In this document: piece after piece, positions 1 to 64,000 of the stretch
Position numbering within the stretch: the stretch's first letter is position 1
Layout of the letters: the number at the start of each line of letters is the position of its first letter
Assembly (NCBI RefSeq): GCF_030814995.1
Contig: NZ_JAUSVX010000025.1
Coordinates: 1-64,000, forward strand
Direction of reading: 5' to 3'
DNA: 64,000 nt
Origin: Labrys wisconsinensis
Lineage (GTDB): Bacteria > Pseudomonadota > Alphaproteobacteria > Rhizobiales > Labraceae
Translations under genes and position numbers: made by a program
Notes under the pieces: model-generated
The model's database searches: none
The model's input: only the letters and a program-made list of their open reading frames with translations
Told to the model about the DNA's origin: nothing

Positions 1-82
1 GATCCACCGAGAACTCCACATCCGTCAGCGCCTTGATCGCTCCAAAACTCTTCGAAACCTTGCGAAGGTCGAGCAACGCCAT
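1..82 (-). CDS. ABC transporter ATP-binding protein, N-terminus only
   Basis: The gene runs off the left edge, so only 27 residues are visible. They begin MALLDLRKVSKSFGAIKAL, which matches the first strand of an ABC nucleotide-binding domain, with the aromatic A-loop region (KSFG) just before where the Walker A motif would follow. A clear ribosome site, GGAGGAAG, precedes the ATG and fixes the start. The wording resembles ATPases of carbohydrate importers, but no catalytic motif lies inside the window, so the substrate is unknown. It is transcribed away from the glycosyltransferase gene. Confidence 0.75.
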   Translation of the reverse strand, partial: MALLDLRKVSKSFGAIKALTDVEFSVD

Positions 83-250
83 CGATCTTCCTCCCGGACA
101 TCCCTGCGCCGGCGGGCTCCGGTCGCGGGACGTTTTGTTGTGGACGGGATTATCGCCCTACGACTTTGCCGGGCGCAATGGCTTTTTTGTCGGATCAATC
201 ACGTTTCTTCGGACCGCTTCCGCCATCGTACTGGCGAGGACACGGCGAAT

Positions 251-1021
251 ATGGTGATGATGCGCGGCCCGCCGCCTTGCACCCCACCGTCCATGCCCCA
301 GATCAGCGTCGTCATCCCGACCCGCGACCGGCCCGGCCTGCTCGTGCGGGCGATCGGCGCGGTGCGCAGCCAGACCTTCCGCGACATCGAGCTGATCGTG
401 GTCGACGACGGTGCCGGCGACGGCGCGCAGGTGGCGCGCGGCTTCGATTTCTGCCCGATCACCACCCTGGTGACCGGCGGCGCCGGCCAGGTCCCGGCCC
501 GCAACATGGGCGTCGGCGCGGCCTCCGGCACCTATATCGCCTTCCTCGACGACGACGACTGGTGGGACGATGCCGGCCATCTCGGCGGCCTCCTCGCGGC
601 CTTCCGCGGCGAGGGCCTCGCCTATGCCTCCGGCCGCATCGTCGCCGAAGGGCCGGACCGGCCCGAGGAGGTCCTGCCGTTCCGGGCGCAGGCGGACGCC
701 GTGAGCCTCAGGCGCGACAACAAGCTCCTGATCCCCGGCATCGCCTATGATCGCGCCCTGCACCGGCGGCTCGGCCCCTTCGACGAGGCCCTGCCCTATT
801 ATTGGGACTGGGACTGGTACCTGCGCATCGCAGCCGCCGGCCTGCCCTTCTTCGAGTCCGGCGGCGAAGGCGTGTGCATCTCGGCCCGCGGCGACAGCGT
901 CTCGGCCGCGGCGAACGAGGCCGCGCGCCGGGCCGACCTCGCCCGGCTCTGCGCCAAGCACGGCCTCACCGGCATCGCGCTCAAGAACCACGAGGGCATC
1001 GCCCGCGAGCAGCAGGCCTGA
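251..1021 (+). CDS. Glycosyltransferase family 2 protein
   Basis: This is a GT-A fold glycosyltransferase of about 256 residues, expected to transfer a sugar from a nucleotide-sugar donor in the cytoplasm; donor and acceptor cannot be read from sequence. It shows the family opening QISVVIPTRDRP, a nucleotide-binding VVDDG motif and the metal-binding FLDDDDWW motif, then a C-terminal DWDWYLRIA segment typical of the acceptor side. No membrane segment is evident. The start at 251 is chosen because GAGGA lies ten bases upstream; the internal ATG at 293 begins exactly at the conserved domain and is a good alternative. It may be co-directional with the following dehydrogenase. Confidence 0.85.
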   Translation: MVMMRGPPPCTPPSMPQISVVIPTRDRPGLLVRAIGAVRSQTFRDIELIVVDDGAGDGAQVARGFDFCPITTLVTGGAGQVPARNMGVGAASGTYIAFLDDDDWWDDAGHLGGLLAAFRGEGLAYASGRIVAEGPDRPEEVLPFRAQADAVSLRRDNKLLIPGIAYDRALHRRLGPFDEALPYYWDWDWYLRIAAAGLPFFESGGEGVCISARGDSVSAAANEAARRADLARLCAKHGLTGIALKNHEGIAREQQA

Positions 1022-1087
1022 GAGAGCGCAGGGGTGACGGCGGCGCTCGCGTCCGACTATATGGGCGGGCATCGAATCGGGGGTGGC

Positions 1088-1828
1088 ATGACCAATGAAA
1101 CCAGCGCCGGGGTCGCCGTGGTCACCGGCGCGAGCCGCAAGGAAGGCCTCGGCTTCGAGGTCGCCCGCCAGCTCGCCCGGCGCGGCTTCGTGGTGTTCCT
1201 CACCGCGCGCGATGCCGGCGCCGCGGAGGTCAACGCGGCGATGCTGCGGGCCGAGGGCCACGACGTGCGCGCCCATGCCCTCGACGTCGCCAGCGAGGCC
1301 AGCGCTTCGGCGCTGGTGGCGACGCTGCACCATCATTTCGGGCGCCTCGACGTGCTGATCAACAATGCCGGCCTCGCCCCCGACCTGCAGGCTCCCACCC
1401 TCACCGCGGACTTCGACGAGGTGCGCCAGGCGCTGGAGGTCAACCTGTTCGGCCCCTGGCGGATGATCCGCATGCTGGAGCCGCTGCTGCGCAACAGTGC
1501 CCGGCCGCGCATCGTCAACGTCTCCAGCGAGGCGGCTTCGTTCAACGCCAGCGGCGGCATGGCCCGGCGCGGCGCCGTGATGGGGGGCTATGCCGTGTCG
1601 AAGGCCGCCCAGAACGCCATGACGATGAAGATGGCAGCCGCCCTGGCGGGAACGCCGATCCTGGTCAACGCGGTCTGCCCCGGCCGCATCGCCAGCCATG
1701 CCGGCGCCGCCGAGGCCGGTGCGCGGCCGGTGGCCGAGGGCGCCGCCGGCGTGGTCTGGGCCGCGACCCTGCCCGAAGGCGGCCCGTCGGGCGGCCTCTT
1801 CAGGGACGGGCAGGAATTGCCCTGGTGA
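1088..1828 (+). CDS. Short-chain dehydrogenase/reductase (SDR) family oxidoreductase
   Basis: This is a classical SDR of about 246 residues. The NAD(P)-binding loop VVTGASRKEGLG lies near the N-terminus, NNAG follows about residue 92, the catalytic Ser sits in VNVSSEA, and the YxxxK pair is in GGYAVSKAA. The glycine-rich loop carries Lys-Glu rather than the usual Gly-Ile after the Arg, a variation common in plant-type or carbonyl-reductase-like SDRs. The start at 1088 is preceded by GGGGGTGG. It lies 66 bases after the glycosyltransferase, possibly in the same transcript. The substrate is unknown. Confidence 0.85.
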   Translation: MTNETSAGVAVVTGASRKEGLGFEVARQLARRGFVVFLTARDAGAAEVNAAMLRAEGHDVRAHALDVASEASASALVATLHHHFGRLDVLINNAGLAPDLQAPTLTADFDEVRQALEVNLFGPWRMIRMLEPLLRNSARPRIVNVSSEAASFNASGGMARRGAVMGGYAVSKAAQNAMTMKMAAALAGTPILVNAVCPGRIASHAGAAEAGARPVAEGAAGVVWAATLPEGGPSGGLFRDGQELPW

Positions 1829-1870
1829 GCTCTGCCGTCCCGGCCGGCGCAGCGATGCGGGGATGGCCGG

Positions 1871-2326
1871 TCACTCGTCGAGATCGGTGAGCCGGCGCCT
1901 CACGGCGGACAGGTCTTTCGACATGCCCAGCACACGCTCGCGCAGGGCGCCCGCCAGGCGCTGGGCGACCTGCGGATATTCCTCCAGGGTGCGCCGGAAC
2001 ATCGGCCGCGAGATGCGCAGCACCGTGGTCGGCTCGCGGGCGACGGCGGTGGCCGGACGCCGGGTCTCGGAGATCAGCGCCAGCTCGCCGATCAGCGCGC
2101 CCGGACCGACCAGCGCGGCGTCCTGGCCGCCCTCGTCGAGCATGGCGACCGTGCCCATCGCGACGACATAGCCGGAATCGGACGTGTCGTCCTTGCGGAA
2201 CAGCACGTCGCCGGTGCGCAGCTGGCGCGTCTCGGCGGCGAAGGCCAGGAGACGCAGCGCCTCGCGCCCCATGCCGCCGAGCACCGGCACGCGCGCCAGC
2301 AGAGCGATGTCGTCGTCCAGGGCCAT
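1871..2326 (-). CDS. Cyclic nucleotide-binding (CRP-like) domain protein without DNA-binding domain
   Basis: This protein of about 151 residues is essentially a single cNMP-binding beta-roll. Landmarks are RTGDVLFRKDD in the first half, the GALIGELALI phosphate-binding cassette near the middle, and RRPATAVARE after it. There is no helix-turn-helix C-terminus, so it is a sensory module and not a complete CRP-family regulator. The C-terminal helix ends in a charged coiled-coil-like tail (LSAVRRRLTDLDE). It begins 19 bases after the response-regulator stop codon, so the two are almost certainly co-transcribed. Whether it really binds cAMP or cGMP is not known. Confidence 0.8.
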   Translation of the reverse strand: MALDDDIALLARVPVLGGMGREALRLLAFAAETRQLRTGDVLFRKDDTSDSGYVVAMGTVAMLDEGGQDAALVGPGALIGELALISETRRPATAVAREPTTVLRISRPMFRRTLEEYPQVAQRLAGALRERVLGMSKDLSAVRRRLTDLDE

Positions 2327-2345
2327 CAGCGCTCGCTCACCGGCA

Positions 2346-3032
2346 CTAGGGCACCAGCTTGTAGCCGCCACCCTCGGTGACGAGGAGCGCGGCGTTGGAC
2401 GGATCCTTCTCGATCTTCTGGCGCAAGCGGTAGATATGCGTCTCCAGCGTGTGGGTGGTCACGCCGGAATTGTAGCCCCACACTTCCTGCAGCAGCACCT
2501 CGCGCGGCACCGCCTTCTGGCCCGATCGGTAGAGATAGCGCAGGATCGAGGTCTCCTTCTCGGTCAGCCGGACCTTGGCACCCTTGTCGGTCAGCAGCAG
2601 CTTGGAGGCCGGCTTGAAGGTGAAGGGCCCGACGGTGAAAATGGCGTCCTCGCTGGTCTCGTGCTGGCGCAGATGCGCACGCACGCGCGCCAGCAGCACC
2701 GCGAAGCGGAAAGGCTTTGTGACATAGTCGTTGGCACCGGCCTCCAGGCCGAGAATGGTATCGGAATCGGAATCATGGCCGGTCAGCATGATGACCGGCG
2801 CCTTGAAGCCGTTCTTGCGCATCAGCCGGACTGCCTCGCGCCCGTCCATGTCTGGCATGCCGACATCCATGATGACGAGGTCGAGATGATCTGTCTTCGC
2901 GGCTTGCACCGCCCTGGTCGCCGACTCCGCCTGGACGATCTCGAATTCGTCGTAGAGCGCCAGTTGCTCGGCCAGGGCCGAGCGCAATTCGCCTTCATCG
3001 TCGACGATCAGGATCTTGCGGCTGCCGGACAT
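2346..3032 (-). CDS. OmpR-family two-component response regulator
   Basis: This is a 228-residue transcription regulator. The receiver domain has the acidic pocket VDDE at 10-13, the phospho-acceptor Asp56 in IMDVGMPD and the conserved Lys106 in YVTKPFRF. A winged-helix Trans_reg_C domain follows, with the recognition region TLETHIYRLRQKIE and the closing wing VTEGGGYKLVP. No histidine kinase is adjacent. The gene precedes the cyclic-nucleotide-binding protein and diverges from an L,D-transpeptidase gene, so an envelope or cell-cycle role like that of alphaproteobacterial CenR is conceivable. That identification is inference and no symbol is assigned. Confidence 0.88.
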   Translation of the reverse strand: MSGSRKILIVDDEGELRSALAEQLALYDEFEIVQAESATRAVQAAKTDHLDLVIMDVGMPDMDGREAVRLMRKNGFKAPVIMLTGHDSDSDTILGLEAGANDYVTKPFRFAVLLARVRAHLRQHETSEDAIFTVGPFTFKPASKLLLTDKGAKVRLTEKETSILRYLYRSGQKAVPREVLLQEVWGYNSGVTTHTLETHIYRLRQKIEKDPSNAALLVTEGGGYKLVP

Positions 3033-3137
3033 CTTGAAACTCGTTCATGCTTTACGGCGTGTTGACATACATCATGCAGGGAGTCGCGGTGATTTGTGAA
3101 ATGGCACACGCGGTCTTTCGACAGGGATATGCATGAC

Positions 3138-3665
3138 ATGAAGCGTCGCATAGCCAAAATCCGGGTGCATGCCAGGCCGACGGACCGCTGCCGCGGCATC
3201 CTGAGCCTGGGCGGCGTCGCCTATCCCTGCGTGCTGGGCCGCGGCGGCATCGTCGTCGCCAAGCGCGAGGGCGACGGCGGTACGCCGCGGGCCAGGCTGG
3301 CGCTGCGCGGCCAGATCCAGCGCCCCGACCGGGGTCCGCGCGTGCCGAGCCTCCTGCCCTTCCGCGCCACCCGTCGCGACGACGCCTGGTGCGACGACCC
3401 CGCCGACCGGCGCTACAACCAGCGGATCCGCCGCCCGCCCGGCTCGGCGCAGGAGTGCCTGTGGCGGGCCGACCGGCTCTACGACGTGGTGGTGCCGCTC
3501 GGCTGGAACGACGGCCCGGTGCGCAAGGGCCGCGGCAGCGCCATCTTCTGGCACCTCTGCCGCGAGGCGGGGACGCCGACCGCCGGCTGCGTCGCGGTCG
3601 ACCCGGCGGTGTTCCGCAAGGTGCTGCCGCGCCTCTCCCGCCGGGCTGTCATGACGATCGGCTGA
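3138..3665 (+). CDS. L,D-transpeptidase (YkuD) family protein
   Basis: This is a probable peptidoglycan-active L,D-transpeptidase catalytic domain of about 175 residues. The signature H-x(11)-G-C is visible as FWHLC...GTPTAGCVAV, giving the catalytic His and Cys near the C-terminus. No signal peptide or membrane anchor is evident, unusual for an enzyme that should act in the periplasm; the related family of stand-alone YkuD proteins in alphaproteobacteria shares this trait. The start at 3138 fits an AGGGA site about ten bases upstream; GTG 3096 and ATG 3129 are alternatives. It diverges from the response-regulator gene across about 105 bases, so shared control is possible. Confidence 0.8.
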   Translation: MKRRIAKIRVHARPTDRCRGILSLGGVAYPCVLGRGGIVVAKREGDGGTPRARLALRGQIQRPDRGPRVPSLLPFRATRRDDAWCDDPADRRYNQRIRRPPGSAQECLWRADRLYDVVVPLGWNDGPVRKGRGSAIFWHLCREAGTPTAGCVAVDPAVFRKVLPRLSRRAVMTIG

Positions 3666-3697
3666 GCCGGCGCCTCAGGCCCGCCCGATCTCGCCGC

Positions 3698-4360
3698 TCA
3701 TCGATGGCCGAAGATGGCGCTGCCGACGCGCACATGGGTGGCGCCGAGCTCGATCGCCGTCTCGAAATCGGCGGACATGCCCATCGACAGCATGGAGAGG
3801 CCGTTGCGCCTGGCGATCTCGGCCAGGAGCGCGAAATGCGGCCCCGGCGCCTGGTCGACCGGCGGGATGCACATCAGCCCGGCGACGGGAAGGCCGTGCT
3901 CGCCGCGGCAGGCGGCGAGGAAGGCGTCGGCATCCTGCGGGGCGACGCCGGCCTTCTGCGCCTCCTCGCCGGTGTTGACCTGGACCAGGAGGCGCGGGGC
4001 GCGGCCCTGCCGGGCGATCTCCCTGGCCAGCGCCGCCGCCAACGACGGGCGATCGACGGTGTGGATGGCGTCGAACAGCGCCACCGCCTCCCTGGCCTTG
4101 TTGGACTGCAGCGGGCCGATCAGGTGCAGCTCGACATCCGGCCAGCGCTCGCGCAGGGCCGGCCATTTGCGCTGCGCCTCCTGGACGCGGTTCTCGCCGA
4201 AGATGCGCTGGCCCGCGGCGAGCACGGGCTCGATGTCGGGCGCCTCGAAGGTCTTGGACACCGCGACCAGCGCCACGGATCCCGGGGCGCGGCCGGCATC
4301 GGTCTCGGCCCGGGCGATGACGGCGCGGATCTGGACAAGGCGGGCGGGGGCTTCTGACAT
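3698..4360 (-). CDS. YggS/PROSC family pyridoxal-phosphate homeostasis protein
   Basis: This is a 220-residue single-domain PLP-binding TIM barrel. The PLP lysine lies in ALVAVSKT, followed by the family motif [10 protein letters not shown], the segment [10 protein letters not shown], then VNTGEE..K.G and a C-terminal RVGSAIFG. The family buffers free PLP and affects amino-acid and keto-acid balance; it has no known catalytic activity. The chosen start (MSEAPARL) removes a non-conserved upstream extension. It is convergent with the L,D-transpeptidase gene and divergent from leuS. Confidence 0.92.
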
Positions 4361-4576
4361 GGCGGCGGCTCGCGACTCTGCCCGCGATTGATAGTCGCCG
4401 GCCGCGCTCCTGGCTACCGGCCCGTGGCGGCCGGTGCGGGGCAGCCCCAACCGGCGAGAATCGCGCGTCTCCTCGCGGCCCTACGGGCCCCAGCCTCTGG
4501 CGCCGGCGCGCCGCGGACGCTAAGAGCCTGTCATGAAACGGGCGTGCCCGCCCCGCAGTGCTTCGAGCCGGACGAG

Positions 4577-7195
4577 ATGACCACCCAACGCTACAACGCG
4601 CGCGAGACCGAGCCCAGGTGGCAGAAGGCCTGGGCGGACAAGGCGATCTTCGAGACCCGCAACGACGACCCGCGCGCGCGCTACTACGTGCTGGAGATGT
4701 TCCCCTACCCCTCGGGGCGCATCCATATGGGCCATGTCCGCAACTACACCATGGGCGACGCCCTGGCCCGCTACAAGCGCGCCAAGGGATTCAACGTGCT
4801 GCACCCCATGGGCTGGGACGCCTTCGGCATGCCGGCCGAGAACGCGGCGATGCAGAACAAGTCGCATCCGGCGACCTGGACCTATGCCAACATCGCCACC
4901 ATGAAGGCGCAGCTCAAGTCCATGGGCCTGTCGCTGGACTGGAGCCGCGAGATCGCGACCTGCGACCCGTCCTACTACAAGCACCAGCAGGCGATGTTCC
5001 TGGACTTCCTCGCCAACGGGCTGGTCGAGCGGAAGGTCTCCAAGGTCAACTGGGACCCGGAGGACCAGACCGTGCTCGCCAACGAGCAGGTGATCGACGG
5101 GCGCGGCTGGCGCTCGGGCGCGCTGGTGGAGCAGCGCGAGCTGACGCAATGGTTCCTGAAGATCACCGACTATTCGGAGGACCTGCTGTCGGCGCTCGAC
5201 GGGCTCGACCGCTGGCCGGAGAAGGTCCGGCTGATGCAGAAGAACTGGATCGGCCGCTCCGAGGGCCTGCAGGTCCGCTTCGCCCTCGCGCCGCAGACCA
5301 CGCCGCAGGGCGAGAACGAGCTCACGATCTACACCACGCGGCCCGACACGCTGTTCGGCGCCAAGTTCATGGCGATCGCCCCCGACCACCCCCTGGCCCA
5401 GGCCGCCGCAGCCAGGGATCCGGCGCTCGCCGCCTTCATCGAGGATTGCAAGCGCACCGGCACGGCGCTGGAGGCGATCGAGACCGCGGAGAAGAAGGGC
5501 TACGACACCGGCATCCGGGCGCTGCACCCGTTCGACCCGCATTGGGAACTGCCGGTCTATGTCGCCAACTTCATCCTGATGGACTACGGCACCGGCGCCA
5601 TCTTCGGCTGCCCGGGCCACGACCAGCGCGACCTGGAATTCGCCGACAAATACGGCCTGGGCGTGGTGCCGGTGGTCTGTCCCGAGGGCGCCGATCCCGA
5701 AACCTACATGATCGACGAGATCGCCTATGACGGCGACGGGCGGATGATCAATTCGCGCTTCCTCGATGGGCTGACGGTGGCGCAGGCCAAGGAGGAGGTG
5801 GCGCGGCGGCTGGAGAGCGAAGTGCGCGGCAACATGCCGGTGGCCGAGCGCAAGGTCAATTTCCGCCTGCGCGACTGGGGCGTCTCGCGCCAGCGCTACT
5901 GGGGCTGCCCGATCCCGGTCATCCATTGCGAGACCTGCGGCGTCGTGCCGGTGCCCAAGAAGGACCTGCCGGTCAAGCTGCCGGAGGACGTCACCTTCGA
6001 CAAGCCGGGCAACCCGCTCGACCGCCATCCGACCTGGCGGCACGTCGCCTGCCCGCAATGCGGACGGGAGGCCCGGCGCGAGACCGACACGATGGATACC
6101 TTCGTCGATTCGTCCTGGTACTTCGCCCGCTTCACCGATCCCTGGAACGAGACCGCGCCGACCACGCGCTCGGAAGTGGACCGCTGGCTGCCGGTCGACC
6201 AGTATATCGGCGGCATCGAGCATGCGATCCTGCACCTGCTCTACAGCCGCTTCTTCGTCCGGGCGATGCGCAAGACCGGCCATGCCGGGCTGGACGAGCC
6301 GTTCAAGGGGCTGTTCACCCAGGGCATGGTGGTGCACGAGACCTATCGCGACACGGAAGGGGCCTATGTGCTGCCCTCCGAGGTCAGGATCGGCGGCGAA
6401 GGCGAGGCGCGCCATGCCGTCAGCCTGAGCACGGGCGAGCCGATCCGGATCGGTCCGATCGAGAAGATGTCGAAGTCGAAGCGCAACGTCGTCGACCCCG
6501 ACGACATCATCGCCGACTACGGCGCCGACACCGCCCGCTGGTTCATGCTGTCGGATTCCCCGCCCGACCGCGACGTGATCTGGACCGAGGAAGGCGTCCA
6601 GGGCGCCGGCCGCTTCGTGCAGCGCGTCTGGCGCCTGGTCAACGAGGTCGCGGCCAAGGCGCCGGCCTCGGCCCCGCCGGCCCGATATGGCGAGGAGGCG
6701 CTGGCGGTGCGCAAGGCGGCGCACCGGGCGCTGGCGGCGGTGGATGCCGACCTCGAGCGCCTGGCGTTCAACCGCTGCGTCGCCCATGTCTACACGCTGG
6801 CCAACGCGCTCGGCACGGCCGTGGCCGCCGAGGGCGCCCCGGCCGAGGGCATGCCGCAGGCGCTGCGCGAGGCGGCGACCATCCTGGTGCAGCTGATCGC
6901 GCCGATGATGCCCCACCTCGCCGAGGAGTGCTGGAGCGCGCTCGGCGCCGCCGGCCTGGTGGCGGAGGCCGCCTGGCCGGCCGCCGATCCCGCCCTGCTG
7001 GAGGACGACACCGTCACCCTGCCGGTGCAGGTCAACGGGCGCAAGCGCGCGGACTTGACGGTGCCCAAGGCCGCGGCGCAAAACGAGATCGAGGCGGCGG
7101 TGCTGGCGCTCGACGCCGTGCAGCGCGCCCTGGAAGGCAAGCCGGTCAAGAAGATCATCGTCGTGCCCGGAAGGATCGTGAATGTCGTCGTCTGA
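4577..7195 (+). CDS. leuS: Leucyl-tRNA synthetase
   Basis: This is a class I aminoacyl-tRNA synthetase of 872 residues, the normal bacterial length. The HIGH-type motif appears as [11 protein letters not shown], the editing (CP1) domain spans roughly 220-420 with the TTRPDTLFG signature, and the class I KMSKS loop occurs as [12 protein letters not shown]. The zinc-type cysteine cluster appears around IHCETCG. The C-terminal anticodon-binding and LeuRS-specific domains are present. The start at MTTQRYN matches the family N-terminus; the frame stays open far upstream but without similarity. It overlaps lptE by 14 bases, indicating translational coupling. Confidence 0.97.
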
Positions 7196-7721
7196 CCGTT
7201 CCAGCCGTCCCGCGCTGCCCGTCCTCGCGCTCCTGTCAACGCTGGCGCTGGCGGGCTGCTTCCGGCCGATGTATGCGGAGCCCGCCTCGGGCGGCCCGGG
7301 CCTGACGGAGAAGATGGCCTCCGTCGAGGTGACGCCGATCGCGGTCGGCTCGCGCGATGCCAGGGTGGCCCAGCAGGTGCGCAACAACCTGCAATTCGCC
7401 CTTACCGGCGGCGGCGAGGCGGGGACGCCAGCCTATACGCTGAGCCTCGACGTCCGCTCGAACCAGTCCGACCTGATCGTCGATGCCGAGACCAACGAGC
7501 CGCAGGTCGACGCGGTGACCGTCTCCGGCGAGTTCACGCTCACCCCGGTGGGCTCGAAGACGCCGGTCCTGACCGGCAAGAACTATGCGCGCAAGGCCTA
7601 TGACCGCAGCCTGCAGCGCTTCGCCGCCGTCCGCGCCGCGCGCGATGCGGAGAACGGCGCGGCCGAGGTGCTGGCCGACGCGATCAAGACGCGCGTGGCG
7701 ATCTACCTGGCCACCCGGTGA
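7182..7721 (+). CDS. lptE: LPS-assembly lipoprotein LptE
   Basis: This is a 179-residue outer-membrane lipoprotein that plugs the LptD barrel and helps insert lipopolysaccharide. A type II signal peptide ends in the lipobox LALAGC, so the mature protein begins at a lipidated Cys. The body ([21 protein letters not shown], later [14 protein letters not shown]) matches the LptE fold known from the leuS-lptE-holA cluster. It starts inside the last codons of leuS and is followed 48 bases later by holA. The identification rests on the lipobox, size and position more than on strong motifs. Confidence 0.85.
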
Positions 7722-7769
7722 CGATCCGTCCGGAGCGAGCCGGCGGGCTTCTGCCCGGCAGGTCCTGAC

Positions 7770-8795
7770 ATGACGGCGATCCAGCCGCGCGCCGCCGACG
7801 CCTTCGTCCGCAAGCCCGACGCGCAGTATGCGGTCGTGCTCGTCTACGGCCCCGACACCGGCCTCGTCAGCGAGCGGGCCAAGGCCCTGGTCGCGGTCTC
7901 GGTCGACGACGCCGCCGACCCCTTCCAGATGGTCAAGCTCGACGGCGACGACATCGCGGCGGACCCGGCGCGCCTCGCCGACGAGGCCTTCACCGTGCCG
8001 CTGTTCGGCGGCCGGCGGGCGGTCTGGGTGCGGGCGGGCGGGCGCAACCTGGTGCCGGCGGTCGAGCCGTTGCTGGCGAACCCGCCGACGGACTGCCGGG
8101 TGGTGATCGAGGGCGGCGACTGGAAGAAGTCGGCCCCGCTGGTCGGGCTGATGGAGAGGGCCCGTGCCGGCGCGGTGCTCGCCTGCTATGGCGACGAGGC
8201 GGCGAATATCGGCCAGATCATCGCCGAGGAGACCGCCGCGGCCGGGCTCGCCATCGCGCCCGAGGCGCGGGAGGCGCTGCTCGGCCTGCTCGGCGGCGAC
8301 CGGCTGGCCTCGCGCGCCGAGGTGCGCAAGCTCACGCTCTACGCCCACGGCGCCGGGCGCATCGAGCTCTCCGACGTCGAGGCGGTGGTGGGCGATGCCA
8401 GCCTGCTCGCCACCGACGAGATCATCGACGCCGCCTTTTCCGGCCGCACCGACGCGCTCGACGTGACGCTGGCCAAGGCCTGGAGCGAGGAGGTCAATCC
8501 CTCCGTCCTCGCCGGCGCGACGCTGCGCCACGCCATGCTGCTGCACCGCCTGCGCGGCGAGGTCGACAAGGGGCGTCCGGCGGCCAGCGTGGTCGAGGGC
8601 GCGCAGTTGCATTTCCGCCGCAAGGCCGGCATCGGCGCCCAGCTGGCGGCCCTGACCGCGGACCGGCTCGAGCGCATCGTCGCCGACCTCGCCTCGACCG
8701 TGCTGGAAGCGCGCCGCAACACCGCGCTCGGCGAGGCGCTGACCTCAAGGGCGCTGATGCGGATCGCGCTGACGACGAAGCCGCGGCGGCGCTGA
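7770..8795 (+). CDS. holA: DNA polymerase III delta subunit
   Basis: This is the clamp-loader delta subunit of 341 residues, which opens the beta sliding clamp. The N-terminal AAA+-like region contains VLVYGPDTGLVSERA (a degenerate Walker A, normal for delta) and an acidic region near DPFQMVKLDGDDI. The middle shows LGGDRLASRAEVRKLTLYAHG, the family hallmark, and the C-terminal collar domain follows. It sits directly after lptE, the usual arrangement in many proteobacteria, and its 3' end faces the lolA-like gene 29 bases away. Confidence 0.93.
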   Translation: MTAIQPRAADAFVRKPDAQYAVVLVYGPDTGLVSERAKALVAVSVDDAADPFQMVKLDGDDIAADPARLADEAFTVPLFGGRRAVWVRAGGRNLVPAVEPLLANPPTDCRVVIEGGDWKKSAPLVGLMERARAGAVLACYGDEAANIGQIIAEETAAAGLAIAPEAREALLGLLGGDRLASRAEVRKLTLYAHGAGRIELSDVEAVVGDASLLATDEIIDAAFSGRTDALDVTLAKAWSEEVNPSVLAGATLRHAMLLHRLRGEVDKGRPAASVVEGAQLHFRRKAGIGAQLAALTADRLERIVADLASTVLEARRNTALGEALTSRALMRIALTTKPRRR

Positions 8796-8824
8796 GGCGC
8801 GCTCGCCCGGCGGCGCCGAGGCGC

Positions 8825-9592
8825 TCAGAGCGTGCGCTGCTCGTTGATGTAGAACAGCTTGTTGTTGGGCTGCGACTTGGTGTCGACGTCGTAGATCGAC
8901 ACGGTGGTGTCGTAGCCCTGCGCGTCGGTGATCGTCCACTGCTTCAGGGCATAGTCCTTCGCCGAGAACATCAGCGAGAGGCGCGCCGAGCCGCCGATGG
9001 ACGACTTCTCCTCCAGCGTCACGGTCACCGAATCCTTGTCGCCGTAGAGGCCGATGAGCGAAGCGTCCTGGATCAGATTGATGCTGTCGGCCAGCAGGAA
9101 GCGCAGCGGCGTCTGGCTGATGAAGTAGAGGTCCTGGGTGTTGTCCTTGCGATTGCGCACCGCCACCGAACGACCGTCGGCGATCAATTCCAGCGGCGAG
9201 GGGGGCGCATATTGGAAACGCAGCTTGCCGGGCTTCGACACCCAGAACTGACCGGAGCTGCGGGTGCCGTCCGGCGCGAGCTGGGTGAAGGAGCCGCTCA
9301 TCACGCGCACGGAATTGAGATAGGCGTTGACGCCGCGGATGGCCTGCGCCTGCGCCGGGGTGATGGCGCCGGGATCGAACGGCCCGAGCGCCACGATGGG
9401 CACCGCGCCGATCGCCGGCGGCGGCTTGATGGCCGGCGCGGCCCCGGCGACCTGCTCCTGCGCAGCCGCCGGCGGTCGACTGGGCGGCAACGGCGTCGCC
9501 GCGTCGGTCTGGGCCTGGGCGAAACCCGCGAAAGCGGACCCGGCGAGCGCGGTCAGTCCGGCGACGAAGGCAAGAGTCCTGACAGACGGCAT
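8825..9592 (-). CDS. LolA-like outer-membrane lipoprotein carrier family protein
   Basis: This is a 255-residue exported protein with a clear signal peptide (LAFVAGLTALAGSAFAGFAQAQ) and a Pro/Ala-rich linker to about residue 75. A LolA fold follows, recognisable by YLNSVRVMSGSFTQ, GQFWVSKPGKLRFQY and the later YDVDTKSQPNNKLFYI. LolA carries lipoproteins across the periplasm to LolB. The long proline-rich linker after the signal peptide is typical of alphaproteobacterial members, annotated either as LolA or as outer-membrane lipoprotein carrier-related. It is transcribed in the direction of lpd but separated from it by a probable terminator. Confidence 0.85.
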   Translation of the reverse strand: MPSVRTLAFVAGLTALAGSAFAGFAQAQTDAATPLPPSRPPAAAQEQVAGAAPAIKPPPAIGAVPIVALGPFDPGAITPAQAQAIRGVNAYLNSVRVMSGSFTQLAPDGTRSSGQFWVSKPGKLRFQYAPPSPLELIADGRSVAVRNRKDNTQDLYFISQTPLRFLLADSINLIQDASLIGLYGDKDSVTVTLEEKSSIGGSARLSLMFSAKDYALKQWTITDAQGYDTTVSIYDVDTKSQPNNKLFYINEQRTL

Positions 9593-9683
9593 CGAACACT
9601 CCGATCAACGGGAACCGGGATACGCAGCCTTGATGGCCGTTTCGCGGCCTCGAAGCCACATGCCGCGCCACAATCTACACCGG

Positions 9684-9722
9684 AAAAGCGCCGGACGCGC
9701 ATCCTGCCGGAACAGCCGGCGC
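9684..9722 (-). terminator. Probable terminator after lpd
   Basis: Read on the minus strand, arms GCGCCGG (9716-9722) and CCGGCGC (9688-9694) can pair and are followed immediately by TTTT. The large loop contains a smaller CCGGC...GCCGG hairpin. It lies 18 bases downstream of the lpd stop codon and so plausibly ends the TCA-cycle operon. Confidence 0.5.
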
Positions 9723-9739
9723 ACCCGGCATCTCCAGCC

Positions 9740-11137
9740 TTAGATATGGATCGCGCGCCCCTCCACGGCAAGCGCCGCCTCCTTCACCGCCTCCGACATG
9801 GTGGGATGGGCGTGGCAGGTGCGGGCGAGGTCTTCGGAGGAGCCGCCGAACTCCATCAGCACCGCCGCCTCGGCGATCATCTCGCCGGCGCCGGCGCCGA
9901 CGATGTGGACGCCGAGCACCCGGTCGGTCGCCGCATCGGCCAGCACCTTGACGAAGCCGTCGGTGGTGCGGTTGGCGCGCGCCCGGCCATTGGCCATGAA
10001 CGGGAACTTGCCGACCTTGTAGGCGATGCCGGCCGCCTTCAGCTCCTCCTCGGTCTTGCCGACCGCCGCGACCTCCGGGAAGGTGTAGACCACGCCGGGA
10101 ATGACGTCGTAGTTCACATGGCCGTGCTGGCCGGCCAGGATCTCGGCGCAGGCCATGCCCTCGTCCTCGGCCTTGTGGGCCAGCATCGGGCCGCGCACCA
10201 CATCGCCGATGGCGTAGATGCCCGGCACATTGGTGCGGAACTGGTCGTCGATCACGACCCGCCCCCTGTCCAGGGCGACGCCCGCGGCCTCCAGCCCCAG
10301 GCCCTCGGTGTAGGGCCGGCGCCCGGTCGCCACCAGCACGATGTCGGCGGCGATGGTCTCGGCGGCGCCGCCGGCAACCGGCTCCAGCGTGACGCTCGCC
10401 CCGGCGCCCTCGACGGTGACGCCGGTGACCTTGCTGGCGAGCTTGAAGACGAAGCCCTGCTTCTGCAGCATGCGCTGGAACTGCTTGGCGACCTCGCCGT
10501 CCATGCCCGGCAGGATGCGGTCGAGATATTCGATCACGGTGACGCCGGCGCCGAGGCGGCGCCAGACCGAGCCGAGCTCGAGGCCGATGACGCCGGCGCC
10601 GATCACCACCAGCGTCTTGGGCACCGCCGCCAGCTCCAGCGCGCCGGTGGAGGAGACGACGACCTTCTCGTCGATGGTCACGCCGGGCAGCTGGGCCACG
10701 TCGGAGCCCGTGGCGATGACGATGGACTTGGCCTCGACCACCTGCTTCGACCCGTCCTCGGCCGTGACCTCGACCTTGCCGGGAGCCAGGATGGTGCCCG
10801 CGCCGGCATAGACCGCGATCTTGTTCTTCTTGAGCAGGAAGCCGACGCCGTTGACGTTGGCGTCGACGGTCTCCTGCTTGTGCTGCATCAGGCGCGGCAG
10901 GTTGAGAGCCGGCGCCGGCACCTCGATGCCGAAAGCCTTGAAGCCGTGGCCGGCCTCCTCGAACAGCTCGGAAGCATGCAGCAGCGCCTTGGAGGGGATG
11001 CAGCCGATATTGAGGCAGGTCCCGCCATGGGTCTTGCGCTTCTCCACCACGGCGACATTCAGGCCGAGCTGGGCGGCGCGGATGGCGCAGACATAGCCGC
11101 CGGGGCCGGTTCCGATGACGAGGAGATCGTGGGGCAT
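9740..11137 (-). CDS. lpd: Dihydrolipoyl dehydrogenase (E3 component)
   Basis: This is a 465-residue flavoprotein disulfide reductase that reoxidises lipoyl groups of the 2-oxoglutarate dehydrogenase complex using FAD and NAD+. The FAD-binding [17 protein letters not shown], the redox disulfide CLNIGC, the NAD-binding [13 protein letters not shown], the second FAD motif YAIGDV and the C-terminal His-Glu catalytic pair ([13 protein letters not shown]) are all intact. It is the last gene of the mdh-sucCDAB-lpd array, 19 bases after the DUF1579-like gene. Confidence 0.96.
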
Positions 11138-11156
11138 CCGTGCGTTTCCAATCCTG

Positions 11157-11609
11157 CTAATCAAGTCGCTGATAGTCGCCTTCCAGCATGTCCGTCCAGT
11201 CGCCGCCCGCCGGCGCGAAGGCGACCGTGAGGCGGTATCGGCCCTCATCCGCGAAGACGTAGCGATGGCGGCCGGCGCCGCGGGCCGACCGGCGCGTGAA
11301 TTCCAGCCCGTCCCCGTCCCGCACGCCGATGCCGGGACCGTCGGGCACGAAGCCCATGGTGTCGAACAGGAACATGGCGAAGCGCTCGCGCTCGCCGTCC
11401 CAGGCGAAGACGGCGCGGGACTCGAAGGCGGTGCGCCCGTCCCGCACCTGGCGATAGCTCTGGAAGACATGGGTGCCGCCGAGGGCGACCTCGGCGACGG
11501 CCTCGCTCTCGGCCGGCCCGGCCGGCGCCCAGCGCGTCGTCGCCATCATCTCGGCGCCCCGCCAGCGGCCGGCGAGGCGGTGCAGCAGGCGATGATGCTC
11601 CGTCAGCAT
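11157..11609 (-). CDS. DUF1579-like small protein within the 2-oxoglutarate dehydrogenase operon
   Basis: This protein of about 150 residues begins [18 protein letters not shown]. The pattern of a short helix, then [19 protein letters not shown] and alternating beta strands with conserved aromatics ([17 protein letters not shown]) suggests the lipocalin-like DUF1579 family. There is no signal peptide or catalytic motif that I can name. It lies between sucB and lpd with short gaps on both sides and must be co-transcribed with them. Function unknown. Confidence 0.7.
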
Positions 11610-11662
11610 GGCGATGCCCCCTGCGCGATGCCGCCCCCCAACCCGTGGGGGCCGGCGCGGGA

Positions 11663-12898
11663 TCAGAGGTCGAGCACCAGGCGCGCCGGATCCTCCAGGC
11701 TCTCCTTGACCCGGACCAGGAAGGTCACCGCCTCCTTGCCGTCGATGATGCGGTGATCGTAGGAGAGCGCCAGGTACATCATCGGCCGCGCCACGATCTG
11801 GCCGCCGACCACCATCGGCCGCTCCTGGATCTTGTGCATGCCGAGGATGGCCGATTGCGGCGCGTTGAGGATCGGCGTCGACATCAGCGAGCCGTAGACG
11901 CCGCCATTGGAGATGGTGAAGGTGCCGCCCTGCATCTCCTCGATCTTGAGCTGGCCGTCGCGGGCGCGCTTGCCGAAATCGGCGATGGTCTTCTCGATGC
12001 CGGCGAGGCCGAGCCGGTCGGCGTCGCGGATGACCGGAACGACCAGGCCCTTGTCGGTGCCGACGGCGACGCCGACGTGGTAATAGTTCTTGTAGACGAT
12101 GTCCTGGCCGTCGATCTCGCCATTGACCGCCGGCATCTCCTTCAGCGCCTGGGTGCAGGCGCGCACGAAGAAGGACATGAAGCCGAGCTTCACGCCGTGC
12201 TTCTTCTCGAACAGCTCCTTGTACTGGTTGCGCAGCGCCATGACCGCGGTCATGTCGACCTCGTTGAAGGTCGTCAGCATGGCGGCGTTGGCCTGCGCCT
12301 CCTTCAGGCGGCGGGCGATGGTCTGGCGCAGCTTGGTCATGCGCACGCGCTCTTCGCGCGCGGCGTCGTCGGCCGGCGGCGCGATGCGCGGCGCGGGCGG
12401 GGCGACCGGCGTCGGAGCGGCGGGCGCAGGGGCCGGAGCGGGCGCGGCGGCAGGGGCCGCTGCGGCGGCGAGCACGTCGCCCTTCAGCACCTGGCCGCGG
12501 CGGCCGCTGCCCTCGATCGCGGCGGGATCGAGGCCCTTGTCGGCGGCGATCTTGGCGGCGGCGGGCGAGGGCGGCATCGGCGTGGCGGGAGCGGCCGGCG
12601 CAGGCTCCGGCTTGGCCGCGGGAGCGGCGGCCGGCTTCGGAGCCTCGGCGGCAGCACCCGTTCCGGCGGCGATGGTGCCGAGCACGGCGCCCGGGGTCAC
12701 GGTCTCGCCGGCCTTGGCGATGAGCTCGCCGAGCACGCCGGCGGCCGGGGCGTTGACCTCGAGCGTCACCTTGTCGGTTTCCAGCTCGAGCAGCGGCTCG
12801 TCGGCGCGCACGGCATCGCCCGGCTTCTTGAACCACTTGCCGACGGTGGCTTCCGTGACCGACTCGCCCAGGGTTGGGACCTTGATTTCCGTCGCCAT
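11663..12898 (-). CDS. sucB: Dihydrolipoyllysine succinyltransferase (E2 of 2-oxoglutarate dehydrogenase)
   Basis: This is the 411-residue E2 core of the complex, transferring succinyl groups to CoA. A single lipoyl domain carries the lipoylated Lys in ETDKVTLEV (about residue 43). It is followed by an Ala/Pro-rich swinging linker, a peripheral subunit-binding domain ([16 protein letters not shown], about 109-145), a second flexible Ala/Pro linker, and the acyltransferase domain ending with the catalytic [13 protein letters not shown]. Lying between the YciI-like gene and the DUF1579-like gene, it is co-directional with the other complex genes. Confidence 0.97.
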
Positions 12899-12925
12899 CG
12901 CATCACACCCGGAACGGGCGTCCTC

Positions 12926-13243
12926 TCACGTTTCTTGAAGGTTCGGCCGGCCCACAATGGCGCTCAGCATGGGATAGATGTCGTAGGAGAAGCCGGCATC
13001 CGCCCGGATCACCGGATCGGTGCCGGTCAGGACGCGCATCTGCGCCTCGCTGTCGGCCCGGAACACGCCGAGGCCCCAGGGGCCGGCGGGGTCGGCGACC
13101 GGGCCGGCGATCAGCAGTGTGCCCTTCGCCGCGCAGTCCCGCAAATGCCCGGCATGGCGGGCCATCAGCGCCGCCTCCGCCTCCGTCATGTCGGAGGCGA
13201 AGCTCGGTCGCGGCGGGTTCAGCCTGCAGAGGAAATAGGGCAT
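12926..13243 (-). CDS. YciI-like (YCII family) small protein between sucA and sucB
   Basis: This is a 105-residue protein with the ferredoxin-like YCII fold pattern: MPYFLCRLNPPRPSF, then MARHAGHLRDCAAKGTLLIAGPV, then WGLGVFRADSEAQM and VIRADAGFSYDIYPM. The conserved His of the family sits in the ARHAGHL segment. Members are small putative enzymes, some linked to chlorinated aromatics, but most are uncharacterised. It is placed 17 bases after sucA and 27 bases before sucB, so it is translated from the same message as the dehydrogenase complex. Confidence 0.8.
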   Translation of the reverse strand: MPYFLCRLNPPRPSFASDMTEAEAALMARHAGHLRDCAAKGTLLIAGPVADPAGPWGLGVFRADSEAQMRVLTGTDPVIRADAGFSYDIYPMLSAIVGRPNLQET

Positions 13244-13260
13244 CGCGCTGCCGCCGACGG

Positions 13261-16215
<2,955 letters not shown>

Positions 16216-16249
16216 GGTCCCGATCCTTGGGTGATCTGGCGGAGTTCCG

Positions 16250-17134
16250 TCAGGCCTTGAGCAGTTCGACGAGGGTCTTCCCCAGCCGGGCGGGCGAGGG
16301 GGAGACGCGGATGCCCGCCGCCTCCATGGCGGCGACCTTGGAGGCGGCATCGCCCTTGCCGCCGGAGATGATGGCGCCGGCATGGCCCATGCGCCGCCCG
16401 GGGGGGGCGGTGCGGCCGGCGATGAAGCCGACCGTCGGCTTGGCGCGGCCACGCTTGGCCTCGTCGCGGAGGAACTGGGCCGCGTCCTCCTCGGCCGAGC
16501 CGCCGATCTCGCCGATCATCACGATGGAATGGGTGTCGGGGTCGGCGAGGAAGAGCTCGAGCACGTCGATGAACTCGGTGCCCTTGACCGGGTCGCCGCC
16601 GATGCCGACCGCGGTGGTCTGGCCCAGGCCCTCGTTGGTGGTCTGGAACACCGCCTCGTAGGTCAGCGTGCCGGAGCGCGAGACGATGCCGACGGAGCCG
16701 CGGCGGAAGATGTTGCCCGGCATGATGCCGATCTTGCAGTCCTCGGCCGTCATCACGCCCGGGCAGTTCGGTCCGATCAGCCGCGACTTCGAGCCGGAGA
16801 GCGCCCGCTTGACCTTGACCATGTCGGCCACCGGGATGCCCTCGGTGATGCAGACGATCAGCGGCACCTCGGCGTCGATCGCCTCGCAGATGGCGTCGGC
16901 CGCGCCCGGCGGCGGCACGTAGATCACCGAGGCATCGGCGCCGGTGGCGCCGCGGGCCTCGGCCACGGTGTCGAACACCGGCAGGCCGAGGTGCACCGAG
17001 CCGCCCTTGCCGGGCGAGGTGCCGCCGACCATGCGCGTGCCGTACTTGATGGCCTGCTCGGAATGGAAGGTGCCGTTCTTGCCGGTGAAGCCCTGGCAGA
17101 TGACGCGGGTGGTCTTGTCGATGAGAATGGACAT
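16250..17134 (-). CDS. sucD: Succinyl-CoA synthetase alpha subunit
   Basis: This is a 294-residue subunit that binds CoA and carries the phosphohistidine intermediate. The N-terminal Rossmann domain shows [16 protein letters not shown] and the ligase domain has GPNCPGVM. The active-site His is in [12 protein letters not shown]. The start MSILIDK lies two bases after the sucC stop codon, indicating tight translational coupling to the beta subunit. No anomaly seen. Confidence 0.97.
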
Positions 17135-17136
17135 CC

Positions 17137-18330
17137 TTAACCCCGCACCGCCTTGACGATCTTCTGGGCCGCATCGTCGAGATCGTCGGCCGAGATCACG
17201 TTCAGCCCCGATTCCCGGATGATTGTCTTGCCGAGCTCGACATTGGTCCCTTCGAGCCGCACCACCAGCGGCACGGTGAGGCCGACATCGGTGACCGCCG
17301 CGATCACGCCCTCGGCGATGACGTCGCAGCGCATGATGCCGCCGAAGATGTTGACCAGGATGCCCTTCACGTTGGGGTCGGCGGTGATGATCTTGAAGGC
17401 CGCCGTCACCTTCTCCTTGGTGGCGCCGCCGCCGACGTCGAGGAAGTTGGCCGGCTCCTCGCCGTAGAGCTTGATGATGTCCATGGTGGCCATGGCCAGG
17501 CCCGCGCCGTTGACCATGCAGCCGATGGTGCCGTCGAGCGCGACATAGGACAGATCGTAGCGCGAGGCCTCGATCTCCTTGGGGTCCTCCTCGGTCTCGT
17601 CGCGCAGAGCGACGATGTCGGGGTGGCGGTAGAGCGCGTTGGAATCGAAGCCGATCTTGGCGTCGAGGCACTTGAGCTCGCCGCCGGTGGAGACGATCAG
17701 CGGATTGACCTCCAGCATCGCCATGTCCTTGGCGACGAAGGCGGTGTAGAGCTTGGCGGTCAGCGACACGGCCTGCTTGGCGAGATCGCCGGTGAGGCCG
17801 AACGCCTTGGCGACGGCGAGGCCGTGATGGGGCATGATGCCGGTGGCCGGGTCGACCGAGAAGGTGATGATCTTCTCCGGCGTGTCGTGGGCCACCTTCT
17901 CGATGTCCATGCCGCCTTCGGTGGAGACGACGAAGGCGACGCGGCTGGTGGAGCGGTCGACCAGAAGGGAGAGGTAGAGCTCCTTGTCGATGTCGGAGCC
18001 GTCCTCGATGTAGAGGCGGCCCACCTGCTTGCCGGCCGGGCCGGTCTGCACGGTCACCAGCGTGTTGCCGAGCATCTCCTGCGCATGGGCCCGGACCTCG
18101 TCGAGGGACCTCGCCAGGCGCACGCCGCCCTTGGCGCCCTCGGGCAGTTCCTTGAACTTGCCCTTGCCGCGCCCGCCGGCGTGGATCTGCGACTTGACGA
18201 CATAGAGCGGCCCGCCGAGCGTCTCGGCCGCCTTGACCGCCTCCTCGACGGTGAAGGCCGGGATGCCGCGTGAGACCGGCGCCCCGAAGTCCCTCAGCAC
18301 CGCCTTGGCCTGGTATTCATGGATGTTCAT
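17137..18330 (-). CDS. sucC: Succinyl-CoA synthetase beta subunit
   Basis: This is a 397-residue ATP-grasp subunit that forms succinyl-CoA synthetase with SucD and makes ATP or GTP from succinyl-CoA. It begins [16 protein letters not shown], the invariant start of the family, followed by the ATP-grasp [12 protein letters not shown], the metal-binding LEVNPLI and the C-terminal [13 protein letters not shown] and [15 protein letters not shown] motifs. It sits between mdh and sucD with an intercistronic hairpin upstream. Confidence 0.97.
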
Positions 18331-18373
18331 GGAGGGGTCCCGCGTTGCCCGTGTTCCCGCTGTGACGCACGGT

Positions 18374-18390
18374 CCGGGCCGACGGCCCGG
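18374..18390. other. Intercistronic hairpin between mdh and sucC
   Basis: CCGGGCC and GGCCCGG (7 bp) are separated by GAC in the 86-base gap between mdh and sucC. There is no T-run, so it is not a classical terminator. It could mark an mRNA processing or stability boundary inside the operon. Confidence 0.5.
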
Positions 18391-18416
18391 GCCGCTGGTT
18401 CATTCCCTGGCGCGCG

Positions 18417-19719
<1,303 letters not shown>

Positions 19720-20457
19720 TCACCCGAGATAGTCGTGCACGACCTCGCCGAGGCCGAGCGTCAGGTCGGCGAGGATGTGCACGCCGGAGACGACGCGCTT
19801 GACCGGCAGCTGCGCCACCGGCGCCAGGGCATGGTGGAACAGCTCCAGCCCGGCCGGCCCCTCCCAGGCGCCCTTCACCGTCACGTCCTCGAGGAAATAG
19901 CGCACCAGCTCGCAGATGCGCGGTGTGCAGTCGACATGGGGGACGATCTTGAGCAGGAAGGAGGGCGTCTCCAGCGAGGCCTTGATCCGGGCCGTGTCGA
20001 GCGCCCGGTGCTTGTAGCCCATGGAGCCGGTGGCGACGCGCACCGTGCCGTAGTCGAGGGTGCCGAGCAGCACGTCCTTCTGGGCGTTCAGCGAAGGCTG
20101 GGCCAGCTTCTTGGGGAAGCCCCAGATCTCGCGGCCGCCGGCGATCGGGGCATCGTCGTCGAGATACATGGAATGGACGTAGCCGCCGGCGACGCCCTCG
20201 AAGGTCACCGGGATCACTTGCCCGGACTCGGTGTAGTTGCCGAAGCCGGTGGAGTCCGGCATGCGGATGAACTCGTACTTCACCTGCGGCGCGGCGATCT
20301 CGAGCGGCTCGGGCACGACAGCGCGCAGGGCCTCCATCTCGGTCTCGTAGGTGATGATGAGATATTCCCGGTCGACGAAGCGGTAGGGCCCCGGCGGATA
20401 GCTGGGGCTGGTCAACGGCATGGCGAAGGCGTTGCGACGGACTTCCTCGGGGGTCAT
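19720..20457 (-). CDS. adc: Acetoacetate decarboxylase
   Basis: This is a 245-residue enzyme converting acetoacetate to acetone and CO2 through a Schiff base. The catalytic lysine pair is visible in [13 protein letters not shown], the hallmark of the family, preceded by [11 protein letters not shown]. The N-terminal [19 protein letters not shown] matches characterised members. The start MTPEEVRR is preferred over an upstream ATG because it matches family length. It diverges from rph. The substrate could be a related beta-keto acid, as the family also has members of altered specificity. Confidence 0.9.
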
Positions 20458-20605
20458 GGCGGGGCTCCGGTGCAGGTTGCGCTGCAACATCGGGCGCAAT
20501 CGCGGCCGCGATGTGGCCGTGCTGCGTCCTTGCCGCCGGGGTCACGGCGCTTTAGAAGCGCGCTGAGGCCATCGGGGATGGCTGACGCCATCGGAGATTC
20601 CAGCC

Positions 20606-21322
20606 ATGCGCCCTTCCCGCCGAGCGCCGGACGAATTGCGGCCCGTCTCGATCGAGCGGGCCGTCGCGCGCTATGCCGAGGGTTCCTGCCTGATCAAGTT
20701 CGGCGAGACGCACGTGCTGGTCACCGCCTCGCTGGAGGACAAGCCGCCGCCGTGGCTGCGCGGCACCGGCAAGGGCTGGGTCACGGCTGAATATGCCATG
20801 CTGCCGCGCGCCACCCACGAGCGCACGCGGCGCGAATCCAGCTCCGGCAAGCCCTCGGGCCGCACCCAGGAGATCCAGCGCCTGGTCGGCCGCTCGCTGC
20901 GCGCCGTGGTCGACCTGGTGCGGCTCGGCGAGAAGCAGATCATGATCGACTGCGACGTGCTGCAGGCGGACGGGGGCACCCGCACCGCCTCGATCACCGG
21001 CGCCTGGGTGGCACTGCACGACTGCTTCCAGTGGATGGTCGGCCGCAACATGCTGAACGTCAGCCCGCTGAAGGACCATGTCGCCGCCATTTCCTGCGGC
21101 ATCTCCCGCGGGCAGGCGGTGCTCGACCTCGACTATGCCGAGGATTCGGAGGCGCAGACCGACGCGAACTTCGTGATAACCGGCTCGGGCGGCCTGGTCG
21201 AGGTGCAGGGCACGGCCGAGGGAGCGCCCTTCTCCGAGGACCAGCTCATCGACATGCTCGCCCTCGCCAAGGGCGGCGTCGCCAAGCTGGTGGCGCTGCA
21301 GAAGCAGGCGGTGGCCGGATGA
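20606..21322 (+). CDS. rph: Ribonuclease PH
   Basis: This is a 238-residue phosphorolytic 3'-5' exoribonuclease that trims tRNA 3' ends. It shows the start [23 protein letters not shown] in fragments, the [13 protein letters not shown] strand, the phosphate-binding [20 protein letters not shown] region (GRT..IQRLIGR) and the C-terminal [18 protein letters not shown]. Its stop codon overlaps the rdgB start (ATGA), so the two genes are coupled, as commonly seen in alphaproteobacteria. Confidence 0.97.
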
Positions 21323-21927
21323 GCCGCAAGCTGACCGGCAGAATCGTGCTGGCGACCCACAATGCCGGCAAGCTCGCCGAGTTCCGGGCGCTGATGGCGC
21401 CGCACGGCGTCGACGTCACCTCCGCCGGCGAGCTCGGCCTGCCGGTGCCCGAGGAGACCGGCACCACCTTCTCGGAGAACGCCCGCATCAAGGCGCTCGC
21501 CGCGGTGGCGGCCACGGGGCTGCCGGCCATCGCCGACGACTCGGGCCTGTGCGTCGCCGCCCTCGGTGGCGCCCCCGGCGTCTACACCGCCGACTGGGCC
21601 GGCGAGCCGCGCGACTGGACCCGCGCCATGGGCCGGGTCGAGGCCGAGCTCGCCAACGCCAAGGCAACGACGCCCGAGCAGCGGGGAGCCACCTTCGTGT
21701 CGCTGATCGCCGTGGTCTGGCCCGACGGCCACACGGAAGAGTTCGAAGGCCGGGCCGAGGGCACGCTGGTCTGGCCGCCGCGCGGCTCCTTCGGCCACGG
21801 CTACGATCCGATGTTCCAGCCCGACGGCAGCGACCGGACCTTCGCCGAGATGGGCGAGGCGGAGAAGAACACGCGCTCGCACCGGGCGAAATCGTTCGAG
21901 AAGCTGGCGGCGGCGTGTTTGGGGTGA
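21319..21927 (+). CDS. rdgB: XTP/dITP diphosphatase (RdgB/HAM1 family)
   Basis: This is a 202-residue house-cleaning pyrophosphatase that hydrolyses dITP and XTP to keep deaminated purines out of DNA. Motifs: [15 protein letters not shown] at the N-terminus (substrate loop), [23 protein letters not shown] with the catalytic Asp, and [13 protein letters not shown] near the C-terminus. The start overlaps the rph stop. In many relatives hemW follows; here the next genes are a toxin-antitoxin pair. Confidence 0.96.
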
Positions 21928-22128
21928 AGGAGACGGCGGCTCGGGCCTGCCGAGATCGATGAGCATCAAGACCGATGGGCGGCGAACTTGGCGATGACGC
22001 GCCACACCTGTGGCCGTCGCGCAGTGACGCGGCATTGCAGGAAGAGGTCGGACGGAACGGCCTTTGACGAAACCGCGCAAAAAGCGTATTTTCCGCTAAA
22101 GACGTGAAACGGCTTTTGAAGGGAGTCC

Positions 22129-22398
22129 ATGCGCGAGGTACCCACCAGCGAATTCACCCGGAATTTCGGACAATACCGGGAAATCGTTCAGCGCGAGCCG
22201 ATTGCCGTCACAAGCCACGGACGCCCGACGGCCTATCTCGTTTCGGCAGTCGAGTTTGAAGAACTGCAACATTACAAGAAATTGGTGCGGCGGTCCTTTG
22301 CCACGACCGAGCTGACGCATGAAGAGACCGAGGCGATTGCGGCCAGCCGCATGTCGCCGGAGCACGATCACCTCAACAGCCTGCTCGACGACAAATAG
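22129..22398 (+). CDS. Phd/YefM-type antitoxin
   Basis: This is an 89-residue protein with the Phd/YefM N-terminal DNA-binding fold: VPTSEFTRNFGQYREIVQ, then the strand-turn EPIAVTSHGRPTAYLVSAVEFEEL in two parts. The acidic C-terminal tail (ELTHEETEAIAASR) would be the disordered toxin-neutralising segment. Such antitoxins bind their own promoter and repress the pair. The toxin-like gene begins two bases after its stop. The local codon use and base composition are less GC-biased than the neighbouring housekeeping genes, consistent with acquisition. Confidence 0.88.
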   Translation: MREVPTSEFTRNFGQYREIVQREPIAVTSHGRPTAYLVSAVEFEELQHYKKLVRRSFATTELTHEETEAIAASRMSPEHDHLNSLLDDK

Positions 22399-22400
22399 GG

Positions 22401-22832
22401 ATGGCGATCCCGACGCCGCAGCCCGGCTTGGTAATTTCCTATTCGTATCTCTGGCATCACGAGCATCGCGCTGGTCGAGATGAAGGCCGCAAGGATCGGC
22501 CGTGCGTCATCGCGCTCGCGGTCGAGCGCGACGACCACGGCCCGATCGTCACAGTGGTGCCGATCACCCATGCGCCACCGGCCGACACTTCGCTTGCCAT
22601 CGAGCTTCCACCCGGCGTCAAGCGTCACCTCGGCCTGGATGGCGCGCGATCATGGGTCGTGTTGCACGAGGGAAATCGCTTCGCCTGACCCGGCTACGAC
22701 CTGCGGCCGATCCCTGGCAGGCAAGACCACCATGTCTACGGGTTCCTGCCGCCGCGCCTGTTCGCGATCCTCGTCGAACGTTTCCGTGCAATCTGGGCTG
22801 CCGGCCAGGTTCGCCCCATCGGGCGGGACTGA
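22401..22832 (+). pseudogene. PemK/MazF-like toxin gene interrupted by an in-frame TGA
   Basis: The frame opens with MAIPTPQPGLVISYSYLW, contains RPCVIALAVERDDHGPIVTVVPITHA and stops at TGA 22686-22688 after 95 codons. Reading on in the same frame gives another 47 sense codons with strongly protein-like content, PGYDLRPIPGRQDHHVYGFL then PPRLFAILVERF, to a second stop at 22830-22832. In relatives a Trp sits in NxFxWPGxDLRP, so a TGG to TGA change would explain the break. The intact protein would have about 143 residues. The first part alone may be folded but lacks the C-terminal helix. The family assignment is moderate; the split frame is seen directly. Confidence 0.7.
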
Positions 22833-22874
22833 TCTGCGCGCAAGAAGCAAGCGGGAGGGCGCAACGCCTCGCGC

Positions 22875-23618
22875 CTACTCCGCCGCCAGGGCCAGCGGCT
22901 CGGGCTCCAGCCAGAGGTCGAGGAAGGCATCCAGCCACCTCGCCACGGCGTGGTCGTGCTGGAAGCGGCCGGCGATCTGGGTGGCGCGGTCCTGGGCGCC
23001 GGGCACGGCGAGCTTGGCCTCCTCGCACATGGTCCACCGGCACAGCATCAGATGCGTCACCTCGGGGTGGAACTGCAGGCCGTAGGCATTGCGGCCGCAG
23101 CGCACCGCCTGGTTGGCGAAAGTGTCGCCGGCGGCCATCAACTCCATGCCGCGAACATGCTCGAAGCCTTCGTTGTGCCAATGATAGACATGGCTCGGCC
23201 AAGCCATCAGCGCCGCGCCGGCCTGGGTCGGCCGCAGCGGCCAATAGCCGATCTCGACATGGCCGTCCGGGTGGCGCGACACACGGCCGCCGAGGTGGCG
23301 CGCCATCATCTGCGCGCCGAGGCAGATGCCGAGAAAGGGCTTTTCCTCGCGCAGCGGCACGCCGATCCAGTCGATCTCGCGGCGGATCCAGGCCTCGTCG
23401 TCGTTGCAGCTCATCGGACCGCCGAAGACGACGGCGCCGGCATGCCCGGCCATGGTCTCCGGCAGGGGATCGCCGAAGCGCGGCCGGCGGATGTCGAGCT
23501 CGTAGCCGCGCTCCCGGAGCAGCCGTCCGACCCGCCCGGGGGTGGAGTGCTCCTGGTGCAGCACGACGAGGATCTTGGGCGCGGACACGGCGGGCTCGGG
23601 AAACACTTTCCTAACCAT
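22875..23618 (-). CDS. Class I glutamine amidotransferase-like protein
   Basis: This is a 247-residue stand-alone GATase1 domain. The nucleophile Cys is in FLGICLGAQMMA, the catalytic His-Glu pair in GLQFHPEVTHLM, and an early FGGPMSCNDDE loop is typical of the GMP-synthase-like subfamily often annotated glutamine amidotransferase. No partner synthase domain is fused. The start MVRKVFPE lacks a strong ribosome site; an ATG 11 codons upstream (23651) is possible. The acceptor substrate is unknown; gamma-glutamyl-polyamine-type hydrolases are more distant relatives. Confidence 0.85.
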   Translation of the reverse strand: MVRKVFPEPAVSAPKILVVLHQEHSTPGRVGRLLRERGYELDIRRPRFGDPLPETMAGHAGAVVFGGPMSCNDDEAWIRREIDWIGVPLREEKPFLGICLGAQMMARHLGGRVSRHPDGHVEIGYWPLRPTQAGAALMAWPSHVYHWHNEGFEHVRGMELMAAGDTFANQAVRCGRNAYGLQFHPEVTHLMLCRWTMCEEAKLAVPGAQDRATQIAGRFQHDHAVARWLDAFLDLWLEPEPLALAAE

Positions 23619-23837
23619 AGTGTTACGAGAGTCTTGGCGAAAAGTTAACATCTCGGGCTGTGCGCTGCGGCAAGGCGGCGCCGTCATTCCTGCAAAGACC
23701 ATGCAAGCGGCGTGCCTCGTGTCGAAACGGACACAGGCGACGCATGGATGCAGCATCCGGCGCGCCCGCGCCGTGCGCCGGCGCACAAAGCCGCCGGGTC
23801 CGCGTGAACTTTTCGGCGCGATCGGCGTTTGCAGCGC

Positions 23838-24179
23838 ATGATGAAGCCGATCCTCATTGTCGAGGACGATCCGATGATCGCCATGGACCTCGAGACTATC
23901 GCCAGCGACGCGGGCGTGGTGCCGGTGTGCTGCGGCAGCCTGCGCGAGGCCGTGCGGGCGGCGGACCGGGCGGACTATGCGCTGGCGCTGCTCGACATCA
24001 ACCTGCCCGACGGGACCACCTTCGCCCTGGCGCGCCAGCTCGCCGCGCGGGGCGTGCCGGTCATGTTCATCTCCGCCATCCGCAAGGCCGAGATTCCGGC
24101 CGAGCTGGCGGCAGCCCGCCTCCTGCCCAAGCCCTTCCGGGCGGCGGAGGTGAAGGCGGTCATCTCCGCGGCGACCTGA
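23838..24179 (+). CDS. Single-domain response regulator
   Basis: This 113-residue protein consists of a receiver domain only. The acidic pair follows ILIVEDDPMIAMD, the phospho-acceptor is Asp53 in LLDINLPDGT, and the switch Lys98 lies in LLPKPFR. There is no output domain, so it works by protein-protein contact, as phosphorelay intermediates do. It resembles the stand-alone receivers found in multi-step relays of alphaproteobacteria. The nearest histidine kinase must lie outside the window. TTG 23829 is a less likely start. Confidence 0.85.
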   Translation: MMKPILIVEDDPMIAMDLETIASDAGVVPVCCGSLREAVRAADRADYALALLDINLPDGTTFALARQLAARGVPVMFISAIRKAEIPAELAAARLLPKPFRAAEVKAVISAAT

Positions 24180-24268
24180 GCCGCGTCCGCGGCGACCTGA
24201 GGCTGCCCGGGCCGGTTCCGGGCGCAAGCTTGCCTTCCCCGGCCCTTTCCCTTAAACGGCGCTGCGAT

Positions 24269-24297
24269 GCGGCCGGGCTTCCCGGCCGCCTTTTCTT
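24269..24297 (+). terminator. Rho-independent terminator between the response regulator and lysC
   Basis: GCGGCCGGG pairs perfectly with CCCGGCCGC around the loop CTT and is followed by C then TTTTCTT. It ends transcription from the response-regulator gene about 40 bases before lysC, or could act as an attenuator if lysC is transcribed through it. Confidence 0.75.
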
Positions 24298-24335
24298 GCG
24301 TGGCCAGCCACGCCCCATCGGAGCCGCGTCGCCGC

Positions 24336-25586
24336 ATGTCCGGCAGTTCCCGCCCCCGTCTCGTGATGAAATTCGGCGGCACCTCGGTCGCCACCGTCGA
24401 GCGCATCCGGATCGTGGCGAAACATGTCAAACGCGAGATCGAGGCCGGCTACGACGTCGCCGTGGTGGTTTCGGCCATGTCCGGCAAGACCAACGAGCTC
24501 GTCGCCTGGTGCAACGAGGCCGCGGGCCTCTACGACCAGCGCGAATACGACACCGTCGTCGCCTCGGGCGAGCAGGTGACGTCCGGCCTGCTGGCCATGG
24601 TGCTGAGCGGCATCGGCATCAAGGCGCGCTCCTGGCAGGGCTGGCAGGTGCCGATCGAGACCAACGAGGCGCACGGGTCGGCGCGCATCAGCGGCATTCC
24701 GTCCACGAATCTCGACGAGGGCTTTTCCCGCGGCGAGGTGGCCGTCATCGCCGGCTTCCAGGGCGTGGAGCCGAAGAGCGGCCGGATCGCCACGCTCGGC
24801 CGCGGCGGCTCGGACACGTCGGCGGTGGCCGTCGCCGCCGCCATCGGCGCCGAGCGCTGCGACATCTACACCGACGTCGACGGCGTCTACACTACCGACC
24901 CGCGCATCGTGCCCAAGGCGCGGCGGATGGACCGCATCGCCTTCGAGGAAATGCTGGAGATGGCCTCGCTCGGGGCCAAGGTGCTGCAGGTGCGCTCGGT
25001 CGAGCTCGCGATGGTGCACAAGGTCAAGACCTATGTACGGTCGTCCTTCGACGATCCCGCCAATCCCAATCCCGGAACCCTCATCTGCGACGAGGAAGAC
25101 ATCGTGGAACAGCAGGTCGTCACCGGCATCGCCTACTCCAAGGACGAAGCGCAGATCACCCTGCGCCACGTGCCGGACAAGCCGGGCGTCGCCGCCGCCG
25201 TCTTCGTGCCGCTGGCGGAGGCCAATATCAACGTCGACATGATCGTCCAGAACATCTCCGAGGACGGCAAGTCGACCGACATGACCTTCACGGTGCCGCA
25301 GGCCGAGTTCCAGCGCGCCAGGGACGTGATCGACAAGGCCCGCGCCGTGGTCGGCTGCGACATCGTCGAGGCGGCCACCGACGTGGCCAAGGTCTCGGTG
25401 ATCGGCATCGGCATGAGGAGCCATGCCGGCGTCGCCGCCAGCTGCTTCCAGGCCCTGGCCTCGCGCTCGATCAACATCCGGGCGATCACCACCTCGGAGA
25501 TCAAGATCTCGGTGCTGATCGACGCGGCCTACACGGAGCTTGCCGTGAGGACGCTGCATTCGTTATACGGCCTCGACAAGGCCTGA
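24336..25586 (+). CDS. lysC: Aspartate kinase
   Basis: This is a 416-residue enzyme making aspartyl-phosphate, the first step toward lysine, threonine, methionine and diaminopimelate. The kinase domain opens with LVMKFGGTSVATVERI and contains VVVSAMSGKTNELV and TLGRGGSDTSAVAVA. Two C-terminal ACT domains (about 265-416) show KPGVAAAVFVPLAEANINVD, and these give feedback control by lysine or threonine in the family. The start MSGSSRPR is used; MKFGG at 24366 is a shorter option. It is followed by ptsP. Confidence 0.96.
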   Translation: MSGSSRPRLVMKFGGTSVATVERIRIVAKHVKREIEAGYDVAVVVSAMSGKTNELVAWCNEAAGLYDQREYDTVVASGEQVTSGLLAMVLSGIGIKARSWQGWQVPIETNEAHGSARISGIPSTNLDEGFSRGEVAVIAGFQGVEPKSGRIATLGRGGSDTSAVAVAAAIGAERCDIYTDVDGVYTTDPRIVPKARRMDRIAFEEMLEMASLGAKVLQVRSVELAMVHKVKTYVRSSFDDPANPNPGTLICDEEDIVEQQVVTGIAYSKDEAQITLRHVPDKPGVAAAVFVPLAEANINVDMIVQNISEDGKSTDMTFTVPQAEFQRARDVIDKARAVVGCDIVEAATDVAKVSVIGIGMRSHAGVAASCFQALASRSINIRAITTSEIKISVLIDAAYTELAVRTLHSLYGLDKA

Positions 25587-25760
25587 TTTGCCGGCCACAT
25601 CACGGCGACCGGATGCTCGGCGCGGCCCGGACCGCGATTCGGGGTGCATAAGCCCGTCGAGCATTTGGAACCCGGCAGGAATCCCGGATACCTTGGCGGC
25701 AGGGCCTGGGATTCCCGACGAATTCGGCTTCACTTTGCAAGCCTGACAGGAGGGCCACGC

Positions 25761-28025
25761 ATGCCTGGCGCGCTCGGCGGACCGCGCCTGCTCTTGAAAC
25801 GGCTCCGCGAGGTGATGGCGGAGCCCGTCTCCGCGCAGGAACGCCTCGACAAGACCGTCGTGCTGATCGCCGCCAACATGGTGGCCGAGGTGTGCTCGAC
25901 CTATGTGCTGCGCTCCGACGACACGCTCGAGCTCTATGCCACCGAAGGCCTGAACCCCAACGCCGTCCACCTCACCACCATGCGCAAGGGCGAGGGCCTG
26001 GTCGGCCTGGTGGCCAAGGAGGCCGAGGCGGTGGCCACCGCCGATGCCCAGACCCACCCGGCCTTCTCCTACAAGCCGGAGACGGGCGAGGAACTCTACC
26101 ACGCCTTCCTCGGCGTGCCGATCCTGCGCGCCGGCGAGACGCTGGGCGTGCTGGTGGTGCAGAACCGCGCCCATCGCGTCTACAGCGAGGAAGAGATCGA
26201 GGCGCTGCTGACCGTCTCGATGGTGCTGGCGGAGATGATCGCCTCGGGCGAGCTGCAGGCGCTCGCCCGCCCCGGCGCCGACATCGCCGGCCGGCGGCCC
26301 CTGCATCTCACCGGCGCCAGCCTGGCGGAAGGCGTCGGCCTCGGCCACGTCGTGCTGCACGAGCCGCGCGTCGTGGTGAAGACGCTGATCGCCGAGGATC
26401 CGGCGCGCGAGACCCAGCGCCTCGAGGACGCCATCGAGGGCCTGCGCGACTCCATCGACAGCATGCTCGACCGCGGCGACGTCGCCCGGGCGGCGGAGAC
26501 GCGCGAGATCCTCGAAGCCTACCGGATGTTCGCCCACGACCGCGGCTGGCTCGCCAAGATGCGCGAGGTGATCGCCACCGGCGTCACCGCCGAGGCCGCG
26601 GTGCAGCGCGTGCAGTCCGACACCCGCGCCAGGATGCAGCGCGTCGCCGACCCGATCCTGCGCGAGCGCCTCTACGATCTCGACGACCTCGCCAACCGCC
26701 TGCTGCGCCAGCTCACCGGCGACGGCCATCACGTGCCCGCCGACCGCCTGCCGAAGGATGCCATCCTGGTGGCGCGCTCGATGGGCCCCGCCGCCCTGCT
26801 CGACTACAACCGCGACAGCCTGCGCGGCCTGATCCTCGAGGAGGGCGGCCCGACCAGCCACGTCGCCATCGTCGCCCGGGCGCTCGGCATCGCCGCGGTG
26901 GGCGAGGTCAGCGAGATCACCAATCTGGTGGAGGAGGGCGACGCCATCATCGTCGACGGCTCGGCCGGGGCGGTGCAGGTGCGCCCGGCGCCGGACGTCG
27001 AGGCCGCCTATGCGGAGAAGGTGCGCTTCCGCGCCCGCCGCCAGGAGCAGTACCAGGCGCTGCGCAGCCTGCCGAGCCGCACCAAGGACGGGCGCGACAT
27101 CGGCCTCTACCTCAATGCCGGCCTGCTGGTCGACCTGCCGCACGTGCGCGAGAGCGGCGCCCACGGCATCGGCCTGTTCCGCACCGAGCTGCAGTTCATG
27201 ATCGCTTCGCAGTTCCCGCGCACCAGCGAGCAGCAGGCACTCTACAAGGCGGTGCTGGAAGCGGCGGGAGACCGCTCGGTCACCTTCCGCACCCTGGACA
27301 TCGGCGGCGACAAGGTGCTGCCCTACATGCACAAGATCGAGGAGGAGAACCCGGCGCTGGGCTGGCGCGCCATCCGCCTCGGCCTCGACCGGCCGGGCCT
27401 GATGCGCTCGCAGCTGCGCGCCCTGCTGCAGGCGGCGGCGGGCCGGGAGCTCAGGGTGATGTTCCCGATGGTGGCGGCAGTGGAGGAGTTCGACCACGCC
27501 CGCGCCATGATGGAACGCGAGATCGCCTTCCTGCGCCGCCACGGCAAGCCGCTGCCCGACCTGGTCAAGCTCGGCGCCATGGTCGAGGTGCCCTCCATCC
27601 TCTGGCAGCTCGACGAGATCCTGGCCCGCGTCGACTTCCTCTCGGTCGGCTCGAACGACCTGTTCCAGTTCCTCTTCGCCGTCGACCGCGGCAATGCCCG
27701 CGTCGCCGGGCGCTTCGACACGCTCTCCGTGCCGATCCTCCGGGCGCTGCGCTTCATCACCGACAAGGCGGCCGCCGCCGACGTGCCGGTGACGCTGTGC
27801 GGCGAGCTCGCCTCCAGGCCGCTGGAGGCGGCGGCGCTGATCGGCGTCGGCTTCCGCCTCCTGTCGATGAACCCGGCCGCGATCGGGCCGGTGAAGGCGA
27901 TGCTGATGGAGGTGGATGCGGGCGAACTGGAGAGCCTGGTCACCGAGCACATCGCCGCCCATGCCGACAAGCCGCTGCGCGCCGTGCTGCGCGAGTTCGC
28001 CGAGCGGCGCGGCGTGCCGTTGTAG
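25761..28025 (+). CDS. ptsP: Phosphoenolpyruvate-protein phosphotransferase of the nitrogen PTS (EI-Ntr)
   Basis: This is a 754-residue enzyme I paralogue passing phosphate from PEP to NPr. An N-terminal GAF domain (about 25-160) replaces nothing in sugar EI and senses glutamine or nitrogen status in relatives. The phosphohistidine is in GGPTSHVAIVARALG, and the PEP-binding TIM barrel contains GIGLFRTELQFM, TFRTLDIGGDK, GAMVEVPS and FLSVGSNDLFQFLF with the catalytic CGELA motif. A strong AGGAGGG site fixes the start. It sits between lysC and prfA, the usual Hyphomicrobiales order. Confidence 0.96.
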   Translation: MPGALGGPRLLLKRLREVMAEPVSAQERLDKTVVLIAANMVAEVCSTYVLRSDDTLELYATEGLNPNAVHLTTMRKGEGLVGLVAKEAEAVATADAQTHPAFSYKPETGEELYHAFLGVPILRAGETLGVLVVQNRAHRVYSEEEIEALLTVSMVLAEMIASGELQALARPGADIAGRRPLHLTGASLAEGVGLGHVVLHEPRVVVKTLIAEDPARETQRLEDAIEGLRDSIDSMLDRGDVARAAETREILEAYRMFAHDRGWLAKMREVIATGVTAEAAVQRVQSDTRARMQRVADPILRERLYDLDDLANRLLRQLTGDGHHVPADRLPKDAILVARSMGPAALLDYNRDSLRGLILEEGGPTSHVAIVARALGIAAVGEVSEITNLVEEGDAIIVDGSAGAVQVRPAPDVEAAYAEKVRFRARRQEQYQALRSLPSRTKDGRDIGLYLNAGLLVDLPHVRESGAHGIGLFRTELQFMIASQFPRTSEQQALYKAVLEAAGDRSVTFRTLDIGGDKVLPYMHKIEEENPALGWRAIRLGLDRPGLMRSQLRALLQAAAGRELRVMFPMVAAVEEFDHARAMMEREIAFLRRHGKPLPDLVKLGAMVEVPSILWQLDEILARVDFLSVGSNDLFQFLFAVDRGNARVAGRFDTLSVPILRALRFITDKAAAADVPVTLCGELASRPLEAAALIGVGFRLLSMNPAAIGPVKAMLMEVDAGELESLVTEHIAAHADKPLRAVLREFAERRGVPL

Positions 28026-28091
28026 CGGGCCGGCCTCCAGCGCGGCTCGCCGTGCCAGCCCCGATCCCGCCCTCCTTCAAGCCGTCCGACC

Positions 28092-29164
<1,073 letters not shown>

Positions 29165-29168
<4 letters not shown>

Positions 29169-30046
29169 CCACGCTCGACGCGCTCTACCGCCGGGCGGCA
29201 GCATCGCTGCGGCAGGGCGCCGTGGCGACGCCGGAGCTCGATGCGCGCTGGCTGGTGGCCGAGGCGGCCGGCGCGCCGGCGCAGGACGTGACCCTGCGCG
29301 GCGCCGCGGCGGTCGACGATGCGGTGGCGACGCGGGCGATGGCGCTGGTGGCGCGCCGGCTCGCCGGCGAGCCGGTCGATCGCATCCTCGGCACGCGCGA
29401 GTTCTGGGGTCTCGGCTTCCGGCTCGGCCCCGCCACGCTGTCGCCGCGCCCGGACACGGAGACGGTGGTCGAGGCCGCCCTGGCCACCCTGCCCGACCGC
29501 GCCGCGGCCTGGCGCATCCTCGACCTCGGCACCGGCAGCGGCGCCATCCTGACGGCGCTGCTGCACGAGCGTCCGGCCGCCACTGGCATCGGCGTCGACC
29601 GCAGCCTGGAAGCGGCGCGGATCGCCCGCGACAATGCGCTCGCCAACGGCGTCGGCGCCCGCGCGGCGTTCCTGGTGGCGGACTGGGCGGCGGCGCTGGG
29701 CGGGCCGTTCGACCTGATCGTCTCCAACCCGCCCTATATCCCGGCCGGGGCGATCGAGGGCCTCGCGGTCGAGGTGCGCGCGCACGATCCGCGCCTGGCC
29801 CTCGACGGCGGCGCCGACGGGCTCGATGCCTACCGCGCGATCGCCGCCCAGGCGGAGCCGCGCCTCGCGCCGGGCGGCGCCCTGGTGCTGGAGCTCGGCG
29901 CCGGCCAGGAAGAGGCGGTCGCGGCCGTGCTGGCGGAGGCCGGCCTCGAGGCCGAGCGCCCGGCCCGGCGCGACCTCGGCGGCGTGCCGCGAGCGCTGAC
30001 GGCGCGCGCCCACAAAAAAGGCCCGGGAGAACCCGGGCCTCGATGA
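29165..30046 (+). CDS. prmC: Release factor glutamine methyltransferase
   Basis: This is a 293-residue SAM-dependent enzyme methylating the GGQ glutamine of release factors. It has an N-terminal helical substrate-binding domain, the SAM loop [15 protein letters not shown], and the catalytic NPPY in [10 protein letters not shown]. The C-terminal residues ([11 protein letters not shown]) are encoded by the inverted repeat that works as terminator for the opposing carD gene, so the tail is probably dispensable sequence shaped by the terminator. It starts inside the prfA stop region. Confidence 0.96.
30014..30040 (-). terminator. Terminator of carD, embedded in the prmC 3' end
   Basis: On the minus strand AGGCCCGGG and CCCGGGCCT (9 bp) flank a 4-base loop and run straight into TTTTTT. 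It lies 24 bases after the carD stop codon. The same bases encode the last residues of prmC on the plus strand. Confidence 0.88.
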
Positions 30047-30063
30047 TCCCTCGTGCAGGCCGC

Positions 30064-30645
30064 TCAGGCGGCCTCGTCCTCGGCGACCTCGTCGATGTCG
30101 GCCTCGGCGTCCTTGGCGCTGCCGCGCTTAGGGCCCTTGGCGAGGTTGGCCTCCAGCAGCTTCACCGCATCGGTTTCGGTGATGTCCTGCACGGCCGCGA
30201 TCTCGCGCGACATGCGGTCCAGCGCCGCCTCGTAGAGCTGGCGCTCCGAATAGGACTGCTCGGGCTGGGCGTCGGAGCGGTAGAGGTCACGCACCACCTC
30301 GGCGATGGCGATGAGGTCGCCGGAATTGATCTTGGCCTCGTATTCCTGCGCGCGGCGCGACCACATGGTGCGCTTGATGCGGGCGCGGCCCTTGAGCGTC
30401 TCGAGCGACTTGTCGACCAGCGCCGGCTCGGCGAGCTTGCGCATGCCGACCGCCGTCACCTTGGTGGTGGGGACGCGCAGGGTCATCTTGTCCTTGGCGA
30501 AGGTGATGACGAACAGCTCCAGCTTGAAGCCGGCAACTTCCTGCTCGTCGATGGACACGATCTTGCCGACGCCGTGCGACGGATAGACAATGTGCTCGCC
30601 GGTCTTGAAACCCTGCTTGGTCGACGCCTTCTTCGCGCTCGTCAT
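30064..30645 (-). CDS. carD: CarD/CdnL-family transcriptional regulator
   Basis: This is a 193-residue RNA-polymerase-binding regulator that stabilises open complexes at housekeeping promoters. The N-terminal Tudor-like RID domain appears as FKTGEHIVYPSHGVGKIVSIDE, in two parts, and the C-terminal helical domain includes TMWSRRAQEYEAKINSGD with the conserved Trp. A basic N-terminus and an acidic tail (EADIDEVAEDEAA) flank the core. It is the last gene before a strong terminator and lies downstream of fdxA, as in other Hyphomicrobiales. Confidence 0.93.
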   Translation of the reverse strand: MTSAKKASTKQGFKTGEHIVYPSHGVGKIVSIDEQEVAGFKLELFVITFAKDKMTLRVPTTKVTAVGMRKLAEPALVDKSLETLKGRARIKRTMWSRRAQEYEAKINSGDLIAIAEVVRDLYRSDAQPEQSYSERQLYEAALDRMSREIAAVQDITETDAVKLLEANLAKGPKRGSAKDAEADIDEVAEDEAA

Positions 30646-31044
30646 GACGCTTCAACGCTCCTTTTCGTGGTGGCCGGACGCCACAAGATGAGCGGGCAGA
30701 CGCTGAGGCGCCCGTTGCCGCGCGGCTTGATCCGACAAAGACGCCCTGCTCGCCTGACGGCGGGTTGGGGCGGTGCCGAGCCGGAAGAGGGTCAAAATGT
30801 CGCGCCGGCTTTCCGCGAGCGTTTGAGACGCCCTCGGAGACAGGTTCCTCATTGTGAGCCACAAAAAAATGGCTCCTTCTCGGAGCGGTGGCGGGTGCGG
30901 CGGCCTTCTCTGACCTTCTTGCTTGGTACCACAAAAACTTGCGAAAATCAATGCATATGCGGGGCGGCGCATGGCTGCTCCGCCCGCCGAGCGGGTGTTA
31001 AGGTTGCCGGATCATCATCGCCGAGGCGATCACGCCAAGCCCGG
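30646..31044. promoter_or_regulatory. 399-base gap between fdxA and carD
   Basis: The gap holds a probable fdxA terminator (30863-30886) and, between that and 30646, the leader and promoter of carD. Open frames here (for example minus 30652-30972) show no family resemblance and biased composition. No other gene was found. Confidence 0.5.
30863..30886 (-). terminator. Probable fdxA terminator
   Basis: On the minus strand GCTCC-GAGAA-GGAGC forms a 5-bp stem followed by CA and a seven-T run. It lies about 160 bases after the fdxA stop codon. The stem is short but the U-tract is strong for this GC-rich genome. Confidence 0.55.
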
Positions 31045-31383
31045 TCAGGCGTCGCCCTGGCCCGGTTCGGACGAGAAATGCTGCAGCTTGCCTTCCACCC
31101 CGTCCCATTCCTTGGCGTCGGCCGGACCGTCGCGCTTGATGGTGATGTTCGGCCAGGACTTGGCATATTGGGCGTTGAGCTCAAGCCAGCTCTCCAGGCC
31201 CTTCTCGGTGTCGGCCTTGATGGCGTCGGCGGGGCACTCCGGCTCGCAGACGCCGCAGTCGATGCATTCGTCGGGGTGGATCACCAGCATGTTGTCGCCC
31301 TCGTAGAAGCAGTCCACCGGACAGACCTCCACGCAATCCATGTACTTGCACTTGATGCAGTTCTCGGTGACCACGTAGGTCAT
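31045..31383 (-). CDS. fdxA: Seven-iron ferredoxin FdxA
   Basis: This is a 112-residue ferredoxin with one [3Fe-4S] and one [4Fe-4S] cluster, an electron carrier in the cytoplasm. The cluster-binding cysteines are in [20 protein letters not shown] and [16 protein letters not shown], exactly as in the FdxA/FdII family. The C-terminal region ([15 protein letters not shown]) is the conserved extension that distinguishes FdxA from short ferredoxins. The carD-fdxA neighbourhood is typical for Hyphomicrobiales. Confidence 0.95.
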
Positions 31384-31443
31384 TGGGCAACGTCCTGGAG
31401 AATACGCGTCGATGGAGTTGCCTAGCGGAGATGGGCCCGCGGT

Positions 31444-32283
31444 TCAAGCGGCACCGTATCCCCGGAACAGGCCGTTCAGCTCGCTATAGGGCATGGCGGC
31501 CTCGGCGAAGTCGAAACGGCCCTCGTCCCGCATCTCCACCGCGGCGCGGCGCACGGCGCCGAAGGCGGCGCGGGCGAGGCTGCTTCCGACGCTGATGCGT
31601 TTGACGCCGAGCTCCGCCAATTCCGCAACGCTGCATCGCGGCTCGCGCAGGCCGGCCACGACGTTGACGGGCCGGTCCACCGCCGCGACCACGGCGGCGA
31701 TCGCCTCGCGCGAGGGCAGGCCGGGAGCGTAGAGCACGTCGGCGCCGGCCTCCTGGAAGGCCTGCAGCCGGCGGATGGTGTCGGCGAGGTCGGCCCGCCC
31801 GTGCAGGAAGTTCTCGGCCCTCGCGGTGAGCGTGAAGGCAAAGGGCAGGCTGCGCGCCGCCTCGGCGGCGGCACGGACACGGGCGACGGCGGCCTCGAAG
31901 CCGTGGATCGGCGTCTCCGGCCGGCCGGTGGCGTCCTCGATCGAGCCGCCGACCAGGCCTGCGGCGGCGGCCGCACGGATGGTCTGCGCACAGGCTTCCG
32001 GCTCATCGCCGAAGCCGCCCTCGAGGTCGGCCGAGACCGGCAGATCCGTTGCCGCGACGATGACGCCGGCATTGGCGAGGATCTCGTCACGGCCGAGCAC
32101 GCCCTCCCCGTCCGGGCGGCCGAGGCCGAAGGCGCAGCCGGCGCTGGTGGTTGCCAGCGCCTCGAAGCCGAGCGAGGCGAGCAGGCGCGCCGTGCCGGCG
32201 TCCCAGGGATTGGGAATAACGAAGGCGCCGGGGCGCTGGTGCAGGCTGCGGAAGGCTTGCGCCTTCTCGAACTGGCTCGGCAT
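31444..32283 (-). CDS. Isocitrate lyase/PEP mutase superfamily protein
   Basis: This is a 279-residue TIM-barrel protein. The opening FRSLHQRPGAFVIPNPWDAG, then LATTSAGCAFGLGRPDGEG and the Mg-binding SADLEGGFGDEPE identify the superfamily. Related enzymes cleave or form C-C and P-C bonds (oxaloacetate hydrolase, methylisocitrate lyase, PEP mutase). The usual lyase KKCGH motif is absent, so isocitrate or methylisocitrate lyase activity is unlikely. The reaction is not identifiable. It lies between fdxA and amtB, all on the minus strand. Confidence 0.85.
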   Translation of the reverse strand: MPSQFEKAQAFRSLHQRPGAFVIPNPWDAGTARLLASLGFEALATTSAGCAFGLGRPDGEGVLGRDEILANAGVIVAATDLPVSADLEGGFGDEPEACAQTIRAAAAAGLVGGSIEDATGRPETPIHGFEAAVARVRAAAEAARSLPFAFTLTARAENFLHGRADLADTIRRLQAFQEAGADVLYAPGLPSREAIAAVVAAVDRPVNVVAGLREPRCSVAELAELGVKRISVGSSLARAAFGAVRRAAVEMRDEGRFDFAEAAMPYSELNGLFRGYGAA

Positions 32284-32371
32284 GGAATTCTCCGGGGCTG
32301 GTGCCGCGCCAGATTGTTCCCGATTTGTTCGAAAATCAATCCTCCTGACAATAAAACCCTTCGCTGCCGAA

Positions 32372-32420
32372 GCCCGATGCGCCCAGGCCGTAGCGGGGCT
32401 GCGACCTCAGCGCATCGGGC
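32372..32420. repeat. 11-bp-arm inverted repeat downstream of amtB2
   Basis: GCCCGATGCGC (32372-32382) and GCGCATCGGGC (32410-32420) are perfect inverted arms around a 27-base loop. It stands next to a second, longer hairpin in the same 222-base gap. Confidence 0.7.
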
Positions 32421-32433
32421 TCGCCATTCCAAG

Positions 32434-32468
32434 CCGGAGCGAAGCGGGTGGAACCCGCTTCGCTCCGG
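32434..32468. repeat. 16-bp perfect hairpin downstream of amtB2
   Basis: CCGGAGCGAAGCGGGT (32434-32449) pairs perfectly with its complement (32453-32468) around a three-base loop GGA. No T-run follows on either strand. It may stop exonucleases or help end amtB2 transcription; it looks like a dispersed intergenic palindrome, though only one copy lies in this window. Confidence 0.75.
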
Positions 32469-32505
32469 GCCGAGTGCTCTGGAGGTGACCGTCGGTTGGA
32501 TCCGA

Positions 32506-33912
32506 TCAGTAGTTGTAGGCGCGCTCGCCGTGCTCGGCGATGTCGAGGCCTTCACGCTCCTGGTCGTTGGTGACGCGCAGGCCCATGACGAGGTCGACGA
32601 GCTTGTAGAGGATGAACGAGCCGATGCCGGACCAGGCCAGCGTCAGCAGCACGCCCTTGGCCTGGATCCAGACCTGGCCGATGCTCCATTCGGCGATCAG
32701 CAGCTTGCCGGGAGACGTGACGTAGTCGGCGATGCCGGCGCCGCCGAGGGCGGGGTTGACCAGGATGCCGGTGGCGAGCGCACCGAAGATGCCGCCGACG
32801 CAGTGCACGCCGAACACGTCGAGCGAGTCGTCATAGCCGAGTGCGTTCTTCACCGTGGAGACGAAGAAGAAGCAGATCGGGCTGACCAGCAGGCCGAGCA
32901 CCACCGCGCCCATCGGGCCGGAGAAGCCGCAGGCCGGCGTGACCGCCACGAGGCCGGCGACCGCGCCGGAGATGGTGCCGAGCAGCGAGGGCTTGCCCTT
33001 GACCGACCACTCGACGAACAGCCAGGACACCGCCGCCGCGGCCGTGGCCACGAAGGTGTTGATCATGGCGAGCGCCGCCGCCGACGTGGCCTCGAGGTTG
33101 GAGCCGGCATTGAAGCCGAACCAGCCGACCCAGAGGAGCGAGCCGCCGATCGCCGTCATGGTCAGCGAGTGGGGCGGCAGGTGCTCCTTGCCGTAGCCGA
33201 CGCGCTTGCCGAGGACCAGGGCGCCAACCAGGCCGGCAATGCCGGCATTGATGTGCACCACGGTGCCGCCGGCGAAGTCGAGCGCGCCCCAGGTGAAGAT
33301 CTGGCCGGCCGGAGCGGTCGCCGCATCGGGGCCGCCCCAGTACCAGACCATGTGCGCCATCGGGAAGTAGATGAAGGTCACCCACAGCACGATGAACACG
33401 ATCATCGAGGAGAACTTGATGCGCTCGGCGAAGGAGCCGACGATCAGGCCGGGCGTGATCATCGCGAACGTCATCTGGAAGCAGATATAGACGAATTCGG
33501 GGATGTAGACGCCGTTGGTGAAGGTGGCGGCGCCGGTGGAGGTGCTGACGCCGGCCAGGAACAGCTTGGAGAAGCCGCCGAAGAAGGGCTGCAGCGGGCC
33601 GGAGCCTTCGGTGAAGGTGAGGGAGTAGCCGTAGACCACCCAGATCACCGAGACGAGCGCGGCGATCACGAAGACCTGCGTGAAGACGGAGAGCATGTTC
33701 TTGGACCGGACGAGGCCGCCATAGAACAGGGCCAGGCCCGGCACGGTCATCAGCAGGACGAGGGCGCTGGCGGTCAGCATCCAGGCGGTGTCGCCCTTGG
33801 CGCCGGGCGCGGCGAGGGAGTCGGCGACGGCGTCGGCCCATGCCGGGGACGCGGCCAGGAGCGCCCCGAGAAGCGCCGGCGTCGCATATTTCAATACGCG
33901 GGAAAAAGTCAT
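32506..33912 (-). CDS. amtB: Ammonium transporter AmtB (second copy)
   Basis: This is a 468-residue inner-membrane ammonium channel with a cleavable N-terminal signal peptide (ending SPAWADA) and eleven expected membrane helices. The start of helix 1 reads DTAWMLTASALVLLM. The twin pore histidines are present in GTVVHINAG and FGVHCVGG. It is paired with glnK2 just upstream (gap about 49 bases), whose product should block the channel when nitrogen is plentiful. The C-terminal tail (EREGLDIAEHGERAYNY) is the cytosolic GlnK-docking segment. It is clearly diverged from the first copy. Confidence 0.95.
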   Translation of the reverse strand: MTFSRVLKYATPALLGALLAASPAWADAVADSLAAPGAKGDTAWMLTASALVLLMTVPGLALFYGGLVRSKNMLSVFTQVFVIAALVSVIWVVYGYSLTFTEGSGPLQPFFGGFSKLFLAGVSTSTGAATFTNGVYIPEFVYICFQMTFAMITPGLIVGSFAERIKFSSMIVFIVLWVTFIYFPMAHMVWYWGGPDAATAPAGQIFTWGALDFAGGTVVHINAGIAGLVGALVLGKRVGYGKEHLPPHSLTMTAIGGSLLWVGWFGFNAGSNLEATSAAALAMINTFVATAAAAVSWLFVEWSVKGKPSLLGTISGAVAGLVAVTPACGFSGPMGAVVLGLLVSPICFFFVSTVKNALGYDDSLDVFGVHCVGGIFGALATGILVNPALGGAGIADYVTSPGKLLIAEWSIGQVWIQAKGVLLTLAWSGIGSFILYKLVDLVMGLRVTNDQEREGLDIAEHGERAYNY

Positions 33913-33961
33913 CAACACGTGTTCCTGTCTCGAACGGATTGTCGGTTTGCGGGTGGTCGCG

Positions 33962-34306
<345 letters not shown>

Positions 34307-34350
34307 TCACTCCTTCGCTCTGGTGCTGACGGCGGCATGTCGCCCCCATG

Positions 34351-34372
34351 AAAAAGCCGCCGCGAGCGCGGC
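34351..34372 (-). terminator. Possible terminator between amtB1 and glnK2
   Basis: Minus-strand GCCGC-GCTC-GCGGC is followed after GGC by TTTTT. It lies in the 200-base gap after amtB1, about 50 bases before the glnK2 start. If real, it partly separates the two glnK-amtB pairs. Confidence 0.45.
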
Positions 34373-34500
34373 CGTCCGGTCCGGCCGGGGAGGTCCCCGG
34401 CCTGGCCTCGCCCGGTCGGGGCCCAGCTCCCCTTCCGCGCGCCGGACAAGGCAAGCGGCGGTCCCGCCCCCGGGGCCGCCGCTGCCACATGCAAGGTCGG

Positions 34501-35826
34501 TCAGCCGTGGACCGTCTCGCCGTGCAGGTTGATGTCGAGGCCCTCGACCTCGACTTCCTTGGTGACCCTGAGGCCGATGACGACGTCGATGACCTTCAGG
34601 ATGACGAAGGTGCCCACGGCCGAGTAGATGAAGGTGCCGAGGACGTCGTAGAGCTGGATGGTCATCTGGCCGAAATTGCCGTCGATCAGCCAGCCCTTGC
34701 CGGCCGAGTTGATGGCGTTGGAGGCGAAGACACCGGTGAGGAGGGCGCCGAGCGCGCCGCCGACGCCGTGCACGCCCCAGGCATCGAGCGAGTCGTCATA
34801 GCCGAAGACACGCTTCATGTGGACGGCCGAGAGATAGCAGACCACGCCGGCGATGAGGCCGATGGCGAGGGCGCCCGCCGGATTGACGAAGCCGGAGGCC
34901 GGGGTGATGGCGACGAGGCCGGCCACGGCGCCGGAGATCATGCCGAGGACCGAGGGCTTCTTGGCGACGATCCATTCCATGAACATCCAGCCGAGCGAGG
35001 CCGCCGCGGTGGCGATCTGGGTGGCGGCCATGGCCATGCCGGCATTGACGTTGGAGGTGACGGCGGAGCCGGCGTTGAAGCCGAACCAGCCGACCCACAG
35101 CAGCGAGGCGCCGATCAGGCTGAGCACCAGGTTGTGCGGCGCCATGTTCTCGGAGCCGTAGCCGGTGCGCTTGCCGAGGACGAGGCAGGCGACCAGGGCC
35201 GCGGTGCCGGCGTTGAGATGCACGACCGTGCCGCCGGCATAGTCGAGAGCGCCCATGGTGCCGAGCCAGCCGCCGCCCCAGACCCAATGGGCGATCGGGC
35301 AGTAGACCAGAATCAGCCAGGCGCCCATGAAGGTGAGGAAGGCGGAGAACTTCATGCGATCGGCGATGGCGCCGGCGATCAGGGCCGGGGTGATGATCGC
35401 GAAGGTCATCTGGAAGCACATGTAGACCGACTCGGGGATGGTCGGCGCCAGCGCGCTGGTGGTGTTGAGGCCCATCGGGGCCAGGAAGAAGTAGGAGAAG
35501 CCGCCGAACCAGGCCTGGTGCGATCCGCCGTCGGTGAAGGCGATGGAATAGCCGATGATCATCCAGAGCACGGTGATGACGCAGGTGGCGCCGAAGGACT
35601 GGGCGCAGGTGGCGAGCACGTTCTTCTTGCGCACCATGCCGCCGTAGAACAGCGCCAGGCCCGGGATGGTCATCATCAGCACCAGCGCGGTGGACGTCAG
35701 CATCCAGGCGGTGTCGCCGGTGTCGATCTTGGGGGCGTCGGCGAGCGCCGTGCCGGTCGTCAGGGCCAGCGCCCCGAGAGCGGCGAGCGCGGCCCGCGCG
35801 ACGTGCTTGACGGTGACAGTCTTCAT
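34501..35826 (-). CDS. amtB: Ammonium transporter AmtB (first copy)
   Basis: This is a 441-residue ammonium channel with a signal peptide (LALTTGTALADA) before helix 1, where DTAWMLTSTALVLMM begins. The twin pore His residues occur in GTVVHLNAG and WGVHGVGG, and the phenylalanine-gate region and the C-terminal EVEGLDINLHGE tail are present. It follows glnK1 by 62 bases. Shorter than the second copy, it lacks an extracytoplasmic insertion seen there near GGPDAATAPAG. Confidence 0.95.
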   Translation of the reverse strand: MKTVTVKHVARAALAALGALALTTGTALADAPKIDTGDTAWMLTSTALVLMMTIPGLALFYGGMVRKKNVLATCAQSFGATCVITVLWMIIGYSIAFTDGGSHQAWFGGFSYFFLAPMGLNTTSALAPTIPESVYMCFQMTFAIITPALIAGAIADRMKFSAFLTFMGAWLILVYCPIAHWVWGGGWLGTMGALDYAGGTVVHLNAGTAALVACLVLGKRTGYGSENMAPHNLVLSLIGASLLWVGWFGFNAGSAVTSNVNAGMAMAATQIATAAASLGWMFMEWIVAKKPSVLGMISGAVAGLVAITPASGFVNPAGALAIGLIAGVVCYLSAVHMKRVFGYDDSLDAWGVHGVGGALGALLTGVFASNAINSAGKGWLIDGNFGQMTIQLYDVLGTFIYSAVGTFVILKVIDVVIGLRVTKEVEVEGLDINLHGETVHG

Positions 35827-35888
35827 GATTCTTCCCCTGAGGAATGCAGTGCCTGAAGGATCGGTGTCGGTGTGGTGGGATGCCGGCT

Positions 35889-36537
<649 letters not shown>

Positions 36538-37299
36538 GTGACGGGGTGGGCCTCAGCATGCGCGAGCGGCGCAGCCTGCGCCGCGCTGGCGCTCGGCTGC
36601 GGGCCCGCGGCCTCGGCCGGCGCCTGCGGTCAGGCCGCTTCGGAAGGAGAAACGGTCATGATTGCGCAGGCGCTGCCGGACAAGGCGCTGCGCCTCGCCG
36701 ACGGCCGGACCATCCGGCTCGCCGGCCTCGACGCGGAGAGCCTGCGCCTGCCGCCGATCGAGAACGAGGAGGCGACGCTGGCCGGCGCCGGACCGGCGGA
36801 CCGGCACGGGGCCGTCCATGCCGACCTCGTCGTCGAGGGCATCTCGCTCTCCGAGCGGCTGGCGGCGGAGGGCAACGCGCGGATCCGGCCGCGGCCGGGC
36901 GAACAAGCCTGCTATGCCGCGCTGCTGGCGGCCGAGGACGCGGCCCGCCGCGCCGGGCTCGGCCTGTGGGCGGAGCCGGCCTATGCGGTGGCGGACGCCT
37001 CGGATCCGGAGGCCGTGGCGCCGCACGAGGGGCGCTTTGCCATCGTCTCCGGCCGGGTCGTCCATGCCGGCGCGAGCGGGGCGACGCTGTGGATCGACTT
37101 CGGCGCGGTGTGGAGCACCGATGTGACACTGGCCATCCCCAAGCGGGAGGGACCGCGCTTCGTCGCTTCGGGGGTTGCGCCGGAAACCCTGGTGGGCCAA
37201 ATGATCCGCGCGCGAGGCGTGGTGACGGCGCAGGGCGGTCCGCGCATCGACATCACCGAGCCCGCGGCGATCGAGCGCATCGACGCGCCGAAGCAGTGA
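36538..37299 (+). CDS. Staphylococcal-nuclease-like (thermonuclease family) protein, active site degenerate
   Basis: This is a 253-residue protein with a weak signal-peptide-like N-terminus, a Cys-rich start and an SNase OB-fold. The first catalytic strand is visible as ADGRTIRLAGLDAE (Arg60, Asp65, Glu67), but where active members have DRYGR this one reads DRHGAV (88-93), so the second catalytic Arg is missing, and the segment before it is shorter than usual. The C-terminal domain (GRFAIVSGRVVHAG, then later RARGVVTAQGGPRID) is the extension of the Hyphomicrobiales subfamily. The GTG start at 36538 keeps the Cys-containing N-terminus; ATG 36658, with a strong AAGGAG, is an alternative. The M48 protease gene follows by eight bases. 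Confidence 0.75.
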   Translation: MTGWASACASGAACAALALGCGPAASAGACGQAASEGETVMIAQALPDKALRLADGRTIRLAGLDAESLRLPPIENEEATLAGAGPADRHGAVHADLVVEGISLSERLAAEGNARIRPRPGEQACYAALLAAEDAARRAGLGLWAEPAYAVADASDPEAVAPHEGRFAIVSGRVVHAGASGATLWIDFGAVWSTDVTLAIPKREGPRFVASGVAPETLVGQMIRARGVVTAQGGPRIDITEPAAIERIDAPKQ

Positions 37300-37307
37300 A
37301 GGGAAGG

Positions 37308-38822
37308 ATGGACCGAAGGGCCATGAGGGCGCGCGTGTCGGGATCGAGAGCAGGGAGCGGCGTGGCGATCGCCACGCTGGCGCTGGCGCTCGGCCTGTCG
37401 GGCTGCACCACCGCCGCCGATGTCGCGACGGATTCGGCGACCGGCACGGCGGCCCAGCCGCTGGTCGCCAGCCTGCCGAAGGAGGCGCCGCGGGTGATCG
37501 CCCCGCCGACGGCGGCCGACCGCGAGCACGATCGCCTGGTCGCCTCCTATGGCGGCGCCTACAAGAACCCCGCCACCGAGCGCTATCTCGACGACCTGGT
37601 CGATCGCCTGGCGGCGCAGTCCGACCGGCCGGACATCCCCTACAAGCTGACCATCCTCAACTCGTCCTCGGTCAACGCCTTCGCGCTGCCCTCGGGCCGG
37701 ATCTACGTGACGCGCGGCCTGCTGGCGCTGGCCAATGACGATGCCGAGATCGCCGCGGTGATCGCCCACGAGATGGCGCATGTCTCGGCCCGGCACGCCA
37801 TCGCCCGGGCCGACATGGAGAAGCAGTCGGTCCTGGTCTCCTCTGTCATGACCGACGTGCTGCACAAGCCGCAGGAAGGCCAGATGCAGCAGGCCAAGTC
37901 GCTGGTGACCATCGCCAGCTTCTCGCGCCTGCAGGAGCTGGAGGCCGACCAGATCGGCGTGCGCACCATTGCCCGGGCCGGTTTCGACCCCTATGGCGCC
38001 GCGCGCTTCCTGGCCTCGATGAGCCGGCAGGTCGACCTGCGCGGCAACGGCTCCCAGCCCAACGCCAACGCCTACGACTTCCTCAACACCCACCCCTCGA
38101 CGCCGGAGCGCATCCAGCGGGCGATCGAGGTGGCGCGCCAATATGGCGCACCGGGCACCGGCCGGCGCGACAAGGTGAGCTACCTGCAGGCGATCGACGG
38201 CCTGACCTATGGCGAGGATCCGACGCAGGGCTTCATGCAGGGCCGCGCCTTCCTGCATCCCCGGCTCGGCTTCACCTTCGTCGTGCCGCAGGGCTTCACC
38301 ATCGACAACACGCCGCAGGCGATCCTCGGCGTCGACGGCGGCGGGCGGGCGCTGCGCCTCGATACGGTCAAGCCGAAGGACGGCCAGTCGCTGGTCGACT
38401 ATCTCTCCTCGGGCTGGATCGAGGGCGTCGACACCGGCACCGCCCAGACCCTCACCATCAACGGCTTCGAGGCGGCGACCGCCGTGGCGCGCGGCGAGGA
38501 ATGGAGCTTCCGGCTCTACGCCATCCGCTTCGGCGCCAGCGTCTATCGCATGATCTTCGCCGCCCGCGACCTCTCGGCCGCCAACGACACCCTGTTCCAG
38601 CAGACGGCCTCGACCTTCCGGCGGCTGACGCCGGAGGAGATCGGCAACGTCAAGCCGCTACGCATCGACGTGACCACGGTGCGCGCGGGCGACACGCCGG
38701 CGACGCTGTCGGTGCGCATGGCCTATGCCGACCACGCGCTCGACCGCTTCCTCATCCTGAACGGCCTCGACGCCAACGCCACGCTGCAGGCGGGCGACCG
38801 GGTGAAGATCATCTCGGAGTAG
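37308..38822 (+). CDS. M48-family metalloprotease lipoprotein with C-terminal LysM-like region
   Basis: This is a 504-residue periplasmic zinc protease. A lipoprotein signal peptide ends in LGLSGC (Cys33). The zinc site is HEMAH at 154-158, with the third ligand Glu in LQELEADQIGVR. A long C-terminal part contains repeated RGEEWSFRLYAIRFG-type strands and ends in LNGLDANATLQAGDRVKI, which looks like a LysM peptidoglycan-binding repeat. It resembles BepA/YfgC-type proteins of outer-membrane quality control. It is the second gene of a pair with the nuclease-like protein. Confidence 0.88.
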   Translation: MDRRAMRARVSGSRAGSGVAIATLALALGLSGCTTAADVATDSATGTAAQPLVASLPKEAPRVIAPPTAADREHDRLVASYGGAYKNPATERYLDDLVDRLAAQSDRPDIPYKLTILNSSSVNAFALPSGRIYVTRGLLALANDDAEIAAVIAHEMAHVSARHAIARADMEKQSVLVSSVMTDVLHKPQEGQMQQAKSLVTIASFSRLQELEADQIGVRTIARAGFDPYGAARFLASMSRQVDLRGNGSQPNANAYDFLNTHPSTPERIQRAIEVARQYGAPGTGRRDKVSYLQAIDGLTYGEDPTQGFMQGRAFLHPRLGFTFVVPQGFTIDNTPQAILGVDGGGRALRLDTVKPKDGQSLVDYLSSGWIEGVDTGTAQTLTINGFEAATAVARGEEWSFRLYAIRFGASVYRMIFAARDLSAANDTLFQQTASTFRRLTPEEIGNVKPLRIDVTTVRAGDTPATLSVRMAYADHALDRFLILNGLDANATLQAGDRVKIISE

Positions 38823-38840
38823 GGCCGGGGCCGCGCGCCT

Positions 38841-39731
38841 TCAGGTCCGCAGCTCGGCGCCCTGAGCCTCCGGCGCCCGCACCGGCATCCGGGCCTCGAG
38901 CGCCTGGCGCAGCTTGCCGAGGGCGCGGCTCTCGATCTGGCGCACCCGCTCCTTGGAGATGCCGAGGCTGGCCCCGAGGGTCTCGAGCGTGTCGGCCTCG
39001 TCGGTGAGGCGGCGGGCCTGGACGATGCGGCGCTCGCGGGCGTCGAGCTGGTCGAGGGCGCCGCGCAGCCAGATCAGGCGGCGCTCGCCGTCGATGGCGT
39101 CTTCCGCCACCTCGTCCGGCAACGGGCGCCCGTCGACGAGGAAGGTGATGCGGGCGCTGCCGCCCTCCTCGCCGTCATGGCCGACGGGCGCGCCGAGCGA
39201 GGCGTCGGGCAGGGAGAGGCGGGCGTCCATCTGCGCCACGTCCTCGACCGGCACGCCGACCGCCCCGGCGATGCTGCGGTAGATCGCCTCGCGCCCGATG
39301 CCGTCGGTCTCGCGGGCGAGGCGGGCCCGCAGGCGGCGCAGGTTGAAGAACAGCGATTTCTGGGCCGAGGAGGTGCCGCCGCGCACGATCGACCAGTTGC
39401 GCAGCACATAGTCCTGCACGGCGGCGCGGATCCACCAGGTGGCATAGGTGGAGAAGCGCACCTCGCGCTCCGGCTCGAAGCGCGCCGCCGCCTCGAGCAG
39501 GCCGATATGGCCCTCCTGGATCAGATCCGCCATGGACAGGCCGTAATGGCGGAAGCGCGCGGCGATGGCGATGACCAGGCGCATATGCGCGCCGGCCAGG
39601 CGATGCAGCGCCTGCTGGTCGCGCTGCTCCTTCCAGCGGATCGCCAGCGCGTGCTCCTCCTCGCGCTGCAGGAAGGGAGCCTCCATCGCCTGCCTGACGA
39701 AATGACGACGCAGTTCAGGGGCATTCGCCAT
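38841..39731 (-). CDS. rpoH: RpoH-family sigma-32 factor
   Basis: This is a 296-residue alternative sigma factor. Region 2 shows AHMRLVIAIAARFRHYGLS (region 2.1-2.2) and the core-binding LIQEGHIGLLEAAARF followed by the -10-recognising YATWWIRAAVQDYVLRNW. The RpoH box is present as QKSLFFNLRRLRARL. Region 4 ends with TLGASLGISKERVRQIESRALGKLR. The RpoH box separates it from RpoS and RpoD. As alphaproteobacteria usually have two or more RpoH paralogues, this may be the second, oxidative-stress-biased one; which one cannot be told here. It is convergent with the M48 gene. Confidence 0.92.
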   Translation of the reverse strand: MANAPELRRHFVRQAMEAPFLQREEEHALAIRWKEQRDQQALHRLAGAHMRLVIAIAARFRHYGLSMADLIQEGHIGLLEAAARFEPEREVRFSTYATWWIRAAVQDYVLRNWSIVRGGTSSAQKSLFFNLRRLRARLARETDGIGREAIYRSIAGAVGVPVEDVAQMDARLSLPDASLGAPVGHDGEEGGSARITFLVDGRPLPDEVAEDAIDGERRLIWLRGALDQLDARERRIVQARRLTDEADTLETLGASLGISKERVRQIESRALGKLRQALEARMPVRAPEAQGAELRT

Positions 39732-39885
39732 GCACGCACTCCCATTGCTCCGGCGGCGGCCGCCAAGCCGGCCGGACGCGCCACACCGGCACAACGGCGA
39801 TGGGCGTCATAGGGTCCCGCCCGATGGCCATCACATTGGCGTGATGGCCCTTGACCGGGAGGCACGGCGCCCGAGACGCTGCGGC

Positions 39886-40674
39886 ATGCCTGTCCCTCCA
39901 CAGCGCTCGGAGCCGGGCCGCCGCGGGCGGAGCCGGCGGCGCGTGTTCCTGCCCTGGGCCGCGGCGCTGCTGGCGGCCAATGCGGGCCCGGCTGGCGCCG
40001 GGGACCTGCCGGCCGGCTTCGTCCGTCTCGCCGACCTCGCCCCCACCATCCGCCAGGACATGCGCTATGCCGGGCCGGACAACGTCACCGGGCACCCGCT
40101 CGCCGGCTATGCCGGGCCCGCCTGCATCCTCCGCACCGAGGCGGCGCAGGCGCTCGCGGCGGTGCAGCGCGACCTCGCACCCGAGGGGCTCGGCCTGGTG
40201 GTGTTCGACTGCTACCGGCCGCAGCGCGCCGTGGCCGACCTCCTCGCCTGGGCGCGGGCCGGCGACGGCCCGCAGCGCGCCCCCGACCATCCCGCCGTCG
40301 ACCGCAGGGCCCTGGTGGCGCTCGGCTATATCGCGGCGCGCTCGGTCCATTCGACCGGCTATGCCGTCGATCTCGGCCTGGCCCGCCTCGGCGCCCCGGC
40401 GAGCCCCGGACAGGCCGGCGCGCCCTGCACGGCGCCGGTGGCGCGGCGCGGCGACCGCGGCCTCATCGACTTCGGCACCGGCTTCGACTGCTTCGATCCC
40501 AAATCCTGGACTGCCGCATCCGGCCTGCCGGCCGAGGCGGCGCGCAACCGCCGGCGTCTGGTCGCGGCGATGCGGGCGGAGGGCTTCGCCAATTATCCGC
40601 GGGAATGGTGGCACTTCGGCTATGACGGCCACGCCGGCGCCGCGGCGGAGGATTTTCCCGTGACGGCGCCCTGA
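39886..40674 (+). CDS. M15-family D-alanyl-D-alanine dipeptidase (VanX-like), probably Tat-exported
   Basis: This is a zinc dipeptidase of about 262 residues that hydrolyses D-Ala-D-Ala. The zinc-binding SVHSTGYAVDLGL (SxHxxGxAxD) and the catalytic EWWHF motif are present, and VFDCYRPQRAV matches the substrate region. The N-terminus holds SRRRVFLPWAAALLAANAG, a twin-arginine signal, so it is likely periplasmic, suited to peptidoglycan or peptide recycling rather than vancomycin resistance. The start at 39886 puts the arginines near the N-terminus; ATG 39844 is possible. It diverges from rpoH. Confidence 0.87.
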   Translation: MPVPPQRSEPGRRGRSRRRVFLPWAAALLAANAGPAGAGDLPAGFVRLADLAPTIRQDMRYAGPDNVTGHPLAGYAGPACILRTEAAQALAAVQRDLAPEGLGLVVFDCYRPQRAVADLLAWARAGDGPQRAPDHPAVDRRALVALGYIAARSVHSTGYAVDLGLARLGAPASPGQAGAPCTAPVARRGDRGLIDFGTGFDCFDPKSWTAASGLPAEAARNRRRLVAAMRAEGFANYPREWWHFGYDGHAGAAAEDFPVTAP

Positions 40675-40754
40675 GCCCGCTTCCGTGGCCGCGATGCCCG
40701 TGCCAAGCTCGCCCCGGCCGCCGGCGACCCGGCGGGGTATTAGGCGGGGGCGGG

Positions 40755-41930
40755 ATGGCGTTGTTGCGGGAACGGGGCGCGCCGGCGCGCGTCACCAATA
40801 TCGAGCTCTTCTTCGACCTGGTCTTCGTCTTCGCGGTCACCCAGCTCTCGCACGGGCTGCTGGCGCATCTCACCGCCGGCGGTGCCGTGCAGACGCTGAT
40901 GCTGTTCCTGGCGGTGTGGTGGCTGTGGATCTTCACCAGCTGGGTCACCAACTGGCTCGACCCCGACAAGACGCCGGTGCGCCTCGCCCTGTTCGCGCTG
41001 ATGCTGGCCGGGCTCGTGCTCTCGGCCTCGATCCCGCATGCCTTCGAGAGCATGGGCCTGGCCTTCGCCCTCGCCCATGCCGGCAGCCAGGTCGGACGCT
41101 CCCTGTTCATGATCCGGGCGCTGGGCCGGGACAACCCCGGCAACCGGCGCAATTTCCAACGCATCACCGTCTGGCTGCTCGTGGCGGCTGCGTTCTGGAT
41201 CGCCGGCGGCCTCGCCGCGCCGGAGCCGCGCCTGGCGCTCTGGGCCGTGGCGCTCGCCATCGAATATGCCGGCCCCTCCGCCGGCTTCGCCGTGCCCGGG
41301 CTCGGCCGCTCGACCACGGCGGACTGGGACGTGGAGGGCCACCACCTCTCCGAGCGCTGCTCGCTCTTCGTCATCATCGCGCTCGGCGAATCCATCCTGG
41401 TCACCGGCGCGACCTTCGCGGACCTCGCCTGGGGTCCGGCTCAGGTCGCCGCCTTCCTGGCCGCCCTCGTCGGCAGCATCGCCATGTGGTGGATCTATTT
41501 CGACACCGGCGCCGAGCGCGGCAGCCACCACATCGCCGCGTCCGACGATCCCGGCCGGCTGGCGCGGCTCGGATATACCTATCTGCACGGATTGATCATC
41601 GCCGGCATCATCGTCTGCGCCGTGGCCGACGAGCTGGCGCTGGTGCACCCCGACGGGCACGAGGGCCATATCGACTTCGCCTCCGCCGCGGCGATCCTCG
41701 GCGGGCCGGCGCTCTATCTCCTCGGCAACACCCTGTTCAAGGCGACGCTGATCGGCCATCCCCCGCTGTCCCACCTCGCCGGCTTCGCCTTGCTGGCACT
41801 GCTGGCGCTCGCCGCGGCCTGGCTGACCCCGCTCTGGCTGGCGCTCGGCACCAGCGCCGCGCTGGTGGTGGTGGCGGGGTGGGAGACGGCCTCCTGGCGG
41901 CGAGGCGCGTCGGTGGCGCAGGGGCATTGA
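40755..41930 (+). CDS. Low-temperature-requirement protein A (LtrA) family membrane protein
   Basis: This is a 391-residue polytopic membrane protein, about ten hydrophobic helices. The family start NIELFFDLVFVFAVTQLSH is textbook, as are WWLWIFTSWVTNWLD and the central ERCSLFVIIALGESILVTG. LtrA was named from cold growth of Listeria; the biochemical role is unknown. It ends 21 bases from the convergent lyase-like gene. No signs of transfer. Confidence 0.9.
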   Translation: MALLRERGAPARVTNIELFFDLVFVFAVTQLSHGLLAHLTAGGAVQTLMLFLAVWWLWIFTSWVTNWLDPDKTPVRLALFALMLAGLVLSASIPHAFESMGLAFALAHAGSQVGRSLFMIRALGRDNPGNRRNFQRITVWLLVAAAFWIAGGLAAPEPRLALWAVALAIEYAGPSAGFAVPGLGRSTTADWDVEGHHLSERCSLFVIIALGESILVTGATFADLAWGPAQVAAFLAALVGSIAMWWIYFDTGAERGSHHIAASDDPGRLARLGYTYLHGLIIAGIIVCAVADELALVHPDGHEGHIDFASAAAILGGPALYLLGNTLFKATLIGHPPLSHLAGFALLALLALAAAWLTPLWLALGTSAALVVVAGWETASWRRGASVAQGH

Positions 41931-41950
41931 GGGCGGCAGTCCCCCTCCCC

Positions 41951-43447
41951 TCACACCCCCGCCAGCCCGCCGGCGCGGATCGCCTCCGCCAGGCGTGAGA
42001 CGTCGGGGCCGCTGGCGCGGTCCTCCTCCAGCTTGTCGACATGGCTGCGCACGAAGGCGAAGACGCGGGCGGCGCCCGGGCCGAGCTCGCCGCCGCCTCT
42101 GAGGTCGATCGCCTGCGCCGCCACGATCAACTCGCAGGCGGCGAGCACGACCAGGCGCGCCGCGCTCTCGCGCAGCTTGGTCACCGCCGCGGGCGCGTTG
42201 GCCGCATGGTCCTCGACGCCGTCGGCGACGTGCAGCAGCGCCAGCGTTGCCGGCTGGGCCCGGGCGCGGATCTCGCCCTCCAGCGCGCCGATCACCTTCT
42301 GCAGCGGCGCGAAGCCGGCGCGGCTCGGGCCGAGCGGAGTGAGGAAGCGCGGCTGGTCGGAATAGCCCGGCGACATCAGCTTCAGCGCCCGCTGGGCCGA
42401 GATGGTGGCGGCATGGGACAGGGCCTGGGCCAGGGCCTCGAAGCGCAGGGTGAGGCCGGTCATGTCGAAATTGCCGTTCGACAGCATCTGCCCGTCGATC
42501 ACCACCGGGTTGTCGCCGCTGTGGTTCAGCTCCAGCTCCACCGCGGCGGCAGCCTCGGCGAGCGCCGTGCGTGCCGCCCCGTGCACCGGCGCGGCGCAGC
42601 GGAAGGAGAGCGGGTCCTGCAGCCGGCGGGCCGGGCCGCGGTCGCCGAGATGGCCGCCGGCGACCAGGCCGAGCAGGCGCTTGGCCGCCGCGGCCTGGCC
42701 CGGCGCCGGCCGCGCGGCGTTCACCACCGGCAGCAGCGGCGAGAGATTGGCGCCGAAGGCCTCCATGGCCAGCGCCGCCGCGGCGTCCAGCGTGTCGAGG
42801 GCGAGGCGCGCGTCGACCAGCGCCAAGGCGCCGCGCCCGGCGGAAGCCGCGTTGGCGACCACCAGGGCGTGGCCGTCCTTGACGCCGAGCGCCAACGGCG
42901 CGAGCCCGGCTCGCGCCAGGGCGTCGGCACCAGGCAGGCGCGCGCCGCCGAACTCGGCCTCGCCCTCGCCGAGCAGGGCCACGGCCATGTGGGCGAGCGG
43001 CGCCAGGTCCGCCGCGCCGATCGAGCCGATCGACGGCACCACGGGGTGGAAGCCGGCGTTGAGCGCGGCGACCAGCGCCTCGGCCACGGCCGGCGAGACG
43101 CCGCTCTGGCCGACCGCCATGCCGGCGGCGCGGGCCGCCATCATGGCGCGCACCTCCTCGGCCGGCATGGCCTCGCCGACGCCGACGGCGCGGGCGAAGG
43201 GGACGCGGCGCTGGAAGGCGGCGAGGTCGGCGGCGGCGAGGCGCGTGTCGACCCCGGCGCCGAGGCCGGTGGTGAGGCCGTAGACCGGCACGTCCTCCGC
43301 CACATGGCGCTCGACCACGGCGCGGACCGTGGCCATGCGCTCGCGCGCCCCGCGCGACAGCGCCGCCGGGCGCCGGCCGCGGGCGATCGCCGCCACGTCG
43401 TCGACGGTGATGCTGTGGTCGCCGAGGATGACGACACCGTCAGGCAT
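41951..43447 (-). CDS. Aromatic amino-acid lyase (HutH-like) homologue lacking the MIO triad
   Basis: This is a 498-residue protein that aligns along the whole length of histidine ammonia-lyases: catalytic Tyr in VYGLTTGLG (residue 56), the KDGHALVVANAAS asparagine, a MLSNGNFDMTG segment, QDPLSFRC and the C-terminal EDHAAN. The site where active enzymes read GASGDLAP, whose Ala-Ser-Gly cyclises to the MIO electrophile, here reads GSIGAADLAP (141-150), one residue shorter and without Ser or Gly. The usual QDxYS tyrosine is Leu. It therefore cannot make MIO by the known route and probably has another chemistry. Function is open, and the label hutH would be misleading. It diverges from gloB with a large hairpin between. 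Confidence 0.8.
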   Translation of the reverse strand: MPDGVVILGDHSITVDDVAAIARGRRPAALSRGARERMATVRAVVERHVAEDVPVYGLTTGLGAGVDTRLAAADLAAFQRRVPFARAVGVGEAMPAEEVRAMMAARAAGMAVGQSGVSPAVAEALVAALNAGFHPVVPSIGSIGAADLAPLAHMAVALLGEGEAEFGGARLPGADALARAGLAPLALGVKDGHALVVANAASAGRGALALVDARLALDTLDAAAALAMEAFGANLSPLLPVVNAARPAPGQAAAAKRLLGLVAGGHLGDRGPARRLQDPLSFRCAAPVHGAARTALAEAAAAVELELNHSGDNPVVIDGQMLSNGNFDMTGLTLRFEALAQALSHAATISAQRALKLMSPGYSDQPRFLTPLGPSRAGFAPLQKVIGALEGEIRARAQPATLALLHVADGVEDHAANAPAAVTKLRESAARLVVLAACELIVAAQAIDLRGGGELGPGAARVFAFVRSHVDKLEEDRASGPDVSRLAEAIRAGGLAGV

Positions 43448-43535
43448 GCGATCCTCCGCCGGAGCGAGGCGGCGCGGCGTGACCAGGCGCGAGCGATGGC
43501 CGAAGCAGATTCCCCGAACCTGCTTTGCCTGGCAA

Positions 43536-43579
43536 TCTAAGCAGCTTCCCGTGGCCGAAGCCACGAGAAGCTGCTTAGA
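43536..43579. repeat. 20-bp-arm hairpin in the hutH-like/gloB intergenic region
   Basis: TCTAAGCAGCTTCCCGTGGC (43536-43555) pairs with its complement at 43560-43579 with one mismatch around the loop CGAA. A second pair of AAGCAG/CTGCTT lies just left (43503-43508, 43520-43525). It would form in the leader of either divergent transcript. Confidence 0.75.
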
Positions 43580-43606
43580 AGGAAGCCTCAGCGAGGCGAG
43601 GCTATC

Positions 43607-44374
43607 ATGGCAGCGACGATCGACCTGTTCCTATGCCGCTCCGACAATTTTGGAGCCCTGATCCACGATTCCATCACCGGCCGCACCGCGGCGATCGACG
43701 CGCCGGAGGCAGCGCCGATCGAGGCCGCGCTGGCCCGACGCGGCTGGAAGCTTAGCGACATTCTGGTGACGCACCACCACGAAGATCATGTCGCCGGCAT
43801 CGCCGCCCTCAAGGCGGCCTGGAACTGCCGCGTGGTGGCGGCGAAGGCCGACGCCCACCGCATCCCGGCCGTGGACGAGACCGTGGCCGAGGGCGACCGC
43901 GTCGCGGTCGGCAGCCTCGAGGCCGAGGTGATCGACACGCCCGGCCACACCGTCGGCCATATCGCCTACTGGTTCCGGGCGGAGAGCGCGCTGTTCGCCG
44001 CCGACACGCTGTTCTCGCTCGGCTGCGGCCGGGTGTTCGAGGGCACGCCGGGCGAGATGTGGACGTCGCTGCAGAAGCTCCGCGCCCTGCCCGACGAGAC
44101 CCTGCTCTATTGCGGCCACGAATACACGCTGTCCAACGCCCGCTTCGCCCTCACCGTCGATCCGGAAAACGCCGCGTTGCGGACCCGCGCCGCCGAGGTC
44201 GAGCGCCAGCGGGCCGAGGGCCGCTTCACCCTGCCGGTGACGCTGGGGGCGGAGAAGCGCGAGAACCCGTTCCTGCGCGCCGACGACCCAGGGCTGGCCG
44301 CCGGCCTCGGCATGGCCGGAGCCGACCCGGTGGCAGTGTTCGCGGAGATCCGCGAACGCAAGAACCGCTTCTGA
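43607..44374 (+). CDS. gloB: Hydroxyacylglutathione hydrolase (glyoxalase II)
   Basis: This is a 255-residue binuclear-metal hydrolase that splits S-lactoylglutathione in methylglyoxal detoxification. The metal-binding THHHEDHVAG motif, the IDTPGHTVGHIAYWF segment and the CGHEYTLSNARFA motif are complete. The C-terminal glutathione-contacting helix contains ENPFLRADDP, which is diagnostic of glyoxalase II over other MBL-fold proteins. The cupin gene starts 20 bases later with a strong ribosome site, so they form an operon. Confidence 0.94.
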   Translation: MAATIDLFLCRSDNFGALIHDSITGRTAAIDAPEAAPIEAALARRGWKLSDILVTHHHEDHVAGIAALKAAWNCRVVAAKADAHRIPAVDETVAEGDRVAVGSLEAEVIDTPGHTVGHIAYWFRAESALFAADTLFSLGCGRVFEGTPGEMWTSLQKLRALPDETLLYCGHEYTLSNARFALTVDPENAALRTRAAEVERQRAEGRFTLPVTLGAEKRENPFLRADDPGLAAGLGMAGADPVAVFAEIRERKNRF

Positions 44375-44394
44375 GCAATCGGGAGGAGACGCCG

Positions 44395-44826
44395 ATGCCG
44401 GTCCTCGACCCCTCTGCCATCATCGCCACGCTCGGCATGCGGCCGCACCCCGAAGGCGGCCACTATGTCGAGACCTTCAAGGACGCGGCAGGCGACGGCC
44501 GCCCCGCCTCGACCGCGATCTATTACCTCCTCAAGGCGGGCGAGCGCTCGCACTGGCACCGCGTCGACGCGGCCGAGGTCTGGCACCACTATGCCGGCGC
44601 GCCGCTGGCGCTGTCGCTCTCCGAGCGCGGCGACACGGCGACGCGCCACGTGCTCGGCCCGGACCTCCCCGCCGGCGAGCGCCCGCAGGTCGTGGTGCCG
44701 GCCGGGGTCTGGCAGGCGGCCGAGAGCCTGGGGGATTGGACGCTGGTCGGCTGCACGGTGGCGCCGGGGTTTCGATTCGAGGGGTTCGAGATGGCGGCGC
44801 CTGGGTGGGCGCCGGGCGAGGCATAG
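44395..44826 (+). CDS. DUF985 (Cupin_5) family protein
   Basis: This is a 143-residue cupin beginning DPSAIIATLGMRPHPEGGHYVETF, the N-terminal signature of the DUF985 family. It continues with the metal-type HxH segment GERSHWHRVDAAEVWHHYAG and PAGVWQAAE, and ends CTVAPGFRFEGFEMA. Family members are often annotated as cupin domain proteins of unknown function. A GGGAGGAG site lies close upstream. It is coupled to gloB, so a role in carbonyl or sugar stress is possible, but this is context only. Confidence 0.88.
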   Translation: MPVLDPSAIIATLGMRPHPEGGHYVETFKDAAGDGRPASTAIYYLLKAGERSHWHRVDAAEVWHHYAGAPLALSLSERGDTATRHVLGPDLPAGERPQVVVPAGVWQAAESLGDWTLVGCTVAPGFRFEGFEMAAPGWAPGEA

Positions 44827-44850
44827 GGGCGCACGGGGCGAGCCGGGCCG

Positions 44851-44938
44851 TCACGTCGAGGTTCGTGCACGACACGGCCCTCCGCCCGACCTGTTCCATC
44901 ACGCACGCCTGCGCTACGCAGATGGAGCCGTGTCGTCC
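44851..44938. repeat. Inverted repeat in the leader of the YdcF-like gene
   Basis: ACGACACGGC (44869-44878) and GCCGTGTCGT (44927-44936) are perfect arms, with an inner CTGCG-CTA-CGCAG hairpin. The left flank GAGGTTCGTGCACGAC resembles the outer arm of the three-hairpin repeat at 61.4 kb, suggesting a diverged relative. Confidence 0.55.
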
Positions 44939-44956
44939 CATCCGGAAAGCCCCGCG

Positions 44957-45751
44957 ATGCTCTACCTCACATCCAAGCTGGTGCAGTTCCTGCTCCTGCC
45001 TTCCAACCTGATCGGCGTGCTGGCGCTCGCCGGCCTCCTCGCCTGGTTCACCCGCTGGCGGCACCTCGCAAAAGCCTGCCTGCTCACCGCGGCGCTGCTC
45101 CTCGTCGTGCTCGGCTGGAGCCCGCTCGGCGCCCTGGCGGTGACGGCGCTGGAGGACCGCTTCCCCCGCACGGCCGTCGAGGAGCCGGTCACCGGCGTCG
45201 TCGTGCTCGGCGGCTCGATCGCCTCCAGCATCACCGCGGCGCGCGGCAGCCCGGCAGTGAACGAGGCCGGCGAGCGCCTGACCGCCGCAGTCGAGCTGGC
45301 CCGGCGCTATCCCGCGGCGCGGATCTTCCTTTCCGGCGGCTCCGACCGGGTGCGCAGCGACGGCGCCCGCTCGGAATCAGCGATCGCCCGCGACATGCTC
45401 GCCGCCATGGGCGTGCCGGCCGAGCGCATCGCGCTGGAGGAGCGCTCGCGCACCACCTGCGAGAACGCCGTCGAATCCAAGGCGGCCCTGGCGCCACAGC
45501 CGGGCGAGCGCTGGCTGCTGGTGACCTCGGCCAACCACATGCCTCGCGCCGTCGCCTGCTTCCGCGCCGCCGGCTTTGCCGCCATCCCCTACCCCGTCGA
45601 CTTCCGCACCCGCGGCGCGGCCGAGCTCACGCGGCCCGTGGTCGACATGACGCGGGGCCTGGAGATGGCGGATCTCGCCGCGCATGAATGGCTGGGGCTG
45701 GTGATGTACCGGGTGATGGGGGTGACGGAGGAGGTGTTTCCGGGGGCGTGA
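44957..45751 (+). CDS. YdcF/SanA-type DUF218 membrane protein
   Basis: This is a 264-residue protein with two N-terminal membrane helices (FLLLPSNLIGVLALAGLLAW and the hydrophobic stretch after it) and a periplasmic DUF218 domain. Its motifs are VVVLGGSIASS, FLSGGSDRVR, the central LEERSRTTCENAVESK and LLVTSANHMPRAVACF. The family includes YdcF and ElyC, the latter linked to envelope integrity and undecaprenyl-phosphate metabolism in E. coli. It resembles ElyC by its two helices. It is convergent with the RhuM gene. Confidence 0.88.
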   Translation: MLYLTSKLVQFLLLPSNLIGVLALAGLLAWFTRWRHLAKACLLTAALLLVVLGWSPLGALAVTALEDRFPRTAVEEPVTGVVVLGGSIASSITAARGSPAVNEAGERLTAAVELARRYPAARIFLSGGSDRVRSDGARSESAIARDMLAAMGVPAERIALEERSRTTCENAVESKAALAPQPGERWLLVTSANHMPRAVACFRAAGFAAIPYPVDFRTRGAAELTRPVVDMTRGLEMADLAAHEWLGLVMYRVMGVTEEVFPGA

Positions 45752-45829
45752 GTCTCGACCGCCACCGCCCGCGATGGAACCAAGTGTCGCCAAACACCTT
45801 GGCGACGTGCGAAACAATTCCACTCATCT

Positions 45830-46849
45830 TCACTCTCCCCTGTTTGGGGAAAATCTCGACACCTCGGCCTCGATTCTTTTCAATTCCTCGACATGCTCCG
45901 CCTCGATCGCCTCGCGTTCGCGGCGCCCGGCATCGAACGCTGTGTAGACCTGATGGACGATCGTCTCCATGCGATCATGAGAGACGCGCCCGGCGCCCGC
46001 CAGCACCTCGCGCTCGTTGAAGGCGAGGAAGCGGTCGGTCTGCGCCACCCAATCAACCATGTTCATCTGCTTGCGCCGGCGCGACTGGTCGTCGGCAAAG
46101 TCGAGGAACATGGTGACGATGCGATTGAGCTCGTCGATCTCGTCTGCCTCGAGATAGTTCTTGGCGGTCGTGACGTCGTCCTTGCGCACACAATCGCTTT
46201 TCCAACTGGTCAGGCCCATGTTGGGCTCGGCCGCGTCGGCGCGCTTGACGATCAGTTCGGCCGCCGTCCGCCCCGTCACCGCGAACAGCATCTTGTTCCG
46301 GATCGTCTGGAAGAAGAGCTGTGCGGTCTGAGCCGATTTGTCGTAGTCGACGCTGGTGGCAGCGAAGACGTCGCGGACCTTCTGATAGAAGCGCTTCTCG
46401 GATGCCCGGATGTCCCGGATGCGTTCGAGCAGCTCGTCGAAGTAGTCGAATCCGCCAGGCTCCTTGAGCCTGGCATCGTCGATCACGAAACCCTTAACCA
46501 GGTATTCCCGAAGGGTCGTCGTCGCCCATTGGCGGAACTGCGCGCCGCGCGGCGATCGCACCCGGTATCCGATGGCAAGGATCATCTCCAGATTGTAAAG
46601 CTTGAGGTTGCGCCGGACCTCTCGGCCGCCCTCGAACTGAACTGTCAAAAATTCTTTGACAGTTGCCGCTTCGGCCAACTCCCCATCGTCGAGAATCTGT
46701 TTGACGTGATAGCTGACAGACTGCTTAGATGTCTGAAATAATTCAGATATTTCGGCCTGTGTCAGCCAGACGGTGCCGTCGATCGCCCGTAGCTGAACCT
46801 CGGCGGAGCCGTCGAGCGACCGGTACAGAATCAGTTCGCCTTCAGCCAT
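45830..46849 (-). CDS. RhuM-family protein
   Basis: This is a 339-residue protein with the family pattern LTQAEISELFQTSKQSVSYH near residue 30 (DNA-binding-like helix-turn-helix), GYRVRSPRGAQFRQWATTTL, REYLVKGFVIDD and TAAELIVKRAD. RhuM proteins are named after a Salmonella pathogenicity-island gene and are found on genomic islands; their function is unknown, though the N-terminal HTH and Bro/KilA-like character suggest DNA binding. The gene is less GC-rich than its neighbours and interrupts an ABC transporter cluster, pointing to horizontal acquisition. Confidence 0.88.
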   Translation of the reverse strand: MAEGELILYRSLDGSAEVQLRAIDGTVWLTQAEISELFQTSKQSVSYHVKQILDDGELAEAATVKEFLTVQFEGGREVRRNLKLYNLEMILAIGYRVRSPRGAQFRQWATTTLREYLVKGFVIDDARLKEPGGFDYFDELLERIRDIRASEKRFYQKVRDVFAATSVDYDKSAQTAQLFFQTIRNKMLFAVTGRTAAELIVKRADAAEPNMGLTSWKSDCVRKDDVTTAKNYLEADEIDELNRIVTMFLDFADDQSRRRKQMNMVDWVAQTDRFLAFNEREVLAGAGRVSHDRMETIVHQVYTAFDAGRREREAIEAEHVEELKRIEAEVSRFSPNRGE

Positions 46850-47017
46850 CGAGGCCGAGCTCCTTCAGATGCCGGCGTATCCTGACGTGCGGGGTCGCGA
46901 GCTCATAACACCTGGATCGAATCGCTACACTCGACATGAGAGATTGGAAAATTTGAACTTTCTCTGATAGCCCCACTCGACCCTTTGTCGCCGCGTCAGC
47001 TCGGTCTCGATCAGGGC

Positions 47018-47851
47018 CTACCCCTTCACCGCCCCCACCGCGATCCCCGACACGATCCGCCGCTGGAACACCACGTAGAGCACCACGATCGGCGCGGCGG
47101 CCACCACCAGCCCGGCCGAGAGCAGCGGCACGTTGGTGGTGTATTCGCCGCGCAGCGCCGCGATGCCGACCATCAGGGTGCGCTTGTCCTGCAGCACGAG
47201 CAGCGAGATCAGCACGTCGTTCCAGCAATAGAGCGTGTTGAGGATGCCGAGCGTGATCAGCGCCGGGCGGCCGAGCGGCAGCATCACGTGCCACCAGACC
47301 TGCCGGAAGCTGGCGCCGTCGATGCGCGCCGCCTCGATCAGCTCGCGCGGCAGGCCGGCATAGAAGGCGGTCATCAGGTACACCGAGAAGGGCAGGAAGA
47401 ACGCGGTGTAGGCGAGGATCAGCCCGGCATGGGTGTTGAGGAGGTGGAGGCCGACGATGGTGCGGTAGAACGGTACCAGCACCACCTGCACCGGGATCAT
47501 CAGCGAGGCCAGGATCAACGCGAACAAGAGGCGGCGGAAGGGAAAGCGCAGGCAGGCGAGCACGAAGCCGGCGAGCGAGGCGACGAGCAGCAGCAACGTC
47601 ACGGCGCCGACGGTGACGATCACCGAGTTGAGGAAATAGTCGCCGAGACGGGCCCGGGTCCAGGCCTGGACGAAATTGGCTGATGTCGGCTCCCAGGCGA
47701 GGCCGAAGCGGTCGAGGATATAGGCCCGGTTGCTCTTCAGCGCGTTGTTGAGGGCGAAGAGCACGGGATAGACGCAGGAGAGCGCCAGGATCGCCATCGG
47801 CACCGCGGCGATCCAGAGCGCGCGCCGCTCGCTTCTGCCGGCTGCAGCCAT
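47018..47851 (-). CDS. Carbohydrate-type ABC transporter permease (MalG-like)
   Basis: This is a 277-residue inner-membrane permease, six helices expected. The EAA loop, which contacts the ATPase, reads LIEAARIDGASFRQVWWHVMLPL in two overlapping parts. The C-terminus ends with VFQRRIVSGIAVGAVKG, typical of the MalG subgroup. It begins seven bases after the other permease stop. No ATPase gene follows; RhuM does instead. The substrate is unknown. Confidence 0.9.
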   Translation of the reverse strand: MAAAGRSERRALWIAAVPMAILALSCVYPVLFALNNALKSNRAYILDRFGLAWEPTSANFVQAWTRARLGDYFLNSVIVTVGAVTLLLLVASLAGFVLACLRFPFRRLLFALILASLMIPVQVVLVPFYRTIVGLHLLNTHAGLILAYTAFFLPFSVYLMTAFYAGLPRELIEAARIDGASFRQVWWHVMLPLGRPALITLGILNTLYCWNDVLISLLVLQDKRTLMVGIAALRGEYTTNVPLLSAGLVVAAAPIVVLYVVFQRRIVSGIAVGAVKG

Positions 47852-47858
47852 GTCCGCC

Positions 47859-48776
47859 TCAGATCTCGGCGTTGCGCGCCATGATGCGGATCTGCAGCCA
47901 GGCGAGCCCGGCCATCATCACGAACAGCATCATGGAGAGAGCGGCGGCATAGGCGGGCTGGTTGAGCTTGCCCTGCTCCAGCCAGATCAGGAACTCGGGC
48001 AGGGTCGTCGCCGTGCCCGGGCCGCCGGCGGTGAGCACGTAGATCAGGCCGAACATCGAGGTGAGCACGCCGATGGTGGTGACCACGGCGGTGAATTCGA
48101 TGATCGGGCGCAGCGAGGGCACGATGACGTAGAGCCAGGTCTGCCAGAGCCCGGCGCCGTCGAGCCGCGCCGCCTCGACCATGTCCTGCGGCACGGTGGA
48201 GAGGCCGGCGAGGAAGATCAGCACGCCCATGCCGAAGGTCGACCAGAACTGCACGGCGATCAGGCTGGCGAGGGCGGTGGAGGAATCGCCGAGCCAGTCC
48301 ACGGCCGAGATGCCGACCAGCTTCAGGAGCGCGTTGAGGCTGCCGTCGAAGCGCAGCACGACGTTGAAGATCGAGCCGATGATGACGCTGGAGAGCACGG
48401 CAGGGAAGAAATAGACGGCGCGGAACAGCCTGCCCCCGGGCACGCCCTGATGGATCAGGATGGCGAGCACCATGGGCAGCGCCACCCAGACCGGCAGCGT
48501 CGCCAGCAGGAACAGGGTGTTGACCACCGAAGCCCGGAAGGTGGGATCGGCGAGGGCCTGCGCGTAGTTGGCCGCGCCGACGAAGCGCGCCGGGCCGATG
48601 CCGGTCGAATCGGTGAAGGAGAGTACGAAGCCCCAGGCCAGCGGGAAGGCCCGGAAGACCAGGACCAGCAGCAGCGCGGGCAGCAGGCAGAGATAGGCGA
48701 AGCGCCACTCGGCGCGGTGGGCGGCTGCGGCCCTCCGGGATGGGAGGGCGGCTCGGCTGAGGTTGGCTGGCGGCAT
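47859..48776 (-). CDS. Carbohydrate-type ABC transporter permease (MalF-like)
   Basis: This is a 305-residue permease starting MPPANLSRAALPSRR, with an N-terminal helix FAYLCLLPALLLVLVF and the EAA segment MVEAARLDGAGLWQTWLYV near 200. Together with the MalG-like gene it forms the membrane channel of a CUT1-type sugar importer. The binding-protein gene is upstream (ends 49056), separated by a 279-base gap carrying a three-hairpin repeat. The start MPPANLS is chosen as it matches the usual lengths. Confidence 0.9.
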   Translation of the reverse strand: MPPANLSRAALPSRRAAAAHRAEWRFAYLCLLPALLLVLVFRAFPLAWGFVLSFTDSTGIGPARFVGAANYAQALADPTFRASVVNTLFLLATLPVWVALPMVLAILIHQGVPGGRLFRAVYFFPAVLSSVIIGSIFNVVLRFDGSLNALLKLVGISAVDWLGDSSTALASLIAVQFWSTFGMGVLIFLAGLSTVPQDMVEAARLDGAGLWQTWLYVIVPSLRPIIEFTAVVTTIGVLTSMFGLIYVLTAGGPGTATTLPEFLIWLEQGKLNQPAYAAALSMMLFVMMAGLAWLQIRIMARNAEI

Positions 48777-48864
48777 GTGGACTCGACCAGGGCAAAGACG
48801 TCCGCGGGAAGCTCTATACGCACTACGCTTGTAAACCATTCTTGAGGCTCAACTTTTGGTCGTC

Positions 48865-48969
48865 ATGGGCGGGCTTGTCCCGCCCATCCCAAGCGAAATC
48901 GAATTCGATTTCGTGGCGACCACAGGCTCATGTTGAGTTCGCGTGGATGGACGGGACAAGCCCGTCCAT
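48865..48969. repeat. Three-hairpin palindromic repeat (copy A) after the sugar binding-protein gene
   Basis: Three inverted repeats are lined up. ATGGGCGGG-CTTGT-CCCGCCCAT lies at 48865-48887. A 20-bp perfect palindrome CGAAATCGAATTCGATTTCG lies at 48894-48913. ATGGACGGG-ACAAG-CCCGTCCAT lies at 48947-48969. The third is a near-complement of the first, so the unit is itself symmetric. A second copy is at 61.3-61.5 kb. Confidence 0.85.
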
Positions 48970-49055
48970 GACGCGCACTGGTTGAACCATTGGCCTGACA
49001 GGACAACCAGCTTCGCTTGCCGCCCCCTCTTCGGCCGGGAAAGGGACTCCGCGCT

Positions 49056-50339
49056 CTACATCTGCGGCTTGGCCCTGGCCTGGACCGCGTCGAGCGCGGC
49101 GGCGGCGGCATCGACCGAGGTCTCGCCGTTGAGCAGGCGCTGGCTCTGGCGGTGCCATTCCTCCAGCTCCGCCGCCGAGGAATTGGCGTGGGCGGTCGGC
49201 GCGGCGGCGCTCGCGAGCCAGGGCTGGATCTGCTTCAGGGCCGGATTGTCGAGGCCGTCGAGCGTGACCGTGGTGTCGGCCGGCACGACGCCGGCATCGT
49301 GCACGAAGGTGCGGATCGGGCCGGCCGAGGCGAAGGTCTTCACCAGGTCGACCGCGAGGTCGCGCTTGCCGGAATTGCGGTTGACGCCGTAGCCGATGCC
49401 GCCGGAGACCGGGATCTTGGGATCGCCCTCCCGCTTGTCGGCGGCGACGGTCGGCGAGGGATGGCGGAACACGCCGACGGCCTCCACACCCATCATCTCG
49501 CCGAACTGCTTCCAGTGGGCGACGTCGGAGAGGAGGCCGATGGTGTTGGCGCCGTCGCCGCGCATGAACATCTCGTATTCGTCCATGAACTTGGCGGTGG
49601 AGTTGGCGCCCGGCTGGTACCAGCCCGCCTTGCCGGTCTCGACCCAGGCCTGCAGGATCGCCTTGATCGGCGGGCTCGACCATTTCAGCCGGCCGGCGGC
49701 GAAGTCAGCCTGCTGCTCGGCGGTGAGGGACGTCGCCGCCACGGCGGAGAAGAAGAACTCGGCCCCGAAGCCTTCCTTGTTACCCATGACGAAGCAGGGC
49801 ACCCCGCCCTTGGCCTTGAAGGCCTCGCACACCTGCTGCAGCCCGGCCCAGGTGGTCGGCGGCTTGTCGGGATCGAGCCCGGCCTGCGCATAGAGCTTGC
49901 GGTTGTAGTAGACGACAAAGCCCTGCAGCGTGATCGGCAGGGCGTAGAGGCCGCCGTCCGGCCCCTGGAACTCCTCGCGGCCGGCCAGCTTGGCGACGAG
50001 GTCGGGCGCCTTGTCGTCCAGCCTGAGGAGCGAGCCGAGGCGCGCCTTGGCTTGGGCGCCGCCGTTCATCAGGAAGACGTCGGGGCCGGCATCGGCGGCG
50101 AGCGCCGTGCCGAGCAGCGTGTAGTACTGGTCGTGCGGCTGCATGACATAGCTGACGGTGACGCCGGGATGGGCCGCCTCGAAGGTGCTCTTCACCGTGT
50201 CGAAATAGCTGGCGAGGTTGGGGTCGCCGCTCTTGAAGTCCCAGACCGTGATCTCCTCGGCGAGGGCCGGCGCGGCGGCCAGCATCGCGGCCAGCGCGAC
50301 GACCGGCGTCAGGCCGATGATCGGCTTCAGGCTCGTCAT
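49056..50339 (-). CDS. Sugar ABC transporter substrate-binding protein
   Basis: This is a 427-residue periplasmic solute-binding protein of the family 1 (CUT1) type. A signal peptide VVALAAMLAAAPALAEE is followed by ITVWDFKSGDPN, the N-terminal strand, and GPDVFLMNGGAQAKA, the typical ligand-loop region. It binds the ligand and delivers it to the MalF/MalG-like pair downstream. It lies 30 bases after the enolase-superfamily gene, so the enzyme probably acts on the imported compound. The ligand cannot be read directly; a sugar acid is a guess from the enzyme. Confidence 0.9.
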   Translation of the reverse strand: MTSLKPIIGLTPVVALAAMLAAAPALAEEITVWDFKSGDPNLASYFDTVKSTFEAAHPGVTVSYVMQPHDQYYTLLGTALAADAGPDVFLMNGGAQAKARLGSLLRLDDKAPDLVAKLAGREEFQGPDGGLYALPITLQGFVVYYNRKLYAQAGLDPDKPPTTWAGLQQVCEAFKAKGGVPCFVMGNKEGFGAEFFFSAVAATSLTAEQQADFAAGRLKWSSPPIKAILQAWVETGKAGWYQPGANSTAKFMDEYEMFMRGDGANTIGLLSDVAHWKQFGEMMGVEAVGVFRHPSPTVAADKREGDPKIPVSGGIGYGVNRNSGKRDLAVDLVKTFASAGPIRTFVHDAGVVPADTTVTLDGLDNPALKQIQPWLASAAAPTAHANSSAAELEEWHRQSQRLLNGETSVDAAAAALDAVQARAKPQM

Positions 50340-50369
50340 GGCGTTCCTCCGAAAGGTTGTTGTCGTTGT

Positions 50370-51518
50370 TCAGCCCTGCCCGCGCATCGCGACGCGCGGA
50401 TTGTCCGGCGGCGGCCCGAGCGCCGCCCGCGGCAGCACCTCGGGCCGCGACCAGGCACGGCGGGCGTCCTCCGAGAGCACCAGCCCGTGGCCGGGGCGGT
50501 CCGGCGCATGGGCCCAGCCGTCGCGGATCTCGACCGGCTGCTCGACCAGGTGGTCGAAGTTCTGGAAGGAATATTCCAGCCACTCCACCTCGGGCAGGGC
50601 GCAGGCCATGTGCACGCCGACCTCGAGGAAGGTGTTGCCGAGGCTGACGGGAATGCCGAGCTCGGCCGCCAGCCAGCCGATGCGCATCACGTCGGTGACC
50701 TGGCCGTGGACGTTGAGGATGTCGGTGCCGCCGGCCAGCATCAGCGCCCGCTTGCCGGCGGCATCGAGATATTCGCCCGAATTGATCAGCGTCCACGGCG
50801 CGCCCTGGCGCAGCAGCCGCAGCCCTTCGAAATCGTGGCGCAGGATCGGGTCCTCGACCCAGAGCAGGCGGGCGCCGGCATCGCGCAGGGCGCCGAGCTT
50901 GACCAGCGCCTCCTTGGCGCCCCAGGCCTCATTGGCGTCGATCATCACCTCGGCGCCGGGACGGACGGTGCGGACCAGCAGGTCGAGCCGGTGGCGGTCG
51001 CGCTCGAAGTCGGGATGGCCCACCTTGATCTTGAAGGCGCGGTAGCCCTGCGCGTCGGCATGGGCGAACAGCGCGGCGAACGCGGCATCGTCGAGATGGA
51101 AGTCGAGGCCGGAGGCATAGGCGCGCACCCGGTCGCGCCGGCTGCCGAGCAGGCGGTGCAGCGGCAGGCCGGCCTGCTTGGCGGCGAGGTCCCAGAGCGC
51201 CACCTGGACCGCTTCCTCGAAGGGCAGGCCGAAGCCGCGCTGGTTGCCGCCGCGCGGACGGCCGACGCGATGCACCAGGCCGAGCGGCGGCTCGCCTTCC
51301 AGGCCCGGCCAGACCTCGTCGCGGAAGACGCGGACCATCTCGGCCAGGGCTGGAAGAGGCCGGAACAGGCTCTGCGCGAAGCCGAGGCCGATGCGGCCCT
51401 GCGCGTCGACCAGCTCGAGGGCGGCGATGTTGGCGTCGTCCGCCCGCACCTGGCTGTCGCCGATGACGCGGTCGCGGGCGAACTGGAACCGGGTGAGACG
51501 GAATTCCGCGATGCGCAT
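50370..51518 (-). CDS. Mandelate racemase/muconate lactonising enzyme family protein
   Basis: This is a 382-residue enolase-superfamily enzyme. The Lys-x-Lys motif is in RAFKIKVGHPDF, the metal ligands in VMIDANEAW, LLWVEDPI and LINSGEYLD, and an ILNVHGQVTDVM segment sits where MR-subgroup enzymes carry the second acid-base residue (His). The family abstracts a proton next to a carboxylate, often from sugar acids. The reaction is not certain. It is first in an operon with the transporter and diverges from the GntR gene across 68 bases. Confidence 0.9.
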   Translation of the reverse strand: MRIAEFRLTRFQFARDRVIGDSQVRADDANIAALELVDAQGRIGLGFAQSLFRPLPALAEMVRVFRDEVWPGLEGEPPLGLVHRVGRPRGGNQRGFGLPFEEAVQVALWDLAAKQAGLPLHRLLGSRRDRVRAYASGLDFHLDDAAFAALFAHADAQGYRAFKIKVGHPDFERDRHRLDLLVRTVRPGAEVMIDANEAWGAKEALVKLGALRDAGARLLWVEDPILRHDFEGLRLLRQGAPWTLINSGEYLDAAGKRALMLAGGTDILNVHGQVTDVMRIGWLAAELGIPVSLGNTFLEVGVHMACALPEVEWLEYSFQNFDHLVEQPVEIRDGWAHAPDRPGHGLVLSEDARRAWSRPEVLPRAALGPPPDNPRVAMRGQG

Positions 51519-51522
51519 ATCG

Positions 51523-51569
51523 ATCAGGGTCTGGCGTTGATATATCAGATTGTGCTATTAATAGATCAG
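51523..51569. promoter_or_regulatory. Three 21-bp-phased ATCAG repeats, probable GntR operator
   Basis: ATCAG starts at 51523, 51544 and 51565, exactly 21 bases apart (two helical turns). The second sits in the palindrome TGATATATCA (51538-51547), and the second and third share ATA(T/G)ATCAGA. A TTGATA-N16-TAATAG promoter for the rightward gene overlaps the repeats. Confidence 0.6.
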
Positions 51570-51586
51570 ACGACGAGGGCACGCAA

Positions 51587-52276
51587 GTGACGACAGCCAG
51601 GGATGCGCCGGAGGACCTCGCGAGCCCGGACGGGCGGCGGTTGAGCGACATCGCCTATGCCCGCATCCTCGAGATCCTGTTCGAGCGTCGCCTGCCGGCC
51701 GGCGCCTTCGTGTCGCAGAGCGAGCTGGTCACCTTGACGGGCGTCTCGGTCGCACCGCTGCGCGATGCGCTGCGCGTGCTCGAGGCCGACGGCATCGTCA
51801 CCATCCACCCGCGGTCCGGCATCGAGTTCGTCAAGCCCGGCCTGGAGCTGACGCGGGCGACCTATCAGTTCCGCGGCATCGTCGAGGCGGCGGCGGTCGC
51901 CGTCTATGCCGAGACGGCGGACGAGGCCGACATGGCCGCGGTCGAGCGCAGCCACCGGTCGGCGCTGGAGGCGATCGAGCGCGAGGGGCTGACGCCGCCC
52001 CTGCGCGACGGGCTGGAGACGCTGGAGGACATGCTCCACAACGCCATCATCGCCAGCCTGCGCAACCCGCTGATCGAGACCAGCTACCGGCGCATCCACA
52101 ACTATCTCCGGATCCTCCGGCTCGACCGCAAGATCACGCCGCCGCTGGCGCTGCGCTCGATCCGCGAGCATCTCGCCATCATCGAGGCCTGCCGCCGCCG
52201 CAACGCCGCCGAGGCGCAGGCGGCCCTGCAGACGCATTTCACCAATGCGCTGCAGCGGCACATGGGGCTGTACTGA
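51587..52276 (+). CDS. GntR-family transcriptional regulator with FCD domain
   Basis: This is a 229-residue regulator: winged helix-turn-helix (DIAYARILEILFERRLPAGA, then SELVTLTGVSVAPLRDAL) followed by the helical FCD effector domain (about 90-220) with FRGIVEAAAVAVYA, the metal-binding His residues in MLHNAI and EHLAIIEACRRRN. GTG is the only start that keeps the full domain. Positioned divergently beside the enolase-superfamily/transporter operon, it most likely represses it until the imported sugar acid binds. The operator is proposed just upstream. Confidence 0.9.
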   Translation: MTTARDAPEDLASPDGRRLSDIAYARILEILFERRLPAGAFVSQSELVTLTGVSVAPLRDALRVLEADGIVTIHPRSGIEFVKPGLELTRATYQFRGIVEAAAVAVYAETADEADMAAVERSHRSALEAIEREGLTPPLRDGLETLEDMLHNAIIASLRNPLIETSYRRIHNYLRILRLDRKITPPLALRSIREHLAIIEACRRRNAAEAQAALQTHFTNALQRHMGLY

Positions 52277-52392
52277 GGCGAGCGGCGGGTGCGCGCCGAT
52301 CCAAGTTTTTGAACGATTCCAGGCTGCGCTCCCGCCGTTCCCGTGCCATCATCCCCCCGCAAGGTCGGAAGCCGGCGAGGCGGGAGGAAGCC

Positions 52393-53022
52393 ATGGCAGT
52401 GGAGATCGTTCGCGGCCGCGACGCGGTCGTGCATTTCGACGGACATCTGTGCATCCATTCGCGCGGCTGCGTGCTCGACCGGCCCGACGTGTTCGTGCCG
52501 AACGTCAAGGGCGCCTGGATCCATCCGGACGCGGCCGCGGTGGAGGACCTGGAGCGGCTGGCGCACAACTGCCCCTCCGGCGCCATCCGGATCGAGCGGC
52601 TCGACGGCGGGCCGGAGGAGACGGCGCCGCTGGTCAACACCGCGCGCATCCGCGAGAACGGGCCGCTCGCGGTGAACGCGGCGCTGGTCGTCGGCGAGCA
52701 CCAGGCGACCCGGGCGACGCTCTGCCGCTGCGGCGCCTCGGCCAACAAGCCCTATTGCGACGGCAGCCACAGCGCTGCCGGCTTCACCGCCACGGGCGAG
52801 CCGGCCACGCAGGCCTCCGAGCCGCTGGCGGCGCGGAACGGCCCGCTCACCGTCACGCCCTTGACCAACGGGCCGCTGCGGGTGGTCGGCAACCTGGAGG
52901 TGGTCTCGGGCACGGGGCGCACCGTCAACCGGGTCACGGAGACCTATCTGTGCCGCTGCGGCCACTCCGGGAACAAGCCCTATTGCGACGGCAGCCACAA
53001 GAGGGCGGGGTTCGTCGGCTAG
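52393..53022 (+). CDS. Iron-sulfur protein with one divergent 4Fe-4S domain and two CDGSH domains
   Basis: This is a 209-residue protein. The N-terminal 4Fe-4S mono-cluster domain reads LCIHSRGCVL then LAHNCPSGAIRIE. The first CDGSH iron-sulfur domain is CRCGASANKPYCDGSH (about residues 97-116) and the second CRCGHSGNKPYCDGSH at the C-terminus. A C-C-C-H cluster-ligand set is intact in both. Such bacterial fusions are probably redox or cluster-transfer proteins of unknown partner. A GGGAGGAAG site supports the start. The small PUA-like gene follows by 11 bases. Confidence 0.88.
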   Translation: MAVEIVRGRDAVVHFDGHLCIHSRGCVLDRPDVFVPNVKGAWIHPDAAAVEDLERLAHNCPSGAIRIERLDGGPEETAPLVNTARIRENGPLAVNAALVVGEHQATRATLCRCGASANKPYCDGSHSAAGFTATGEPATQASEPLAARNGPLTVTPLTNGPLRVVGNLEVVSGTGRTVNRVTETYLCRCGHSGNKPYCDGSHKRAGFVG

Positions 53023-53033
53023 GCAAGGGATCC

Positions 53034-53444
53034 ATGGCTTTCGCCATCAAGGCCGAGCTGCACGAGCCCGACGCGGAGACCTTCGTCTTCACGGCGGCGA
53101 AGACGATGTACGGCGGCACGCACATCGCCGCCGGCGACACGCTGTTCGTGTTCGCCAGCGAGACCCAAGGCGGCCGCGGCCTCGTGGCGCAGGCCGTGGT
53201 GACGGCGGCAGAGGCGGTGGCAGGGATACCCGACGTGGAGCGGCAGACGCCGCGGGTGAGCATCGCCGCGCGACGCACCGCGGCGGCGACACGGCCCCTG
53301 GGGCGGGCCGAGCTCAAGCGCTTCGGCGACTGGAGCGACGGCCGGCCCGAGACCGAGCTCAACTTCAAGTTCTACCGGCAGTCGACCAACAAGATCGTCG
53401 GCGTGTCGGAGGAAACGGCGGCGTTCCTGCGCGGGTTCTTCTAG
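53034..53444 (+). CDS. Small conserved protein, PUA/EVE-like in outline
   Basis: This is a 136-residue protein with alternating strands in AGDTLFVFASETQGGRGLVAQAV (two overlapping parts), followed by TAAEAVAGIPDVERQTPRVS and a C-terminal ELNFKFYRQSTNKIVGVSEE. The strand pattern with GDTLFVFAS..GG.GLVA resembles PUA/EVE-type folds that read modified nucleobases, but there is no direct motif proof. It is coupled to the CDGSH gene. Function unknown. Confidence 0.6.
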   Translation: MAFAIKAELHEPDAETFVFTAAKTMYGGTHIAAGDTLFVFASETQGGRGLVAQAVVTAAEAVAGIPDVERQTPRVSIAARRTAAATRPLGRAELKRFGDWSDGRPETELNFKFYRQSTNKIVGVSEETAAFLRGFF

Positions 53445-53566
53445 CGCCTCGTGCGAAGCCGGCCCTGCCCCGAGGCAGCGGGTGGCCGAACGTTTCTCGA
53501 CGACGGCAGGTCCACCCGCGACCGTCGTCGTCCTAGCCGCAACCGTTCCGTCATGGCCGGGCTTGA

Positions 53567-53817
53567 CCCCATAGGCGCTAAGATAAGGTCTACCGGGAGG
53601 CAGATATCGCGCTGTGCGTGACGCGCCTTTGTAAGATTTGCACGACGCCTGTGCCCTCCCTCCCCCTTGTGGGGAGGGATAAAGGGTGGGGGTCGTGGGC
53701 ATAGGTCTCGACATATCCTGATGGACCCCCACCCCTTACCCCTCCCCACAAGGGGGAGGGGATCGATCGACGTCGCGCCCAACTGGCTACTGCGTTCTTA
53801 ACTTAGCGCCTATGGGG
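53567..53817. mobile_element. MITE-like element with 16-21-bp terminal inverted repeats
   Basis: The element starts CCCCATAGGCGCTAAG (53567-53582) and ends with the exact complement (53802-53817), the match continuing to 21 bp with one mismatch. The outer copies GGCTTGACC (53560-53568) and GGCTTGGCC (53816-53824) may be a near-perfect target duplication. It has no transposase gene. It lies inside an older palindromic repeat, so it was inserted later. The parent transposon is not in this window. Confidence 0.7.
53658..53761. repeat. Internal large inverted repeat of the MITE-like element
   Basis: Two arms of about 37 bases, each containing CTCCCCCTTGTGGGGAG and GGGTGGGGGTC, face each other around a 29-base loop with few mismatches. 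A related fragment CCTCCCCACAAGGGAGGG recurs at 63661-63678. Confidence 0.75.
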
Positions 53818-54000
53818 CTTGGCCCGGCCATCCACGCGACCACCAGCGGCGCCGCGAAGAACGCCGACCTATGTCTTGCCGCGTACGGCGTGACGCGGCA
53901 AGACATTTGCCCTTCGAGACTGCTGACAGGATGCCGTCAGCAGCCCGAGCCTATGGTGCCCCGTGTCCTGCCCGCCCGCAGGATGCGCGAGGGCTCCGGC

Positions 54001-54996
54001 ATGTCGAGCATCGATCTTCAGGACGACCCCTGGGGCCGCCGCTGGTGCCATGCCCCAAGGCGGGACGCCCGATCCTCGGGGTGGTCGAGGACGTTTGCGG
54101 GGCAGGCCGGCAGGCCGATCCGCGACGGCATCGCGTGCATGCTCGTTGCCGCCCTGCTGTTCGCGTCGGGCGCCGCCACGGCCCGCTTCGCCTCGGGCGC
54201 CATGAACACCTCCGCCCTCGTGTTCTGGACCAATCTGTTCTGCTTCCTGATCATGGGGGCGTGGTGCGCCCTCCGGCCTCCCCAGGGTGGGATCGCGACG
54301 AAGCGGCTCGGGCTGCACGTCCTGCGCTCCGTCTTCACCTACGGCGCGCTGCTGACCTACTTCTACGCGATCGCAACCATTCCCTTCGCCAATGCGGTCG
54401 TGCTGCAGTCGCTGGGCCCCGTCTTCGTGCCCGTGCTGGCCCTGGTGGTGCTTCGCAGGCTGTCGGATCGCAGCGTCTGGATCGGGGTCGTCATCAGCTT
54501 CGCCGGCGTGGCGCTCGTCATTCCGCCCGGCCGGTTGGGGATGTCGATCGGGGATCTGGCCGCCCTCCTCGCCGCCGTGGGCGGCGCGGCCGCCGCGCTG
54601 GTGATCTGGTCCCTGTCGACGACGGAGCCCGCGCAGCGGCAGATGTTCTATTTCTCGCTCTTCGCGGTGGTGCTTGCGGCGGTCCCGCTGCCATGGACAT
54701 GGCAGACGCCGCGTGCGATCGAGCTCGTTCAGATCGGCGTCACCGCCGCCTTCATCATTGCCGGCCAATATTTCTATGCCAAGGCCTTCATCCTGGCCCC
54801 CGGCGACAAGGTGAACACCTGGAGCTACATGTCGATCGTGTTCGCCGCGATCATCGGGCGTGCCGTCTGGGCCGAACCGATTCTCGTCACGACCTGCGTG
54901 GGGGCCGCGCTGATCGTCCTGGGTGCCCGTCTGGCATCGAGGACGCGGCCGGAGAGGGCTCCCGCGTGCCGTTCGGGGACCGGAACCGACATGTGA
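54001..54996 (+). CDS. EamA-type (DMT superfamily) membrane transporter
   Basis: This is a transporter of about 331 residues with roughly ten helices in two EamA repeats. The first starts at GIACMLVAALLFASGAATAR and contains TIPFANAVVLQSLGPVFVPVL; the second begins near AALLAAVGGAAAALVIWSLS and has FIIAGQYFYAKAFILAPGDK. The family exports metabolites or drugs; the substrate is unknown. The start at 54001 follows GAGGG and a long unconserved upstream frame that lies inside the repeat region. The N-terminal 35 residues before the first helix are unusually hydrophilic, so ATG 54139 may be the real start. Confidence 0.8.
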   Translation: MSSIDLQDDPWGRRWCHAPRRDARSSGWSRTFAGQAGRPIRDGIACMLVAALLFASGAATARFASGAMNTSALVFWTNLFCFLIMGAWCALRPPQGGIATKRLGLHVLRSVFTYGALLTYFYAIATIPFANAVVLQSLGPVFVPVLALVVLRRLSDRSVWIGVVISFAGVALVIPPGRLGMSIGDLAALLAAVGGAAAALVIWSLSTTEPAQRQMFYFSLFAVVLAAVPLPWTWQTPRAIELVQIGVTAAFIIAGQYFYAKAFILAPGDKVNTWSYMSIVFAAIIGRAVWAEPILVTTCVGAALIVLGARLASRTRPERAPACRSGTGTDM

Positions 54997-55177
54997 CGGC
55001 GGCCGCCTGGCCCCGTCCCTTCTGCGCAGGCGGCACAGGGAAGCTTGAAGCTGCGGCTGCCGCGAAAGGCTCCGCCCCACATCGCGTCGAACGCTCGCCG
55101 CCGCCGGAGAACATCCGCCCCGTTCTGCCGTTCCGGCACGGGAAGATCCTTCTCCTTCACCGGAAAAGAACGCACAA

Positions 55178-55204
55178 TATAGTCTATTGATTTTATAGAC
55201 TATA
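55178..55204. promoter_or_regulatory. Perfect 10-bp-arm palindrome upstream of the sulfur operon
   Basis: TATAGTCTAT (55178-55187) and ATAGACTATA (55195-55204) flank the 7-base loop TGATTTT. It stands out as A/T-rich, 49 bases before the reductase start, and overlaps where the promoter would be. It could be the operator of a LysR-type or other sulfur-starvation regulator. Confidence 0.6.
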
Positions 55205-55252
55205 AGCACCTATGACTCTCTGTGCCGCCCATGCCGGCCGAGGGAGTGCGGA

Positions 55253-55834
55253 ATGAGCGAGCTTGCCATCGTCGGGGTCTCCGGCAGCGTGACGCGGCCC
55301 TCGCGCACCACCGCGCTGGTGCGGGCGGTGCTGGACCGGCTCGAGGCGCGCAGCGGCCTGACGCCGCGGCTGATCGAATTGGTCGATGCGGCGCCGCATC
55401 TGTTCTCCGCCCTCACCTGGGACCGGGTGGCGGGCGAGGCGCGCGCCATCGTCCGCGCGGTGGAGCAGGCCGACCTCCTGGTGGTCGGCACGCCCGTCTA
55501 CCGCGCCTCCTATACCGGCGCGCTGAAGCACCTGTTCGACCTCGTCCACCACGCCACCTTCGCCGGCAAGCCGGTGCTGCTCGCCGCCACCGGCGGCACG
55601 CCGCTGCACGGTCTCGTCACCGAGCACCAGCTCCGGCCCCTGTTCGGCTTCCTCAACGCCCTGACGCTGCCGACCACGATCTACGCCGTCGAGGCCGACT
55701 TCGACGGACACCGCCTCGCCAGCCCCAGGATCGCCGAGCGCATCGAGCGGGCGGTGGGCGAGGCGCTGGAGCAGGTCGGCCGGCGGCCGGGCGCGGAGGA
55801 AGCCGACCGGCGCCCGGTCCTCGCCGCCGGCTGA
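55253..55834 (+). CDS. msuE: NADPH-dependent FMN reductase, MsuE-type
   Basis: This is a 193-residue flavodoxin-fold reductase that supplies reduced FMN to two-component monooxygenases. It has VGVSGSVTRPSRTTALV for FMN phosphate binding, LLVVGTPVYRASYTGALKH near 80 and VLLAATGG at about 113, the MsuE/SsuE pattern. It is the first gene of the sulfur operon, 36 bases before the sfnG homologue, so its FMNH2 goes to that monooxygenase. The C-terminal tail is rich in Arg, Pro and Glu and not conserved. Confidence 0.9.
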   Translation: MSELAIVGVSGSVTRPSRTTALVRAVLDRLEARSGLTPRLIELVDAAPHLFSALTWDRVAGEARAIVRAVEQADLLVVGTPVYRASYTGALKHLFDLVHHATFAGKPVLLAATGGTPLHGLVTEHQLRPLFGFLNALTLPTTIYAVEADFDGHRLASPRIAERIERAVGEALEQVGRRPGAEEADRRPVLAAG

Positions 55835-55870
55835 GGCCTTTCCCAACCAACGCCACACCAGAGAGCCGCC

Positions 55871-56986
55871 ATGACCCTGACCAACGCCCTGTCCCCTGCC
55901 CGCGAGCCGGTCAAGTTCGCCTATTGGGTGCCCAACGTCTCGGGCGGGCTGGTGATCAGCAAGATCGAGCAGCGCACCGGGTGGGATATCGACTACAACA
56001 GGAAGCTGGCTGAGATCGCCGAGGCCAGCGGCTTCGACTATGCGCTGAGCCAGATCCGCTTCACCGCCGGCTATGGCGCCGAGTTCCAGCACGAGCCGGT
56101 CGCCTTCAGCCAGGCCCTGCTCGCGGCCACAACACGCCTCAAGGTGATTGCCGCGCTGCTGCCCGGGCCGTGGAACCCGGCGGTGGCGGCCAAGCAGATC
56201 GCCACGATCAACAACCTCTATGGCGGGCGCGTCGCGGTCAACGTGGTCAGCGGCTGGTTCCGCGGCGAGTTCGCCGCCATCGGCGAGCCCTGGCTCGACC
56301 ATGACGAGCGCTACCGGCGCTCGGAGGAGTTCATCCGGGCGCTGCGCGGCATCTGGGCCGAGGACAACTTCACCTTCCGCGGCGATTTCTATCGCTTCAG
56401 CAATTACAGCCTGAAGCCCAAGCCCATCGACCCGCAGCCGGAGGTGTTCCAGGGCGGCTCCTCGCGCGCCGCCCGCGACATGGCCTCGCGCGTGTCGGAC
56501 TGGTATTTCACCAACGGCAACACGCCCGAGGAGATCGCCAAGCAGGTCGACGACATCCGGGCCAAGGCGGCGGCGAACAACCATTCGGTCCGGATCGGCG
56601 TCAACGCCTTCGCCATCGCCCGCGAAACCGAGGCCGAGGCGCGGCGGGTGCTGGCCGAGATCATCGACAAGGCCGATCCGGAGGCGGTCAACGCCTTCGG
56701 CCACGAGGTCAAGAATGCCGGCAAGGCTTCCCCGGAAGGCCAGGGCAACTGGGCCAGGTCCGGCTTCGAGGACCTCGTCCAGTACAATGACGGCTTCCGC
56801 TCCAACCTGATCGGCACGCCCGAGCAGATCGCCGAGCGCATCCTCGCCCTCAAGGCCGCCGGCGCCGACCTGATCCTGCTCGGCTTCCTGCATTTCCAGG
56901 AGGAGGTCGAGCATTTCGGCAAGCACGTCATCCCGCTGGTGCGCCAGCTCGAGGCAGAGCGCCCGCTCGCCGTCGCGGCCGAGTGA
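55871..56986 (+). CDS. sfnG: Dimethylsulfone monooxygenase SfnG homologue
   Basis: This is a 371-residue bacterial-luciferase-like TIM-barrel flavin monooxygenase that in Pseudomonas oxidises dimethylsulfone to methanesulfinate using FMNH2. The sequence PVKFAYWVPNVSGGLVISK then FDYALSQIRFTAGYGAE, VIAALLPGPWNPAVAAKQ and NVVSGWFRGEFAAIG reproduces the SfnG pattern throughout. The C-terminal FLHFQEEVEHFGKHVIP is also typical. The upstream reductase and downstream transporter and sfnB indicate organosulfur scavenging. A GTG overlapping its stop codon lies just before the ATPase gene. Confidence 0.92.
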   Translation: MTLTNALSPAREPVKFAYWVPNVSGGLVISKIEQRTGWDIDYNRKLAEIAEASGFDYALSQIRFTAGYGAEFQHEPVAFSQALLAATTRLKVIAALLPGPWNPAVAAKQIATINNLYGGRVAVNVVSGWFRGEFAAIGEPWLDHDERYRRSEEFIRALRGIWAEDNFTFRGDFYRFSNYSLKPKPIDPQPEVFQGGSSRAARDMASRVSDWYFTNGNTPEEIAKQVDDIRAKAAANNHSVRIGVNAFAIARETEAEARRVLAEIIDKADPEAVNAFGHEVKNAGKASPEGQGNWARSGFEDLVQYNDGFRSNLIGTPEQIAERILALKAAGADLILLGFLHFQEEVEHFGKHVIPLVRQLEAERPLAVAAE

Positions 56987-56994
56987 GGCCAGCC

Positions 56995-57948
56995 ATGATC
57001 GAGGCCCTGGGACCTCTCGGCATGCAATGGGAGATGGTCGTGGCCGGGGCCGCCTTCGGCGTCGCGGCGGATGATTTCGCCTCGCCCGCCGCCGAGGTTC
57101 CGACGGCTGCCGCGCCGGGCGGAGAGCCGGCTCTGGCCCTGGACGGCATCAGCCTCGCCTTCGGCGGCGTCGCCGCCCTCACCGGGGTCGACCTCGCCGT
57201 GCAGCCCGGCGAGATCCGTGCCGTCATCGGCCCGAACGGCGCCGGCAAGAGCTCGCTGATCAACGTCATCAGCGGCATCTACCGTCCCGATCGCGGCCGG
57301 GTGCGCCTCGGCGGCCGCAGCTTCGCCGCCGTGCCGACCGAGCGGCTCGCCCGGCTCGGCATTGCCCGCACCTTCCAGAACCTCGCCCTGTTCCCCGGCC
57401 TCAGCGTGCGCGACAATGTCGCCGCCGGCCGCGTCGCCGCCGGCCGGTCCGGCGTGGTCGGCCAGGTGCTGGGCCTGCCCCGAGCCCGGCGCGAGCGCGC
57501 CGACGCCCTCGAGCGCTCGCTCGGCGTGATCGAGTTCCTGCATCTCGATGGCGTGCGCGGCCGGCCGGTCGGCACCCTGCCCTACGGCCTGCAGAAGCGG
57601 GTCGAGCTCGCCCGCGCCCTGGTGGCCGAGCCGAGGATCCTGCTGCTCGACGAGCCCATGGCCGGCATGACCGCGACGGAGAAACGCGAGATGAGCGGCT
57701 TCGTGCGCGCGGCGCGCGAGCGCTTCGGCACCACCGTGATCCTGATCGAGCACGACATCGGCGTGGTGATGGGCCTCTCCGACCGCGTCGCCGTGCTCGA
57801 CCACGGCCGCAAGATCGCCGACGGCACGCCGGACGCGGTGCGCGCCGACCCGGCGGTGATCGACGCCTATCTCGGCGTCGCCCATCAAGACGACGAGGAG
57901 GGCGACACTCGGGACGACGCCCGCAACGACGCGGGGAGGGCGGCGTGA
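56995..57948 (+). CDS. Branched-chain-type ABC transporter ATPase (LivG-like) with N-terminal extension
   Basis: This is a 317-residue ATPase. The ABC core starts at LALDGISLAFGGVAALTGV after about 45 extra residues, an Ala-rich extension without recognised fold. Walker A GPNGAGKSS, the LivG-specific ARLGIARTFQNLALFPGL, the signature LPYGLQKRVELARA (LPYG in place of LSGG, normal for LivG), Walker B ILLLDEPMAGM and the H-loop IEHDIGVVMGL are intact. The start at 56995 sits eight bases after a GAGG site and inside the operon. It would pair with LivF at 61538. The ligand is probably an organosulfur compound, inferred from context. Confidence 0.9.
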   Translation: MIEALGPLGMQWEMVVAGAAFGVAADDFASPAAEVPTAAAPGGEPALALDGISLAFGGVAALTGVDLAVQPGEIRAVIGPNGAGKSSLINVISGIYRPDRGRVRLGGRSFAAVPTERLARLGIARTFQNLALFPGLSVRDNVAAGRVAAGRSGVVGQVLGLPRARRERADALERSLGVIEFLHLDGVRGRPVGTLPYGLQKRVELARALVAEPRILLLDEPMAGMTATEKREMSGFVRAARERFGTTVILIEHDIGVVMGLSDRVAVLDHGRKIADGTPDAVRADPAVIDAYLGVAHQDDEEGDTRDDARNDAGRAA

Positions 57949-58844
57949 TCGGCGACATCGACTTCGCCTTCTTCACCGAGGTCCTGGTCGGCGGCCTGCT
58001 CTCCGGCGTGATGTACTCGCTCGTCGCCATCGGCTTCGTGCTGATCTACAAGACCTCGGGCGTCCTCAACTTCGCCCAGGGCGCCATGCTGCTGTTCGCG
58101 GCGCTGACCTTCGTCAGCCTGGTGGAGCGGGGCGTGCCCTTCGCGCTCGCCCTGGCGCTTACGTCGGCGGCCATGGTGCTGCTCGGCATCGCCATCGAGC
58201 GCACGGTGCTGCGGCCGCTGGTCAACAAGCCGCCGATCACCCTGTTCATGGCGACGCTCGGGCTCTCCTACGTCATCGAGGGCGCGGCGCAACTCCTCTG
58301 GGGCACGCAGGTCCACGGCCTCGACCTCGGCATCGACGACACGCCGCTGGAGATCTCGGGCGTGTTCGTCTCCACCTTCGACCTCTTCGCCGCCGGGGTG
58401 GCGGCGGTCATGGTCGGCCTGCTCACCGCCTTCTTCCGCTTCACCCGCACCGGCCTCGCCTTCCGGGCGGTGGCGGACGACCCGTTCGCCGCCTTCGCCG
58501 TCGGCCTGCGCCTGCCGCGCATCTGGGCGACGGTGTGGACCGCCGCCGGCGTGGTCGCCCTGGTCGCCGGCCTGCTCTGGGGCGCGCGGCTCGGCGTGCA
58601 GTTCTCGCTCTCCCTGGTGGTGCTGAAGGCCTTGCCCGTGCTGGTGCTCGGCGGCTTCGATTCCATCCTCGGCGCCATCGTCGGCGGCCTGATCATCGGC
58701 GCCTCGGAGAAGCTCGCCGAGGTCTATGTCGGCCCGTTCTTCGGCGGCGGCATCGAGAGCTGGTTCGCCTATGTGGTGGCGCTCGCCTTCCTGCTCATCC
58801 GCCCGGCCGGCCTGTTCGGCCAGAAACGCGTCGAGAGGGCCTGA
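57945..58844 (+). CDS. Branched-chain-type ABC transporter permease (LivH-like)
   Basis: This is a 299-residue integral membrane protein whose GTG start overlaps the LivG stop codon. The first helix region is VLVGGLLSGVMYSLVAIGFVL and the family motif SGVLNFAQGAMLLFAALTF follows. Later segments FRAVADDPFAAFAVGL and PVLVLGGFDSILGAIVGGL match LivH. Paired with LivM it forms the channel of the HAAT importer. No unusual features. Confidence 0.92.
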   Translation: MIGDIDFAFFTEVLVGGLLSGVMYSLVAIGFVLIYKTSGVLNFAQGAMLLFAALTFVSLVERGVPFALALALTSAAMVLLGIAIERTVLRPLVNKPPITLFMATLGLSYVIEGAAQLLWGTQVHGLDLGIDDTPLEISGVFVSTFDLFAAGVAAVMVGLLTAFFRFTRTGLAFRAVADDPFAAFAVGLRLPRIWATVWTAAGVVALVAGLLWGARLGVQFSLSLVVLKALPVLVLGGFDSILGAIVGGLIIGASEKLAEVYVGPFFGGGIESWFAYVVALAFLLIRPAGLFGQKRVERA

Positions 58845-58847
58845 GCG

Positions 58848-59876
58848 ATGGCGAGCCGCGATGCCGCGAGTCCCCTCCGCCGCCTGCCCGCCTGGCTCGG
58901 CCCGGCGCTGCTGCTCGCCCTCGCCTATGGCGTGGTGCCGCTGGTCGGCTCGAGCTATCTCTTCGAGGCGATCCTGATCCCCTTCCTCGCCCTGTCGCTC
59001 GCCGCGCTCGGCCTCAACCTGCTCACCGGCTATGCCGGCCAGCTCTCGCTGGGGACGGCGGCGTTCATGGCGGTCGGCGCCTTCGCCGCCTACAACGTCA
59101 ACCTGCGGGTCGAGGGCCTGCCGCTCCTCGCCAGCCTCGTCCTCGCCGGCCTGGCGGCCGCGGCGATCGGCCTCGTCTTCGGCCTGCCGAGCCTGCGCCT
59201 GCGCGGCTTCTACCTCGCCGTCTCGACGCTGGCGGCACAGTTCTTCGTGCAATGGGCGCTGACCAAGTTCGGCTGGTTCTCCAACGACAATCCCTCCGGC
59301 GTCATCGACGCCCCGCCGCTGACCCTGTTCGGCCTCGCCTTCGACGGCCCGGTCGGGCGCTATCTCTTCGCCCTCACCGTGGTGGTGGCGCTCACCGCCT
59401 TCGCCCTGCGCCTGGTCGGCACGCCGACCGGCCACAACTTCATCGCCGTGCGCGACAACGAGCTCGCGGCACGGGTGATCGGCGTGCCGGTGCTCCGCAC
59501 CAAGCTGCTCGCCTTCGCCGTCTCCTCCTTCATCATCGGCGTCGCCGGCGTGCTCTGGGCCTTCGCCTATCTCCGCACGGTCGAGCCGGCCGGCTTCAAT
59601 CTCGACCGGTCCTTCCAGATCCTGTTCATCATCATCATCGGCGGCCTCGCCTCGATCCGCGGCGCCTTCCTCGGCGCGGCGCTGATCGTGGTGTTCCCGC
59701 TGATCCTCTCGCGGCTCGGCAGCGCCGTCTTCGGCGGCCTGTTCGATTCCGGCGTGCTCGACATGAGCCAGCGCATCGTGCTCGGCGCGCTGATCATCCT
59801 GTTCCTGATCGCCGAGCCGGACGGCCTCGCCGCCCTGTGGGACCGGCTGGGCAGACGCCTGTCACGAAGTCCCTAA
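58848..59876 (+). CDS. Branched-chain-type ABC transporter permease (LivM-like)
   Basis: This is a 342-residue permease, eight or more helices. It carries LAALGLNLLTGYAGQLSLG, the LivM hallmark, PTGHNFIAVRDNELAARVIG, and IIIIGGLASIRGAFLGAAL near the C-terminus. The start lies three bases after the LivH stop codon. The C-terminal RLGRRLSRSP tail is basic and cytosolic. Confidence 0.92.
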   Translation: MASRDAASPLRRLPAWLGPALLLALAYGVVPLVGSSYLFEAILIPFLALSLAALGLNLLTGYAGQLSLGTAAFMAVGAFAAYNVNLRVEGLPLLASLVLAGLAAAAIGLVFGLPSLRLRGFYLAVSTLAAQFFVQWALTKFGWFSNDNPSGVIDAPPLTLFGLAFDGPVGRYLFALTVVVALTAFALRLVGTPTGHNFIAVRDNELAARVIGVPVLRTKLLAFAVSSFIIGVAGVLWAFAYLRTVEPAGFNLDRSFQILFIIIIGGLASIRGAFLGAALIVVFPLILSRLGSAVFGGLFDSGVLDMSQRIVLGALIILFLIAEPDGLAALWDRLGRRLSRSP

Positions 59877-59925
59877 CTCTTTGAAAAATCGAAACTTCAC
59901 CCCGATCAACGCCCGGAGTCCGTCC

Positions 59926-61269
59926 ATGCCGATCCTGTCGTCCCTGCGAGCCGCCGCCCTCGGCGCCTCGCTCGCCCTCGCCGGGGCCCTGCCGGCCCTG
60001 TCGCCGGCGCTCGCCGACGAGCAGTTCTTCCCGCTGCAGAGCTACCGCGTCGGCCCCTATGCCGCCGGCGGCACCGGCTTCTTCGGCGGCTTCATCGACT
60101 ATCTCAACCTGATCAACATCCGCGACGGCGGCGTCAACGGCGTCAAGCTGACCTGGGACGAGGGCGAGACCCAGTACGAGGTCGAGCGCGGCGTCGAAGT
60201 CTACGAGCGCCTGAAGAGCCGGCCGGGCATCGCCGCCTGGAACCCGCTCTCGGTCGGCATCGCCTATGCCATGATCGACCGCATCACGCAGGACAAGGTG
60301 CCGCTGATCACCATCAACCACGGCCGCACCGATTCCACCGACGGGCGCGTCTTCCCCTACGTGTTCCCGCTGCTGCTGAACCCCTACAGCGAGACTTCCG
60401 GCATCATCAACTACATCGCCGGCAAGGTCGGCGGCCTCGACAATCTCAAGGGCCGGAAGATCGTGGTGCTCTACCACGGCTCGCCCTACGGCAAGGAAAC
60501 CATCCCGATCTACGAGCTGCTCGCCAAGACATACGGCTTCGACGTGCAGCAGATCGAGGTGCCGCATCCCGGCAACGAGCAGCAGTCGCAATGGCTGACC
60601 ATCCGCCGGGCCAAGCCCGACTATGTCGTGCTGCGCGGCTGGGGCGTGATGAACCCGGTCGCCCTCAAGACGGCGCAGAAGGTCGGCTTTCCCGCCGACC
60701 ATATCGTCGGCAACGTCTGGTCCAATTCCGAGGAGGACGTGATCCCGGCCGGCGACGCCGCCAAGGGCTACACCGCCATCACCACCCAGGCCTCCGGCAA
60801 CACCTACCCCGTCGTGCAGGAGATCGTGAAGACGGTCTACGGCGCCGGCAAGGGCAACCTGGAGGACAAGAAGCGCATCGGCTCGGTCTACCACAATCTC
60901 GGCATCGTCAACGGCATCCTCAATGTCGAGGCGATCCGCATCGCCCAGGAGCGCTTCGGCCACCGCACCCTCACCGGCGACGAGGTGCGCTGGGGCTTCG
61001 AGCACCTGAAGCTCGATCCCGCCCGCGTCGAGGCGCTGGGCGCCAAGGACCTGTTCCACTCCATCAACGTCACCTGGGACAACCACGAGGGCGACGGCTA
61101 CGTCACCTTCCAGCAGTGGGACGGGTCGAAGTGGAAGGTGGTGTCGGACTGGATCGCACCGGACTGGGCCCTGCTGCGCCCGATCATCGAAAAATCGTCC
61201 GAAGCCTACGCCGCCCAGCACGGCATCAAGCTGCGCACCGCGGCGGATGCGGAAGGGGTGACGAACTGA
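59926..61269 (+). CDS. Branched-chain-type ABC substrate-binding protein
   Basis: This is a 447-residue periplasmic type I solute-binding protein. A signal peptide LAGALPALSPALADE is cleaved, followed by FFPLQSYRVGPYAAGGTGFF. This N-terminus is characteristic of the subgroup annotated as ABC transporter substrate-binding protein and linked to unusual ligands; classical LivK begins with a different IKIGVAGP strand. Further blocks are KGRKIVVLYHGSPYGKE and NPVALKTAQKVGFPADH. Ligand identity is unknown; being within an sfn operon makes a sulfone or sulfonate plausible. TTG 59881 is a weaker alternative start. Element B follows. Confidence 0.88.
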   Translation: MPILSSLRAAALGASLALAGALPALSPALADEQFFPLQSYRVGPYAAGGTGFFGGFIDYLNLINIRDGGVNGVKLTWDEGETQYEVERGVEVYERLKSRPGIAAWNPLSVGIAYAMIDRITQDKVPLITINHGRTDSTDGRVFPYVFPLLLNPYSETSGIINYIAGKVGGLDNLKGRKIVVLYHGSPYGKETIPIYELLAKTYGFDVQQIEVPHPGNEQQSQWLTIRRAKPDYVVLRGWGVMNPVALKTAQKVGFPADHIVGNVWSNSEEDVIPAGDAAKGYTAITTQASGNTYPVVQEIVKTVYGAGKGNLEDKKRIGSVYHNLGIVNGILNVEAIRIAQERFGHRTLTGDEVRWGFEHLKLDPARVEALGAKDLFHSINVTWDNHEGDGYVTFQQWDGSKWKVVSDWIAPDWALLRPIIEKSSEAYAAQHGIKLRTAADAEGVTN

Positions 61270-61300
61270 GGATATCTCGCCGCGGGGGTTCAGTCGCCGG

Positions 61301-61485
61301 GCACGCGAACCTCTCCGCGTCATGGGCGGACTTGATCCGCCCATCCACGCGACCACCGGCAGCGCCATGGAAGGCTCCGGCCGTCGTCACGTGAACACGG
61401 CAATCGTCGCGGTCGCCGCGCGATCGAATTCGATCGCGCTGGGATGGACGGATCAAGTCCGTCCATGACGGCGAGGTTCTCGTGC
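61301..61485. repeat. Three-hairpin palindromic repeat (copy B) after the ABC binding-protein gene
   Basis: ATGGGCGGA-CTTGA-TCCGCCCAT lies at 61322-61344. A 22-bp perfect palindrome with core TCGAATTCGA lies at 61418-61439. ATGGACGGA-TCAAG-TCCGTCCAT lies at 61444-61466. Outer arms GCACGCGAACCTC and GAGGTTCTCGTGC extend the symmetry to 61301-61485. It shares the architecture of copy A, including the GAATTC centre. Confidence 0.85.
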
Positions 61486-61537
61486 ACGACCCACAGGCCG
61501 CCAGCGTCTCGGTCCTTCCTGCCCTCAGGAGCATCCC

Positions 61538-62332
61538 ATGCCCAACGACACCCCCCTCCTCACCGTCGACGGCATCGAGGCGACCTACAACCACGCGATC
61601 GTCGCGCTGCACGGCGTCAGCCTGACGGTGCGCCAGGGCGAGATCCGGGCGCTGCTCGGGGCGAACGGCGCGGGCAAGACCACGACGCTGAAGGCCGTCT
61701 CCAACCTGCTGCCGGCAGAGCGTGGCAAGGTCACCGCCGGGCGCATCCGGTTCGACGGCCACGACGTGGCGCGCACCGGCCCGGCCGACCTCGTCCGGCT
61801 CGGCCTGGCGCAGGTGCTGGAAGGCCGGCACTGCTTCCGATCGCTCTCCGTCGAGGAGAACCTCGTGACCGGCGGGCTGGGCCGCGGCTCCGGCCGGGCC
61901 GACATCGCCCGCGACCTCGACCGCGTCTACGCCCTGTTCCCGCGCCTCCGGGACAAGCGCGCCACCGCAGCGGGGCTCGCCTCAGGCGGCGAGCAGCAGA
62001 TGACCGCGATCGGCCGGGCCCTGATGTCGCGCCCCCGGCTGCTCGTGCTCGACGAGCCCTCGATGGGCCTTGCGCCGCTGGTGGTGCAGGGCATCTTCCG
62101 GGCGCTCGTGGCGCTCAACCGCGCGGAGGGCCTGTCGATCCTGGTGGCGGAGCAGAACTCCACCATCGCCCTGCGCCACGCCCACCGCGCCACCGTGCTT
62201 GAGAACGGCGCCGCCGTGCTCGAAGGCAGCGCGGCGGAGCTGCGCGCACGCGACGACATCAAGACCTTCTACCTCGGCGAGGGCTCGATCGCGGGCGCCC
62301 GGCTGCGCGCGGTCGAGCCGACGCTGCCCTGA
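61538..62332 (+). CDS. Branched-chain-type ABC transporter ATPase (LivF-like)
   Basis: This is a 264-residue ATPase beginning LLTVDGIEATYNHAIVALHG. Walker A is LGANGAGKTTTLKAVS, followed by the LivF-specific GLAQVLEGRHCF segment, the signature LASGGEQQMTAIGRALM, Walker B LLVLDEPSMGLAPL and the H-loop region AEQNSTIALRHA with Asn in place of the usual His (a LivF feature). It pairs with the LivG-like gene 3.6 kb upstream. It is separated from the binding-protein gene by copy B of the repeat. Confidence 0.92.
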   Translation: MPNDTPLLTVDGIEATYNHAIVALHGVSLTVRQGEIRALLGANGAGKTTTLKAVSNLLPAERGKVTAGRIRFDGHDVARTGPADLVRLGLAQVLEGRHCFRSLSVEENLVTGGLGRGSGRADIARDLDRVYALFPRLRDKRATAAGLASGGEQQMTAIGRALMSRPRLLVLDEPSMGLAPLVVQGIFRALVALNRAEGLSILVAEQNSTIALRHAHRATVLENGAAVLEGSAAELRARDDIKTFYLGEGSIAGARLRAVEPTLP

Positions 62333-62356
62333 CACGCTGACCCCTGGAGAGACCAC

Positions 62357-63613
62357 ATGACCATCGCAAGCACCGCAGATCCCGCCACCTCGACCCCGCT
62401 CGCCGGCGTGCCCGGCGTGCCGCGCCCGACCCGGCCGGCGCATGTGATCGCCGACGACGCCGAGGCCCTTGCCGTCGCCGAGCGCCTGGCAAAAGGCTTC
62501 GCCGAGGGCGCCTCGGAGCGCGACCGCACCCGCCGCTGGCCGGTGGAGGAGCTCGACACCTTCTCCCAGAGCGGGCTCTGGTCGATCAACGTGCCCAGGC
62601 GCTTCGGCGGGCCGGAGGTCTCCTACGTCACGCTGTCGCGGGTGATCGCCATCGTCTCCGCCGCCGATCCCTCGCTCGGCCAGATCCCGCAGAACCATCT
62701 CGGCGTGGTCGCCGCCATCCGCACCGTCTCGGACGAGGCGCAGCAGAAACTGCTGTTCGCCGAGGTGCTGCACGGCACCCGCTTCGGCAACGCCTTCTCC
62801 GAATTCGGCTCCAAGCGCGCCGCCGACTTCGAGACCCGGTTCGCCGATGCCGGCGACCACGTCGTCGTCACCGGCCGCAAGTTCTATTCCAGCGGCGCGC
62901 TGCTCGCCCATCTCGTGCCGATCGTCGCGCTCGACGGCGAGGGCCGCGCCTGGTACGCCGTCGCCGAGCGCGACGCGCCCGGCCTCACCGTCATCGACGA
63001 CTGGTCGAGCTTCGGCCAGAAGACGACGCTGAGCGGCACGGTGGTGCTCGACGGCGTCAAGGTGCCCAAGACCCATCTCGTGCCCGGCTACAAGGGCTAT
63101 GACCGGCCGACCGCGGACGGCGCCATCTTCCAGATCATCCAGGCGGCGGTGGATACCGGCATCGCCAAGGCGGCGATCGAGGAGACCATCGCCTTCGTGC
63201 GCACCGGCTCGCGCCCCTGGATCGACAGCGGCCTCGAGCACGCCTGGCAGGATCCCTACACGATCCAGGCCGTCGGCGACCTGACGCTGCGCCTGCACGC
63301 CGCCGAGGCGCTGCTCGATGCCGCCGGCCGGGCGGTCGACCGCGCCGTGGCCGAGCCGAACGCCGAGACGGTGGCGCAGGCCCAGATCGCCGTGGCCGAG
63401 GCCAAGGTGCTCAGCACCGAGATCGCCATCGCCGCCACCAACAAGCTGTTCGAGCTCGCCGGCACCCGCTCCACCCTGGCCGAGCACAATCTCGACCGCC
63501 ACTGGCGCAACGCCCGCACCCACACCCTGCACGATCCGGTGCGCTGGAAATACGCCATTCTCGGCAACTACGCCCTCAACGGCGTCAAGCCGCCGCTGCA
63601 CGCCTGGAGCTGA
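62357..63613 (+). CDS. sfnB: SfnB-type acyl-CoA-dehydrogenase-fold sulfur acquisition oxidoreductase
   Basis: This is a 418-residue flavoprotein of the acyl-CoA dehydrogenase fold. Its opening region PAHVIADDAEALAVAERLA then FSQSGLWSINVPRRFGGPEV and AADPSLGQIPQNHLGVV is the SfnB hallmark. The C-terminal part contains ATNKLFELAGTRSTLAEHNLDRHWRNARTH in parts. SfnB-like enzymes are co-regulated with SfnG under sulfate limitation; exact substrate unknown, possibly desulfonation or sulfoxide oxidation. It ends the operon before a bidirectional hairpin. Confidence 0.92.
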   Translation: MTIASTADPATSTPLAGVPGVPRPTRPAHVIADDAEALAVAERLAKGFAEGASERDRTRRWPVEELDTFSQSGLWSINVPRRFGGPEVSYVTLSRVIAIVSAADPSLGQIPQNHLGVVAAIRTVSDEAQQKLLFAEVLHGTRFGNAFSEFGSKRAADFETRFADAGDHVVVTGRKFYSSGALLAHLVPIVALDGEGRAWYAVAERDAPGLTVIDDWSSFGQKTTLSGTVVLDGVKVPKTHLVPGYKGYDRPTADGAIFQIIQAAVDTGIAKAAIEETIAFVRTGSRPWIDSGLEHAWQDPYTIQAVGDLTLRLHAAEALLDAAGRAVDRAVAEPNAETVAQAQIAVAEAKVLSTEIAIAATNKLFELAGTRSTLAEHNLDRHWRNARTHTLHDPVRWKYAILGNYALNGVKPPLHAWS

Positions 63614-63653
63614 GGGGGCGCGAGGGAGCAGGGAAGCGTCGGGCGCGGCGGCG

Positions 63654-63685
63654 GTTTTTCCCTCCCCACAAGGGAGGGGAAAAAC
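63654..63685. terminator. Bidirectional terminator-like hairpin
   Basis: GTTTTTCC-CTCCC-CACAA-GGGAG-GGGAAAAAC is symmetric, so T-runs follow the stem on both strands. It separates sfnB from the convergent MBL-fold gene. The CCTCCCCACAAGGGAGGG core resembles arms inside the MITE-like element. Confidence 0.6.
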
Positions 63686-63735
63686 GAGCGTCGCGCCTCC
63701 AGCCGTGAGGCGAGCAGCGGAGAACGCCTTTCCCC

Positions 63736-64000
63736 CTATCCCCCCTTCGCCTGGACATAGGCATCGATCAGCTGGCGAAACCGCGTCGGGCCGAAGCTAG
63801 CGAAATGGCCGCCATGGACGATGCGCGGCTGCAGGCTGCGCAGGCGCTTCAGCGTCGCGACATAGACGGCGATATCGGAGTGATAGCAGTCGTCGACCAG
63901 CGGGCCGTCATAGACCACGTCCTGGGCGAAGAGCGTGCCGGTCTTCTCCTCCCACAGCGAGACATGGCCCGGCGAATGGCCGGGCGTGTGCAGCACGGTG
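63736..64000 (-). CDS. Metallo-beta-lactamase-fold hydrolase, C-terminal part
   Basis: Only the last 88 codons are visible; the gene runs off the right edge. The segment starts TVLHTPGHSPGHVSLWEE, a metal-binding loop of the MBL fold, then has LFAQDVVYDG with the bridging Asp and ends with PRIVHGGHFASFGPTRF, where the third metal His is GGH. The start lies outside. Substrate unknown; glyoxalase-like or lactonase-like functions are possible. Confidence 0.85.
   Translation of the reverse strand, partial: TVLHTPGHSPGHVSLWEEKTGTLFAQDVVYDGPLVDDCYHSDIAVYVATLKRLRSLQPRIVHGGHFASFGPTRFRQLIDAYVQAKGG

Follow-up and report, generated by a model that had tools for sequence, protein, structure and literature searches.

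The gene at positions 41951-43447 of the window (the whole stretch of 64,000 nucleotides of Labrys wisconsinensis DNA that was analysed) raises the question of what a protein with the PAL/HAL fold can do when the segment that forms MIO is altered. The original prediction saw in it a candidate for a new chemistry or a pseudoenzyme. The answer favored here, in which catalysis, leaving group and substrate are all inferred, is that the protein is probably an active lyase that works without MIO, as ergothionase does, and would split a tertiary amine off an imidazole betaine. The gene and the residues discussed below are as follows.

41951..43447, minus strand: lyase of the aromatic amino acid lyase family, assigned as MIO-independent, 498 aa (PF00221, homology, tree, model)
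43280..43282, minus strand: Tyr56, predicted catalytic base (homology to HAL Tyr53)
43190..43192, minus strand: Arg86, which replaces HAL His83 (alignment)
42998..43027, minus strand: codons of GSIGAADLAP (residues 141-150), the shortened loop without the MIO serine (alignment)
42608..42610, minus strand: Leu280 in QDPLSFRC, at the place of HAL Tyr280 (alignment)
42599..42601, minus strand: Arg283, predicted carboxylate-binding arginine (homology to HAL)
42296..42298, minus strand: Lys384, the lysine of the MIO-less branch, Val386 in P. putida HAL (alignment)
42212..42214, minus strand: Glu412 within VEDHA, HAL Glu414 (alignment)

The open reading frame in the window starts with the ATG at 43447. 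A longer frame with a GTG start reaches 43564; nevertheless, the Labrys orthologues align from residue 1 of the ATG form. The profile search assigns the protein to PF00221 over its full length (E=3e-126), while its scores against the HutH models TIGR01225 (349 bits, cut-off 539) and NF006871 (360 bits, cut-off 524) lie below the respective cut-offs. Orthologues with 74-76% identity are present in four other Labrys genomes, and the pairwise dN/dS of 0.18-0.29 at the larger distances among them indicates that the gene is under purifying selection.

The loop of HAL reads GSVGASGDLAP and that of the Labrys lyase GSIGAADLAP, with one residue fewer. Of the P. putida HAL residues, Ala142 and Asp145 are retained in the alignment, the latter as Asp147, while Ser143 has no counterpart and Ala146 takes the place of Gly144. 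The Ala-Ser-Gly triad is therefore absent, the loop being GAAD, as had been claimed from the DNA letters. A sequencing error or frameshift at this place is ruled out because the four other Labrys genomes keep the shortened loop in the form GS(I/V)GAADLAP, with V for I in one of them. The formation of MIO requires a dehydratable Ser (or Thr or Cys), and the segment Ala145-Ala146-Asp147 contains none of these. The HAL residues Tyr53, Gln277, Arg283 and Glu414 are retained as Tyr56, Gln277, Arg283 and Glu412, while Tyr280 is replaced by Leu280, in agreement with the prediction of a changed tyrosine in the QDxYS motif. The further claim that the rest of the active site is largely kept holds for these four residues, but the changes of His83 to Arg86, Asn195 to Val197, His330 to Asp328 and Val386 to Lys384 had gone unreported.

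The family alignment used to compare these features comprises 40 sequences without MIO and 42 with it, some of them near-duplicates. The position of Lys384 is occupied by lysine in 35 of the 40 MIO-less sequences and in none of the 42 with MIO. Tyr280 is replaced by Leu, Ile or Phe in all 40, and position 191 is Asp instead of Glu in 36 of them and in the Labrys lyase itself. Tyr56, Gln277, Arg283 and Glu412 are invariant across the MIO-less set, and Lys384 is nearly so. The maximum-likelihood tree of 68 proteins is unrooted and contains two long rows and six of unusual composition. In it, a branch with support of 100/100 separates all MIO-bearing sequences, together with a GSVGY-type loss of MIO, from all sequences with the one-residue deletion. 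The Labrys lyase shares with the latter the shorter loop without Ser, Lys384, Leu280 and the tree grouping, and its assignment to the class of MIO-independent lyases, in which catalysis itself is deduced, is well supported. The MIO-less form was found in 11 of the 17 other alphaproteobacterial genomes that gave a match at E<=1e-70, out of 385 searched.

Within the MIO-less branch, the Labrys lyase falls in a large subclade (92/99) with sequences from Azospirillum, Rhizobium, Bosea and others. The Treponema denticola ergothionase forms its own group (100/94) with proteins from Polaromonas and Sinorhizobium (L108 and L109); the Labrys lyase lies outside this group, and its subclade is not nested inside it. 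The position of HAL His83 is His in the ergothionase group and Arg in most of the Labrys subclade. The pocket changes Arg86, Val197 and Asp328 suggest that the substrate is related, though not identical.

The structure of the T. denticola ergothionase (PDB 6s7j) is reportedly due to Maurer et al. (2019). It is the top phmmer match of the Labrys lyase with 256 bits, compared with 217 bits for HAL. It was also ranked first, by a slight margin, in the Foldseek search with the AlphaFold2 model of the Labrys protein (mean pLDDT 91.5, pTM 0.92). However, the VIA-align Z values of 45.5 for ergothionase and 46.0 and 45.6 for MIO enzymes do not separate them, and the fold by itself is therefore not decisive. 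An MIO-free lyase of the PAL/HAL fold is already a known kind, since ergothionase lacks MIO (PMC13405746) and has the same loop deletion. The GA-AD loop is also found in L108, the sister of the T. denticola enzyme. With the T. denticola enzyme as query, no close ergothionase was found in 398 Pseudomonadota genomes, where the best matches had 28-33% identity.

The neighborhoods of the relatives give some indication of the substrate. Relatives in the Labrys subclade, frequently labeled hutH, are found in operons for betaine import, with genes for OpuAC betaine-binding proteins, for permeases of the OpuB type and for a conserved protein of the ornithine cyclodeaminase (OCD)/mu-crystallin family. 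The expectation of misannotation is borne out by the hutH label of relatives on Rhizobium plasmids. An OCD gene is present at 13 of 33 MIO-less loci and at none of 27 MIO loci (Fisher p=1e-4, for loci that are non-independent and have flanks of varying extent). With 67-81% identity to one another, these OCDs remain similar where the lyases beside them have diverged much further, and they accompany both lyases of the Labrys subclade and L108, hinting at a pathway in common. On a Rhodobacteraceae plasmid, the two genes, for OCD and lyase, overlap. One cluster of the Labrys subclade, L114, adjoins HutU, HAL and a BCCT transporter. Genes linked to sulfur (YeiH, SsuA/PhnD-like and LLM monooxygenase) recur in several clusters and point to a sulfur-bearing substrate there, for which ergothioneine sulfonate would be a candidate. 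A search of the available open literature on the catabolism of ergothioneine sulfonate and on thiourocanate hydratase yielded nothing useful. Arg86 was considered as a mark of sulfonate substrates and dropped, as L108 has YeiH and OCD yet keeps His. In S. meliloti, the lyase of the ergothionase group adjoins a transporter operon with an annotated dimethylsulfoniopropionate lyase gene (L109, 13241-13909).

In another subclade, the OCD-lyase pairs L117, L120 and L155 adjoin genes for ketopantoate hydroxymethyltransferase and desaturase-like proteins, with a formyltransferase in L117; a C1-linked pathway is possible for these loci. Such neighbors, unlike a hut context, would fit an MIO-free lyase that acts on a betaine without imidazole or on another substrate with a good leaving group, coupled in the relatives to reduction by the OCD-family protein and to C1 metabolism. 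We regard this as a possible but rather doubtful reading of the Labrys protein, as the C1-type loci belong to a different subclade while that of Labrys includes the hut-embedded cluster L114.

In Labrys, the lyase gene is solitary, with no pathway genes beside it, and its neighbors are as follows.

40755..41930, plus strand: LtrA family protein (locus comparison)
43607..44374, plus strand: GloB-like hydrolase, divergent from the lyase (named from the HHHEDH motif)

Those Labrys relatives whose loci were compared also carry the GloB-like gene next to the lyase and divergent from it, which does not imply a functional link, and the LtrA gene was not found next to the lyase at the remaining Labrys loci that were compared. 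The spacer that separates gloB from the lyase contains, at 43536-43579 of the window, a palindrome with 20-nt arms. Its core was counted 13 times in the genome, against none for the reversed-pattern control, so it resembles an interspersed palindromic repeat. The OCD of the clusters is absent from the L. wisconsinensis genome (best match 27-31% identity). A linked OCD partner was also sought in the genus and rejected: three relatives lack it, and the one Labrys genome with an OCD has it away from any lyase.

Among the five PF00221 genes of the genome, two have an intact triad, one of them a canonical HAL, and three are without MIO, namely the lyase studied here, a GSVGY type and an SSVGAS-D type. 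The check for other hut genes that had been proposed thus found a canonical HAL, HutU and HutD. The canonical HAL (L044, G000:C4) adjoins a GntR/UTRA regulator and two Cucumopine_C-domain proteins. Its motifs recur in the HAL of pRi2659 (L112), which adjoins hutC, a DUF3830 gene and hydantoinase/oxoprolinase genes. The GSVGY type (G000:C34:38335-39693; L003, L046) reads GSVGY---ISHTAH, a three-residue deletion, and is nested in the MIO clade; in L098, L099, L102 and L103, a lyase of this type and a canonical HutH are arranged in tandem. The third (G000:C24:77231-78565; L005, L047) reads SSVGAS-DIVAMSQ, lacks Lys384 and has a long branch. It adjoins UbiD, amidohydrolase and M20 peptidase genes, and the same loop occurs in another Labrys genome (G004, L154).

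The partners expected for a lyase in the breakdown of ergothioneine are a paralogue of urocanase and an S-Me-THD protein. Both adjoin the lyases of Burkholderia, Paracoccus and L087, and the thiourocanate hydratase and desulfurase partners occur in L121, L122 and L087. The only urocanase of L. wisconsinensis adjoins HutD and is of the HutU type (77% identity to a HutU, 49% to the thiourocanate-hydratase type); the genome contains none of the latter type and no close S-Me-THD (24% identity). This bears on the proposal that the protein is an ergothionase in the strict sense, converting ergothioneine to thiourocanate and trimethylamine. The nearest solved enzyme, 6s7j, with its common loop and motifs speaks for it. 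However, the identity is only 32%, the tree position is apart from the T. denticola/L108/L109 group, the partner genes of the other clusters are missing and the pocket differs at the His83 position and at Asn56-Arg57 of the T. denticola enzyme, which makes a strict ergothionase unlikely.

A pseudoenzyme or non-catalytic role, which the lost triad and the lack of pathway neighbors in Labrys might suggest, is highly improbable because the remodeling of the active site (Lys384, Leu280, Asp191) is itself conserved; the constancy of the catalytic residues, the purifying selection and the location of close relatives in catabolic operons also speak against it. Least probable of all is an ammonia-lyase or aminomutase acting on a primary amine by MIO-free chemistry or an unusual MIO, for which the fold and the HutH name of relatives could be cited, but which is opposed by the loop without a dehydratable residue, the practically inactive MIO-less mutant S153A of PAL on L-Phe (PMC3903478), the score below the hutH cut-off and the canonical HAL already present in the genome.

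The preferred reading is that of an MIO-independent lyase acting on an imidazole betaine. By homology to ergothionase and from the context of the relatives, elimination of the amine from such a betaine is the most likely reaction, and hercynine, ergothioneine and ergothioneine sulfonate are candidate substrates. In the proposed mechanism, Arg283 would hold the substrate carboxylate, and Lys384 and Glu412, with Arg86, would bind and polarize the imidazole side chain, which possibly bears sulfur or a sulfonate. Tyr56 would take the beta proton and a tertiary amine, for example trimethylamine, would depart from the alpha carbon to leave a urocanate-type acid. The electrophilic MIO could be dispensable, a quaternary ammonium being in itself a good leaving group. 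HutU might take up the product in Labrys if this is urocanate, formed from hercynine, or a sulfonylated urocanate from which the sulfonate is removed later. Of the two alternatives originally offered, neither new chemistry nor a pseudoenzyme is favored: the chemistry is probably of the known kind, an MIO-free elimination of an amine, and what survives is that the substrate may be different.

A broader proposal can be made tentatively, and we consider it somewhat less likely to be right than wrong: the wide, mostly hutH-labeled clade with Arg for the imidazole-contacting His, often accompanied by one conserved OCD-family reductase, may serve as a module for the catabolism of some betaine that is not ergothioneine, with the Labrys protein as a stand-alone member having its own substrate. 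In many proteobacteria, including nodule rhizobia, there are hutH-named genes whose products cannot perform MIO chemistry, and predictions of histidine utilization from them are wrong for this reason. Through the enzymes of the MIO-less clade, soil bacteria probably obtain nitrogen and carbon from histidine-type betaines, and the many natural variants of the clade make the mechanism of an MIO-free lyase testable.

Three known systems come closest to the Labrys lyase. P. putida HutH (1b8f/1gkj) has the same fold and equivalents of Tyr53, Gln277, Arg283 and Glu414, but the identity is 34%, and the Labrys protein lacks Ser143 and Gly144 of the MIO and has Leu, Arg, Val and Lys for Tyr280, His83, Asn195 and Val386. 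The 'hutH' of Rhizobium pRL12 (WP_011649502.1) belongs to the same MIO-less subclade, with a GSIGAADLAPLA loop, Lys384 and Arg86; it lies in a betaine-uptake operon with an OpuAC transporter, OCD, YeiH, CoA-transferase, SDR and MaoC, whereas the Labrys gene is solitary. The T. denticola ergothionase differs in its separate clade, in having Asn56-Arg57 where Labrys has Thr59-Thr60 and in the His at the place of Arg86, and partner genes of the ergothioneine pathway are missing from the Labrys genome. However, it has the PAL/HAL fold without MIO and, in its loop SSIGEG-DITT, the identical one-residue deletion, and it shares with the Labrys lyase the motifs QDPLSFRC, KDG, the Gln-Lys pair, EDHA and AAQAIDLRG.

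Follow-up and report, generated by a model that had tools for sequence, protein, structure and literature searches.

The closest described counterparts of the locus analysed here are the sfn and msu genes of Pseudomonas (P. putida KT2440), which, according to PMC8234197 and PMC13352529, have SfnG and an MsuE-type reductase in common with it. SfnB is called uncharacterized there, and a figure legend from 2021 (PMC8234197) both places predicted ABC transporters inside the P. putida sfn operon and terms the DMSO2 transporters uncharacterized. This legend was also the nearest match to a description of the importer discussed below; none was found among the matches listed from the partly accessible open-licence literature—an absence that carries little weight. 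Unlike the Pseudomonas genes, those of our locus form one eight-gene unit headed by msuE, and msuC, msuD and sfnR are not among the eight.

This unit lies on the plus strand at positions 55253–63613 of the window (the whole 64,000-nucleotide stretch of DNA analysed) and comprises msuE, sfnG, the five genes of a HAAT (Liv-type) ABC importer and sfnB. The first gene, msuE (55253..55834, +), encodes an FMN reductase predicted to provide reduced FMN; its product carries PF03358 and scored 228.6 bits against TIGR03566 (curated cut-off, 212.5). SfnG (55871..56986, +), an FMNH2-dependent dimethylsulfone monooxygenase, reached 599.7 bits with TIGR04021 (cut-off, 382.95), covering model positions 1–350 of 350, and matched 8t0u, the solved structure of a dimethylsulfone monooxygenase, with an E-value of 3.9e-194. 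At the far end, SfnB (62357..63613, +; TIGR04022, 620.3 vs. 430.9 bits) belongs to an oxidoreductase family of the acyl-CoA dehydrogenase type, with DszC and MsuC among its relatives; among solved structures it matched DszC (3e-49) and methanesulfinate monooxygenase (4e-43), scoring no closer to MsuC than to DszC. The importer genes between them, all on the plus strand, encode a LivG-type ABC ATPase with a BCA_ABC_TP_C tail (56983..57948; PF00005 and PF12399), a LivH-type permease (57945..58844; PF02653), a LivM-type permease (58848..59876; PF02653), a periplasmic binding protein of the HAAT type (P0006, 59926..61269; PF13458) and a LivF-type ABC ATPase (61538..62332; PF00005). Neighboring genes overlap by 4 bases or are separated by 3 to 49 bases, the sole exception being the 268 bases between the binding protein and the last ATPase. 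For the binding protein, we chose the ATG at 59926 as the start (the listed open reading frame begins with TTG at 59881), and its signal peptide was judged by eye. Family models and coordinates thus bear out, save for that one longer gap, what an earlier note on this DNA had read as a one-directional series of genes with short gaps; the genes that it listed add up to the same eight, although it spoke elsewhere of a "seven-gene" cassette.

The importer combines two PF00005 domains, PF12399, two PF02653 domains and PF13458—the domain set of a HAAT (Liv-type) ABC importer—and shares with LivFGHMJ/K the five-part layout and the domain families. It differs from Liv proper, however, in that its ATPases and permeases stay below the respective cut-offs (LivG, 238 of 362 bits; LivH, 74 of 379; LivM, 104 of 366; LivF, 217 of 441). 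The binding protein differs as well: no NCBIfam family was found for it at an E-value of 0.001, a profile of its close relatives gave no useful hhalign alignment with LivJ (E = 0.069), and a wide binding-protein profile aligned weakly with LivJ and LivK at about 17% identity, a result used tentatively. By these comparisons, it is no more than a distant relative of LivJ/LivK, which agrees with the earlier view that it is not a classical LivK. The nearest solved relative by sequence is 4ru0 (E = 4.2e-144), annotated as a branched-chain amino acid binding protein and presumably from the P. fluorescens group; a literature search on 4RU0 gave no title about the protein among the matches listed. An AlphaFold model of the window protein was set aside (mean pLDDT of 56.5, built from 24 similar rows). 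SsuABC and TauABC take up organosulfur compounds under sulfate limitation, and the importer of the window would resemble them in role; with PF02653 in both permeases and PF13458 in its binding protein, it differs from these systems, which belong to another importer family.

Conservation of the cassette, and of the binding protein together with sfnG, had been put forward as a check on the reading of the locus, and both were found. Among the best 80 of 407 loci with binding-protein relatives, all five importer genes were present in 78 (the remaining two being truncated by contig ends), sfnG stood beside the importer in 74, sfnB in 78, and the exact gene order of the window recurred in 41, with identity floors of 30% for msuE, 45% for livG, 50% for livM and livF, 55% for livH and 60% for sfnG, sfnB and the binding protein. 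Because this set of genes recurs in unchanged order in 41 of 80 retained loci, the eight-gene arrangement goes beyond chance. Of the six loci lacking sfnG, L121, L185 and L195 start inside or at the importer, L143 has no more than 1.7 kb on its upstream side, L172 carries two genes resembling NtaA/DmoA (82% and 51%) with SfnB-like genes downstream, and L174 holds the importer without any reference gene alongside. Genes in the fetched loci were called with a home-made third-position G+C rule that leaves some frames unsure. Moreover, SfnG and binding-protein distances covaried over 86 loci (Mantel r = 0.88 against a permutation maximum of 0.47, or 0.80 without L015), with shared ancestry left in by the permutation. 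The pairing is repeated in the host genome, where a second SfnG (53% identical) adjoins a second importer. A plasmid of Rhizobium leguminosarum with nod genes carries the importer too, and so does an msu/sfn-like locus of a genus taken as Pseudomonas. In L211, it sits between a group of SsuD, DszC/MsuC-like and sigma-54-activator genes and sfnG; that locus has a sigma-54 activator where the window has a palindromic dyad. An importer-only locus, L033, was considered as serving dimethyl sulfone reductase and kept as a lead only, its molybdopterin enzyme scoring 285 against a DMSO reductase cut-off of 777.7 bits.

One alternative is that the importer carries not the sulfone but a charged intermediate of the pathway, either methanesulfinate or methanesulfonate. 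Such anions require a carrier, two SsuD genes of the host genome score above the family cut-off, and in L026 and L091 the genes for SsuD, SfnG, the importer, SfnB and MsuE lie together on one strand. However, sfnG is the steadier partner in the 80 loci, SsuD adjoins the importer in only some of the fetched loci, and sulfonates usually enter through SsuABC or TauABC; we consider this substrate unlikely.

A tree of 71 binding proteins placed all 25 CoA-ligase rows on one side of a single branch (SH-aLRT of 98), and over 61 context-labelled rows the split between flavin monooxygenases acting on C–S bonds and CoA ligases needed just one change. Importer-only rows were excluded from the one-change counts (three in a 58-row set, 10 in the 71-protein tree), and L036 and L039, in which the only called neighbor is an FAD/NAD-type protein, were scored as sulfur context in both. 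The trees omit the duplicates L025 and L029 and short binding-protein hits; L215 was not among the rows added to the 71-protein tree, and L090 was removed from the second tree on account of its long branch. Beside the sfnG-associated proteins stands a sister clade whose genes adjoin those for NtaA/DmoA-like enzymes and SfnB-like proteins, a label resting on the L015 enzyme exceeding the TIGR03860 cut-off and on the similarity of the others to it. The protein of L041 belongs to this clade; 4ru0, which is not a row of the tree, nearly matches it (930 bits).

The sister clade suggests that the substrate could be a larger sulfone, sulfoxide or thioether, cut by SfnG or by a neighboring monooxygenase of the NtaA/DmoA family. 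The length of the binding protein (447 amino acids, against 367 in LivJ) points the same way, as does a second importer in the host genome (binding protein 54% identical), which adjoins the diverged member (53% identical) of the host's two SfnGs. The SfnG of the window, in contrast, is 77–80% identical to those of loci L056–L061, favoring the same small substrate, and a larger one seems improbable here.

The CoA-ligase context bears on a third alternative, that an organic or amino acid without any sulfur link is imported and that sfnG is paired with the importer by operon convenience. In 26 of 58 rows of an earlier tree, more distant members of this importer family adjoin CoA ligases; in 13 of the 17 loci inspected, the importer follows an AMP-binding-like fragment; and in the seven further loci L204–L210, no organosulfur reference gene was found beside the importer, save a 40% NtaA-like gene in L208. 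Yet the tree divides by context in a single change, and a weak alignment places opposite the GPEG glutamate of LivJ an Ile or Val in the two sulfur groups but a Trp in the CoA-ligase group.

Further evidence against a substrate of this kind comes from a candidate operator 48 bases upstream of msuE: a perfect inverted repeat, TATAGTCTAT-N7-ATAGACTATA, at 55178..55204 (no strand assigned), with similar dyads before related cassettes. At a loose threshold of 7 mismatches in 20, and with shared ancestry left in the counts, the dyad was found upstream of 14 of 29 operons outside the CoA-ligase kind (all such operons, three importer-only loci included) but of none of 25 CoA-ligase operons, and a sulfur-free substrate appears the least probable of the three alternatives. 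With the same threshold and the same shared ancestry, it preceded 49 of 74 cassettes, compared with about 0.6% of 4029 control windows and 4% of shuffles; 25 of the 74 cassettes and 15 of the 29 fetched operons missed the threshold. Similar dyads also occur at some other sites in the host genome, and a genome-wide enrichment of the motif was rejected (49 occurrences at 2 mismatches vs. 44 for the reversed control).

Across genomes, a close importer was defined by a binding protein at least 65% identical. In a sample of the order (297 genomes), 10 had a close binding protein and all 10 also had sfnG; among the remaining 287 genomes, sfnG occurred in just 10. Three overlapping samples gave 27 distinct genomes with a close importer. 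In 17 of them sfnG lies no more than 8 kb away, in eight it is located elsewhere or on a different contig, and in two it was not found; for four of these 10 separated cases, sfnG is on another contig and the assembly gives no distance. The earlier note held that importer genes occurring without sfnG would speak against its reading; the 10 genomes outside the 17 speak against it in part. A close importer is missing from many genomes with sfnG, namely 10 of the 20 that the order sample contains and 57 of the 68 in the genus sample; SfnG therefore does not depend on it. In the genus taken as Pseudomonas, sfnG lay within 8 kb of the importer in five of 13 close-importer genomes. The statement that the Pseudomonas sfn system has no such importer was thus partly wrong, as the P. 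putida figure legend (PMC8234197) also indicates, and an absence of the association from Pseudomonas was rejected. In the other eight of the 13, two of them without sfnG, the importer lies away from that gene, which counts against a strictly dedicated role.

Taken together, we consider it probable that the cassette is a sulfur-starvation operon whose importer supplies SfnG with dimethyl sulfone or a similar small organosulfur compound. The gene neighborhood supports the organosulfur uptake and oxidation route suggested earlier; by rough estimate from sequence, the transporter is likely an organosulfur importer, while dimethyl sulfone itself as its ligand has a little less than an even chance. 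As a small, uncharged molecule, dimethyl sulfone may pass membranes unaided, which speaks against the need for an importer. In the proposed route, scarcity of sulfate or cysteine would lead a regulator acting at the 55178–55204 dyad to switch on a single transcript, a step for which the recurrence of the dyad is an indirect sign; the periplasmic protein would bind a small organosulfur molecule, whose most likely identity is dimethyl sulfone or a closely similar sulfone or sulfoxide, and which the permease pair and the ATPase pair would carry into the cell. With reduced FMN from MsuE, SfnG would convert dimethyl sulfone into methanesulfinate, as known for its relatives; SfnB may turn the sulfinate into methanesulfonate, and SsuD, encoded elsewhere in the host genome, would free sulfite.

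More tentatively, and at somewhat under even odds, a whole HAAT branch, annotated in the records examined as branched-chain amino acid transporters, could consist of organosulfur importers—the SfnG clade for dimethyl sulfone and the sister clade on the NtaA/DmoA side, including 4ru0, for other C–S compounds—with a common dyad marking a sulfur-starvation regulon in Hyphomicrobiales. The importer is a concrete and widely conserved candidate for a dimethyl sulfone transporter. If the proposal is correct, this HAAT branch would fill the missing transporter role, annotations as amino acid transporters would be corrected, and the cassette would reveal a way in which bacteria of soils and roots scavenge oxidized methyl sulfur.

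The operon proposed in the earlier note, sulfone monooxygenase genes together with an ABC importer at 55253-63613, is real and conserved: its eight plus-strand genes (msuE, sfnG, LivG-type ATPase, LivH-type and LivM-type permeases, binding protein, LivF-type ATPase and sfnB) recur in the same order elsewhere. In the window (G000:C25:1-64000; genome of 8.93 Mb), the first ATPase gene overlaps both sfnG and the first permease gene by 4 bases, the second permease gene starts 3 bases after the first, and the binding-protein gene (59926-61269) follows 49 bases after the second permease gene. The single long intergenic gap, of 268 bases, lies 5' of the last ATPase gene; inspection of this gap (61270-61537) by eye showed short inverted repeats: ggcggacttgatccgcc and a second copy resembling it.

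A profile built from close binding proteins, run against named genomes, returned 407 relatives, and the best 80 of these 407 were used for all counts of cassette genes and orders. The binding protein, the second permease and the last ATPase were found in 80/80 each, the first permease in 79/80, the first ATPase and sfnB in 78/80 each, sfnG in 74/80 and msuE in 65/80. Among the same 80, the order of the window occurred in 41, msuE stood last in 23 and was not called in 10, and sfnG was missing from six. In three of these six (L121, L185 and L195) the locus begins at the importer or within it; upstream sequence in L143 amounts to about 1.7 kb. In Agrobacterium vitis, L172 carries two NtaA/DmoA-like genes (82% and 51% identity to the reference) and, downstream, SfnB-like genes of 57% and 49% identity; no reference gene was found adjoining the importer of L174, from the same species. 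The L143 cassette, with an 87% identical binding protein, comes from a contig recorded under a Verrucomicrobiota MAG, reflecting either transfer or misbinning. A plasmid search found binding-protein relatives of some degree in 188 records, and annotation of two of these placed all eight genes in window order on Rhizobium leguminosarum and Agrobacterium fabrum plasmids. On the R. leguminosarum plasmid pRlvC (L013), the cassette is flanked by quorum-sensing genes and nodO/nod genes.

The window's genome encodes a second system (L015, G000:C5:361986-368410), in which a diverged SfnG (53% identical) stands with a related importer of its own, whose binding protein is 54% identical, and an NtaA/DmoA-family enzyme scoring over the family cut-off. 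A weaker dyad is present upstream of this locus.

How closely importer and sfnG are linked depends on the lineage. In the order sample, sfnG occurred in 20/297 genomes and a close binding protein (at least 65% identical to that of the window) in 10/297; all ten of the latter had sfnG, within 8 kb in eight. The phylum sample gave sfnG in 21/398 and a close binding protein in 9/398, with sfnG in 9/9 of these genomes and within 8 kb in seven. Among 149 genomes around G603, a genus presumed to be Pseudomonas, 68 had sfnG and 13 a close binding protein; in these 13, sfnG lay within 8 kb in five, lay elsewhere or on another contig in six, and was not found in two. Together, the three samples comprise 27 distinct genomes with a close binding protein. 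Binding protein and sfnG are tightly linked in the window's order but only loosely in the presumed Pseudomonas genus. One sfnG-type importer without adjoining sfnG (L033, 3275-8236) belongs to a genome with sfnG elsewhere; nearby lie two FAD/Fe-S reductases and a molybdopterin oxidoreductase whose best match, below cut-off, is the DMSO/selenate reductase family.

The binding-protein loci fetched divide by neighbors into two groups. Genes for SfnG, for NtaA/DmoA-like enzymes or for SfnB and proteins like it adjoin the importer in the first; in the second, its neighbors are a CoA ligase of FadD type and, in most cases, one of PaaK type, with family scores below the curated cut-offs. The latter importers are widespread (L035, L037, L038, L040, L042-L045, L047-L050, L077-L090), and their neighbors suggest that the substrate is probably an organic acid. 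In a first tree of 58 binding proteins, all 26 CoA-ligase rows lay beyond one branch (support 86), and the two-way context label—organosulfur enzymes versus CoA ligases—was explained by one change over 55 rows. A second tree of 71 rows, with 14 rows from 13 loci added and the long-branch L090 removed, raised the support of the separating branch to 98, again with one change (61 rows); 10 importer-only rows, outside that count, nested in the sfnG-type clade. NtaA-type importers adjoin sfnG in L216 and L217, and the solved protein 4ru0 is a near match of the L041 binding protein, a member of the NtaA-type clade. In L211, a family scan of a protein of about 360 residues (13411-14496) matched no more than the initial part of the AMP-binding family; of 17 loci inspected, 13 have such a fragment 5' of the importer (also L051, L052, L204-L210, L212, L214 and L215), which may be left over from an ancestral CoA ligase.

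A candidate operator at 55178-55204, 48 bases upstream of msuE, consists of two perfectly inverted 10-base arms around a 7-base spacer. Taking the best match per cassette, sites with at most 7/20 mismatches occurred upstream of 49/74 cassettes; the rate was about 0.6% among 4029 other windows of 320 bases taken from these loci and 4% among upstream regions after shuffling. Among fetched operons, which partly share lineages with the named loci, 14/29 of the non-CoA-ligase kind met this threshold versus 0/25 of the CoA-ligase kind (Mann-Whitney P 0.0018, relatedness ignored). Within the genome of the window, an 18-base pattern allowing 3 mismatches hit four places (reversed control, 0): 5' of msuE in the window, in a locus with NtaA-like, SsuA-like and SfnB-like genes (L022), 5' of an OsmF-family gene, and in L024, where a scan for cassette genes found none. 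A shorter core at up to 2 mismatches hit 49 sites and the control 44, which shows no overall genome-wide enrichment. Seven of these 49 sites had a luciferase-like monooxygenase match no more than 3.5 kb away (1.05 expected, P 8e-5), as did 3/8 sites at 0-1 mismatch (0.17 expected); leaving out the window site gave 6/48 (0.99 expected, P 4e-4) and 2/7 (0.14 expected), respectively. Since 2/28 of the matches, taken from a TIGR03565 search, pass the cut-off, not every site-adjoining monooxygenase is a proven organosulfur enzyme. A perfect core (G000:C7:6727-6745; L197) precedes an SfnB-SfnB-SsuD gene group. Another site, at about 9656 in L198, lies 5' of genes for a 2OG-Fe(II) oxygenase and an O-acetylhomoserine sulfhydrylase.

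A figure legend in PMC8234197 mentions ABC transporters predicted in the P. putida sfn operon and describes transporters of DMSO2 as uncharacterized. For P. putida KT2440, SfnG is assigned to PP_2765 and the counterpart of MsuC to PP_2772 (PMC13352529). The genes between them presumably include this importer; L211 supports this reading, since next to its importer and sfnG stand SsuD, a DszC/MsuC-like gene and a sigma-54 activator. The co-occurrence of importer and sfn genes was therefore partly visible before this analysis; none of the papers found describes the importer's family, its breadth, its split by context or the dyad.

As described in PMC8234197, SfnG converts dimethyl sulfone to methanesulfinate, MsuC methanesulfinate to methanesulfonate and MsuD methanesulfonate to sulfite, with MsuE supplying reduced FMN. 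The Labrys genome holds SfnG and MsuE in the cassette and two SsuD elsewhere. SfnB, about equally near DszC and MsuC, is a candidate enzyme for the conversion of methanesulfinate to methanesulfonate, the middle step, notably in L026 and L091, two loci that group SsuD, SfnG, importer, SfnB and MsuE. Across 86 loci, SfnG distances covary with binding-protein distances, which fits co-adaptation but plain co-inheritance as well. The importer's ligand is inferred from its partnership with SfnG-pathway enzymes. A role of the cassette in organosulfur uptake is likely, and the conserved operon makes a good candidate for a transporter still uncharacterized.
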